Source: Utricularia gibba (Eukaryota; Streptophyta; Magnoliopsida; Lamiales; Lentibulariaceae). Taken from it: 64,000 nucleotides of DNA. A program made the translations under genes and the position numbers. Below, in pieces: positions 1-64,000 of this stretch (position 1 is its first letter; each line of letters opens with the position of its first letter). The DNA is taken from NCBI GenBank assembly GCA_002189035.1, contig NEEC01000004.1, forward strand, positions 4,464,001 through 4,528,000, in the 5' to 3' direction. Under the pieces are notes generated by a model. It was not told where the DNA came from. It searched no databases and saw only the letters and a list, made by a program, of their open reading frames with translations.

Positions 1-2
1 CG

Positions 3-103
3 GCCGCAGGACTCAACATCGACGACTATTCAAGGAAGAAGTTGGACTTAACTGCTCAAGAGCTGACCGAGGAGAAGGAGCTTGCTTATTCCTGCCTCAC
101 CTG
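3..103 (+). CDS. 3' end of an unrecognised protein-coding gene (partial)
   Basis: Frame 3 is open from the window edge to a TGA at 101-103 and gives about 33 residues that are charged and helix-prone (…[12 protein letters not shown]…[14 protein letters not shown]). The composition is typical of a protein C-terminus. The following sequence looks like a 3' UTR with an AATAAAT-type signal near 272. I do not recognise the family, and the tail is too short to name. It could also be the last exon of a longer gene beginning outside the window, or a chance open frame. Confidence 0.35.
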
Positions 104-789
104 AACTAAGGCTTTTTCCTCAATGGAAGAGATCTCCCCGTGTTGTTTGATGAGTGCATCCTCACGGGCATCTATCATTAAGAACCTTGAGACGGGTTAG
201 TCTAAATTTTCAATCTGCATTTGCTCGAGTTTTGATAACGCTGTTGTCACCCCTTCTCCCTCACTTTTTGGTAATAAATCCGTGGAGATTCAATGAAGTG
301 GTTGAGCTCATCGCTGTTGCATGTCGCTTTCCTCGCCATACGCCATTTATTTGTTTGTCATTTAGCAAAGCATGCCGTATTATTTCAACTGCCTGGGGAA
401 TAGGTTGAGCTTCAGAACCATGTGTTTTTTCAACGACAGCAGTTACTCTTTTTTGACTTCCTTCCCATCTCGTGGAACAAGTCCTCGGGGCGCTTGAAGT
501 TTTTTTCCTTTTTCGGTGGGTTTCCAATCTTCACCTAATCCCAACTTGTTTGGTCATTGACTGTGCATAAAAATGCCATCTTTTAGTTGCAGAATAGTCT
601 TGCCACCTTGTTTTTCTTGGTTACCTTTGTCTGACGTTGTGTTGAAAAAATTCAATTTCTCTCAGGAAAATGTTGAAATCCGAAATGGATGTTAACTAAT
701 CGATTTTCAAAGTGAAATTTCACCCCCACAAAGATTTAGGACAACCAGTCGTCGTTTCAGGGGCAAAAAGCCACTTCATTTGCAAGCCT
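104..789. other. Intergenic, probable 3' UTRs of the flanking genes
   Basis: This 0.7 kb stretch is T-rich on the plus strand. It likely holds the 3' UTR of the truncated gene at the left edge and, on the minus strand, the 3' UTR of the phosphate transporter. The two open frames of 80-90 codons here have no recognisable similarity and overlap on opposite strands, so I read them as chance. Confidence 0.4.
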
Positions 790-2409
790 TTAAACTGGAA
801 CAGTTCTAACTCTCCCATCGGGGGTCCTCGTCGCCATCTCCTGATTCTCGTCGACGTTCTCCTGCGATATCTCCTCTAGGGACTTCCCTTTCGACTCCGG
901 CACCAGCAACGTGAAGACCATCCCCAATGCGTTGATGCATCCGAGGACAATGAGGGAGTTCCTCACCCCAATTCCAGCAGGGTACCCTGCGTCTCTCTTC
1001 GTCGGATCCCTTGACTGAGCAGCGTACAGGAACCCGAATGCACCTACTATTGCTCCGGCTTTGCCCGCCGCCGCCGATATACCGTGGCAAGTCGACCTCA
1101 GCCGCGCCGGGAAGATCTCCGCGGGGACAACGAAGGTGGTGGCGTTGGGGCCGAAGTTGGCGAAGAAGAATGTGAGCGAGTAAATGATCACGAACCCGAT
1201 TCGGTTGTCCTTGTGAGTCCAGTGATTGTACGGGATGGCTAAAGCGAACATGAACACGGTCATGAAGAAGAAGCCCATCAGCTGGATCGCGAATCTGCCG
1301 ATTTTGTCGATGAAGAAGACGGTGAACCAGTAGCCGGGAACTGTGCTGCAGAGTGCGATAAGAGTTTGAGCTCTGGCGATTCTGTAGAGTTCTTCGAGAG
1401 CATTCATTGTTTTCGGAGGCGGGATCCATCCGATGGCGGAGAATATGTCTTTTTGGAAGAGGTTTTGGCTGTAGTACGCGATGTCCAGCAAGAACCAGGT
1501 GGTCGTTGTGCCGAGAAGATGAAGGCCGTGACGGCGGAGGAATTGCCGTGAGAAAAGCCCGAATTCGTTCCCGTTTTGTTCCGCGATCTTCACTACTTTC
1601 TCCGGCTCAGCTTCGATTTCAACTTGCAATACTTTCGACATATCTGAGGCCGCTTGTTTCGCGTTTTTGGCAACCAACGCCGTGTACCTGGCAGTTTCCG
1701 GCATCTTCATCCGCCAGTAGTATGTTAACGCCGCTGGCAGAGCACCGAACATGAGAATCAATCTCCAAACGAAATCGGCTTGAGGCACTACGGACCCAGC
1801 GGGGTTATCTTGATAAGCTGGAGACGGAAATGCGGCCTTGAAAGCTGCTGATAGAATTATCGCCACCATTCCTCCGGCCAAAATCCCGAACCCTTGCATC
1901 GCGAATACCGCGGCGATAAACGCGCCACGGGTCTTCTTGTTAGCGTACTCCGACATAATAGTAGCGGAAAGAGGGTAGTCGCCCCCAATTCCAAACCCTA
2001 GCCAAAATCGGAAGAAACAAAGCGTCGCCATAACCGCCTGCGGATTGCTCCCAAACGAAAGCCCCGAGGCGACGGAGCAAAGCACCATCATCAGCAACGT
2101 CATACCATACACCTTTTTCCGTCCGAGCTTATCCCCAAGCCAGCCGAAGAAAAGCTGTCCAGCGAGTGTTCCACAGAAAGCGACGCCGTTAACCGCCGCC
2201 GAGACATTCGGCGGGAGAGTCCCCGGCTTCGCTGCGCCTTCATGGTGATAGTATATCCTTCCTAGTAGCTTAGTCACCAGAGAAATGCAAAAAAGATCGT
2301 ACGCGTCGGTGAAGAAACCCATTCCAGCGATCACAATCGCCGTGAAATGGTACAGCTGCGTCTTCGCCGCGTCAAGCGCATTCAAAACTTGGAGTTGCTC
2401 CTTCGCCAT
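790..2409 (-). CDS. PHT1: PHT1-family high-affinity inorganic phosphate transporter
   Basis: This is a plasma-membrane H+/phosphate symporter of the major facilitator superfamily that takes up orthophosphate from soil or moves it between tissues. The intronless frame gives 539 aa, the usual PHT1 length. The PHT1 signature [13 protein letters not shown] lies at residues 142-154, the MFS motif GDKLGRKKV at 92-100, and the acidic pair D35/D38 in TDAYDLF. Six plus six hydrophobic segments flank a charged central loop at about 270-330. The frame continues 44 codons upstream to an ATG at 2541. I chose the ATG at 2409 because MAKEQLQVL is the normal family start and a TATA box at 2557-2564 would place transcription start near 2530. 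The member within the PHT1 clade cannot be fixed by eye. Confidence 0.95.
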
Positions 2410-2556
2410 CGATCGGAGTTTCTTGAAATCCTTAACCCGATACGGAGACCTCCGTCGCGAGCCGCGAAGAGAAACAGGAGGAGCCGAGAGCAGGCGGACA
2501 CACGAAGACGATACGATCCGCCGCAAGCAAGAAAAATGCAACTGAATTGCTTCGGC

Positions 2557-2564
2557 ATTTATAA
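2557..2564 (-). promoter_or_regulatory. TATA box of the phosphate transporter gene
   Basis: Read on the minus strand this is TTATAAAT, about 150 bases before the chosen start codon. It would give a 5' leader of about 120 bases. It supports the internal ATG at 2409 rather than the upstream in-frame ATG at 2541, which would lie almost at the transcription start. Confidence 0.55.
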
Positions 2565-2674
2565 GTCAAGGATTGAATCCTGACCGCTGGATCAAATACA
2601 AGCTCGACGGTGGAAGATCGAGCTTCCACTTCGGCCCACGTGGTGCACTCACACTTGATTACTAGCTTCTGGGC

Positions 2675-2827
2675 GGTCAATGGTCAACGCGTGATCTTAG
2701 GAACAAATCACACCCCAAATTTAAATAAAAACCATAATTAATTCTTTACTAAACAAAATTGTCAACATTTTTAAGATGTTTTTTTCCAACATGAAAACAA
2801 AGTCAAGCTTACCTAATAAATGTCAAG
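2675..2827 (-). promoter_or_regulatory. W-box cluster upstream of the phosphate transporter
   Basis: On the gene strand, TTGAC cores occur five times in about 150 bases (near 2676, 2683, 2761, 2802 and 2822). Three of them are full TTGACC/T W-boxes, and two TTGACC copies are only 7 bases apart. WRKY factors are known to act on PHT1 promoters through W-boxes. The role here is inferred. Confidence 0.4.
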
Positions 2828-4258
2828 ATTACCTGAAACGCATGTTTTAAAATCGAATTTTAGAAATTGAGCATACATTATTATTTTTTTTATAATATTT
2901 ATATAATCTATATAGTAATATTTTTTTTAATGTCATGATTTAAAATTTCATTACTTTTTTAAAAATATTTACAAATACAAGATAATAGATTATAAATGCG
3001 GATGATGACGAAAATTTCATATTCATTTGAGAAAAAAATCATATGGTACAAAATATTTCCGTATTCATTAAAATTAAACAAAAAACGAAAATACCCTTTA
3101 GATCAGGTGTGACGTCACCGGCACTCTATCTAGTGATCACTTGTCATTGAAGAGGGGTAGGGATATTATATCTAATAGAAACATATATTTTTATATTCAT
3201 TTATTTAATTTTATCAAAACAAAAAATTGTTAATGTTTGTTTATTTAAAATTTAAGATCGTTCATAAATGTTCATAAATACATATATTATTAATTATTAT
3301 ATTTTTTTATATTTCAAATAATTGAGAAATGTATAATATATTTATATAAATCAAATTTAATGTAACATTAATATTACAATCCAATAACGCTATTGCTTAT
3401 GTTTATTCATTAAAATAATTAAACATATATTTTATTTGTATTCGTTTGTTTACACTATTTAAATAAAAAAATAATTTTAATCAAATAAAGTACAATTCGA
3501 ACACGAATTATTAGTTTATTATAACATCCATAAACAATGGAGGGTAGGGGTCAAAGTTGGTTTTGGAATCCAAAATTTCCACCATGCTGATAAGCTTGCC
3601 TCATTAAATTAATCTCAAATGGAGATTAGAGAGTTTAATTACAATTTAGTGTTCTAATTTCAATAGTTTGACTTTTAACAGTTATGCATACCTACCAACA
3701 AACAGTGTAGGGGCATTTTGATCATTTTATAATGGTGTACCTCGGATTATGTTTGGAACAATTTATACTTATATTTAATATACTTAATAAATATTGTGCT
3801 ATTACATACATGTGAAATTTATTTTAAAAATAATATAAATATCGACCATCTCTTAGTTTTAATAAGTCCTAGAAATTTAAATTGCATTAAGAATCAGTTA
3901 CTAAAACAATTTTATTATCAAATATGAATGAATGTTTTAAAAAAATTAAAAATTTAGAATTATTTATTATTTTTAAAAACGTATGAAATTTCAGATTCTA
4001 ATTCCACATAATTGCTTTTATCAAATAGAGTGTTAGTTTATGTTTTTTAAAAATATATTTTTCTAACATAATGTTAATTAAAAGATTTACGAGAATGCCC
4101 TTGTTTGTGTCGATTGATTTTCCAACAACCTAATCCCTGGTTTTTTGGTGAGGGTTGGAATTTATGGAAAATAATATTGATTTATTTCTTGATAATATTT
4201 ATGGACCCACATTAACACATCATGTTTCATTACACAGTGTTGTTCCCGGCGCCGCCGC

Positions 4259-4743
4259 CTAACTATTTCGCTGCCGTGAGGAGAGCTTCTTCTTCAAGGC
4301 GATCACCGGCGAGCACCCCTCCTCGTGAAGGAAACCGCCCATCTCAGTCAAGGACTGGGTAACCATCTCCACCGGGAAATTGAGCGCCGCCGCGGTCCCT
4401 CTCATCGCAAACGCCGCCTGGTCGTACGCCATCGCCGCCGCCTCCACCGTGTCGAAGGTCCCCAACCAAACCCTCGCCCCCGCCTCGTCGAATCCCGAAT
4501 CTCTGCCGCGAACTTCCCCCACGGCCGTCTCCTCACTCCGCGCCATGGCTTGCCCGTCGCCGGATTCGCCAGTTCCCCTTCCAGCGACGACGGGGATGGC
4601 GTCACCTCCGATGGCGGGTTCCCCAACCCCGTTTCCTCCAGAACGTGATACAGAAGCATTTCCTGTGGATCGTTCTCGTTGAAGGGGAGATATCCATTTG
4701 AAGAAGACGACTCTCTGCTTCGCCAACCATGAAATCCATCCAT
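4259..4743 (-). pseudogene. ERF1/ORA59-like AP2/ERF transcription factor, frame broken inside the AP2 domain
   Basis: Ethylene-response factors of group IX bind GCC boxes and drive ethylene/jasmonate defence genes. The first frame from ATG 4743 gives the acidic [18 protein letters not shown] segment and the first half of the AP2 domain ([21 protein letters not shown]). The second half ([11 protein letters not shown]…[11 protein letters not shown]) and the C-terminal [13 protein letters not shown] motif lie in the next frame, ending at TAG 4259. The break falls at a run of five C on the plus strand (4477-4481) where six would restore a continuous domain. The region length is 485 bases, one short of 162 codons. 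All other family motifs are intact and no other lesion is seen. It may therefore be a real young null allele or a homopolymer sequencing error in a functional gene of 161 aa. Confidence 0.8.
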
Positions 4744-5708
4744 TTTTCCCGGAAAACGATGAACTAATCAAAAGACTGGCTTTTAAGTTTTTAACAAGAG
4801 TGACATCTAATTTTTAATTCCAAAATAAAAAAAATAAAAAATAAAAATAGGGAGGTTCCGGTGGGCCCCATAGCGTCAAATACACCTCCTTTGTCTTATG
4901 TGCCCATCCAATCATGCTATTCTTCATTGCTCGCCAAAGTTGATTATTTATATTAGTGTTAGTTTTCATAACCTTTAATTTTATTTTATGTGAAATAATA
5001 ATTAATAATTAAATATTTTATAAATATTGATATTTAGAAGTCGTTTAATAATAAAGTATTAATATATTTGTGTATATATACTCAATTATAGTATATATAA
5101 TAAATCATGTATTTGATATCTATGAATATAGAAAACAAAGAGTATTTAATCTATACGAATACAGATAGATACATAGTAACTTTTAAATAGATGTAAATGA
5201 GAAAACATAACCTAATATATTGATTATAAATATATTTATCGAATATAATGAAATTTTAAAAATATATTTATGAAGTCTAGTCATAAAATATAATTTTCTC
5301 TATATAATATATATTAAATAAATTATTAATCAAATTGTTATATAGAAACATATTAATGTTAAAAGGAGAGTTTTTAAATTAATTTTTTTTAAAACGAAAA
5401 AAAATATATTTAATTGCATTTGGTAATAAAATTATTTTATTATATTTTTCAAGAAGTATAAAATCTTCAACCATCTTAAAATTTAAAGTCAAAACTCTTT
5501 GATGTTTTAATGGATTTATTCAATTTTTTTAGTTTTTATTTTTGGCAGGTGTGACTATATGAATAATGAGATAGGCGGCGATATTTATCGTCATCTCACC
5601 CCCAATTCCCAAAAAAGCCCTACTTCGAGATTTCCATAATGAGCTTGTGAGCATTTAGCGGGTTACGTTTTGGTTGGCTCGTGTGAAGAAGATTGAGCAT
5701 CCGTTAGC
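4744..5708. other. Intergenic, A+T-rich, with a possible MITE remnant
   Basis: This is the promoter side of the ERF gene and the 5' flank of the bHLH gene. No coding potential is seen. The segment 5039-5220 resembles the left half of the inverted-repeat element at 59995-60378 and is listed separately. The last 200 bases before 5709 are less A+T-rich and should hold the bHLH promoter and leader. I see no convincing TATA box. Confidence 0.4.
5039..5220. repeat. Truncated relative of the inverted-repeat element at 59995-60378
   Basis: The words AGTCGTTTAATAATAAAGTA, AGATAGATACATAGTAAC and ATGTAAATGAGAAAACAT match, in the same order and with similar spacing, AGTTGATTTGATAGTAAAGT, AGATAGATATATAATAAT and ATATAAATGATAAAACAT of the copy at 59995. 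The right terminus is not found here. Both are A+T-rich, so part of the similarity may be compositional. Confidence 0.4.
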
Positions 5709-7512
5709 ATGGATTCGGCTGGCCTAGAGGAATGGATGGATATGATCGATTGTGGAAGCCTGCTGAACGACACTGGAGAGGCGCCGGATCTTGATTGGAA
5801 CACACAAAAGTGAGCATTTTTATTTGATTTTGGTGTGCGGATTCATGTTGCACTTGAATTGGAGATTTTTCTCTTAATGAAAGGCAATCACAACTTTTGG
5901 GTGATTTTGGATCCGAAAACAAAAGAAAAACACCTTTTTTTTGTCGGGACCTGTCCTTGATCACTTGCAGAGCTGTTTATGGATGGGACATAAGTGGATG
6001 CTGAAAATTGCACTTTTGTTTCTGATTCTGTTGACATATGAGTTCTTTTTTCATGGTTTATTAACGCTTTAATACGTTTGGATGCTTTGCTTCAGTAATT
6101 GTGTAGCATTGGAGGCTGCAATTGCTGGAACTCCATCGCATGAAAGTGAGTGCACAGAAAAAGGATGCACGAGAAAGAGGTAACCATAGAATTGATTGGG
6201 ATTGAGAGCTGACGGTCATGAAAGGTTGATCTTATAGATGCCCTAAAATTGGAGAGCAATCTGTTTTCTTGTGCTATTGCATTTTCTATTCCAATAGTTG
6301 AATGCTAAGTTTTCGTTCAGAAATGATTGAGTTATTTGGCTAGTGTGATCTGTAGATCCCAACAAAATTATAACTTCAGCGCTTTTATGTTTTCATTTTT
6401 GATCGTGTCGGGTGTACTGCATGCTTATCACTTTTAGAGAAGCAAAAAAACAAGCATATGCCTTCTTTGGTGTTGCCACCAGAATGTTGCACTTGCATGA
6501 TTTTCAGCTCCCCGAATCTCACTCCAGCATAATTTTTTCTAAACACAGTTTTGGTGTGTATGTGTCTCTTTTATTTTCAGGGCACGCAGTGATTTGTGCA
6601 GTGGTATTGGATCAAAGGCAATCCGTGAAAGATTGAGGAGAGAAAAATTGAACGAGAGGTGAAACTCATTTTTATTATGGTTTATATTTAGTAGGGGCAG
6701 TACTGGTACTCATATGGCAAATTTGGGTATTCCTAATAAACTCAAATGTAACATACAGACCTCTTTCATCTATCTATATCTTTTTCCCACCTGTGTGTAG
6801 GTTCTTGGAACTTTCAGCCATATTAGAACCTGGAAGGCCAGTCAAAGCAGACAAATTGGCCTTACTGGGTGATGCCATTAAATTATTAAGCCAGTTAAGG
6901 GCCGAGTCCCAGGACTATAAAGAGACTAATGAAAAGCTATTGGAAGAGATAAAGTGTTTAAAGGTTGGATTTCTGCATTTGATCAATATGTAGCTTTATG
7001 TGCGGCATCATCATCTTGGCTTTTCATTCCGTCATTTTTCTGCATTTGTCATAAATCCTCCGAATGCCTGATAGGTGGCTGACTGCCCATTTTTTCCATC
7101 TTACCATTCAACGCCATACATACAAAGTCGTTCAGTTTGTGATATGTAGATCACTTGCTTCTGATCCCCTGTTATAATTCCTATTCAGTCAAGAAATAGT
7201 TTAATGAATTGCCTGTTATGCAGCTACCATATGCATCATTTTAATTTGGTTTCTCTCCTGAAAAAACAGGCCGAGAAGAATGAACTTCGTCAAGAGAAGC
7301 AGGTCCTGAAGGCAGAGAAAGAACTGATTGAGCAGAGGTTGAAAGCAATGAGCACTCCTGGGTTCATTCCTGCCATTCCATCCTTATACCAGGCCAACTT
7401 CAACAAGGTCTCTATGATTCCCAGCTACGGACTAGTCCCGATGTGGCAGTATTTACCGCCGGCCACTCGAGATACTTCTCAAGATCATGAACTGAGACCC
7501 CCTGCAGCTTGA
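5709..7512 (+). CDS. BHLH104: Subgroup IVc bHLH transcription factor, bHLH104/bHLH34-like (ILR3 group)
   Basis: Exons are 5709-5809, 6096-6179, 6581-6658, 6801-6963 and 7270-7512; all junctions are GT-AG and in phase, giving 222 aa. The basic region reads SKAIRERLRREKLNERF, followed by the second helix (ELSAILEPGRPVKADKLALL…). A long leucine-zipper-like coiled coil (AEKNELRQEKQVLKAEKE) follows. The C-terminus PSYGLVPMWQYLP…RDTSQDHELRPPAA is diagnostic of this subgroup and closest to bHLH104. Members form IVc heterodimers, activate subgroup Ib bHLHs and other iron-deficiency genes, and are degraded through the BRUTUS ubiquitin ligase. This copy is short N-terminal to the basic region compared with Arabidopsis bHLH104. 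The start is the only ATG in frame with the exon 1 acidic segment. Confidence 0.92.
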
Positions 7513-8411
7513 TCTCTGGATTATTCCATTCCTGCCGTCATTCTAGTCCTTCCAACCTTCTTCTCTTTGTAACGTTGTTCGAATGCTGAATAAAGACTCC
7601 AATGAAGGAAAATTGTTCAAAACCTAGATGTCTCTATGGCATGAAGGCCTTTCATTCTCTAAACCAGTGTTTAAAAAATTGATTATATCACAATTATGTA
7701 CAATAACAATTAGATTAAAATTGAATTTTTTAAAATAGAAAAAAGTGAACTATTATATTCAATATTGTAGTTTTTAAATTAATTTTCATGGTTTAATGGA
7801 TTTCTCAAATCATAGTAATTTATGTAATTAGTTGACCATTTTTTAGTTATTTAAATAGAATCCTAAAATACAAAAAGATATGTTATTAATTAGTTTGGAA
7901 TATGATTGTTAACATAAATTAAGTGAATAAAAACGTCCTAAAAACCACCCATTATATTAGGGACAATTAATAAAGTGGTTTAATTAATTCTTTATTTTTA
8001 TTTTTTATTTTTAGAATTAAATAAGTATACTTCATGTAATAAATAAATAAATAAATATATATATATATATATGCGTTTGATGCTTTATAAATATATATTA
8101 AAAATATTATTGTCTTTAAAATAAATGTAAAAGGTAAATCAAAGTACATTTTATTAGTAAACTCAACTAAAAAAAGGTTTAAAAAATATATCTAGAATTG
8201 GAATTGGAAAATTACTGGAAGCGGTTTTTACTTTTTTAGGGTGGCTCGGAATTGGAAAATTGGGGGTAAATCCAGCTGGATCTACCGCGATTTAGCATCT
8301 CCCATTTACAATCCGACGGCTGAGATTCCTCGTTCACAAAATGAAATTAGAGCTTTTTTTATTTTTTTTTCTCGTAACGGCGGCGTGTGGCGGCTCTATC
8401 TACGCGATTCT
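7513..8411. other. Intergenic: 3' UTR, A+T-rich spacer with (TA)n, promoter
   Basis: The first 120 bases look like the bHLH 3' UTR (AATAAAG near 7590). The middle is A+T-rich with TAAA/TA microsatellite sequence around 8040-8072. The 8230-8411 part is richer in G+C and would be the promoter and leader of the next gene. The frame from 8241 runs into that gene's exon and is not used. Confidence 0.4.
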
Positions 8412-10031
8412 ATGGCGAAGGGCGGAAGCAACAGAATGGGTTTCGTTTCCTTTCTCGGGAGAGTTCTCTTCGCTTCCATCTTCATCCTCTCTGCATGGCA
8501 AATGTATGTAATCTTTCAATTTCGTTCTTCGAAATTATGTTGCATTTTTGCTTTATGCTTCTCTCAGATCTGTCCCCTAATTGCTCCTCACTGCGTAATT
8601 GTCTTTGGTAACCTAGATCTGGACATCTTTTTCTGGTTAGAATCAATTGCGCGAGTGCTGGAAACTCTGAGATTGGCGTTTCTGTGTGTCGTCTTGGTTG
8701 AATTGTAGTGCGAAATCCTCAGCAGCATTTGTGTCTTTCGCGCGCGCGCGCGCGCGTGTGTTTCCTCCTTTTGTTGCCATTTCATAGACCTTCTAAGTTA
8801 TGATTCTTTTCTTGCTGCTTTTTTTTCCCGTGAATTTTCCTGTTCTTCTGGCTGCAAAGGGCTCATTGTTCCTGTTTCTTTTCACCGAATTTTTCGCCGA
8901 CACCATGAAATTCGTTAATTTTTTAAAGTAAACAGAAGTTCTTGGTGGTGGTGTGGGGTAATCATTGTTTGCTTTTCTACGGTGGAATTGTGTCAATGCA
9001 GATTGGATTCTGTGAATCTTAGTAGATTCAGCAGAAAATCTAGGGAAAAAGTGAGTATGAATGCTTGTCTAACGCAAGGCGTATGTTTATATTAATCACT
9101 CGTAGATATGGCTTTTAAATTTCAGATTTTGTGCAAGTTGGGTTTTTCAGAAAATGGTATGGCCTTGAGGGCTTCTCCTTTGTTCAATGATTTGTCAAGG
9201 TTTCTGCACCACGAATGATGAGTAGTCCCACTTTATTATACGCGTGTTTTAATCATGGTGGTTCACTGACGAATGCAATAGCCCTGATGCATTTCATGTG
9301 CAATTTCTCCAAAGTTTTACATCTATTTTCAAGAATCGGTCTCACTTTTCCTTCCTTGATGTATAAGGTTCAATGAATTCGGAGAGGATGGAGGTCCTGC
9401 AGCAAAGGAATGGGCTCCCAAGCTTGCGCTTCTGAAGAAGCACATTGATGGTGTTATTGGGAAAAATAATCTCCGAATCGATGTAATTTCCATCAAGCTG
9501 ATTCTTCTCACATATCCGCTTATAGATGAAGCTTTGATCATATTAAGATGTGATATGTTGCATTTACAGGTACGAACATTTGTTGCTGCCATTATTTTCT
9601 TGAAGAGCTTCGGAGGAATTCTCTTTGTGCTCGGCAGCACCTTCGGGTCTTATCTTCTGGTTAGGACTTGTCTCCTTAGCTCACCTCCTAATTTTCTTTT
9701 TAGAAACCAGTTCAAGCTTCACATCCTTCTTCTCCTGATCTGTACAGATATACTACCTGATATTGACCACTCCCTTGCTATATGACTTCTATAACTATAA
9801 ACCCGGTACACCAAGATTCCACACCCTCTTGCATGACTTCATCCAGGTATCTCTCCCCATTCCAATAGATAAGCAGTCCTCTCTTCGAATTCTTCATTGT
9901 AACATCTGGCAACGGTTTATCCACAGAGCTTGGCATATGTTGGTGCACTGCTGTTCTTTCTAGGGATGAAGAACACTCTTCTGAGGAGGCAACACAAGAA
10001 GAAAACTACTCCCAAGCCAAAGGCATCATGA
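8412..10031 (+). CDS. HR-like lesion-inducing protein (DoxX-like small membrane protein)
   Basis: Exons are 8412-8503, 9368-9482, 9570-9659, 9748-9846 and 9927-10031, all in phase, giving 166 aa. Family landmarks are MGFVSFLGRVLFASIFILSA, FNEFGEDGGPAAK, the second membrane segment FVAAIIFLKSFGGILFVLGS, TTPLLYDFYNY, ALLFFLGMKN and a lysine-rich tail (RRQHKKKTTPKPKAS). There are four hydrophobic segments. The lysine tail suits a membrane protein with its C-terminus in the cytosol. The family is named for a tobacco cDNA whose overexpression gave hypersensitive-like lesions; the molecular function is unknown. The first intron (864 bases) is much longer than the rest and carries a (CG)n repeat. 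Confidence 0.9.
8739..8761. repeat. (CG)9 followed by (TG)n microsatellite in intron 1
   Basis: Nine uninterrupted CG units run directly into TGTGTG. Long pure CG runs are rare in A+T-rich plant genomes because methylated CpG decays. This one lies within the first intron of the lesion-inducing-like gene, about 240 bases downstream of its first donor. Confidence 0.85.
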
Positions 10032-12625
10032 TCAGCCTCAACCTGCTCAGAAGTGTTCTTCTGTTTTGTCACTGAGATTTGAACCTAGAACGAAACTGCC
10101 ACATGAAATGGAACTGGTTTTAGTTTCCCCCCTCCATTTGGTATTTGTGAGCTGATTTTGCAGTCTTTAGATGGTCATTCGGAAAGGATTCTCAAGTCTT
10201 TGGGGATTACTTATCGTTTACTTTACTTTTGGTGCAAATGCTTGTTTTTTTGTTTCTCTTTTCTTTTTCAAGCCATGGGATTGGTGAAGACATGACACGG
10301 CGACCCGGACAAAATTGGCGACGCGGACACGTCGTTTTTAGCTTTATTGTCTTTCATTTCAAATGGAGTTCGTTAGGCCTTTAGGTGGTCCAGTGGTCCA
10401 AACACCACCAAATAATCTAAAAGTTGTAATCTTTTCCATATTTTCGGCATAATTTCGACTTTTCTAATAAAAAACAATTTTAACGTAAATTTAGATTTTT
10501 TTTTTTTTGGAAATTTTAGATCAGTTGAATCAATATTTCTTAATATTATAAGATTCTAGCTTTTAAATAGATTAAATAAAAGATGTTCATTCCAAAAAAA
10601 AATTTTCAAAATTTTGGTTTTTAGACTCAATTCGAAATTAAAAGTTTTCCCCAATTTGAACATTGGTGAAATATCTATCTTATGATTCAATAATTAGTCG
10701 TGATAATAAAAATATATTAATATAACTAATATATAGATATATATAATTAAATAAAATATAATTTACATTAAATTAAAAATAATTTTTATATATATGTATA
10801 TTTGAGTAGAATATAATTAATTCTCAATAATTAATTTTCATAGAATAGAATTTTATTATATGCTTGTAAGACAGAAATAATTATGTCAAAATAGAATTGA
10901 TTCCACTAAAGTTAAAACGTTGGGGGCCATCTTCATGACCAAACAACCAACCCTCTTTGAAATGGCTGAAAACCGTTGGAAAGTCAACGCAGCACCAACC
11001 GTAGTAGTTGTTCGCCGCCATGCCTTGTACGTGGTCCGTTGGTGTTTCCGGTAAGAGGCGCTTGTCCTTCCTTATTATTTATTCCTTTTTTTAATCATTT
11101 TGATACGTCATTTCTAAAATAATAATAATAATTATTATTATTAATAATAATAATAGGAAGAGGGTGAGGTATGAATGAATCTGCGTCGGGGTTAATGGCC
11201 AGATTCGGTTGGTTACTATAAATGCACACCAACAACCTGCCTTCCATATTAATATTCTCAACAAATTTGCATCCTAATTATTTTTAGAATTATTTAAATG
11301 CATTTATATTATTATTTATTCGGATGTTTTCACAAAAAAATAATGGAAAATTCATTTTAATTCCTTTCCAACAATATATATATATTAATGATAAGAAACT
11401 AAAAATATCTAGTTATAAGTACAAAAATTAGATAGTGCTTATATTATATATCTTTTATGACTTCATATTTGAAGCACTAAGTTTGTATTGGATAATCGAT
11501 CTTTTATGTATCAATATGATTGGTTCAAAATGAGTTTCGAAACAATGTAGGGTAAATAATGTGAAATATCATGTTTTGTAAAATATCATAATATTTCTGT
11601 CATATATTAAATATATAGATGTTTTTGTTTATATTTATTAATAGTTCATAAATGATATATTTTCAGTAATTATAATTGAAGTGTGTAACATTTATTCGAT
11701 TCCAAATGACTAAAATTCAAAATAAAAATTTTAATACTTTTTAATTTTTATATATTTAAATTATGATTAAAAATAATGGGAATTTATTAAAACTAAAAAA
11801 GGAATGATATTGCACATGAATGGCACTTCTAGTTCGTACCATTTATTAATAATTGGAGTAATGGAATTTAAATTTTATTCGAGTGAATTATGAAATTGCA
11901 GATAATAATTTTAAAATAGATGGATAATAAATGCAGTTATTTTGGGGAAATTTTATTTAGGGACTAATTGCTCGTTGAAAATTGGGGATTTTCTGTTGAA
12001 AATTATTTGATTTTAAGATTTTAAATCAAAAAAAGAAATTTCAAAAAAATGATGAATGATTTGAAAAGAGGAAAACAGAGGAGTGCATTCCTCGGAGACA
12101 GATGGAGAGGGACCATCTTCTTCAAACTGCTCGCTTACCTTTTTTTGAAAACTAATACATCCTACAAATCTCCCCACGGCGACGCCCAAAACTAGTGTAG
12201 TGATTGTAGCCACTACCCGGAAGGGATACGCCAGCCCCAGCTTCCCATTTGGATAAAAAGCTGCCCTTTTTTGCATCTCAAAATCAAATATCCTTCTCTT
12301 GTCTTCCTTCCTTCTGTTGATGTGCTCGAGAATCTCCGCCGGTCACGCTTTGTGGGAATAGCATTGACGCGTTATTGATTCACGGGCATTCCCTTGTTTT
12401 TGAGTGGTACTTTCTGACTTTTCATGTTCCCCCATGTGGTTTTTCACACATATTCACTAGCCCATTTTGAAAAACAAGGTGAAGTTGCTATCTTGGTTCG
12501 TTAGTTCAGAAGATTGGAAGTGGGTTTTCCCCAAGTATGAGGAGTTGTAATGGGAAGTAGATGAGCGGATCTGGGAAGTTGGGTTTTCACTCCTTGAGAT
12601 CTAGTTTTGGGGGAGACGCAGATAA
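10032..12625. other. Intergenic, A+T-rich spacer plus long 5' region of the next gene
   Basis: The start holds the 3' UTR of the preceding gene. 10400-12000 is A+T-rich and has a palindromic AAT/ATT repeat at 11119-11155. A less A+T-rich island at 10910-11240 has no coding signal I recognise. 12280-12625 is likely the leader of the DUF668 gene. A minus-strand frame at 12013-12276 predicts one hydrophobic segment but has no family resemblance. Confidence 0.4.
11119..11155. repeat. Self-complementary AAT/ATT trinucleotide repeat
   Basis: AAT units switch to ATT and back to AAT within 37 bases, so the tract can fold on itself. It lies in intergenic sequence. Confidence 0.8.
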
Positions 12626-14416
12626 ATGGCTGTGGAACCCTGGATTCTGAAATTGGGTAATCAGGTGAGTAGTAATTTGAAGCATTCTCTGTATCTCAAG
12701 AATTCGATGAAGGTTTCAAGCAAAAAGAATGGTGTTTCAGAGAAACAAACTATTGGTATACTGTCGTTCGAGGTTGCTAATATCATGTCCAAGGTTATTC
12801 ATCTGCACAAGTCTCTGGCAGATGCTGAGATTCTCAAGTTGAAAAATGAGATCTTTAAGTCTGAAGGCATTAGAACCCTTGTTTGTGAGGATGAGAGAAA
12901 GCTTCTAGATCTGGCTTTGGCTGAGAAACTTGATGATTTGAACAGGGTTGCTAGTGCCGTGTCTAGATTAGGGAAGAAATGCACCATCCCAGCTCTGCAG
13001 GGATTTGAGCATGTGTATGCGGATATTGTTTCTGGTATCATTGATGTTAAGGAGCTCAGTTTTTTGGTTAAAGACATGGAGAGTATGATCAGGAAAATGG
13101 AAAGATATGTTACCTCAACCGCAACGCTGTATGCTGAAATGGAGGTAATGAATGAGCTTGAGATAGCAACGAAGAAGTTTCGGCAGAATCACCTCGAAGA
13201 AAGTAGCAAAACCTTTGAGCAGAAGCTGGCATGGCAGAAGCAAGGTGTGGAGCATTTGAAGGATATTTCTTTGTGGAACCAGACGTATGATAAGGTTATT
13301 GAGGTGTTGGGAAGGACTATTTGCACCATTTATGCACGAATTCATGTTGCTTTTAGAGATACTCACTCACCATGTACAGCATCCAGTGCTTCAATTTCTC
13401 GATCAGGAGTAGTTTCTACTGAAGGTTCAAGACGCACGAATGCAGACTCTCTCCGGAGGAGATCTGGTCAGTTGAACATGGCTATCAAGGTTCAGAAAAA
13501 TGCTGCCTCGATGAAAACCATTTCTTTCAAAACAATGAGTTCATGTCCTTCAGAGAATCACCCGAAGAAATCACCTACTTCTAACTCCATACTCGGTTTA
13601 CAGAAGCTCCAAAGCAACTTGTTTCTCTCAGAAGACACCAACATTGCTTGTGGTATGGCTCCCAGGAGGCTGCTCATGGAGTGCTTAAGCATGAGTAGCT
13701 CTGTTGTTTCAGATGATTATGATGATCAAGGAAGTCATATCTCTGGCTTCTCCTGCACACCAATGAACATCCATGATAGTCGAATCGACGAATATCAGAG
13801 GCAATCAAGAGCGAGTGTGGGAAATAGTGTGAATGTGGTGACAAAGTGCAATCTTATGAAGCATGCTTTACCATGTACTGTTGGGGGATCAGCCTTGGCC
13901 CTGCATTATGCCAATGTGATCATAGTGATAGAGAAGTTTCTTCGGTATCCGCATCTTGTAGGTGAAGAAGCAAGAGATGACTTGTATCAGATGCTCCCAA
14001 ACAGTCTGCGGAAGGCCTTGAAGAAAGCCATGAAGTCGTCTGCCACAAATATGGCGATCTATGACGCCCCGCTTGCTCATGATTGGAGGGAACGTCTCGA
14101 TCTGATGCTGAAATGGTTGATACCTCTAGCAAAGAACATGATCAGATGGCAAAGTGAGCGAAACTTTGAGCAGCAAGAGCAGATAGTTAGCAGAACAAAC
14201 GTTCTCCTGCTTCAGACAATATATTTTGCAGATAGAGAAAGAACAGAGGCAGCCATCTGTGAGTTGCTCCTCGGCCTGAACTACATCTGCAGGTATGAGC
14301 AACAACAGAACGCTTTGCTTGACTGTGCAAGCAGCTTTGAAATGGAACGTGATTGCATAGAATGGCATGCACAGCTTGGTACTTCGGTTCATTCTTCATA
14401 TGATGAAACTCCTTGA
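12626..14416 (+). CDS. PSK SIMULATOR-like DUF3475/DUF668 protein
   Basis: This is a single-exon gene of 596 aa. The N-terminal DUF3475 region at about residues 42-98 (TIGILSFEVANIMSKVIHLH…) and the C-terminal DUF668 region from about residue 419 (GGSALALHYANVIIVIEKFL…) are both complete. They are joined by a helical segment (MIRKMERYV) and a Ser/Thr-rich linker. The family includes Arabidopsis PSI1-3, linked to phytosulfokine and brassinosteroid growth signalling, and At5g04550-type single-exon relatives, which this resembles more. It lacks the N-terminal Met-Gly myristoylation start of PSI1. The molecular activity is not known. The 3' end faces the ethylene receptor gene, with only 123 bases between stop codons. 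Confidence 0.85.
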   Translation: MAVEPWILKLGNQVSSNLKHSLYLKNSMKVSSKKNGVSEKQTIGILSFEVANIMSKVIHLHKSLADAEILKLKNEIFKSEGIRTLVCEDERKLLDLALAEKLDDLNRVASAVSRLGKKCTIPALQGFEHVYADIVSGIIDVKELSFLVKDMESMIRKMERYVTSTATLYAEMEVMNELEIATKKFRQNHLEESSKTFEQKLAWQKQGVEHLKDISLWNQTYDKVIEVLGRTICTIYARIHVAFRDTHSPCTASSASISRSGVVSTEGSRRTNADSLRRRSGQLNMAIKVQKNAASMKTISFKTMSSCPSENHPKKSPTSNSILGLQKLQSNLFLSEDTNIACGMAPRRLLMECLSMSSSVVSDDYDDQGSHISGFSCTPMNIHDSRIDEYQRQSRASVGNSVNVVTKCNLMKHALPCTVGGSALALHYANVIIVIEKFLRYPHLVGEEARDDLYQMLPNSLRKALKKAMKSSATNMAIYDAPLAHDWRERLDLMLKWLIPLAKNMIRWQSERNFEQQEQIVSRTNVLLLQTIYFADRERTEAAICELLLGLNYICRYEQQQNALLDCASSFEMERDCIEWHAQLGTSVHSSYDETP

Positions 14417-14539
14417 ATTATTCTTATTCAAAGTAACGCAGGCTAATGAATGAACGTTCCTTTAAAGAAATGCATGTGTAGTCAGTCACTTGGAAAAAAA
14501 CAAGGAGGTGTTTTCTTCAGACAGGGTCCTGCGCAATCT

Positions 14540-16929
14540 TCAAGAGGCAAGACTGTTATGCAGCAGAACTCTTTTAAGCTCAAAAGCGAAGTCTTGGTAA
14601 GTACCAGGCTTTTGAATGACACCATTGATTCCCATCTGCGAGCATTTGTCTCTCATTTCCTGATCGTCACTGACACTCAAGGCAACGATCAGCGGCCAGC
14701 TCCGGCTTCTGAATTTACGGATTCTCGTGGTGAATTCATAGCCATCCAGGTCAGCCAACTGGAGATCAACGAGAAGAATATGGTATGATGATGATATGGC
14801 GGGGCCAATGCTACTCATGCACTCGTATCCAGTTGGAACCGGAGTAACAACGCAACCCAGTTTCTCCAGAAGCTTTCTTGTAACCGCTCTATTGAGATCA
14901 TCCCCATCAGCCAGAAGAACTCGCAAGCCCCACAAAAGGGAGTTTGAAGGAATGTGATCTGAGGATTCATGGTGTTCTGGGATGACTGGAATGATGGCGG
15001 GCTGCAGTTGTAGCCGCAGCACGAGCCCCATGCTTTTGTAGAATCCCTCTGTACTGGAGGTCACCCACATGTCCCCGTGCATTAGCTGCTCATTTTCCAG
15101 ATTAGAAAGTTTAGTGAATGGATTCAGAATCCTTGAAACGGCGTGATGAATTCAATTATTGTAACCCCAGAACAGATCAAATTCAGAAAAATGTGAACCT
15201 GAACAAGCTTCTTGCATGCACTGAGGCTCATGTTTCCCTCCACTCCAGTGAGGCAATGCTGCTCTGGAGATGCATCCTTGTGTTGAAAGCAACTGGGGAG
15301 GCCGATGCTAGCATCGAAATGGATGAACGTAAAACCATCCAATGGACTCGATTTCCATTGATTCCATTTTGCTTCGTCCCTTCCATGACTTCTGGATGCA
15401 GGATACACTCGCAGAGTAAGAAGCTCACCCTGTCTACCCCTATCCAGCAAACTGCTCACCATTTGCAAAATGAGTTGAAACATTCTTTTTTCATCACCTA
15501 TGACATTATTTTCCAAGGATTTGTCGACTTCAACTTCGAAACTACAACCCCTAGAAGAAGAGAGGCACTTGCATATGCAAGCCACTTCTTTGATAGTGGA
15601 ATGCAACTGAAAGTGCCTTACTTTCAATGAGGATAATCCACCATCCTTCTCTGAATCAACCATCACATCTGTTACCAAACCAGAGAGAAGATCATTCGCT
15701 TTAACCATTGAGTCAACAACTAGCCTTTGCTCACAGCTCAACTTCCCATCCTGCAGCAAGGATAAAAGACCAAGATTTGAATGCATTGGTCTTCTTAAGC
15801 CGCTATTGATTACCTTCTGAAATGCATTCCTTGCTTGACTAGCCATTAGTGCATCCTTCTTTGCTTGCTGCAGTTCTTGGTTCTGGAGCACAAGCTTCTC
15901 CCTCATACTTCTAGATTCTTCAAGAATTGAAGCATGGGAAAGAGCCACAGCAACTTGGTCAGCAACAGACTTCAAGATGTCACGCTCTTTGTTGCTCCAT
16001 GTGCGATTTTTTCCACCAGGAAGCACCAAGACTAGTATTGCATAGCATGCCGGAACCATCTCAGGTGTCCCACCTTTGAAGTTAGAAACCTTCAACATTG
16101 GCATTCTTATTGCAGCCACACATCCCATTTCACCAATTCCGTTGCTTGCAATGGCAAGGACAGAATTAGGATCAAGAATTCTAGCTCCATCATTCGATTC
16201 AATCTCTCGAACATAAGGATCATCAATGGGGATAGTTAACTTACGAAGGTTGGAAAAGTTACTCCTATTCAAGTCATGAGTCAGACACATCTCGGTATTC
16301 GCAGGATTCGCCATCCAAACAGCACAATTCTTCAATCTAAGCATCTTAGACAGCTCAACCAGAGTGGTATACAGTATAGTATGCCGATCAAGAGACTTGC
16401 GAATCTCTTGCGTTAACATCCTGACATGTAATGCAGCTTCTTTCTCCTTTTTTCTAATGCTAATCGTGTGACCAAGATCCCAAGTCTTCTTCCTCAGCAT
16501 AAACTCTCTGACCTTAACTTTAAGCAGCAATGGGATAACAGTTACAAGTGTTATAGCGGTTGCAATTGAGACCAAGGCTGTGAGAAACTTGAAAACAGTG
16601 AGAGCAAGCACGAGCTGAAAAGAATGAGGTTGGCACATCCAGAAGTTGAGGAAATGAGTCATCCCGCACAGCACAATGAATGCAATAAACTGGACAAGGA
16701 CCCATTTGAATGGAACGTTTGAAGAGTTAAGAAAGCATAGCAGCTCAATTGGAATGGAGAAGTAGGCAACAGCAATCAAGAAATCACTAACTTTTTGGAA
16801 CTCAATGATTCTTTCAATGCTCCAGAAGCCCTCCACCTCGCAGTTGCAATGCAGACCATCATTTTCTGAAGCCAAGGTTGCAAACAATTGCAATGAAAAC
16901 AATATCCAAGATGCAACTGCCTTCACCAT
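14540..16929 (-). CDS. EIN4/ETR2: Subfamily-2 ethylene receptor (EIN4/ETR2 type) with receiver domain
   Basis: The exons on the minus strand are 16929-15199 and 15085-14540, giving 758 aa. The single intron just before the receiver domain matches ETR2/EIN4. An N-terminal hydrophobic leader precedes the three-helix ethylene-binding domain. That domain keeps the Asp, Tyr and Pro of VSDFLIAVAYFSIP and the copper ligands Cys and His in VLCGMTH. A GAF domain and a degenerate histidine kinase follow. The phosphoacceptor His is replaced (INSGLRRPMHSNLG) and the N and G1 boxes are not recognisable, so it should not autophosphorylate on His. The receiver keeps the acidic pocket (ADGDD), the phospho-Asp in LLVDLQ and Lys in IQKPGT. 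These ER receptors repress signalling through CTR1 until ethylene binds. Confidence 0.93.
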
Positions 16930-19504
16930 TCCACTTCTGGCTAACTTGAAGCCCGTTAGCAGGCGCGGCGAGGGCTAGAGTAATTTAAACGATAAGTTCA
17001 AAAAATCCTCCTTGGGTGGAACAATACAAATCCCAGGAACATCGGTCTCGGTTCTCATCCCTGCGGTGATCCAGTCATAACTTTCTCCATCTCAAGCGCG
17101 CACCCAGAAACGCCTTCTTTCGATCGGTGGAGAAAAACCGGAAAAAGCACTGCCCCAGAGAACTAAAATCGACTACTAAACTCATAACGCAGAACCCGAA
17201 AACCAGTCATTCCAAATGAAAACTAATGCCCAAGACCCATTTTCATCATCACTACTCAAAACCAGGCCTTCTCGCGAGTGTCCCGAAAGCGCTCGCTTGG
17301 CCGGAAGTTCAAGCCTGGACGACAGGTACAGTGGCGGTTCCCCAAATGGGCACCAGCTTTTTCCCAAGAAAATAAAGGCTTCCGTTGGAGGCATCAAGAA
17401 TGAAGTGGGTTTCTAAAATACTGATCAATATCCAAGGCTGGAGGACGGCGTAGACTTCGAAGGAGCACTGGAGCGCCCCTTCGTCCCCTCTAAGGGGTAC
17501 TGTGGAAACTTCAAGATGCAATCTTCACTGCCTTGTCTGCTGTTTTGTTTTATACTTTTTGAAAGCTGGGAAAAATAAAAGAAGAAAATTCCCCGTCACA
17601 CTTATTCCATTCCCATGGTGGCCTACCACCACCAGCATAAAAGTTCGCCATTGAATAAAAAAACCCAGTATACTACAAGTTGCAGAACTTCCGTAAGGTT
17701 TGAAAAACAACCTCAACTTTCCTAAAAAACCCACCTACATTTTCGGAAATAATAGCCAACTTCAACATGTTGGAATAAAGTTATTGGAGAAGATGTTAGT
17801 TATACCACATTACTAGTTACTAGTTGAAATGATTTTAAACTAATTTATATCGAAAGTCATAATTCATTGATTTTGATGTACTTGAAAATGATTTGAATCA
17901 TGCACACATAGATTTTTATTTTACTACATCGGGTTGGACTTTTTGAAGGATCCCAAAACCCAAAAATGCTATGCGTAGTAAAGTGCAAAACCCACCTTAA
18001 AAGCTATCGCTTGTAGCTCTCATGTGTGTGAAGACTTTAAATCCATGTTTTACTTCATAATTATGACTGATTTCCAAAAGTCTCTCGTGTTTAAGGTTCA
18101 CGTCGACTAATTTATGAGATAGAAAAAATAATTCCCGAAGAATCTCTTGAATTCTAAGATATCAAAGAATTCTTTAGAACATTATTTTATGTATATGAGG
18201 TTTTAATATTTTATTCTTTTTCATGTTCAATTTACAACCCAACACATCATCAGATTCCATCTATCATCTTGGGGAAGTGTTTACAATAGCATCGTTTTCG
18301 TGTATATTCTACTCCCACAACTGAAGCACGACTTGTGGTCTTGGGTTGAAGAAAACGCATCCCGTTCTCCTCGTGCGCCATCGCCCCTCGTGGAGGCTCC
18401 TCCGCGCTCGTTCCATACTTTTGGTAAAGCGGACTCCATCGGGAACGATGCGATGCACCTTTGCTTTTTAAATCTCGTCATTTTAGAAAATATAGTGAAT
18501 TAAAAAAATTAGTTTATTTTTAGATTAAAAAATAACATTAAAATTCATAATTTATGTCACATACGTATTAAAATTTAATTATTTTTTATAGTCAAATTTT
18601 ATTTATTTTTGTCGATTTATTCATGATTTTAAATTTAATTTATATTCAATTTATTATAATAATAAAAATAATTATTTCATTCTAATATTTTTAAATATCA
18701 TAATTTATTTAAATTTTTTTATAGAAATTATTGAATCAAATCTAAAAATCATAAATTCGAATGAGTTACATCTAACCATGAGTTTAATTTTAGATTTTAA
18801 AACGCTGCAATCATCTAATAAAATTTATAATAGAGATATTTGTGTTCTAAATGTATGCTGACTTTTGTAATTGAAATTATAGAATTAAAACAATCAAGAT
18901 TTCCTAATTTTACTAAATAATAATAATAATGTTTTTTTTTTGGAAAAATTGCATCAATAAGTCTCAACTATTTAATCAAATGATATAACTAGTTCCCAAC
19001 TTATTAAAATTCATCCTCATTATTTCAAAATCAGGAAAAATTAATTCTTATTATTTCATTAGTTGATATTTTTAGTCGAGTGTATTACAAATTTGGCCAT
19101 CATCGTTTGAGTATGTGAGAAAATTGATTATTCTATATGTAAAATTTTAATCATAATATATGAAAAAGAAAGATTAAATTATCAATTTTATAAATGACTC
19201 ATTTTTAGTCATCAATTAAATATTGTTGTAGAAATAGTCCCCAATATTTACGAAAATAGTAAAATTGACACAAGAGTTTATCACCACGTTTTTGTTGTGT
19301 GACGTCACTAATCAATTGGAAACTTATTTTATGAAGTAATTTATAATTTCCGAGAATTTAGCAATGATTCCTTTATAAAAATGCTTTTTCTCCTTTTGCT
19401 TTCCACTGAGGAAGTTGACAAGCAGATGAAGCTCCACGAGCGCCATGCTGGTGGCTCAGATTATAAATGGCGGAGTGGAGAAAATTCAGAGCAGCAACCA
19501 ATCA
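16930..19504. other. Intergenic between divergent receptor and CslG genes
   Basis: 16930-17600 should contain the promoter and leader of the ethylene receptor on the minus strand. Its mixed composition and short open frames show no similarity I recognise. 17760-19360 is A+T-rich with no coding signal, apart from a G+C-richer patch at 18340-18430. The CslG TATA box lies at 19374-19380. Confidence 0.4.
19374..19380 (+). promoter_or_regulatory. TATA box of the CslG gene
   Basis: TATAAAA in an otherwise suitable context would set transcription start near 19405. This leaves a leader of about 100 bases before the chosen ATG at 19505, or about 40 before an in-frame ATG at 19445. Confidence 0.55.
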
Positions 19505-22387
19505 ATGGCGACTTCTTCTTCTTCTTCCCCTTCTTCACTTCCCTTGCACAGCTGCAATGTCAAGAAATCTGATATGCTGATCAATAGGCTCCATATTTCT
19601 GTCCATGGAACTGCGCTTCTTGCTCTTTTCTACTACAGATTCACCACTCTCTTTTGGATACTCAAGACAGGGGGGAACCCATTTCTACCTTATCTCCTGG
19701 TCACCTTTGCAGAGCTCGTACTCGCGTTACTGTGGCTTTTCCATCGCGCTTCCAAATGGCGGCCGGTGACAAGGGAGGCGTTCCCGGAGAGGTTGCCGGA
19801 GGATGGGAGGTTGCCACCGGTTGATATCTTTATCTGTACCGCGGATCCCAGTAAGGAGCCCTCGATAGGGGTGATGAATACTGTTATATCCGCCATGGCT
19901 TTAGATTACCCACCGGAGAAACTCGCCGTTTATTTATCCGACGACGGTGGGGCTCCGGTGACTCTTAGCGCTATGAGGGAGTCCTGGAAGTTTGCTAAAG
20001 TTTGGATTCCTTTTTGCCGGAAATACGGGGTTAATACGAGGTGCCCCGAAGCTTATTTCTCCGGCCCAGAAACTGCCGCCCAGGCGTTGTTTTCCAGCGC
20101 GGAGTTCACCGCCGAGAGGAAGGAACTTGAGGTGTTTAATTTTGCACTGAATTGGGTTTTTCTTTTAACCGTTGATTTAAGTGTTGGATGCTTGCAGAAA
20201 GAGTACGACGACTTCAAGAGAAGATTGCAGAGGAACATTGAGATCATTGGTAACTCTGTGAGCAAAGATCACCCTCCAATTGTGGAGGTACACAAGTCGT
20301 TTGTCAAATGCCCTGAGTGAAACATGCTTCTGATAACTTATGTCAAAGCAGGTGATCAACGATGAGGATTCGGAAAGCAGCATTGAGGTTGTCAGCAGCT
20401 CTGAGGAGGTACATAGTTGATTCTGCCCTGTCCTGGTTGCTTATGTTTCTTACCAGACTTGCCAACCAGGTGATCCAAGATGTCGAAAAATGTGCTACGA
20501 ATCAACTTCGGATGCCCCTTCTTGTTTACATGGCAAGAGAGAAAAGGCCTTCTCATCCACACCATTTCAAAGCTGGAGCAATCAACTCACTGGTAATGCT
20601 ACTTCTGCACACAGTTTCTTGCTTTCTGTTCAGGCTTCGGTGCACTTGGTATTAGTTTGATCAATCTTTTTGTAGCTTCGAGTGTCGGCTGTGATAAGCA
20701 ATGCTCCGTATTTTGCTGTGATTGACTGCGATCATTACTGCAATGATCCGACATCTGCTAGACAAGCAATGTGCTTCTATTTTGACCCAGAAACATCACC
20801 AAAACTGGCTTGGGTCCAGTTTCCCCAGCATTTTTATAACATAAGCAAGCATGACATCTATGATGGCAATCTTCACTATTACTGGGTATGTATGTATCCT
20901 GTAGACATTTGTCCTAGTTTATATTCCAAAGCTTTACTCTTGAACTTTTGCAAAACAGAGAGAGTGGCAAGGGCTAGATGGGCTTCGAGGGCCAACCATC
21001 ACAGGTTGCAACTTTTACATGAGAAGAGAAGCATTCTATGGGATGGACCAAATTCCCAAAGGTTGCACACAAAATGCATGACTAACTCTGTTCGTTGTGA
21101 TGAACACAAGTGTAAGCAGTTTTTGTGACATTGTACCATAAACAGATCTTGATCTCGAGGAGTTGAAGAAGATATTTGGTTCGAGCATCGAGCTGATCAA
21201 ATCCACTTTCAAAAGTTACGAACCAAAAGTTTCAAGGGCTAATGGGAAGTCTACTGAGGAAGTGAAACGGGAGATCAGTCTTGTGGCTTCATGCACATTT
21301 GACTCTGAAACAGAATGGGGAGCTCTGGTTGTTACTTACATTCTTCTTTAGCTTCCGAGTGCGTTTTACTTGATTTAGCCTCTGAAGTGACTCAAGTACC
21401 GAATGCAGGTTGGTGCAACATATAATTCTTTGGTGGAAGATTCGATGACAAGCCTGATCCTGCACTCTAGGGGCTGGAGATCAGTGTGGATTGATCCTTC
21501 AAGGCCATGCTTCTTAGGCACTTGCCCTACTAATCTCAACGATACTCTTGTTCAGCAGACAAGATGGGGTTATGGCCTGCTGAAAATGGCTCTTTCCAAG
21601 TACTCTCCTCTTCTATATGGACCTTTTAGAATGTCCATATTTCAAAGCATGGCTTATGCTGCACTGACAATGGACCCATTTTATGTCATTCCGGTATACA
21701 TTTTAGGCATCATTCCGCAGATCTGCCTGCTTCATGGCATTCCTCTGTATCCTGATGTAAGTAGCTCTCAAATTCTATGTTGCACATGAAGCTGAAGTTC
21801 TTCCAAATAGTAACCATTCTCTTGGTTTCCCATGTGTTCAGGTCCAGAACCCATTCTTCTACGTGTTTGCATTTGTGTTTGTGTCATCTCAACTGAAGCA
21901 CATCCAAGAAGTTCTCTCCTATGGAGATCCATTAAGAACTGCACTGTATGATCTGAGAGTGTGGCTGATGAAGTCCGGGGCATGCTACTTGTACGCTAAT
22001 GTGAACTTGGTACTAGACCTATTCGGCCTAAACCAAGCAGACTTCTCTCTGACCAGCAAAGTGGTGGATGATGAACAAGCAAAGCGGCATCAGGAAGGGA
22101 TCTACGATTTCCAGTCTTCGCCACAGCTCATAGCTCCGATGTGCAGTATATACATACTCAACTTCGCCGCATTTCTCATCGGAACAGCACGAATGCTTCA
22201 GCGTGGCAACTGGAGTGCACTGGTAGCCCAAGCTATGATCCCATTGTTTGGTGTTGCAGTGAACCACCATCTGTTTGAGGGGATGTTCTTGAGGGCGGAT
22301 AAAGGACGAGTTTCGCCTCATGTCACTCGCTTCTCCTTCATTGTTGCTGCTATTGTCTTCTTCCTGGGAACAATCCTTCTGGTTTAG
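19505..22387 (+). CDS. CSLG: Cellulose synthase-like protein G (CslG/CslM type glycosyltransferase)
   Basis: The best model has exons 19505-20131, 20198-20287, (20352-20408), 20470-20592, 20676-20885, 20959-21061, 21146-21327, 21409-21756 and 21842-22387. It gives 761 aa, or 742 without the bracketed exon. This is a GT2 enzyme with two N-terminal and several C-terminal membrane helices. Catalytic motifs are the DD of LSDDGG (146-147), the DxD of DCDHYCND, SLVED and QQTRW. The NRLH…ALFYYR start and HFKAGA region place it with CslG. Some CslG/M members glucuronidate triterpenoid sapogenins, others are uncharacterised, so the substrate is not assigned. I preferred ATG 19505 because MA…SSLPLHSC matches family N-termini. 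ATG 19445 is an in-frame alternative. Two introns near the third exon are only 61-64 bases. Confidence 0.88.
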
Positions 22388-23608
22388 TGACAGTCCTTGG
22401 TGTTCTCAGTGAATAAAGGCACCATATTGAGTGTAAAATAAATCATTCGCATTGCATGTTGCAGCTTAGAATTTCAATTTGTGTAACCATAAAGATCACT
22501 GGAATTCAAGACAAAGGGCCACATAGAACAAATAAAACAAGAAGAGTGACAAACCAAATCCAGAAAAGGATGAGCCCAATTTCCACAGGCCAGGATAACA
22601 GCAGAAATGACAGCGGAGCGCAGGGTGACTGGCCGTGAGACGCGGTCAGTGTCCTTCGTTAGGGACTCAACCAGAGGCTCCGGGAGCCGCCGTTCTTACC
22701 GTTGTAACTCCGGCCGTTAATGCTCGGACATCCTTGACTCCACCGCTTTCGTAGGGTGCAGCGCGGAGTCAGCCAAACTGAAGTTGACCCAAAACCGATG
22801 TTTCTTTTGATTGTTCAGTCAAAATTAGGGTTCTTCATTCACCCAAAACTTTCCGTAGAAAAAACGGTTACATTACAGCACGGATTTTGGAGGTGAGCGG
22901 GTCGGATCCCAGTCCACAAACGGGGCGGATTGTTCCGAAAATTCTACTATAATAAAATCCCTTTTTTCTTTTCTTCCACTCTCTCTGCACTTCCGCTGCA
23001 CTCCGTCTTCTTCGGTATCCTTTCGCAAACCTCACCGCCTCTGACCGATTATTGGTCACTGAATTGTGTGGTAGAACTTCGCTTTTATATCAGAAGTCTG
23101 ATTTTTCGAACCGATAGAATCTGTGTTTTTCTGTTGTAGTGGTTACTGTTGCTTTTGTTAATTGCATATCTGATTTGTGTGCGTTGGGGATGGGTGGGAT
23201 TTTCGACAAGCGTATTTGGAGAGATTATCGATGAAAATTTTCATGATTTGATCGTGGTTTGTGAATTAAAGTCGTGGACTTTATTTATTCTCATGGTTTG
23301 TTATGTTGTAATGGATCAACTGAGCTAGGTTTTTGAGCTGGCGGGGGTTTTTGACGGTTAGACTTTCTTGACATGCTCATCCTTAAGTGTTAATCGCACA
23401 TTTTTTTGCATATTAGAATGCGTTGGTTGTAGTAAAGATGTTACTGAATGGTTTTTATCAAGACATTAGTTGATTGGCGTTTATAGATATTGTTATGTTT
23501 TGCACCAATGTCGGCTAGCAGTCTTGTGAATCATTGATTACGCTAGTTTCCTTTTCAACAGGGCAGCTGAAGAATAGGAGCGTGGTGGGAGGTGACGACT
23601 GGGAGAAT
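22388..23608. other. Intergenic plus 5' leader with a probable intron of the TRAF1-like gene
   Basis: The start holds the CslG 3' UTR (AATAAAG near 22412). A G+C-richer block at 22600-22770 has no recognised product on either strand. 22930-23040 is pyrimidine-rich, as in plant core promoters and leaders. A likely leader intron ends with the acceptor TTTTCAACAG at about 23561, 48 bases before the start codon of the next gene. Confidence 0.45.
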
Positions 23609-26600
23609 ATGGCTGAAGTTCCATCTGAGGAAGTGGTTACTGGAAGTTCCACTGAAGGGGATATCAGTGATCAGCAACAGCAATTCCCATCTAGCGAGTC
23701 ATTGGCAGAATGGAGATCTTCAGAGCAACTTGAGAATGGCACTCCATCAACTTCGCCCCCTTATTGGGATAGTGATGATGATGATGATGGAGGTCAGCCG
23801 TTTTATGTTTGTAATGTGACAGTCATACGTTCAAGAGTGCTTAGAGCACCACTGTATTGCTTTCAAATTATTGATCCGATTGTAATTTTATAAAAATTTT
23901 GAATGTTGCACACAGGGCCCAAACCTGCTGAGCTATATGGAAAGTATACTTGGAAAATCGATAAATTCTCCCAAATTAACAAAAGAGAGCTTCGGAGTAA
24001 TCCTTTTGAGATTGGCGGTTACAAGTGGTATGTTTGGCAAATGAACTTGTACCATCAGCGTTACGTTAACTTCATTCCATTTGGAAAGTTTTTCAATTTG
24101 ATTGGCGATGCTTTTTTCTGTGATGTTATGATCTTTATATATGCATTTTAATCAGATTATAGAAATTCCCCGATTTTGAACTCAGTATTATAACTAATTT
24201 AATTGCATGCAGTGTAGTATCCCATGTTTTTTTGTAACCTGGAAGGAATAACTCCCTGTATTGCTAGGGCCATTTGAAACTGTATGGGGCTTTACTGTTT
24301 CCTCATTAATGTGTAATGTGCTTTATGCATCTGCCATCATATTTGGTTCTTTTATCCGCTTGTCCCATTCTTCGGATTTCTTTGATTTGTTTATGTTTAA
24401 CATGCCTGAAGTCAATTTTTTATGTTTGCATTTTCTTGTTAACCACTGATTAAGATTAAGCTCCTAATTCCAGGTATATTTTGATTTACCCACAAGGCTG
24501 TGATGTTTGTAATCATCTGTCTTTGTTTCTTTGTGTTGCTAATCATGACAAGCTTCTTCCAGGTACGATGATCGTAATAGTATAATAGTTCCTCCTGTTT
24601 TGGGAAAGGGTCTTTTTTAAAAAAACAAAGTAAATGATATCAACATACCACGCTCTTTTTTTTCAGGATGGAGTCATTTTGCACAATTCACTATAGCTGT
24701 GGTGAACAAAGATCCAAAAAAGTCGAAGTATTCTGGTCGGTGATGGAATAGTGCTTCTGGTTTGTAATTTTAGATTTACGCCTAATCTATTTGATGGAAC
24801 TTCTAGTGTTTTGAAAAACATGCAGATACATTGCATCGCTTTTGGAAAAAAGAGCATGATTGGGGATGGAAGAAATTTATGGAGCTCTCAAAAGTCTTTG
24901 ATGGATTTATTGATTCGGATACTTTGATTATCAAAGCTCAAGTTCAAGTCATCAGGTATGTCTTTCAATGCTTCTTTAATTGTTTAACATTTTACTGAGA
25001 GAATAAAGCCACGCTGAATTTATGTTTCATGAGAGTGTTTTTTAGTTGGCCTTTTTTGATGTCGTGGATGCGCCAATCAGTTCCCTCGGTATCAAACTCT
25101 CATACTTCAAGATTTATCTGTTCATTGTAGGGAAAGAGCTGATCGACCATTCCGATGCCTTGACTGTCATTATAGGAGGGAGTTAATACGAGTATATTTA
25201 ACAAATGTTGAACAAGTTTGCAGGAGATTTGTGGAAGATAGGCAAAACAAACTAGGGAAGCTATTAGAAGATAAAGTTAGATGGTCCAGGTATTAAACAA
25301 TGCTTGGTGTAAGAGTTTTCAGCACCGTGTATGTGATCTTCGTTTGGCACTCCGGTTCAAGTTATTAACTGATAAACAATGTTCCCTCAAGTTACTACTT
25401 TATCCATTATGTGCTTCATCCATCTATTTTCAGCTTCTGTGCATTCTGGCGGAGCATTGACCCTCGTTCCAGATGTCAAATGTCCCAAGAGAAAACGGAG
25501 ACCATACTGAAAGTGGTTGTAAAACAGTTTTTTATAGAAAAAGAAGTCACATCTACCCTTGTCATGGATTCATTGTACAGTGGTTTAAAGGCCCTTGAAG
25601 GTCCATCTAAAGACACAAAGAACAAGAGCAAATATTTGGAATCTGAAGAATCATTCACACCTATTATTAGAGTGGAGAAAAATATGTTCATGCTTGATGA
25701 TGATGTGCTGCAACTTCTTGAGAGAGCTGCAACTGAACTATTACCACCAAAAGACGAGACAGGCCCACAAAACCGTTCAAAAGTAAGTTATGATTCATGA
25801 AACTGTTGCTTTCATTGTGTGCAACTTCCGTCTTCTTAAAGAGCATGGCATTTTTCACATCTGGAAGTTTCATCTTCTGTAAACTTAAGCTCGTATTCGT
25901 TGATCTGATCTTAGGATGGAGCAGTGGGGGGAGAGTTCAACAAGGATTGTGTTGAACGGGATGAGAGGAGGCTTACTAAATTGGGCCGCTGGACGATTGA
26001 AATATTCATCTTAGCACATATGTTCAGGTAAACGAGTGCTGTCTTTTTCATGTTATTCATCCATGTTGCTCTGATGCTAGTAGTTCTTATCCTGAAATCT
26101 TTCTCAATTCTAGTGAGCTTTGGCGTTTTGTTTCTTAGGGTATCACCCAGTTGAAAAAATCGTTATTGAAAATGTATTCCATCACTATTTCTACTTTTTT
26201 TTTTCTCTTCTTTGGATTTTTTGCTTGCTTTAATTTAAAAAAGTATTTTTGTTGCTTTAAATTGAGTGATGTATGTTCAAAATTCTTATCTTTTCTGATA
26301 TCCCCTATTGAAGCAAAATTGAAGTTGCATACCAGGAGGCTATTGCTCTAAAGAAGCAAGAAGAGCTAATACGCGAAGAGGAGGCAGCTTGGCTCGCTGG
26401 AACTGAGCACAGATCAAGGCGTGGTAGGGCAGATAAAGAAAAGAAGTCTAAAAAGAAGCAGGTTTGCAAGTCCTTGTGCTTTCGATTTTCTGTGATATTG
26501 AATGGATCATTGTGGCTTTTAGGTATATTGATGGGCCTTATCTGTTTTCACTTTCTATATATGCATTTACTAGCTCTAGTTTTAACATCAACAGACTAGA

Positions 26601-29278
26601 GCTTGTGCTTTCCAAAATCGAGCTGGTTTTACTATATACGCAAAATTTTCTTGTTTATATGGTCTTTAATTCTTTTTACATCTGACTACTCTGTTCATGC
26701 AATCATTTTCTGTAAGATTTGACTTTCGGCTATTTCTATGTATTCATCACTGTGCTACTTCTGACGTTACTAGTTAGTTCAGAAAGATTGGATGATTTTG
26801 ATGTATAGAGTGAGTTAGAATGAGGGTCTTTTCTGCTTTAAAGGGAAGTCCTACACACTCTTCTCCTGGTTCTGCTAACGCTTTTGCTACAGACATTGGA
26901 GAAGGGAGATTATCGATGCTAGGGGATGCTATTTTTATTTTAGAATATATTTTCTCCTGTTGGAATAATTGGCCATATCTTCCGAGTTGCCATTTCAGGG
27001 GAAACAGAAACGAAATAGTCACAAAGGGAAAGACAAGGCTAGAGATGAAAAGACTAGCCATATTGTACAAGTAGAGATGGAACAAGATAGTTTTGGTGCT
27101 AAGAGTGATGATATTGCAAACTCTAATGAAGCCATGGAACTTGAAAAGTATGTTGCCCCTGCAGATGTTTCTGATGTGTCTGATTCTGTTGACTGTGCCC
27201 CTGAAAGGAATCCTCCAGATTCGGAAGACCGGGATGTGAGTCCACGCAATTGGGATACTGATGTTTCTGAAGCACACCGTCCAATAGAATCATGCACCAG
27301 TGGGGTTACTAGGCCTTCGTCCATGCAAAATGGAACTGAAGGAAATGGTACTATTGTTGACGATAACTCATCTAGTTCTTCTGAGTTAAGTCCGTCCATG
27401 CCTCAAAAAAGTAAATCACGACACAACAAAAGCAAAAAGCCTTCAAGGAGGAGGTAATATCTTGCCTAGAATATTTCTTTCATTACTCTAGGCAGAATAT
27501 AATCGCTAGTACTTAAAACTTTCAGGGGAAGAAGCCATCTTGTTGAGCATATTGCTGATTCACCGGACTTGATTGTTGAAGAAAACAACCATCCATCTGA
27601 AGTTGGGCGCAATGCAGGCCAGGCTAAGCATGTAGGAGAAACTTCAAAGAGTGATGACATTTCTCCCACGGCATTTTCTCATCCTTTTCAAGACATGGCA
27701 GTAAATGGTTCTGAGCACCCTGCTGTGAAGGTTCCTCCCCTTGCGAGATTTAGTTTGCTTGATTTTCGCTTGCACATTCCAACACACTTTGGTGATGTCA
27801 GTTTTTCTTTAAAAATTTACTTGGTGTATTGCTAATATAACGGTATTTGCACTTCCACTTTTTATTTTATTTATGATACCATGAACGAACAAATAATCTT
27901 TCTGTGTTTTCTGTAGGAGGAAGAGGCTAGTTTTGTGCCGAGAAATGTATCTATAAAAGATGCAAATGCAGAAGCATCTTTGATCACATCAGCATGCCTT
28001 GCACGCACATCCAAAGAAGTTCCATCTGCTTCTCAGAAGTTGGTTAAGGTTGATGTTTCAAGTAATCCAGTTTTCAGAAAGAAATCCTCTTCTTATAGCC
28101 TGAAAAAATCTAATATATCCAAGAGTTCAGCGAAGTCATTTGAGAATATTATTCAGAAGGGCAATACTCCGACAGTGGATGAAAAGACACCCAAAGATGC
28201 AGTGCACTCGCGAAGTGAGATGGTACTAAAAGATTCAGTCTCAGTGACAGTGGATAAGCTTGTGGTGCCACCAGTGCCTACGGTGTCCAGATCCTGTAGT
28301 GTGCCTATAGTTCCTAGTTCCAAGGTTAATGTTTCTAGCCTTCCGTTGGTTCCTACATCTTCTACATTAGCAAGATCAGCAAGTGCTGCTGGTAGGTTGG
28401 GTCCCGAATCCACCTCAACTGCAACTCAGAGTTATGTTCCACTGTCTTACAGAAATGCAATGATGGGTGGCCCCGTAACCGGAACTTCAGGTTCATATTC
28501 TCTTAGTCAGTCTTCAAGCTTGGCTGTGAATTCTTCAGTACCATATCCACAAGCGCCACCACAAGTATCCACTTCATTGTTTGCACAATATGGCTCTGAA
28601 AGTATGGACATGAATCAGTTGAAAACAGCTTTGCCAATTGGAATGCTGAATCGTGATCCCTTGCAGCATGGTAGATCTCTCCGGATAGACTCATGTCACA
28701 GGGATGGTATCAGAAACGCACCTGGTGAAGTTGCCACGCAGCTTAAACCACAGGATAATGGCCCATCAGCAACTGCACCCCGAATGCCACACCGGAGTAC
28801 ACATGTATCACCAGAGGAGTTCCCACATCTTGACATAATCAATGATTTGCTTGATGATGAAAATGTTGACACTTCCATAGCTGAATCTGCCTACCAGAGT
28901 TTCAGAAATGCACACAACAGGCCACATTTTGCAAGCAACACTTATGGCTTCCCTGATGATGCTGCACTGCCATCTAGCACCAGACCACTGACTGGTTTAT
29001 GTCGATTGGAAAGGGCTCCTAGCCCTGGTGATGAAAGGTTTCTATACACTTATTCCATGGGACCCTCCTCTGAAGCACTACAAGACATGAATCCCCATTC
29101 TGGCCTGCATTCCTATGGTTTGATCCCCAACCAGTGGCAAGTAGCTGGCCATCCTGAGAGGCCATTCCTGAATGGAAGAAGCTTGGACGACTCCTATGCA
29201 TATCGCCTTCTGGATTTCCAAAACATGAGTATTGGCAGCACTGGTTTCCCATTATACAGACCCTCAAATGGTCTCTGA
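23609..29278 (+). CDS. TRAF1A: TRAF/MATH-domain protein, TRAF1a/TRAF1b (MUSE13/14) homologue
   Basis: Twelve coding exons: 23609-23792, 23916-24027, 24474-24562, 24667-24735, 24826-24955, 25131-25289, 25434-25782, 25915-26027, 26314-26461, 26999-27453, 27526-27796 and 27917-29278. All are in phase and give about 1146 aa. An acidic N-terminus (PYWDSDDDDDGG) precedes a MATH domain from about residue 70 (YGKYTWKIDKFSQINKRELRSN). Next come the conserved CRRFVE…LGKLLEDK block, a charged helix (EAIALKKQEELIREEEAAWLAG) and a Lys-rich stretch. A long Ser-rich disordered region ends with EFPHLDIINDLL. Arabidopsis relatives act with SCF-CPR1 to control NLR turnover and with SINAT ligases in autophagy. 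Exon 11 has two in-frame donors (after 27730 or 27796), differing by 22 residues. The gene context gives no further clue. Confidence 0.92.
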
Positions 29279-30829
29279 AGATTGCACAGCCAAACCATCT
29301 GAGATGGAGACTCAACTCATGGATGTAACAAGGTCTGTTGAGCGAGTCTTTTATGGTTAGAAAATCATTTTGTTCCCAAATGTTCCCAGTTTTCTCTCCA
29401 TTCGTTTCTTGGTTTCCATAAAATGTTGGTTCTGAGGCCTCCAGTGTTCGAAAGTATCTGTTTGGCTTCTATCTTTTGCCCTTTACTCACATAGTTGAAT
29501 TTTAATTTAGTATTTGGTTCACGAGATTACTAGGGTTTAAAGTAAAGATTATAAATTATAGTGTATTTATTTTATGAAGATTTTTTTAATTCTATATATA
29601 TGAATTCCTTTATTTATTACTTTATCTAATATCAATGTTAATCTCATTAATTAAAAATAATTTTTTATATTAATTTATTTTAAACTTAAGTAAATAAATT
29701 TCTATTATATTTTATTCTCATCAATCAAGCACTAATTAAATAAGATAACATACTTTGCGTCCCCTGATAAGCTGCAGCTGAATGAGACCAAATCATTCAT
29801 TTTTTTTAACAATATGAAGGTCATTGATGTCTTCTTAAATTCCATGAAATCTGATAATCTTTTTTTCATTTTTAATATATTAAAAAAATTAATTGCGAAA
29901 TTAATCAATTTTTTCACATATATATCATATGATGGACAAATTTGTAAATCACGCCTTATCATCATTCATGGTGACAAGTCTTGTGGTATGGTGTTTGCTC
30001 CTAAAAAGCTTATTCATTCTGTACACTAGGAAGTTAAATTTTTAAATATAAATAAATAAAGAACAAAATTCCTTAATGGGCCTTGATGGAGCCAGAACCA
30101 GGTCCAGGCCCGATCTATTGGAAACCGGGCTGCGGGCAAAAATAGATTTGATTTATATTGGGCCATCTGGTCGACCCGTGTGCCGTACTACTCGTGCAGA
30201 CTTCGTTCTACTCAACGACGTTCAGCGGTAAAATTGAATTGCGTTGTAGGTGCCGATACGGGAGCTTGAAAAGAGTGTGGAAACCGGGATTTTTTGCTGA
30301 CCGGTGACGATCTAGGTGCTTTGGTAATCGAGGGCAGCTGTTGCTAATTTGATTTGGCGGCAAGTTTTTTAGGTGATGTATTGTTATAATTTTAGATGGT
30401 GTTGTTCATGCTCATGTGGGTTGTTATGGTATGAAAGAATGTTCTTTTATGGATTGTATGAGCTGGGGAATGAGAATTTAGGATTGAGTTGGAATGCTGA
30501 TGATATTGTGGGGGGGTCGTTTGTATAATACAATATGTTCGAAGAAATGCTGGAAAAGTATCCACTCTTCAGCGGAGTGAGTTGCAGTGGCTAGAAGTAT
30601 TCGATAAAGAAATACAACCCTTCGGTGAATTTAGACATGGTACATGAATAAAAGGATGTTTTGGGATAGATAAATGGTTGGCTACTGCTGCATTCTGGTT
30701 GTTTTCATTTGTCAGCCATCGTGATGATGCTTCATTTCATTCTTTAATGCGTCACTGCTGTTGAAGCGTATGATAATTCCTGTACTGATGTTAGCTTGAT
30801 TTTGGTTTTCAGTTACTCATCCAACACCA
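29279..30829. other. Intergenic and 5' leader (with probable intron) of the PPR gene
   Basis: 29279-29500 is probably the 3' UTR of the TRAF1-like gene. 29520-30060 is A+T-rich spacer; small frames there are chance. 30100-30300 is G+C-richer and likely the next promoter and first leader exon. A pyrimidine-rich tract ending TTTTCAG at 30813 suggests a leader intron that ends 16 bases before the PPR start codon. Confidence 0.45.
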
Positions 30830-31654
30830 ATGTCAAGGTCAACTTCAGTGAGAAGGTTGGCTTTTTTAGTTAACCATCTCAACCTACAAAGAGCTCGACC
30901 ATGTTGTCTCTACACCTCCATGGTGCATTCTCACAAGGAAAGTACGGGAGTTTCCATTGAATTAGCTGAAAAGAAGCCAATAGAGAACTCCATATCCGAC
31001 TTTAAGTTCAAAAGTGGTGAAACAGCCTACATCCCCGAAGCAGGAGAAAATGTGTCGAGGAGGGAGAAGATCAGTATTCTTGTTAGGACACTTAAGGAGC
31101 TCGAAGATAACAAGCAGGCAATCTACGGAACCCTTGATGCTTGGGTTGCGTGGGATCGTGACTTCCCCATTGGGCGTCTAAAAAACGTACTGCTTGCTCT
31201 TGAGAAGGAGCAGCAATGGCATAAGATGATCCAAGTTATCAAATGGATGTTGAGCAAGGGACAAGGAACAACAAGGGGAACATATGGTCAATTGATTCAG
31301 GCTCTAGATAAGGATGACAGGTTCGATGAAGCACATGAGATTTGGAAAAAGAAACTTGGTTTCGATTTGCACTCGTTACCGTGGAAGCTGTGCAAACAGA
31401 TGATCTCAATCTATTATCGAAACACTAAGTATGAGGATCTCGTGAAGTTGTTCAAGGGTCTTGAGTCTTTTGATCGTAAGCCGCCAGAGAAATCCATTGT
31501 CAACAAAGTAGCAACTGCATTCGAGCTACTTGGGATGCTTGAAGAGAAAGACCGGATTTTGGAGAAATACAAAGATTTATTCTCCCAAACGAAGAAACAG
31601 AAGTTCTGTCGTCCTCCAAAACGGAGTCAATGCTCAGATGATCATTCTGGATAA
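30830..31654 (+). CDS. Small organellar pentatricopeptide-repeat protein (At4g18975 type)
   Basis: This intronless frame of 274 aa begins with an Arg/Ser-rich, acid-poor segment (SRSTSVRRLAFLVNHLNLQR), as in organelle targeting peptides. The conserved block AIYGTLDAWVAWDRDFPIGR…LEKEQQWHKMIQVIKWMLSKGQG and the LGMLEEKDRILEKY region match the plant protein typified by At4g18975, annotated as chloroplastic. About four degenerate PPR units fill residues 105-255. PPR proteins bind organelle RNA. The few and degenerate repeats make a specific RNA target unpredictable. I chose this ATG because it follows a probable leader-intron acceptor and no better upstream start is present. Confidence 0.82.
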   Translation: MSRSTSVRRLAFLVNHLNLQRARPCCLYTSMVHSHKESTGVSIELAEKKPIENSISDFKFKSGETAYIPEAGENVSRREKISILVRTLKELEDNKQAIYGTLDAWVAWDRDFPIGRLKNVLLALEKEQQWHKMIQVIKWMLSKGQGTTRGTYGQLIQALDKDDRFDEAHEIWKKKLGFDLHSLPWKLCKQMISIYYRNTKYEDLVKLFKGLESFDRKPPEKSIVNKVATAFELLGMLEEKDRILEKYKDLFSQTKKQKFCRPPKRSQCSDDHSG

Positions 31655-31996
31655 AGGATCAGCCTTTCTTCAATTTACTCCTCACCGTTTCTTAGCAATT
31701 CCTGGGATTGTTGGTGTTTCCAAGTTTGACAATGTGCAGCGATAGGTATGATGTCAACAGAGGTGGGGATGGAGACTCGATCAGAACGACGAGATGTACA
31801 TTTTTGGTGTTGGATTAACATGAAATCGTGTCGCTTTTTTGTGGCAGTCCATAATTTTAATGTACTGTGCAGATAAAGGCGTTAACTTGAACGAAGGTAG
31901 GGGGGGATAAGAAAAGTGGGAAATAGCGTCAGAACACAATATCACTGTCAGTTTTATTGACTTACCGGAAATGCGATTCGATGATGATTCTTGCCA
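31655..31996. other. Intergenic between the PPR and AARE genes
   Basis: 342 bases that should hold the PPR 3' UTR and the AARE promoter. I see no TATA box, no coding frame and no repeat. Confidence 0.4.
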
Positions 31997-34900
31997 ATGA
32001 CGTTGCTGTTCATCACTCCATCTCCCTATATTAGCCTATCGAGTTGCCGTTATCTGACATTCCGTTCACGTCTTGTTCTTAGCGCCTTCCCGTCTGCGCC
32101 ACCCTTCACGGTTAATTCATCAACAACGCCGCAGAGGGGATCTGTCGTGTGAGTCGTCATTTCTTGAAACAGGGTCTTGTTGAAAAGTTTATCTGTGCGG
32201 TGAATGAAGCATTCTTTCGAGTTTGGGTGTTGAAATATGATGAAAGTTATTGTTTTATCTTTCGAACTTCGATGGGTTCATTTGGTGTGGGTTTGTTTTC
32301 ATTATATCTACAGGGAGATGAAGCTTCAGCTCTGTACATGTACTTTCTGAAAATTACTTCTTTGGATGGGTTGTGTTTCTGGTGAATCGAACTTAGTCTT
32401 GCAGATAGTAAAGCCGTTAGATGTTGATTTCTCCACATTTTCGACCATCTTGATATTGCATTTGCAGCAGAAGCATAGTGCCTAGTTTAGCTATGGATAC
32501 TGGTGGAGCCAAAGCTACTGGAGAAGCACCTTTGGATGAGTCTTTTTTGATGTCTAAATTGCTTCAGCAGTTCACAGAGATACCCATTGTTGATAAAGCC
32601 TGGACATGTAAATCAAAAATGGGTAAGGCTGATTAATGTTGATGGTTTTTTATCTGGTTTGCTTTGCTATTTTTGACATTTTTACTGCTTCCGTATTGGA
32701 CTACTGCCAGGGGATAGTTCTCAGGCTATGTTCGTGATCAGTCAGCCTAATCTAATTGCCAACAAGAGGAGGAAATCTATACTAACCAGTCATATATTGA
32801 AAACAAGCAGCGATTCTGTTAGCTCTCACTGGGCACCATTCCCTATTGAGATGACTGGCGTATCAGCAATGGTACCCTCTCCATCAGGTTTGAAGACTCT
32901 GGTAGTCCGAAATAACGAAGGTGACTCTCCAACTCAGATTGAAATATGGAATCAAGCTGGAGTTGAGAGGGAATTTCCTATTCCCCGCTCCATTCATGGA
33001 TCAATATTTACAGACGGATGGTAAATGGCAACTTTTGAATTACTAGACAAACGCGCCAGTATTAAAATAGAGTGTCAAGTGCTTGCTGCATTCTACTTTT
33101 TGTAACTTGTGGTGGCAGGTTTGAAGGAATCGCATGGAACTCTGATGAAACAATCATTGCATACGTTGCTGAGGAGCCTGATCAACCGAAACCCAGATTT
33201 TCAATCTCTGATAATAAGAAAGACGGTGAAAAAGAAAAGGATATTGGTACTTGGAGTTTCCAAGGTGATTGGGAAGAGGACTGGGGCGAGACGTATTCTG
33301 GGAAAAGAAAGCCATCTCTCTTTGTAATTAATGCATGCAGGTTTAGCTAGCCGTAACCTTTACTCATGACAAATGATTATTCAACTGCTCCATGTGCTTG
33401 TTATATCTTTTTTTTTTTCAGTGGGGTGATTTTTCCTGTCGAAGGAATAAGTAGCGACTTGAGCGTCGGGCAAGTTGTCTGGAGTCCATCAGCTGGAGGC
33501 CAACAGCAGCTGGTTTTTGTTGGTTGGCCGTCTGGTGCTAGAAAGTTGGGTATTAAGTACTGCTATAACAGGCCTTGTGCTTTGTATGCAGTGGAAGCTC
33601 CTACATCCAGCAAAACCACGTAAGACAACTCCTTGTTTGCATCACTACCATCCTTTGTGAATAGTGTTGGCACATTGTTGATTAAATTTATTTGTGGCTT
33701 ATTCAGGAGTAGTGCAAAGATACCTGCAACTAATCTCACACCAAGCATATCTAGTGCATTTTTCCCTCGTTTCAGGTCAGTTAAACTGATGTGTCTGTGT
33801 GTACAAATATATATATATATATATACTGAGTTTACAGATTTATTTGTGTATATTTTTTTTATTGTGGTGAACTGACAGATTTATCTATGGTGACTTGGTC
33901 AATGTTTAATTCCTTCTTCGTTGTCATGATGCAGCCCGGATGGGAAGTTTCTCATCTTTGTTTCTGCCCAATGTTCTGTTGATTCCGGGGCTCATTCAGC
34001 TACAGACTCTATTCATAAGCTTGAATGGCCTTCTAATGGAAAATTCGATGGATCCTCAAAAATTATTGATGTGGTATTTCGTCATTCTGTATTCTCATTA
34101 TACTAGATGAAAAGAAAAATGACGGACTGATGAAAAGAAAAATGCTGAAAAGCTCTGATTCCTGTTAAGGTTTATGCATAAAAAAAAATCTTTTTGTTTT
34201 CCTCTATAATCTTCTTAGCATGGCTAGCTTTTCCCTCTGTCATCTCTACTAGGTGCCTGCTGTTATGCGTCCTGAGGAAGACGGCTTTCCAGGTTTGTAC
34301 TCCTCCAAGTTTCTCTCGGACCCATGGCTCTCTGATGGACATACAATTGTCACAACCTCGATCTGGGGCAGTGTTCAAACCATAATTTCAGTGAATATAT
34401 CGAGGTAACTGATAACACCTCATAGTTACAGTAGAAGTTTGTAGCATGACCAGGCTTTTTTTTTTTTTTTTTTGAAGTGGTCGAGTATCAAGAATCAGTC
34501 CACAAAGCTCAATCTCTTCCTGGGATGTCCTTGCTTTAGATGGTGACAATATAATTGCCGGTATGTGAGAACAATTTCAAGAGTTCTCTGGTTTGCTCAT
34601 ACTGAATTCCCATCACTTCCTCTGTTTAAGTTTCAAGTAGTCCGGTCGATATTCCAAAAATCAAGTATGGAAGTCTTGCTGGGAATATATCCTCGGAGTG
34701 TAAATGGAATTGGCTGGATGTTGCAAGCCCTGTTCCTGGATGCTGTGAAACGGTATGTTTTTCAAGGTTATACAAGTATTTGACTACCTGAAGCACATCA
34801 CTGAAATTGAGACTTTCACAGGTTTCGTCAAAACTAGCAGATTTAGAGTCTACCATCTTAAAGATTCCAGTTAGGAATGTCTCTGGCAACCTCACAGAAG

Positions 34901-36339
34901 GTTCAAAAATTATCAGCAAGTAGAATTTTTTTTAATATCACCTGAACATTTATGTTGGCTAACAATGAAGTATGAAGAAGGCCTTCATCTGTAGGATGAA
35001 AAAACTCTTCTCTATTTGTTGTTGAGCATGAATTTCTCTCAGGAGCGAGATTACCCTTTGAAGCAATATATGTATCACCAAAGTCCTCGAAGCACGACTC
35101 CTCTGATCCGTTAGTTGTAATTCTGCATGGAGGCCCTCACTCTGTCTCTTTGTCAAGCTTCTCAAAAACCTCTGCTTTCTTGGCCTCACTTGGCTACAGT
35201 CTGCTCATCGTGAACTACAGGTAACCTTGTTCCTCATCATCATCAAGTGCAAAATCAGTTCAGCAAAGTTGTGTTACTTTTAAGAATTTCCTCTGCTAAC
35301 AGGGGCTCCCTTGGATTCGGTGAGGAAGCATTGCAGTCTCTACCAGGGAACATCGGATCTCAGGTTCTCAGACCTCTGATGCATTAAAATTGCTCCTTTT
35401 TTAACTGATTATGGTTGTCATTTCACATTTCATGACTGGTCTGTCTATCTACTCTCCTATGAATGCCTTCTTCTCCTTCATCCAGGATGTGGAAGATGTG
35501 CTCACCGCCGTAGATTTTGCTATTGAGAAGGGACTTGCGGATCCCTCTAAAATAGCAGTGGTTGGTGGATCACATGGTGGTTTCTTGACTACTCACTTGA
35601 TCGGCCAGGTAAATCTTCGTATCTTCGTTGCAAGTGACTCCTGATGCCTGAAAAATCATCCATACGCATTGCTTAGGCACCGGAGAAGTTCGCCGCCGCA
35701 GCGGCTCGGAATCCAGTGTGCAATCTGGCACTGATGTTGGGCACAACTGATATCCCTGACTGGTGCTTCTTTGAAGCATACGGAGAAGATGGCAAGGCAC
35801 GCTTCACAGAAGCTCCATCAGCAGACCACCTTGCGCTGCTTCACAGCAAGTCACCAATCTCCCATATCTCCAAGGTCGGAAATTCATCCCTTCTCCTCCG
35901 GTATTCCGCCCTGCTCAAAAATGCCCTGGTGTTGTGCAGGTGAAAACACCAACCCTCCTCCTTCTGGGTGCTCAGGACCTTCGTGTGCCGGTCACTAATG
36001 GGTTACAAGTAAGACCACCATGTCCTTCCATCCCTCTTTTTCCCCTGGTGTTCTGATAGCCATGCCAATCCTTTCGTAGTATGCACGAGCGCTGCAGGAG
36101 AAGGGCGTGCAGTCGAAGGTGATCGTCTTCCCGAAAGATGTACATTCCATCGACCGGTAAGACGATGATCATAAACACTACACCCATGTGGTTCGGTTCA
36201 CTCACTCGATCTGAACAAGGTGACTCCCTCCTCTGCTGCTGATTTTGTGTCTGAGAATGAAGTCTCATGTTGCAGGCCGCAATCTGACTTCGAGAGCTTC
36301 CTCAACATCGGACTATGGTTCAAGAAGTACTGCAGCTAG
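31997..36339 (+). CDS. AARE: Acylamino-acid-releasing enzyme (acylpeptide hydrolase, S9C), with probable transit peptide
   Basis: Eighteen in-phase exons: 31997-32148, 32468-32622, 32711-33020, 33119-33340, 33422-33619, 33707-33775, 33935-34073, 34253-34404, 34478-34560, 34631-34752, 34822-34900, 35043-35220, 35303-35363, 35486-35608, 35677-35874, 35940-36008, 36080-36156 and 36276-36339. They give 816 aa. This serine peptidase removes N-acylated residues from peptides and hydrolyses oxidised proteins. A beta-propeller is followed by an alpha/beta-hydrolase domain with Ser669 (GGSHGG), Asp760 (GAQDLRVP) and His792 (DVHSIDRP). The first exon supplies an Arg/Ser-rich, acid-poor leader of about 57 residues in frame with the conserved ATG at 32493. 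The Arabidopsis enzyme also has such a leader. Starting at 32493 would give a cytosolic form. The exon 2 acceptor is CAGCAG, allowing a one-residue variant. Confidence 0.92.
33807..33825. repeat. (TA)n microsatellite in an AARE intron
   Basis: About nine TA units lie in the intron after exon 6 of the acylamino-acid-releasing enzyme gene. Confidence 0.8.
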
Positions 36340-37971
36340 CGAATCAAAGACGCCCGCCCTCCTTCGCATCATCAAACTCCAAGCCATTGTTTCTCAACAT
36401 CCCAACTTGAAAAATAACTTCTTTGGTGATTTAAACACTACTCTTGTACTAGGTCGAATTTTTGGGAGATGACTTATTACAAATTTATTATTTGTGGTTA
36501 GAGGTGGACATGGGGTCGATCACGTAGCTGGTTACAAGTCTTCTTGGTGATTCAATATAAAAAATTAGGATTTGATTGATATAGATCAATATAGTAGATT
36601 TATTCAAGATATAAGTTAATTCAAATCATTATATAATTTATATATAGATGAATTGGATTTAATTTATAAGTATTGAATTCAATTGATTATCCTTTTCAAT
36701 CCATTTGATAAAAAAACATTTTTTTTCTTTTTTGAATTATTTTTTAGATCCAATTTATTTAACTTATAGATTTCACCCTTACTCGTACACGATAGATACA
36801 TTTCGTACCCACTCTTTATGATTATGCGTAACAGATCATTGACAAATATTCGAGTTGATCTGTATTTATGCTCACCTCTAATTTGAAGTTGGTTTTGAAA
36901 AATATAAATTATCAATATAATCCCAAGCTTTTTTTCCCCTTTTTTGGATTAATTCTAAAATTCGATAGTTAATCGATGAATGGAATTAATTAATCCATAT
37001 TTTAGACTCAATTTTGAGAAAATTCTAACCATAAAAGGAAAAATAAAAGGGACATTCTAACACATTTATTTTTATCCATTCTGCTTTAAAAATAGGAACA
37101 ATTTATAATGTTAATCATTTTTCATTTATCTCTGGTATATTAATCTTAAAGATGATGAATTTTTTTCTTACATTTCTGCTCACAAATTCACCATCATTAT
37201 TGTTAGGAATTCCAAGGGCACAAAGAAAGTCAGGGCATCACGAACTCAACTACGATGCTACGTGGATATCGTGGTGTCAAAAAGTAAACATAAAAGTCGT
37301 GGTCAGATTTCATAATTTAAGAATAATTAACTGGCCATCAACCGCCTAATTAAGCTTAATTAATGACGCTTCAATTTTTATTATTTAAAAACCCTAAATT
37401 CGGATTCTAAATACCTTAACATAGCAGTAGGCCTTTGGCACCTGAATATTTTCAACAATTATATTTTTTTTATTCTATTTCTCTACTATTGTAAATGAAT
37501 TGAGTTTATTAAGTTTTTTTTTAAAAAAGTCATCTTGTTATAAATGTTAATATATTTGATATTTTGATAATAATTATTATTATAGTATTTGTATCAGATT
37601 TAAATAGGATAAAATCATTTATCATTTATCATCTGCTATTTACTTGATTTAAGTTTAAATATGAATATAGCTAAATTTGATTTGGTGGGAATCAAATGTT
37701 TTAATTTTTAAAATAAGCTATTCAAATAAAGTAATTAATGATATCATTAATTATTTTTGTAAGAAAACCAAGTAGAAGCCTGACTGGAGCTACATTCCCC
37801 CACTCTGGAGGATGACACTCTGTCCCTCTCCTCTGTGTACACACGCTGAGGCGCGACGCTTCTTGTTTAAATACAGACAGAGATGGCTTTCCGGTAACTC
37901 CCACGCCTAATCTGCAGTGTTTCTTCTTCTTCTTCTTCTTGTTCTCTCTCTGGTGAGCTGCTTGCCGGAAT
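36340..37971. other. Intergenic, A+T-rich, ending in the KCS promoter
   Basis: 36340-36480 is the likely AARE 3' UTR. The region to about 37760 is A+T-rich with chance open frames only; a telo-box-like AAACCCTAAA sits near 37390. 37780-37971 is G+C-richer and contains a TTTAAATA TATA candidate near 37866, plus a CTT microsatellite in the leader at 37921-37940, just before the KCS start codon. Confidence 0.45.
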
Positions 37972-39916
37972 ATGGGGCATGGGGATGACGAGCCTCGAAT
38001 CTCAATCCAGTCAAGGCCTACAAAGCTCCCCATTTTCCAGAGCTCTGCCGGATTGAGGTGCGTGAAGCTTGGGTACCACTTCTTGGTCTCCCATTTGATG
38101 TATTTTCTCCTAGTCCCCGCAGCGTCAGTCTTAGTCTACTGCATCTCGTCTCCGGGAGGCCGGTTCAATCTCCCCACGCTCTTCCTCTGTTCATTTCTAG
38201 CACTTATAGTGGCTGCTTTCTACTTCCTGACCCGACCCAGAAGAGTCTTCCTCATTGATTTTGCGTGCTACAAGCCGAGCGCACGCAACATGTGCTCCGG
38301 CGAGGGGTTCATCGCGATATCGGAGCTCACGAAGCGATTCACCCCTGAAACCTTGGAGTTTCAGAGGAGGATTGCGGAGAGATCGGGTTTGGGGAAAAAA
38401 ACGTACCTCCCAGATTCGATACTCGCCTCCCGGACGAGCCCCTCGATGGCGGCGGCGAGGCAGGAGGCGGAGGAGGTTATGTTCGGCGCGATCGATGAGC
38501 TGCTGGGGAAGACAGGGGTTAGAGCCAAGGACATCGGAATCCTTGTGGTGAACTGTAGTCTCTTTAATCCGACGCCGTCGCTTGCTTCCATGATCGTGAA
38601 TCGTTACAAGCTCAGAGGGAACCTGCTGAGTTACAATCTCGGAGGAATGGGATGCAGCGCAGGGCTGATCTCCATTGATCTCGCCAAGCACCTTCTCCAG
38701 GTTACTCTTCTTTCTCCTAGAAGTTGGACGTATTGACAAATATTTAAATAATTTAATTAAATATATTTCTGGATTTTTTTTTTGAAAATTAATTGTATGT
38801 TATCAAAAAATTTTGAATATTATTTTTACTTTTGAAAAAAAAAATACAAATAGAGATTTTTTTGTAAGAATTATAAATAGAAATAAAGTTTTTGAAAAAT
38901 TACAGAAACAAAAATATTTTCATGAATTTGATAACAAAAATAAAAATGTGAACTATTTTCTTATTTCTACTTCTTATTCAATTTTAATTATATCTAAAAA
39001 TTATTTTTATCAAAAACATAAATAGAAATAAGAATTGTTTTATACAAAATTATTTTCGATAAAAAAAAGAAGTAAAACCAATATTCAAAAATTTTTCAAA
39101 ACATAAATTAAATATATTTTTTAATTTTTTTTGAAGGTTAATCCTGAATCATATGCATTGGTGGTGAGCACCGAGAACATAACACTCAACTGGTACTTCG
39201 GCAACCAACGTTCCATGCTCATCACCAACTGCATTTTCCGTGTGGGCGGCGCCGCCATTCTTCTCTCCAACCACCCCGGCGACCGCCACCGTGCCAAGTA
39301 CCAACTCATGCACACCGTCCGTACACACAGAGGCTCCGAAGACCGGAGCTACTCCTGCGTGCTCCAGGAAGAAGACGGCGAATCGGAAATCGGGGTGTCG
39401 CTGTCCAAGGACCTGATGGCCGTCGCCGGGGACGCCCTCAAGACCAACATCACTACTCTCGGCCCCCTCGTCCTCCCGATGTCGGAGCAGCTCCTCTTCT
39501 TCGCCACCTCGGTCCTCAGAAGACTCGTCAGGCTCAACATTAAGCCGCGCGTCCCCAATTTCAAGCTCGCCTTCGAGCATTTCTGCATCCACGCCGGCGG
39601 CCGGGGGGTGCTGGATGAGCTCGAGAAGAATCTACAACTCTCCAAATGGCACATGGAACCTTCCAGAATGACGCTCTACAGGTTCGGGAACACGTCCAGC
39701 AGTTCGCTGTGGTATGAATTAGCGTATTCGGAAGCCAAGGGGCGGATAAATAGAGGTGATCGGGTCTGGCAGATTGCATTCGGGTCGGGTTTTAAGTGTA
39801 ATAGTGCGGTTTGGAAGGCGCTCCGGCGGGTCGACCCGCAGGAGGGACGCAACCCATGGCTCGATGAGATTCTTGAGTTCCCCGTCGAGGTTCCAACCAG
39901 TGTTAAAAAAATGTAG
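37972..39916 (+). CDS. KCS: 3-ketoacyl-CoA synthase (KCS4/9/17-like fatty acid elongase)
   Basis: Two exons, 37972-38700 and 39137-39916, give 502 aa. This ER membrane condensing enzyme adds malonyl-CoA to acyl-CoA in very-long-chain fatty acid synthesis for waxes, suberin and sphingolipids. Two N-terminal membrane helices ([16 protein letters not shown] and [17 protein letters not shown]) are followed by the FAE1/type III PKS fold. The catalytic triad is visible: Cys228 in GGMGCSAG, His395 in HFCIHAGG and Asn428 in [22 protein letters not shown] and the C-terminal [11 protein letters not shown] place it with the KCS4/9/17 group rather than KCS10. The single intron contains an inverted-repeat element (38796-39104) ending about 30 bases before the acceptor. 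Confidence 0.94.
38796..39104. mobile_element. A+T-rich inverted-repeat element (MITE-like) inside the KCS intron
   Basis: The left end TTATC…TTTTGAATATTATTTTTACTT is mirrored at the right end, whose reverse complement reads TTATG…TTTTGAATATTGGTTTTACTT. An inner AAATAGAAATAA word occurs in both halves. The terminal TTTTGAAAAATTTT-type sequence is shared with the element at 58557-58786. It fills most of the 436-base intron. No coding capacity is seen. Confidence 0.55.
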
Positions 39917-41013
39917 TTGAACACTTCATTATAATGAATTAGTTTAAATCATTTTAAATATTTAAAATTCATGCACTATTAATAATATATGTTTGATAGA
40001 CCACTTTATTAATAAACAAATGCTTTACAAAAATACTATAAAACACTTCGAATTACGTATTTCAAAACTCAATTTTTAAATATGTTTTGTTAAACAATTC
40101 GATTTTTGTATCTTAATTTTTACACATATATTCAAAACATATGTGTCAAATAAATTTTAATTTTAAAAATAATATACTTATTTATCTAAATACAAATAAT
40201 ATTATCGAATAGATATATAAATTGAATCAAAATCGAATTAAAAACAAAATTACATAAAAATTTGTTCAATTATCTAAAAAAATAATTAATTTCATAAATA
40301 ACCAAATTAATCGATAACCGATTTATGCAAAATTTAACTTATCAAAACCGAACAGAATTTTATCGATTTCATTCGATTCGTTTAATCGATTTTTGGTTTA
40401 TTATCCAAGATTTGCTCAGCCCTAGTAATTAGTAATAATTCTTTAAATGAATATTGCGAATTAACTGTTCAGGGAATTGAATATTAAATAAGAATAATAT
40501 TCCCTAATATTAAGAATAAATACTTCAATAATTTCTCGTTCAATGAATGCAAGTTTAGACACAGGTGAAGAATTATTTCTGATTCCCCCACACAGCAGAC
40601 ACACACAACGAGTCGCGGGCCAGGTTCATGCATGTGGCCTCCATTAAAGCATCCGCCGCTCTCGCAAGATCCAATCTTTGCCCACTGAATTGAGAAGAGG
40701 GATACAAGGAAGGCAAGTGGTTTTGATTTAGTGGTGATCGTTTTAAAGGAGAGAGTGCTTGTTATCTGTAAGCTCTATCCATCACTTGGTACCCTGAACC
40801 TGAAATTTGGAGGTGCGAAATGTTGGGTTTCGAGTCATTGGTTGTGTTTGTGGGCTTGTTGTTCCATGTGGATTATTGGGTTTTGTGGGCTTGCATCATT
40901 TCGAGTCGAATTCCAGTTTCTGATAATGATCTGGGAATGCTCTCGGCTCTGCAAATTTCCATGTTTCAAGTTGATCAAATGCTTACTTTATGGTAACTTT
41001 TGTCGTTTGTAGA
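39917..41013. other. Intergenic plus 5' leader of the GME gene
   Basis: 39960-40550 is A+T-rich and includes a possible decayed hAT-type terminus at about 40290-40427. 40560-40720 is G+C-richer and likely the GME core promoter and first leader exon. A leader intron probably ends at the TTTGTAG acceptor just before the GME start codon (40730-41012). The 93-codon frame there is intronic. Confidence 0.45.
40290..40427. mobile_element. Possible decayed hAT-type MITE terminus
   Basis: Read from the right, the sequence begins TAGGGCTGAGCAAATCTTGG and continues with ATCGATT/AACCGAA-like words (ATCGGTTATCGATTAATTTGG). This pattern is common at the ends of plant hAT MITEs. I could not find the matching left terminus or a target duplication, so this is a partial, low-confidence call. 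Confidence 0.3.
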
Positions 41014-42570
41014 ATGGGGGATGCTGATTTTGGAGCTTACACGTATGAGAATCTGGAGAGGGAGCCCTATTGGCCTTCAGAAAAGCTCAAAATTTCTGTA
41101 ACTGGAGCTGGTGGATTCATTGCTTCTCACATTGCTAGGAGATTGAAGAGTGAGGGGCATTACATTATTGCCTCTGATTGGAAGAAAAATGAGCACATGA
41201 CTGAGGATATGTTCTGTCATGAGTTCCACCTTGTTGATCTAAGGGTGATGGATAATTGCCTCAAAGTTACCAATGGAGTAGATCACGTGTTTAATCTAGC
41301 AGCCGATATGGGAGGAATGGGTTTCATTCAGTCTAATCACTCTGTTATCATGTACAACAATACTATGATCAGCTTTAACATGATTGAAGCTGCAAGAATA
41401 AGTGGAGTTAAGAGGTAATCAATTAGTCTCTTAACCTTCTGGTTTATCCTCAAAATCAGATACTTATTCATCTTGCTTGATTTGGTTGTAGATTCTTTTA
41501 TGCTTCTAGTGCTTGTATTTATCCTGAGTTCAAGCAGTTGGATACAAATGTGAGCTTAAAGGAGTCTGATGCTTGGCCTGCTGAGGTTTTTCTCTCTGTA
41601 CCCAGTGTTAACTTCTGAAGTAATGTTACCTTGTCTAACTTATCTCCATCTCATCTTATGGGGCAGCCTCAAGATGCATATGGGTTAGAGAAGCTGGCTA
41701 CTGAGGAGATCTGCAAACACTACAACAAGGACTTTGGAATCGAGTGTCGTATTGGCAGGTTCCATAACATCTATGGCCCCTTCGGCACATGGAAAGGTGA
41801 ATCTACTTAGCTCTTAAAAGCTGTAGTAGTTTACAAGCATATTTGGAGCAGTATGTTTACCTAAAAACTTAGTAGCATTCCTGCACATAAGCGAAAAAAA
41901 GCTTGGATTTTGCAGGTGGGAGGGAGAAAGCTCCAGCTGCATTCTGCCGGAAAGTCCTCACATCCATTGATAAGTTTGAAATGTGGGGAGATGGACTCCA
42001 GACAAGATCTTTCACGTTTATAGATGAATGTGTCGAGGGTGTTTTAAGGTATGCATACATATGTTGCAACTCATCTTCATTTGTCTCATGTTTCATTCAG
42101 AACCTCCAAAAGCCATTTGTTTTGCACAGGCTAACGAAATCCGACTTCCGCGAGCCGGTTAACATCGGAAGCGACGAAATGGTGAGCATGAACGAGATGG
42201 CTGAGATCATTCTGAGCTTTGAGGAGAAGCAGCTTCCAATCCACCACATCCCAGGCCCAGAAGGCGTCCGAGGCAGAAATTCAGACAATACTCTGATCAA
42301 AGAAAAGCTGGGCTGGGCACCTTCTATGAAACTCAAGGTATCGAACCAGAAACTAGCTTCAGCTTCTCATCTGTCATACCAAAAAACCATGCTTAACTTG
42401 AATTCATTGCATAGGATGGGCTGAGAATCACCTACTTCTGGATCAAGGATCAGATAGAAAAGGAGAAATCTCAGGGCCTCGACGTGTCCGTGTACGGGTC
42501 GTCGAAGGTTGTCGGGACACAAGCGCCGGTGCAACTTGGCTCTCTCCGTGCTGCTGATGGCAAAGAATGA
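41014..42570 (+). CDS. GME: GDP-mannose 3,5-epimerase
   Basis: Exons are 41014-41414, 41492-41585, 41667-41796, 41916-42048, 42130-42337 and 42415-42570, all in phase, giving 373 aa. The enzyme converts GDP-D-mannose to GDP-L-galactose, the committed step of plant L-ascorbate synthesis. It also feeds L-galactose into rhamnogalacturonan II. The NAD-binding motif TGAGGFIASH starts at about residue 30. The catalytic Tyr170 and Lys174 lie in YGLEK and the catalytic Cys142 in SSACIYPEF. Near-identity to known GMEs runs through the GMGFIQSNHSV and TWKGGREKAPAAFCRK blocks and the C-terminal SSKVVGTQAPVQLGSLRAADGKE. It is cytosolic. The start codon directly follows a leader-intron acceptor (TTTGTAG). 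Confidence 0.97.
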
Positions 42571-43875
<1,305 letters not shown>

Positions 43876-46800
43876 TCCATGATGCTCTTTTTTTTTTTTT
43901 TCTTTTTGAATCCTTCAAGATACAGGAATTGGTTACACACAAGATGATGATGTATCAATTGATCAGATAGCTGAAAACATACTGCTTTATATCTGTGCTT
44001 TTTGGGACATAACTTGTTCCTTTCACTCGGTTCCTGCCAGTAGTAGGAGCATGAGCAGGCGCCATTCCATATATGAGTGATGAGAGCGAACACCAGCTCG
44101 ATTCACGCGCTGTGTCTCAGGAGTGGAGCCTCCTCCTCCCCTTCTTCCAAATCGAACATGGCATCCATAGCCTTTCATGGATGCCAGCTTTACAGTTCAC
44201 TGATCTTTCAGGTATATCTCTCTTCCACATGCCTGGACAAGCACGCCTAAACTAGGCTCACCTCGTTGAGATCCACAGATGCCTTCTGCATTAGGCGGAA
44301 CAACCTTAAGACCGCCATGGATGAGCAGCAGCGCTTCCATCAAAACCAGAGGTTGCTATGCTCATAGGCAGAGAGCATCGAGTTCCATGTGGCCAAATGC
44401 AGATCCTTGATTTGATCAAAGAACCACCTTACAATCTATCCTCAGTGCAGAACTCCGGGGAACCTAAAATAAGCCACAACGTTAAACCAGCAAAAAGCAA
44501 GCTACAAGTGGGAAATCATCGCATGATGTAATAGGATTTCAGCCAACTTCATGGTGAAAAATCGCAGTATCATTGGCGAATTTGGCCAAGAAATACATCG
44601 AACGATTAACTGGGTATGGGCTACCAATGAAGAAAAACGCGATCTTGAAAAAGTGAGCAGACGAAGAAACATGTACCTTGAGAACCCAGGAAAAAAAAAC
44701 TTCAATCGAGCATCCCAGATTAGATTCCATACCTCCCCCAACCGGACAAAAGGAACCATCTATATGAACTAGTTGCCTCGATTACAGCCGGCGATCCTCA
44801 GAGGGAATTCTCTAATCCTCGGCCTCAGCCCCAAAGCTGAACTGATTCGCGCCACCGGAGAGAAAGAAAATACCCCTCAATTGGGCAAAACGAAACTACA
44901 GCTCAAGATTGTTTGTGGCGGACCGGAACTGAGAGGACCCAAGTGCTGGAAAACCGCATTACCGGCCCATCTCTTCTGGTACACATTCGGGTCCCCGGTG
45001 GCGCCCAGTTCAAGAGTGAGGAATCTCGGTGGAGGGAAAAAGAAAAAAGGAGGGAGCAAGATACAGTAGTAGTAGGGGTGGGTATACGTTTCGTCCCTTG
45101 TATGGCCGGCTGATGCCGCAGACCGCCTGCGATGTTGGACTACGATGTCTCGAGAGACCAAGCAACCGGACGTGACAACACTAGCAGCACAAGCTCATTC
45201 TTCTCAGGGTTCACACCTCCGTCGTCTATGCCTTGTCCCCCGTAATCGCCATCTGGGCCCCCAATCCTCCAACCACCCAAATCTTCCTCAAAAACAAAAC
45301 AATACAAACACACAACACAAAGATGAAGAGAGGATACCACACGATTTATTCACTTTATATAGTTTAATTTTTAATTATTTTATTGTAAAAATAAAAATGA
45401 TTTGTTTTATAAATTATTGAATTTCTTAATTTTATATTTCAAGAAATTAATTAAAAATTATATTATTCATTTTTATATGATGTAAAATATATATTTATAT
45501 CATAAAATTAAATTTTGTAATATAATTTTATATTAACATATAGAATAATCTTACAATATTAAAATTGACTCTAATCCAGAAATATATATATATATTGAAA
45601 TTAAAAACACCACATAGAGAGAGAAATCCACGTTTTAGCTTATATTTCACCTATATTTTCGAATGAATGATGTTTTATAACTTTAAAAAAAGACTGTAAT
45701 ATGATACAAAATATACTATAATAATATTTAAATGATAATTTACATAATGCATTCAACCTCTAACACTTAGAAACCTTTGAAATGAAAAATTTGATAAGAA
45801 ATTATAAGAAAAGGGAAGAAAAAATAGAATTATTGAAAAACAAACCATTATAATAAAAATGAAAGTAAAATTCATTTTAATACAATAATGAGAATTTATA
45901 CAAAACTTATAATGTATGAAAAAAATGTATTAATTCGATTTTGTGGCAGTAAAATAAGAAGAAATGTAAAATACAAAATAGGCCTCGGAGAGCTTCTTCA
46001 CTGCAGGCCATAAATAGGAGTCGGTTGCATGTCACTTTTGCGGCACGTGACCGATCAGATCCTTCCTCACCACAAACTAACTGGGGACTCCCGCACCCAA
46101 TCAATTCCCATCTCTTTATTAAATTTTATTTTAAATCAATTTTAAAATTTATCATACGCGTGTATGAGAAATAACGAGATTAAATTCAACCATTTACGCA
46201 TTTTAAAACCTTAATTTATTTTAAATACTAATTTAATCTATTTATTTCCATGCCAATTTCCACGTCCGGTGTGGTCCACGGTAGGTACTTTGTGGACGCG
46301 GGAGTATCAAGTCCACTTGGTCTTCCATAACACAAAAGAAAAGTAAAAAGGTATTTTATTTATTTCTTTAATAATTTGGTTTCCCCAACACGGATGTGAT
46401 TCCTGACAAATCTAACGGCCATAAACGCTCTGGGTTGGGCTTACTGCACCGGCGACATACTATACATTTGACTTGGCGGCGCTGTCCACCGGAGGTGGGG
46501 CCGTCTGTGAAAAAGCAGCAAAAAAAAAGGTGACTTCGATGGAATCGGGCGGCTTCCTCAAATCTGCAAAATCGATCAATTCACGATTTTGAATCCACGT
46601 TTTGGTTTTCCGGTGTGGGACTAACCCTAATGGGGGAAACTGGCTTCCAGGCCGGCCGCCGGTGGCCAGGATTGGGGGCTTGCCGGGGACTCGCGGTGCA
46701 CAATGTGTATGAATTCTATCGGCTAGTACGGAAATCTGTGAGCTGCTAGAGATGAAGAAGGAGAGACAGAGAACAAAAAGGAAGGATTTTTATTATAAAA

Positions 46801-47005
46801 TATGAAAGAAAGATAGCAGTGCAAGAAACCCGAAGTGGGTTTCATCTATGGAACATGTCCCGACAGCACAATGGAAAGCAGAACATATCCATAGAAAAAA
46901 GAAAGGAAAAAGATTTTGCTATTCAAGTTTCCCGGCTGAGGAAGGATTAAAAAATTAGGGTTTTCAGTTTGTGTGTTTTGGTTTTTATTCAGACAAGAAG
47001 AATGA
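43876..47005. other. Gene-poor region between ARL5 and MIR167
   Basis: 43876-44300 includes the ARL5 3' UTR. 44300-45350 has mixed composition with short frames on both strands, none recognised. 45340-46260 is A+T-rich. 46260-46760 is G+C-richer, with no product I recognise. 46700-47005 may be the 3' part of the miR167 primary transcript on the minus strand. Confidence 0.4.
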
Positions 47006-47076
47006 GATGAAGCTACCACATGATCTGATCTTTCCACAGCAGGAGGAGGAGAGTTTAGATCATGCTGGCAGCTTCA
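47006..47076 (-). ncRNA. MIR167: MIR167 precursor hairpin
   Basis: On the minus strand, 47076-47056 reads TGAAGCTGCC followed by AGCATGATCTA, identical to mature miR167a/b. The opposite arm, 47026-47006, reads AGATCATGTGGTAGCTTCAT plus C and pairs with it through one bulged G (position 12) and one G-U pair, leaving a two-base 3' overhang as expected for DCL1 duplexes. The loop is 29 bases. miR167 guides cleavage of auxin response factor ARF6 and ARF8 mRNAs, controlling flower maturation and adventitious rooting. A pyrimidine-rich tract (minus strand, 47105-47165) and a TATTTATA motif at 47199-47206 lie upstream and could be the core promoter. The locus has no protein-coding potential. Confidence 0.93.
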
Positions 47077-47198
47077 TCAGATGCTCTTGCAAGATAAACC
47101 CGCAGAATAAAAATCCAATCTTTAGAGGGGGGAGGAGAAGAAGGGGAAGAAGAAAGGAGAAAAAGGGGGTGCTCAGAATTGTGTGGGAGAGGATGGGA

Positions 47199-47206
47199 TA
47201 TAAATA
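47199..47206. promoter_or_regulatory. TATA-like motif upstream of MIR167
   Basis: The motif reads TATAAATA on the plus strand and TATTTATA on the minus strand. For the minus-strand miR167 transcript it would give a start near 47170, within a pyrimidine-rich patch and about 95 bases upstream of the mature sequence. On the plus strand it is a better TATA box but has no known gene downstream. The assignment is inference. Confidence 0.35.
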
Positions 47207-50200
47207 GGGGATTCCAGAGGAAGAGGTTTCGAAAGTAGAGAGTGGTTTTAGTGAATAAAAGGTAAGATATAAGTGAAGCAAAAGCAAGCACGAGAGCAAA
47301 TACACACAAAGAAAAGAGAAAAAAAAAAAAAAAAGAAGACGAAGAAGAAGAAGAATCGAAAGTCATCAAGGTTCCACTGGTTCTCAGTGGTCCCAATCCT
47401 CAATTCATTTTCAAAATTGAAAATAGCCTCCTACTCCATCACTAAGATTTTCCCTCTTACCAATCCCCCAATAACATTAAACACTTACCCATATTCCATT
47501 TTTCCTTTTTCTTTTTCCCCTTAGTACAGGGACACCGTGTCCTAAAGTATCCACCCCTTTTGGGACACCCCTCTCTCGACCCTAATCATGTGTCCAAAGA
47601 CAGCGAACCCACATCAGACCAACCAACCATACTACAGAATTCGGGGCTCAGACGTATGTATCTCAGTGGTGAGACTTGCTATATCAGTAAGCAATGGTAT
47701 TAATCTACATGAATCATTATCTGATATATGGTTATGGTGGTTGTGCTACATGACAAAGTCGTACATTTCATTTGTGGCAATGAGGATGACAGCACTTAGG
47801 AGACTAAAAAAAGGCCCCCTGAGAGACTAAAAAGCTTAGAGAATGGGCATATTCCGTGACTAAAAACGATTGATTTGTTCGGCACGGCTCATGCATCCAC
47901 TCCACTGCGCAAGGGGGCATCCGTCATCCACCTTTTGGTCTCCAGAACACCCTAGTGGTATACAACAGCACTTCTTCAGTTGGCGTGCGCACTGCGCCAG
48001 TTGTTAGAAAAAGAGATTCTGTCTCACCTTGCAAAAACAATAGCTTATTTATTCAACATCTCTTGTTTTTCTGTAAGATTCATGGAACTTGTTCACTGTG
48101 TTGAGACACTTGTCTGGTTATCAGGTTCAGCACAGTGTCCCGACGAGGAATCCCACCCTGAGAAGATGGTTTATTATGAATAGAGATGGAGGTGAGGGGA
48201 TGATGAGGGAATCCATGAAGGGGTTTTGTCGTATTGAAAGGAATAGAATCTGTTAGGTGTGCAGTTCAAATGTCATCCCTCTCTCGTTTCTTTCCAGTTG
48301 TATGCATCAAGCGAGCCAGCTGGGAGAGTTACAAATCGATTCCCGTTTACCTATATGCATTAAAAGAAAGTGACCTGTGATGGATTTTTTTTAATCATAA
48401 TTTCACCCCCTCCAGCTTCTGGTCTCTCGAAATTATTAGCAGAATACCGATGGCAATGCCTACGTTTGCAGATCTGATCTGCATTCAATTCTTCCTCTGA
48501 AACGAAAACCCTTGTTCCCCCTATCCCCGATTGGACGCCTGATTCCGTGATTAGGTGTGTGTCAAAAACCACATTATGGGGAGCTTCTGCTAATCATTTC
48601 ACCACCTCTGATGCGAGTGTCTCTCACGTTTAATCCAATACTCTACTGAAATTGAATCCAGAAAACACCCCAAGTTCTCAATTCTAAATATTAGACAAAC
48701 AGAGCTTCCATTTCTAAACTTTCGAAGTAGAAGCAAACTTGAGGGTTGATTTTTTTTCATGCTGGTTAAATTCGATTTCCAACGAGACAACCGTGAATGA
48801 AAGAATCAGGGGCAAGAGAGAGAGAGGGAGGGAAGGAGTTAATGTGGCTGGCGCGGGCGGCGGGTCGCCGGGGATCTGCTGATCTGACCGGCGACGCCGA
48901 CAGCTTTTGTCCGGAGAACAAGAGTAGATTTGCATTCAGAAATCCACATGTTATTTCTTATTTAACGCCCTCCCTCCTTCCTAACCCTAAATTCATTACA
49001 CATAAATACCCGCATTTAATCCAATCAACGGAAGCTGTCCCCACTCAACTCGACTATTAAGATTTCGATTCTCATTTATTGCGCAATTAAATAAATTGTA
49101 TATTTATTAAAAAATAGAAAAAAGGAATCAATTAAACTCATTGCATTTTGCATGTAGACACAATGAATCTACTTTATAGCGTTTTAAAATCAGGTTCAAA
49201 TTATTCTCCCATTTATGTATGCCTCTAGGTTCAATTTATTTCAAAAATATTATATAAAAAAAAATAATTATCTAATTTAATATTTCTAATTTTCTTAAAA
49301 AATATTGAATGAAATCTTAAAAAAGGAATAGGAACTAACCCATTATTTTAACCTATTTTTAGTTTTTTTAAAAGTAAAAAATAAAAAGTATAAATTTTTT
49401 ATAAAATTCAAAATAAAATTGTGGGTATTCTTCAAAATCATTTTTTTATATGAAATCCACACAATTAAAAATGTATCTAAAAAGATCAAAAGTAACCTAT
49501 TTTTGCTTTTAAACACTATCTAGTATAAATGGATGACAAAAAATTTACAAAAAGCCAATCCTTATTTTCTATCCCACACAAAAATTATATAAAAATATGT
49601 TTTTTTCTTTTTTGAAAGATCCTAATTTTAATTTTTAAAAGTAAAAAATATTTGGAATTGGAGTTGGGGTTGGATGAAGCAAAAGGAGGGCAGAACTAGA
49701 GATGACAGTCACATAAATATGTATAAATATTAAAGAAATGGGGGACTCAAGGTGGTCCATAAATCCTTATTGTGATGGCTACAGGGTGACAGCAGAAGGG
49801 GCTGCCCCAAGGGCTACAATCTTTGTATTGAACATAGGCTGGTCCTCATCCCACTCCTCTTCACACAAAATCAAATCAAGATTGGTCAATATCTTATTTT
49901 ATCTCATACATTCACTCCAAAATTTTTAATTCAGAATGATCCATTTTTTCACACATCATCAAAGATGACAAGATTTCTAATACATTCCAGAATCACACAA
50001 AGATTAATCCAACAGGTTAGGTTTCATTTGGATAGCCACCCCCATGGCTCATTGCAGTTTGATGAGGTAGCTAGCAGCATGCAGCATCTGCTCTTGATGA
50101 TTCTTTCATTTGGGAAGATAGAAACCCCATTGGGTGGTTCGGTTCATATTAGGGTTTATGGAGGAGGAAGAAGGCAACCTGTGTTAGGGTTGACAGAGGA

Positions 50201-53154
50201 GGTTAGTGATTGGATGGATGGTTCTAAGGGTGAGTGCACAAGTGAGTGAATGGATCGGGGTGAAAAGGGCGATGGGGAGTGCAGGGCAGGGCGGGGCAGG
50301 CTGGGCGGCCAGCTGAAGGAAGTTAATGGGGTGCTGTTCATTAATGGTTTACTGGCAGCCCCAGCCATGAATAGAAAAAGACAAGGTATTTAAAGCTTTG
50401 CTCATTGCTTCTCGTTATGTCATTCACAAGAGGACTTCATAAATCTGCGACCCAGGAGCAGCAGTCAAACACACTGCATTTTTATTGATGCTGCGCGCAG
50501 CTGCTGCCCCTCCTACATTTAATCATCTTCTTCTTCCTCTTCCTCCCCCCAGCACCAAATTTCGTACTTGCCTTTTTTCTTTTTACAGCAGAAGAGACTG
50601 CGTGCTCGGCAGTCGTTGACGTAAATGGGCCGGGCCTGCTTTGGGAGGAGCTCACCAGGCTATTAGCAAAAGCTCAGGAATGGAGGAGGGTGGCCCAAAC
50701 ACAGGCCCAGAGGTTTAAAGTAACGTCTAGTTCGAAAGTCGGTGGGCGCTTGCCGTCTCTTTGCCGCGCTCGTGTTCTTCCTGGAAAACTACCTATAGAG
50801 TGATTTGGTATTCACAAATGTTTGCTGCTTTTGAATTTTTTTTATCAAGTTTGATGTATAGGGATGAAGAACCGAGTCCGCTGTTCCAAATCGCTGATAT
50901 ACAGTGCGATCGAAGATGAGGAGGAGTTTCGAGAAGCAATCGATTGACCTAAGCTTCTTTTTTTAATTTTCCGGGTTTCCTATTGTTTTCAGTCGAATTC
51001 CGTGCTGTTTTCTGATTTTGGAAATGGGAATTCTTCGTTAACACTGATATCTTGATTGTTCATTTTTTCCTGATGGCAATGTGGATTCAGAAGACCTCGT
51101 TAAGTAGTAATGGGTTAACAACTGGTTATGTCATGCAATGCTGGGACTTGAACTGACTACTGAATGACGTAGAGATGCACACCAAAAAAAATTGAATACT
51201 GAATGCCCAAACTATGAGTTGTAATGCATATCAACTTGCCTATGTTAACCAGGACTTGGCTCTGGGATCAGGGGGCTGTCTATGAGGCCAATGTAGATTA
51301 CCTGTAGACAAGATAGCGGGCAAAGGCTAACAATGGGTTTTCTATGTATTTGATGCTCCAGATCCTCCTGAACCTTAAGCGATATCCCTTTCAGTCTTCA
51401 AGTTCTTGAAACGTGCTTTTAGCAATCAAATTCTAGAGTTGAATGAATAGTCAGTCATTGCTTGGGCAAGTTTCCTTAGCTTCACAAGTTTTGCAGGTTG
51501 CTCCTCGTGGAATTGCAGATGCAAGGGACTGATGGGGGTTCTCCCTTTGGGTAGCCTCCACCACTCAGTAACTTCTTGCTGTCAAATTCAGATATGTAAG
51601 GGCAGATGAATATGGCGACCATCATTCATGGAAACATTACACAGTTGCTCTTGCATGCATCAACTTTCCAGGCAAGACTACTTTCCTCTCTTCCAGATTC
51701 TGTAATGCTTCATATTGTTGCTCTAACAGATCTGTGATTAGAAGGCATTCAGTAGATGTAAAACACTGCATAAAGAAAGCATACGATGTACAAGGCATGT
51801 TTGTCATAAACGATGAAGTAAGTTTTTGTGTAGGTGAATTAACTGGGAGTAGGATAGCAGAATATCTTAAGGCTTCGTTTAGTTTGTGGGTCCGAGTTTA
51901 ACTTGGGTGTGAATTATTTGGGTATTTTTAAACTTATAATCATGAGTTTTGTGGAAAAATGTGTTTGACCACCCGATTAATATTATTTAGATTTTTTATT
52001 ACATGAGTTTTGAATGCTGATTTATAAAAGATGTGTTTACCATTATTTATGTATGAAATTACTTAATTTCCACTTAAAATTGAAAAATAAAATATATTAT
52101 AAGATAGGATATATTTAAACATACCTTTGGATGGGTTTATATAAACCCATATTTATGGGTTACTGATTAGTTTATCTAAGCTTATAGAATAAATTTATAT
52201 TTTACAATAACCCACGTATCAATCATTCTAAAATATTAAATTTATCTATAAACATGGTTTGCGAACCAAATTTGGCCTAAATCATATAAGATAATTTTAA
52301 TTTTTTTATGTTATATTAGAACATTTTTTTGTATAAATAATATTCACTTTTTTAATATTATGTAAGATAATTTCAATTTTTTTCACTCGATTTCTTTATC
52401 ATTCTTCATTTTTTAAAATAATTATTTTTTTTACATCCTTCTTTTCGATTTATTCAAATAAATCGATATTTGATGTATATTTTTAAAAAATTATGTACTT
52501 TTAATTATAATTTATTTAAAATGATATTATTGTTTAACATATTTTTATACTTCCTAATTATCAAACAAAATCTAATATTTAAAATATTTTTATTTCTCAT
52601 GTAATATAGCTATTAAAACATTATCTCGTATATCAATTTTCCCGAAACAAATGCAAATTGAGATCAAAATGCAGAATGCGAGAAACATGATCGTAAGTAT
52701 AAAAAATTATTCATAGTGCATAAAATAGAAAATCAAGATGGTTATTTTTTTAAATGGCCAAGTTTCACGTGGCATAACGTATGGCTTCAGTTGAGTTTCG
52801 AGCAATAAGATTGGAGCCTAGGAATGAAGCAGAAGTTGGTGTCGTTGCAAACTCCCTATTGGGGGTTGGAATCCAAGGTCTCCCTTGCTCTTGATTTAAA
52901 AACAAAAAACAAAACAAAGGTGGAATTTTGATCACCACCACTCAGGAGGAGGTACTAGAAGTTTCCGGTGGCCAAGTCAGGTACGTGGAAGTTGTTCCGC
53001 TTTCCATTTTGAGATGCTGCGGACACCGACGTGTCCGCGGAATATCCATGTGTTTGTTTGTTGGCACTTTTTCATTCTCTTTAAATTCCCACCATCCGGC
53101 AGCATCCACCATCAACTCCAGCCCAGATTTGCAGTCCAGTATACATTTCCGGCA
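47207..53154. other. Long gene-poor region between MIR167 and ELIP
   Basis: Mixed-composition stretches (47200-48950, 49730-51850) alternate with A+T-rich ones (49060-49720, 51870-52720). I find no protein gene, tRNA or second known miRNA. 47313-47358 is purine-rich simple sequence. A PIF/Harbinger-like MITE candidate lies at 51871-52277. The 50500-51850 part has a leader-like composition and could be a non-coding transcript, but nothing in the sequence proves it. The ELIP promoter occupies the last few hundred bases. Confidence 0.4.
51871..52277. mobile_element. PIF/Harbinger (Tourist-like) MITE candidate
   Basis: The left end GGCTTCGTTTAGTTTGTGGG and the reverse complement of the right end GGCCAAATTTGGTTCGCAAA are partly matching terminal repeats of the GGCC(T)TTGTTTGGTT type. 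They are flanked by TAA at 51868-51870 and 52278-52280, the usual three-base target duplication of this superfamily. The interior is A+T-rich and non-coding. The terminal repeats are diverged, so this is a candidate. Confidence 0.5.
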
Positions 53155-53174
53155 ATGGCAATGGCAATGGCAAT
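53151..53174 (+). repeat. (GGCAAT)4 hexanucleotide repeat over the ELIP start codon
   Basis: Four GGCAAT units place in-frame ATGs at 53155, 53161, 53167 and 53173, encoding Met-Ala-Met-Ala-Met-Ala-Met. Repeat-number change would add or remove Met-Ala pairs from the transit peptide without shifting the frame. Confidence 0.85.
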
Positions 53175-53749
53175 GTCCAGCAGCATCCTCTCATTCGTTC
53201 GATCAAATCCCTCTGTTGGGCTGCCACCCAAGCACACGATGAAGAGGATTTCAAATTTCCGAGTTCGAAGCATGGCGGACGTAAGTTTTGTCTTCAATTC
53301 CTCTCTAGTTTTAAGAAACCCACAGGAAATATTGAATCAAAGTTGGATCTTGATGTCTTTTTTCAGGGACCCGAGGATGCTGTACCCGAGGCGCCACCAG
53401 TGAAGGCGGCACCTGGGTTTTCCCAGATCCTGGCGTTCAGTGGTCCCGGCCCAGAGAGGATCAACGGTAGGCTGGCGATGATCGGTTTCGTGGCGGCGAT
53501 CGGCGCCGAGTTGATCAACGGACAGGATTTGCTCCTCCAGCTGCAAAACGGCGGCGTGTCGTGGTTCTTGGGACCAGCGCATTGCTCACCGTGGCCTCTT
53601 TGTTGCCGTTGTTCAAGGGAGTGACGGCGGAGTCTGAATCCGGCAATGTAATGAGCTCAGATGCCGAGCTTTGGAATGGCAGATTTGCGATGCTCGGTTT
53701 GGTGGCTCTGGCGCTCACCGAGTTCGTCAAAGGAGGAGCTTTGGTTTAA
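53155..53749 (+). pseudogene. ELIP: Early light-induced protein (ELIP), frame broken by one missing base
   Basis: ELIPs are thylakoid proteins related to chlorophyll a/b-binding proteins that protect against excess light, and they accumulate strongly on desiccation. Exon 1 (53155-53280) encodes a transit peptide with repeated Met-Ala. Exon 2 (53367-53749) encodes helix 1 ([22 protein letters not shown]), [19 protein letters not shown], then, in the next frame, [21 protein letters not shown] and helix 3 ([29 protein letters not shown]) up to TAA. The break is at GGG 53570-53572, where four G restore the family sequence. The coding length is one base short of 170 codons. Both chlorophyll-binding E…NGR motifs are intact. 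No intron separates the two helix-coding parts. A homopolymer sequencing error is at least as likely as a real pseudogene. Confidence 0.82.
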
Positions 53750-54068
53750 AGAAGCCCTCACCAGAATTCCAAGTGAAAAGCAAAACTTTTTGTTAGCTTT
53801 AGTACAGGTCGTATGTATGAATTCTACATGTGGAATGATATTTGCAAGCCCTGGTTTTTATTACAGAAAACCACCCATGACACACATTAGTTACATACTT
53901 CATCCCTTCAAGCTGACAAGCGTATGGTGGAGCTAAGCTCCATCATTTTATTGTTCTACTTATACAGTGCCGTAACAGTGCTACCGTTTCTCTGATCTCC
54001 AAGGGGCACATCAAAGCTGAGGCACAGTTTTATCAGATGTGCCACATAAGGGAGGGGGAGATGAGTTT
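53750..54068. other. Convergent 3' UTR region of ELIP and ARD
   Basis: 319 bases between the ELIP stop codon (+) and the ARD stop codon (-). It should hold both 3' UTRs, whose transcripts may overlap. Nothing else is seen. Confidence 0.4.
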
Positions 54069-55679
54069 TCAGGCAGAAGCACCGATCCCCTGTCTGTCCC
54101 CCAGCTTCTGCACGAATGCCTCAATGTATCGTTGCCTAGGACGTGCCAATAGCCCAGCATTAGACAACATATCTTAACCAGAATTGTGTGTATATGTAGG
54201 CAAGATGCAGCAATGAAGATGAAAGAGAGAAGATGGAAGAGCACCTTGCAGGGAGATGATCATGGGGTCGGTTATATGGAGTCCAGACAGGCTCACCAAC
54301 AAAGAGGCGCATAGCCTGCAGTGATAAACGAATGATTCTACTGTGTTTGGAGAAGTTTACATTGAAGCAATGGAGGCTGGTTCGATGAGAGAAGGATCCT
54401 TATAGGGTACATCACCTTGATGTAGTTGTCAGAATCAAGTGTGAATCGGTGGTATATTCCGGCGGGGAAGACAACCAGAGCCCCTTTCTTCACCCAAACG
54501 CGGATCCAAGCTTCATCATGGTCACGCACATCAAAATAACCTACACTTTCAGAAAGCCATTTAGATATACATATAAAGAATCAACAAGAGCATCATGGGA
54601 AGCAGTAAGTAGTGGCAGTGATTGAGAATATACCACTTCCTGCAAGGCAGTAGCGTATCTCTTCATCAATGTGCAGGTGCTCCTCGTAGAAGCTCTTGAT
54701 CTTCTCATTGTAGTTTGGCATCTTCTCTTTACTTACTTCGCAAAAATCCTACAGATTAATCACGTAGAATCCTATAATACGAGCCATCTACCATGGAAAA
54801 TTTTCGCAAACATATTGATCTTCCAGGTAGCTCAAACAAAATATACCATGTAGGTGTATCCACGGCTTTCACGAATTTTCTGCAATTCTGGATCTGTTTC
54901 GTATTTGTCTGCATCCAACTTCCAAGCAAGCACTCCAAGCTCTAAGAAATTTCCAGGAACAAATCATCATTCAGAAAGAAGCATTTACAAATTCTCGACT
55001 TTGGAAAGTAACTGAATTCCTATATACTCAATCTATTTAACTCAGGAAAAGACACAAGCATCTAACTCGATCAACAATGATATGTTTAAAGTCTCAATTC
55101 ACGAACTGCAACATAGGAAACTTCGGAGTATGCATTTTCACCTTCAAGTTTTTCAAAGGAAACGAACTCCTTGGGATTCCGGTGATGAGGGAGTCTCTGA
55201 TCCTCCTCACTGTCATCCATATACCAAGCTTGGATAACTTCCTCCCGCTCATCCTGCATCGTGAGACCGTATTCACATTATCCTCAAGAAGACTCTCTAT
55301 GTCTCTATCAAATCATGAGATCAGGGAAAGATCATAAGGAGCCAAACACCAAATTCATGAGCAATAGACGCATACACCTCATGAAAAACCGTAACTTGCA
55401 ATGAAAAGGGTCTCATTCACCTCATGAAAAAAACCAACCAAGCACATACCAAATAAAAAACTCAAGTAAATCCAATAGACCCAAAAACTGGGCGCCTTTA
55501 TCTTCTTCCCAGAAACTAGATACCTTCAATCACGGCAAATATACTAACTAAACTAATAACCAACCAATAGAAGACTCGTGCCGGCAGCGCCCATGAAACA
55601 TTGGACATCCGAACAATGCAATTCCAGAACGCTAACTCTCATATACCTCCGATGATCTTACCTTGCACAGAGAACCCAT
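54069..55679 (-). CDS. ARD: Acireductone dioxygenase
   Basis: Exons on the minus strand are 55679-55662, 55253-55142, 54941-54847, 54748-54634, 54540-54416, 54315-54245 and 54135-54069. They are in phase and give 200 aa. The enzyme oxidises acireductone in the Yang (methionine salvage) cycle, which recycles methylthioadenosine released by ethylene and polyamine synthesis. With Fe(II) it gives the methionine precursor; with Ni(II) it gives CO and methylthiopropionate. The cupin metal ligands His99, His101, Glu105 (HLHIDEE) and His144 (GIYHRF) are visible. [16 protein letters not shown] and [19 protein letters not shown] are family hallmarks. An in-frame ATG at 55706 would add nine residues. 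I chose 55679 ([16 protein letters not shown]) from family length. It is probably cytosolic or nuclear. Confidence 0.93.
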
Positions 55680-57120
55680 AATCCTCTTCGCGCTGAAATC
55701 TTCCATCACGAAAAGCATGTGAAAAAGGCGTATAAGAGTTTGCCAAGACGGCTATTAAGTACTAAATTACCCCTCACCCAGCTGCCAGTGTTGCTGGTTA
55801 TTTCGTCATTTACTTGTATGCACGGGGAGTAGATATTTATAATGTTGTAAGCAGTTGTTTTTAAAATAAGCATGAAAGAGACTTGCCGGCGATACCACCG
55901 GCGCCCACCGTGTTCGCATTTTGTTTTTGCTGACTCCTACATTCCGTAATCCTGTTCATTGGTGTTTTTGAAAGTTGAATATCAACTCATTCGAACGGTA
56001 ATTTTGGTGCAGGGAAATCGAGACGACAAGTTGTTGGGAGCCGCAGCATTTGAAATTGAAAACTCGGAGAAAGATATAGAGGAAAGTGACCACAAATTGG
56101 ACATATCCCACAAGGTGTTCGACAAATTGAGTGAAAGAAATTGATTACTTGGGCAAACAAAACCAAGCCCAGAAAGAGACACATTTTAAATTCACGGTGT
56201 CAGCCGCCAACCTGCGCCCTGCAGTTATTTCTTTGCTTCTATTTCTTCTTAATCTCGTCCTCATACATCTCCTTCACTTGTCTTTTATATTTCTACGGTA
56301 CGGTGCTCCCTCCATTTACCCAGTTCTCTTCATTATGTCTTTGCAGATTCACCATGAGGGTCTGAACAGGGAGAAGAAGTCACGTTTGTGTGAAGTTTTT
56401 CCTGCAAAAAAACTGTTGGTCTATCTGAAGCATGGTTGAAGGCAAAACGAGGTCCCCTCCCTCCCTTACCCTGTACTAGACATCCATTATTGAATTTATT
56501 GCAGGTGGAAGGAACAGAACAGAACAGTACAGTAACCACCAATTTGTAGCACTCTCCAAGTTTTTACCAAACTTCACATGTGCATTGTTTCTCCCCAAAG
56601 ATGTAATCTTTGTATCCCTTTGGGGTGCTGTTTATTCTGATTTGAGGTGTGGATTCATGGGTTTCTTAGATTATGAATGAACTGTTGATGTCAAAACAAA
56701 ACACACACCGTCAAAGCAGTGGAAAAATTCTACCTTGTTGTCTTGTCTTGACGTCTGCGGGTTCACATTTCGTGACTTTTTGTATCAAAGTTTCCTGCTT
56801 TATTCCTGCTGGTATTTATTGCATTGGACTTTGTGGTGGAAGTTGATTAGTCTGAAACTCTCATCTCATCTCCAACTGTAAATTAAATTCAGGGGATTGT
56901 AGATTGATGATGGGTGATGATAACATGAAAGTTATACTTTTTTATTGTGGAAGCCGACACGCACAAATAAATGTCTCTGTCCCATGACATCTTCACTCAA
57001 TCACCCACACGCACTCAGCTCATTTGACATAGACTCACTTATCTTCTCTTCTTTTTTCTCTTCTCTAGTTGTTCTTCTCTCTGTTCCTTCTTCCTGTCTC
57101 CTTTCTTCTTCTAGATTCCG
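55680..57120. other. Intergenic between divergent ARD and EPFL genes
   Basis: The left part is the ARD promoter. 55950-56540 contains short plus-strand frames of 60-100 codons (for example one with a hydrophobic LRPAVISLLLFLLNLVLIHLL stretch) with a possible acceptor near 56013. I cannot assemble or recognise a gene from them. 56900-57110 ends in a long pyrimidine-rich leader before the EPFL start. Confidence 0.4.
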
Positions 57121-57568
57121 ATGGGGTGGCTCCGCCGTATCTCCGTGGCGTTTGTTCTCCTCACCGCCGTGGCAGCTCTGCGTTTCGACTCACAACCACC
57201 ACCTGAACTCAGTAAACCCGTTCACTTACTCATTGGCACTGACTCAACCCTGAGTCTCTTTGCATATTCATCCAGAAGCACATACAACGCACATCACCGG
57301 CTCGTCTTTCCCTAGTCTTCTGATCTGGAATTCCACCTTCCATTAACTCCTCTCGTTATCCCTTTCAGGCTTGGCGGATGAAAGGGGCGTGGGGCGGCGG
57401 CGAGCCAGCTTGCTGGGGTCGTGGCCACCGTCCTGCAGATTGAAATGCGGGCGGTGCTGGCCGTGCGTGGCGGTGCACGTGCCGATAGAACCCGGGATGA
57501 GCATAGCGATGGAGTACTATCCCGAGGCATGGAGATGCAAGTGTAGAAACAAGCTCTTCATGCCTTAG
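57121..57568 (+). CDS. EPFL: EPIDERMAL PATTERNING FACTOR-like secreted peptide (EPFL4/5/6 type)
   Basis: Two exons, 57121-57211 and 57369-57568, give a 96-aa precursor. It has an N-terminal signal peptide (MGWLRRISVAFVLLTAVAAL), a short propeptide with the basic GRRRA site, and a mature cysteine-rich domain. Six cysteines are spaced as in SC, KCGRC, PC, RCKC. The loop VHVPIEPG and the C-terminal EYYPEAWRCKC.NKLFMP match the CHALLAH/CLL (EPFL4/5/6) group, which signals through ERECTA-family receptors in stem growth and stomatal patterning. The usual CGNK is CRNK here. Reading through the first donor stops at 57315, so splicing is needed. The peptide is apoplastic. Confidence 0.9.
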
Positions 57569-58556
57569 GAGCAGCAGGAAAAATATTATATTGTTTTTTT
57601 GCCTTTTTTAATCGCAATATTTTGTTTTTAAAGCATTTTATTTCACTTATTAAAATTAAAATCCATGAATAACGAACACATATATTATATTGTAATATTT
57701 TAATTAAAAAAAAAGTGGAAATGGATTCAATTATTGCAATTAGTCACTAATAAATTCGTACATTAAAATAATGGGGTATGTTCCTCAACCGCAGGCATGG
57801 AAGGGGTTGGTTGCACTTTGCATCAAATCCACTTTAATTTAATAATAATTATTATTCATTTTAATCAAATAAACCATTTTCGTCTTTTCCTGTATTACCG
57901 AATAACATCCAACTAATTTATTCCTTTATTCAAAAAACAATGAGGTGTTCGTATAATGACCCTAGAATTATTAATTAAATAAATTACGAAAATACGTTAA
58001 TTAAATAAATCACGTTGTTGACAGTCGCAAACCCCGGCGGCAGGGGCGGCCCACCTGCCCCCCGATCATCAAGAGAAGCATGGGATCCATGGCCGTGAGA
58101 TGACGGAAATCGTATCGGCCGGCGGCGCCTCTTTTGAAATCAGGGAATCGGATTTATAACCAGACTCCGATGATGGTCCGACGGTGTAGACTACATAGTG
58201 TAATAACATATGGTATGTTTAAATTAAACATCCAATAGATCTGATTAACACGTGTGTAAAACATAATTACATAATAAATATGTATTACATTGTTAAAAAT
58301 AATTTTAATCAATTATTAGTAATTTAAAATCTTTTATATATATGATTATATTATTTTAATTTTCTAAAGTAAAATTATTTGTTCTAATAATTATATTCAA
58401 GTTGAACTAGTCTTTTTGTATGTGATTAAAAAAATTTTATTGTAAAATCAAAACAAAGAAAAAAATGCTGGTGAAGGTTGTAAGGGATGAGTTGCTCCCA
58501 CACTGGAATATTAATTAGATCTATTTTTCATATGCCAAATCTAATATATATCTTTT

Positions 58557-58786
58557 TTTAAATAGTATTTTGAAAAAATTTTAAAAATTATTTTTACTTT
58601 TTTAAAAAATAGAAATAAAAAGTAAAATTAACGTATTCTATACTTTTCGAAAAATAATTTTGTATTACAATTTAAAAAGTATTTTTGATCAAATTAATTT
58701 TACGATTGATAATATTCTAAAATAAAATTATTTTTATTTGTTGAAAAATAAAAATAAACTTCAAAATTTTTTCAAAACAGTGATTT
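58557..58786. mobile_element. A+T-rich inverted-repeat element, same family as the one in the KCS intron
   Basis: The left end AGTATTTTGAAAAAATTTT followed by an ATTATTTTTACTTTT tract is mirrored by the right end, whose reverse complement reads ACTGTTTTGAAAAAATTTTG then TTTATTTTTATTTTTC. The arms are about 50 bases with a short interior. The same terminal pattern occurs at 38796-39104. No target duplication could be fixed in the A+T-rich flanks. Confidence 0.55.
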
Positions 58787-59449
58787 AATTTAATTGAAAC
58801 TCATACTACTATCAAATTCATTTTATTTATTTAAATCATCATGTTGAAATTAATATCTCAATGGAACACATATGTCAAACTCAAATATCATGTTGAGATT
58901 AATAGATGGATGGAACGCGTACGTGAAACTCAAATATCATCATAAGTTTGAGCTGAAACACCCTCCACTGGGATTGGATCAAAGGGACTGATTTGCATTA
59001 CACAATCCATCATAAGTTCCGGTGAGTGCTCGACTGGGGACCGACGCGTGGCGGAGGATGGGGCCTGGGGAGCAGTTGGGGCGAGCCCGGCGCCACGTGA
59101 GGCTGTGTGGCACCTGTGCGGCACCCTACAGGGAGCCCTTTTGTATGGACCGCGCGTCTCATCATGTGCGCGGTCACCCTTTTTGGTGGAGCCATTCATT
59201 CGCTCTCTCTCTGGTTTCGTGTGCAGCCCTCCCTCGGCACACAATCGGACCCCTCGCCCCATCAATCACCAACACACTGGTCATTAATAACACATAATAA
59301 TAAAATATATAATATATTATAAAACAATACTACCAGATTGAGTTTAATTTTTTTTAATATAATCTATATTTTTTTTGTATATTTAAATTTCAAGTATATT
59401 CATGACAACCCATCATATTCTTGAATTTCAACACAACAAACCTGAAATA

Positions 59450-59694
59450 CTTGTTTGGTTGATGTGTTTTAGGTATTAGTGGGTTTATATTATTTGATTT
59501 TAACTAAACCTAAATATGCGGGTATAAAAATACTCATAACCTCTATTAAATATACATATATCCATATTGGAGGTTATTACATGAATATGATAATTATTAT
59601 ACCCATATATAAAGTATAATTATAACTACATACCAAACAACACGATTTTATTAAACCTACCATAAACCAACCTTATACCATCATATCAAACAAG
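59450..59694. mobile_element. MITE-like element with ~40-base terminal inverted repeats
   Basis: The left end CTTGTTTGGTTGATGTG…GGTATTAGTGGGTTTATA matches the reverse complement of the right end, CTTGTTTGATATGATGG…TATAAGGTTGGTTTATGG. The 245-base element is non-coding. I could not find a convincing target-site duplication. Confidence 0.5.
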
Positions 59695-59994
59695 GATAGT
59701 TATATGATGCGGTATGTTGCGCACCACTTCCACCGGCTCAACTGGTACTCAAGATCTGGAAGTCGGTCCGCGGAAACTCTGTGGATTTGGCCAGTCAAGG
59801 TCAACTGGTTGCTTTAAATAGCCCCATCCTCGTATTGCGTACACCTGCATTTTATTTCCCAAAATACTCTTACAATTAAAAATATCAAGAATTGTAATAA
59901 ATGAACTCGTGTTCTAAACACACCTACATTTAGAGCAATGCCAGTTTGATTGATGTGTTCTTACTCATTCAATTATATTTATTTAAACTTTTAG

Positions 59995-60378
59995 AGTTGA
60001 TTTGATAGTAAAGTATTTGAATATAGTATAATTAATTATGTATATACTTAATTATAAAGCATATAACAAATTTTGTATTTTATATATGAGAATTGAGGTT
60101 AAAATATAACAGTTGAAAATAATGTTTAATAGTTATTAGTAAAGATAGATATATAATAATTTTTAAAATGATATAAATGATAAAACATGTACTTATGTAA
60201 ATATAATTGATCTACTCTCTTCTCCCTCCTCCTTCATTGGTATATATCACTTTAATACTCAAAAAATGAATATGTTATTAATATTATCATATAAGATTGA
60301 CATATATATACTAGTTAATAAAACAATATTTATGTGTAAACTTGGTATAAATTTTATATACTATACTATCAAACAACT
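59995..60378. mobile_element. MITE-like element with inverted termini
   Basis: The left end AGTTGATTTGATAGTAAAGT matches the reverse complement of the right end AGTTGTTTGATAGTATAGTA. The interior is non-coding, except for an odd pyrimidine patch CTCTCTTCTCCCTCCTCC near 60215. A truncated relative is at 5039-5220. Confidence 0.5.
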
Positions 60379-60883
60379 TGTCATTATATATGAATTTTCT
60401 TAGGCAACTGAGTTTTAAATTTAATTTGTTTTAAGTATATATTTGCAAAATTTACATACTAAAGCACTTTCAATTACAATTAAATGAAGTAAACGTCATT
60501 TTATATATTACATATTACAGTATTTCAAATAAAAAATATCAAATATTTCAAATAAATTAAATATTTATCATTGAATAAGATGTATGTCATAAGATATCAA
60601 TAGTTATAAATAATTTTTTTCAATATATATAGTAATTTAAAATTTAAATTAATATAAGTAGGTAATTTATTTATTTAATATTTTAAATAAATAACATATT
60701 TCATTTAAACAATATAATAAATTTTTGTGTACGTTTTCGGAATAAATAAATACAACAACGGGCACAAGGGGCCCAATATTGGACATTAATCATTTTAAAT
60801 GAAAATTTAATTATATTAATTAATTACGCATTACAACCTAATCCAAGAATTAAACGACCCAGCTGCAGCTCTTTGAAGGAGAA

Positions 60884-63000
60884 TTAGAATGTGTGTCTGT
60901 TGCTCCTCTGTTGTGCCGTCTCCAGCAACTTTGCGATCCCCTGCGTCCACGCCTGGTAATCCCTCTGGTTCTTGCATTCGAACTCCACGAGGCCGCGGGA
61001 CACCGTCCGCAGCCCGAAGTAGCGACGCTGGTCTCCTCCTTCGAGAAGGTGACGCCCCGGCCATGCCGGAATATCTTTCACTAACTCCGATACCACGTCT
61101 GAAAAGAATGAAAGTGGAATGAGATGAGCCATTCTGTTGCTTTTAGTCGAGCTCTTTATGCTTTTCTTCAATCCGATAACCCCATGTAAGAAACTACTCA
61201 CTCTTTTTCTTCTTTGTCACCGTCCCTGCAACATGCCTGCTCTTGGTTTTCAGCATTACCTGCGTTGTTTGTGAAGTGTTTTTTGGTTGTTTTGGTGGGA
61301 TTACGTGTGGAAAAGTGAGGTTATTACCTGACCCAATTTGTTGATGTAAACGGACACAACCTTCCAATGGAGATCGCCTGAAGTGGAGAACTTGATCAGC
61401 ATCAGCTGTTTGGTTTGGAGAAACAGGGGATTGGAATTTGATTGCAGAAGAGATTACCGTTTCTGGTTCGCTTGAGAAGCTCGCAGCCTCTAGCGAGAAG
61501 TTCCCGATTACACACTGCCAGAAAATCTTGCTCCGGGGTGTCGCCTCCGCGGCCGCCGGTCCCGTTCCAGACATCCTTCAGCGTCCTGGCCTTTAAGGTC
61601 GTGGCCGCCCGAAGAGCTACGAAATGTACTTGGTTATATACTGCAAGAGTGTAAAAGGATGGAATTATTGGTGATTGTAGTGTGGAACGGAGGTTATACC
61701 AGTTGCGGCGGCGGCGGTGAGGGTCATGATGTCGCTTGCGGAGGAGCAATTTACAGCTGAACTCACGACAGAAGCTAAATGCTCCCGCTCCGCCCCCATC
61801 GCTTCCGCCGTCTCAACGCATTGCGCTGCGACCAATGTGGCTGCGGAAGCTAGTGCTCGATCAAATTTCATGGCCTGTTCCTCCTTCGCGGAGGAAGAAG
61901 CCGTGGATGCGGCGATTGCAGCAATCGCGGACGCTAACCCGGCGACGGAAACCGCCGCGTGGAGATGCGCATTGTGGGCTCTCAACTCTTCCTTCTTCTT
62001 CTCCTTACGGTCCTTCAACCATCTCCCAACAGTTTTATTGCCCCCGCCGTTTGCGGCGACGGAAACAGTGTACTTCATCGGAATACTCGCCTGCCGGTGA
62101 TGCTGTAAGAGATTTTGTCCACGTCAAGGATATGAATCATGTGGGCGATACAGATCACGCGGATTATTAAAAGCTCCGGAATACCCCACCGGAAAACTGA
62201 TCGAAAAATCGTAAGAATTTAACAAGAACCACAAAAACATAAATGGTGGGTGTCATTCCTAACTTCATAAAAAAAAACAGCGATTCTGAAAGCAAAACTG
62301 CAACTATCTTCTCCGGCATTGCCCGAATCCCTGATTTACCATTCGTCGGAAATTCCGGAGCCCATAAAAAAAACAAAGCTTTAAGAATCCCTGACGGTCC
62401 ATTTGTCGGAAATGCCGAAAAAAATGCTCAGAAATGCCGGAAGGTAAAAAAGAACAATTTTGAAATGGATTGAAAAAAGATAACCAAACCTTTGGATTAC
62501 CGATTTCTGATGGCGAAGCAGGGGGGCTATCAGAGAGAGATCCACAACTCAGACCGCCGTTGAGGGTGCCGCTGCTGTGAGAAATCCGACCGGAAGTTCG
62601 TGGTGATGCATCCTGCTGCAGATATTGTACCTGCCCATCATGAAATACAGCTGGAATTTTAGGAACCAGAAAATCATCACAGAGCAATCTTTCGAGTGAC
62701 CCACAGCCTCAAAAAAAGAAAATAACTCACAGACTGAGACATGATCCTTTCCAGTACAACCATCGAAGTCTCCGACGTAGCGAAGGAAAACAGGTTAATC
62801 GAGGAGCGCGCAGCCTCCGGCGACAACTGTTCATGTATGACGTCGACGCAGCTCCCACGGGGACTACTCTCTTCGGTCAACAGAGCTCGTGGAGCACCAG
62901 CTTGTGAGATTTCACGGGCAGAGAGGCTCCAAGAACGGCAGAGAAACTCCATGGGCTCCGGCAGCGGCCGGAAAAGTGGATGCAGATGCGGCTTCTCCAT
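60884..63000 (-). CDS. VAB: VAN3-binding protein / FORKED-like (DUF828 + PH domain)
   Basis: Exons on the minus strand are 63000-62731, 62630-62490, 62102-61700, 61616-61458, 61377-61328, 61259-61202 and 61098-60884. They are in phase and give 431 aa. The start MEKPHL and the segment [13 protein letters not shown]…LERIMSQS are typical. The DUF828 helical region follows ([20 protein letters not shown]…[19 protein letters not shown]). A plant PH-like domain at the C-terminus ([14 protein letters not shown]…[20 protein letters not shown]) binds phosphoinositides in relatives. Family members act with the ARF-GAP VAN3/SFC at the trans-Golgi network to route PIN1 and shape leaf veins. The frame extends 41 codons upstream of the chosen ATG, without family similarity. 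The link between exons 2 and 3 is the least certain. Confidence 0.87.
62325..62418. repeat. Imperfect local duplication in intron 2 of the VAB-like gene
   Basis: Two copies of a 34-base segment, 62325-62358 and 62385-62418, share 27 positions (both begin GAATCCCTGA and contain GTCGGAAAT). They start 60 bases apart. The sequence is G+C-richer than the rest of the intron. Confidence 0.65.
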
Positions 63001-64000
63001 GAAAGCGGGGTTCCGCGAAGTGAAATGACAGCAGCAGCCGCAGGATGACGGAGAATCCTTATACAGATACCAAGGAGCCGCAACGGAGAGAGAAGGGAGC
63101 GAGTGGGGGGGCCGAACTGCCACTGGAGTTGAGTGCAGTGGGAACTGGGGAAGTAAAATTACTCAGAAAACGAGGTTCCATTTATGACGCAATTAATCAA
63201 TTAATTCGTTCTCCCAATCTTTTTTTCCCTAATTTAAAATAAATTGATAAATACCAAACCCCTTTTTATCTTGTTTTTTAATTCTGAAACTAATACAAAA
63301 AATAAAAAATTAGGTAAATGGAATAATTTAATCCGGTAAAAACGTAAAAGAGGAATTAATGAGGAATGTGACATGTCGGTGACTGAGATGCCCTACGCTG
63401 TCACTTGTATTTTTCAATCCGCCGTCCCCCAGCCGTACGCCGCCGTCACAGACCCCAATCCAATAATAATAATAATAATAAACACCTCAATAATTCATTG
63501 ACAGCAACATGCTGTACGTGCGACATTAGTGGGCTTTCAGTGACCGTTGGCCCAATTCTCGAACCTAAAAGCCTATTCATTTTATTCAAGCCCATTCGAT
63601 AACTACAGGCCCAATTCTGTTCTCCATTGACCCAAATGATGAAAAATACTTTGAAGTTGTGTCTGATATAGCTCTAGTCATGAGTATGAGTTGTCTGATA
63701 TATTTGTGAGAATTGCAAATGAAATCTTTTGTTTCAATTGGATTTAAATTATTGTAAAAATCAGATTTGATGATCTCATGTTTTCGAATATTATAGGAAA
63801 TAATATTTTATTTCACATTTGTAATAAAATATTCAAATAACTTTTGATTAATTCCATCGAATATTTCAAATAAAACCAGACATTATAAGACACACCTTCC
63901 ATATAAAAAAAATTGAATTTCTAATTAAGTTTTATTTTAAAAATTGGATTTTGGGCTCAGAAAATTCATTTTCGGGTCAACCCAGGAGTTGTGTGTGTGT
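63001..64000. other. 5' flank of the VAB-like gene and intergenic sequence
   Basis: 63001-63180 is the likely leader and core promoter on the minus strand. An AAT microsatellite lies at 63462-63481. From 63640 to the window end the sequence is A+T-rich, with no gene seen. Confidence 0.4.

Follow-up and report, generated by a model that had tools for sequence, protein, structure and literature searches.

A short-loop MIR167 locus on the minus strand of a gene-poor interval in Utricularia gibba and its collinear duplicate

The MIR167 hairpin and its relatives in the genome

The window, a 64,000-nucleotide stretch of the Utricularia gibba genome, contains a miR167-bearing foldback between flanking ORFs that match the ARF-family GTPase, chlorophyll a/b-binding-like and acireductone dioxygenase families (Pfam). 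None of the ORFs tested between ~44.1 and 52.9 kb returned a Pfam match, in agreement with the ~9 kb of gene-poor surroundings described in the original prediction. The hairpin comprises the following features.

46980-47100, minus strand: extended foldback with a lower stem (GCAAGAG / CTTCTTG) beneath the duplex; fold z = -6.29; conserved in the sister locus
47056-47076, minus strand: mature miR167 (miR167a/b type), 5′ arm, TGAAGCTGCCAGCATGATCTA; exact match, same in the sister copy at C4:433547
47026-47055, minus strand: upper stem and short terminal loop, 30 nt; from the fold; 3/30 positions differ from the sister copy
47006-47025, minus strand: predicted miR167* (3′ arm), GATCATGTGGTAGCTTCATC; from the fold and duplex; identical to a peach 20-mer (PMC3405489)

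Read on the minus strand, positions 47076-47056 are identical to miR167a/b at 21/21 bases, and the opposite arm supplies a 20-nt star at 47025-47006. Folding of 46980-47100 (minus) yielded -46.3 kcal/mol against -24.6 +/- 3.45 for shuffled sequences, an energy that none of 200 shuffles matched, with the stem extending across 47006-47076. The mature/star duplex (21 nt + 20 nt; -28.7 kcal/mol) contains a single bulged nucleotide (G12 of the mature strand) and a single G:U pair and has, in silico, 2-nt 3′ overhangs at both ends; were the star 21 nt long, the bulge would reduce one overhang to 1 nt. The architecture is that expected of a plant MIRNA foldback: the miRNA occupies the 5′ arm, the loop is below 300 nt (30 nt separate the two arms), and large asymmetric bulges are absent from the duplex, whose sole bulge is 1 nt. 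The exact 21-mer, the two-base-overhang duplex with a single bulge and the stem across this interval had all been predicted beforehand, and each was recovered, the overhangs with the 20-nt star.

The nearest sequenced star comes from peach locus 6_30, a miR167 locus from which a 20-mer identical to the star predicted here was obtained as miR167*, the 20-nt form outnumbering the 21-nt one (PMC3405489). The peach and Utricularia loci have in common the first 20 mature bases, the star and the conserved ARF site. The mature sequence, however, continues as ...GATCTGA in peach and ...GATCTAA in the window, and the star follows CTA in the former and TCA in the latter, so the two precursors differ. 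In a literature text search with the exact loop, the longer precursor and the sister-copy star, the peach star was the sole match.

A search of the genome (100,091,633 bases in 516 contigs) retrieved eight places matching miR167 with at most three mismatches, of which five (the window locus, L001, L003, L004 and L005) resemble MIR167 in both sequence and fold. The exact 21-mer occurs only at the window locus and at one other copy, C4:433547-433567 (L001), hereafter the sister copy. L003 possesses a long loop and a miRNA ending in G, and L004 and L005 have short loops. L005 (C402:792034-792054) has one base substituted within the miRNA (TGAAGCTGCCAGCTTGATCTT) yet folds well, at -56.1 kcal/mol, and is possibly a diverging copy of L004. 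The remaining three-mismatch matches (L006-L008) lack a MIR167 fold and were set aside. A U. gibba small-RNA study reports 71 miRNA loci in 17 families (PMC8333044).

Other stretches of the region fold with similar absolute energy, as would be anticipated if the hairpin were an inverted repeat in which one arm resembled miR167 by coincidence. Such an origin is vanishingly improbable and was rejected: a given 21-mer is expected by chance ~5e-5 times in 100 Mb, the hairpin is conserved in the sister copy, and its fold is well separated from those of shuffled sequences (z = -6.29).

Strand assignment and ARF targets

Fold energy by itself does not decide the strand, as the 71-nt core gives -34.9 on the plus strand and -32.3 on the minus strand. 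An Rfam scan of the entire window at the gathering score returned no matches. When the locus was scored against RF00640 (MIR167), whose gathering cut-off is 100 bits, it reached 35.6 bits on the miRNA strand and 60.6 bits on the opposite strand, both below the cut-off. The four short-loop loci (L001, L002, L004 and L005) all follow this pattern, with 57-61 bits antisense, 31-36 bits on the miRNA strand and none reaching 100, so the scores tell more about the model than about the window locus. The 3′ arm of the printed RF00640 consensus is GauCauGcuGGCaGcuuCa, the reverse complement of miR167; given this consensus and the same score pattern at three other short-loop loci, the model appears to have been built on the antisense strand.

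The slightly better fold of the plus strand and its higher RF00640 score would favor a plus-strand transcript as the functional hairpin, the minus-strand reading being its antisense. We regard this as highly improbable and rejected it, because its product would be in the sense of ARF mRNAs rather than their complement, the peach reads carry the minus-strand sense on both arms (PMC3405489), and the RF00640 consensus itself includes the miR167 reverse complement, seemingly placing the model on the wrong strand. The minus strand is assigned as functional because both arms match known sequenced small RNAs and only this strand is complementary to ARF mRNAs. The call thus relies on complementarity to the targets and on the identity of both arms to a known miRNA and its star, and the original prediction of a minus-strand MIR167 agrees with the sequence, duplex geometry, sister copy, peach star read and ARF sites.

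miR167 tunes auxin-response genes of the ARF6/ARF8 type, and its conserved target site encodes RSGWQLVF. The ARF site AGATCAGGCTGGCAGCTTGT occurs four times in the genome as an exact copy, in each case with same-strand ARF_AD domain exons ~1.6-2.3 kb away, and translates as RSGWQLVFVDREND(V/L)LLLGDDP. From this translated signature, we take the four site-bearing genes to be of the ARF6/ARF8 type; the same genome offers miR167 a complementary site in four ARF genes, with mismatches at miRNA positions 1, 2, 14 and 21 only. A further, two-mismatch match to the target site (L013) lies outside an ARF reading frame and was set aside.

The duplicated block

A 10-kb segment surrounding the C4 copy (L014) is collinear with the window over an interval that starts at the 43-kb GTPase gene, includes MIR167 and extends to the genes at 53-55 kb, as expected of a pair that would have arisen by segmental or whole-genome duplication. 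The precursor thus has a homologous locus in a collinear block, and alignment of the two copies delineated several conserved segments.

46449-46504, no strand assigned: non-coding block downstream of the hairpin, 85.7%
46980-47291, minus strand: block around MIR167 comprising the hairpin and proximal upstream sequence, 77.6% to the sister (blastn)
47367-47415: conserved non-coding block holding GTGGTCCC
47387-47394, plus strand: TCP-type motif GTGGTCCC, with GGACCA and GGTCCC cores, inside the preceding block; cores tested in Arabidopsis (PMC3610633)
48256-48386, no strand assigned: non-coding block 1.2 kb upstream of MIR167, 85.5% to the sister
49710-49855, no strand assigned: non-coding block, 73.5%, containing two GGACCA cores that align between the copies; 2.7 kb upstream of MIR167

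Both copies carry an identical mature sequence (21/21) on the same arm, a short loop, collinear neighbors and the shared non-coding blocks. They differ at 3/30 loop positions (27/30 identical) and 1/20 star positions (19/20 identical), in TATTTGTG replacing the window's TATTTATA upstream, and in a TATATAT at -243 that is particular to the sister. The single star difference, a T in the window star and an A in the sister's GATCATGTGGAAGCTTCATC, produces a G:U pair in the window copy and an A/G mismatch in the sister, leaving the window copy better paired. This pairing bears on whether the window copy has instead decayed into a non-transcribed relic after genome duplication, its function being left to the sister. 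Because the sister encodes the same mature sequence, such a loss would be tolerable, but the intact mature and star arms, the better pairing and the conservation of non-coding blocks both upstream and downstream render decay quite improbable.

On the sequence, fold, duplex geometry, sister copy and four ARF sites, we place at about 95% the probability that the window locus functions as a MIR167 gene, its short-loop precursor being transcribed from the minus strand and yielding a mature sequence of the miR167a/b type, that it is one of two duplication copies, and that it represses ARF6/ARF8-type mRNAs. According to established plant miRNA biology, the minus-strand transcript would fold back on itself and DICER-LIKE 1 (DCL1) would excise the 21/20-nt duplex; the 21-mer would then enter AGO1, which, once loaded, would repress ARF6/ARF8-type mRNAs at the conserved RSGWQLVF-encoding site. 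The gene is real and ordinary in kind, and what is new is one added locus and a testable regulatory lead. For annotation, it represents a deeply conserved miRNA gene that ORF-based annotation would overlook and that a default Rfam scan misses.

Each MIR167 copy lies 200-300 kb from an ARF gene (MIR167 at C413:4511056 with ARF at C413:4814740; MIR167 at C4:433547 with ARF at C4:224750). In both pairs the ARF carries a miR167 site, and the relative orientation matches. A single duplicated block probably carried both the miRNA and its target, although their linkage as such could be coincidental.

Upstream sequence and TCP-type motifs

The original prediction had drawn attention to TATTTATA and a pyrimidine-rich stretch upstream of the hairpin, and both are present. 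The start site deduced from them, ~95 bases from the mature strand, is unsupported, though not disproved. TATAWAW is perfect only on the strand opposite the miRNA (TATAAAT), the sense strand reading TATTTAT with one mismatch, and one-mismatch matches occur ~17 times per kb per strand in the window. The sister copy has TATTTGTG at the corresponding position, within an otherwise well-conserved alignment line, and its own TATATAT at -243 is perfect. A TATA-based start site was rejected as unsupported on these grounds. A pyrimidine-rich stretch of this type occurs in both copies; it might represent a leader or a core-promoter Y patch, but does not fix the start site. A perfect plant-type TATA element, TATAAATAGG, is located at 47199-47208 on the plus strand and is directed rightward, away from MIR167.

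The GGACCA core at 47388-47393 is located upstream of the mature miRNA, at a distance of 312 nt. When either of two TCP motifs (GGTCCC and GGACCA cores) was mutated in the MIR167A promoter of Arabidopsis, the response to raised TCP levels was abolished, and TCP4 was bound at one of the two (PMC3610633). Both cores likewise stand upstream in the window, here within GTGGTCCC and conserved in the sister; binding and regulation were demonstrated in Arabidopsis, whereas the present observation is one of motif conservation. Across the two-copy alignment, 399 of 956 comparable 6-mer positions are conserved, and all three GGACCA occurrences (47388-47393, 49753-49758 and 49840-49845) are among them. 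The other 6-mers conserved at least three times derive mostly from the hairpin or simple GA-rich sequence. Each 6-mer class has on average ~0.19 conserved copies, so that a motif specified beforehand would seldom reach three; the first GGACCA site, however, was spotted ahead of the count, so the conserved triplet is no more than suggestive.

The miR319-TCP-MIR167-ARF circuit of Arabidopsis flowers might be built into the MIR167 pair through conserved upstream TCP sites (~0.3, 2.7 and 2.8 kb) kept in both duplicates of this compact carnivorous-plant genome, with the non-coding space around MIR167 resisting shrinkage because of them, a tentative proposal that we consider unlikely as a whole. From the duplicate pair and its shared non-coding blocks one can ask, on a small comparative scale, which control elements of MIR167 are retained after genome duplication. 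The block at 49.7-49.9 kb may be a control element of MIR167 or of another neighbor. At least six exact miR319-type sequences are present in the genome.
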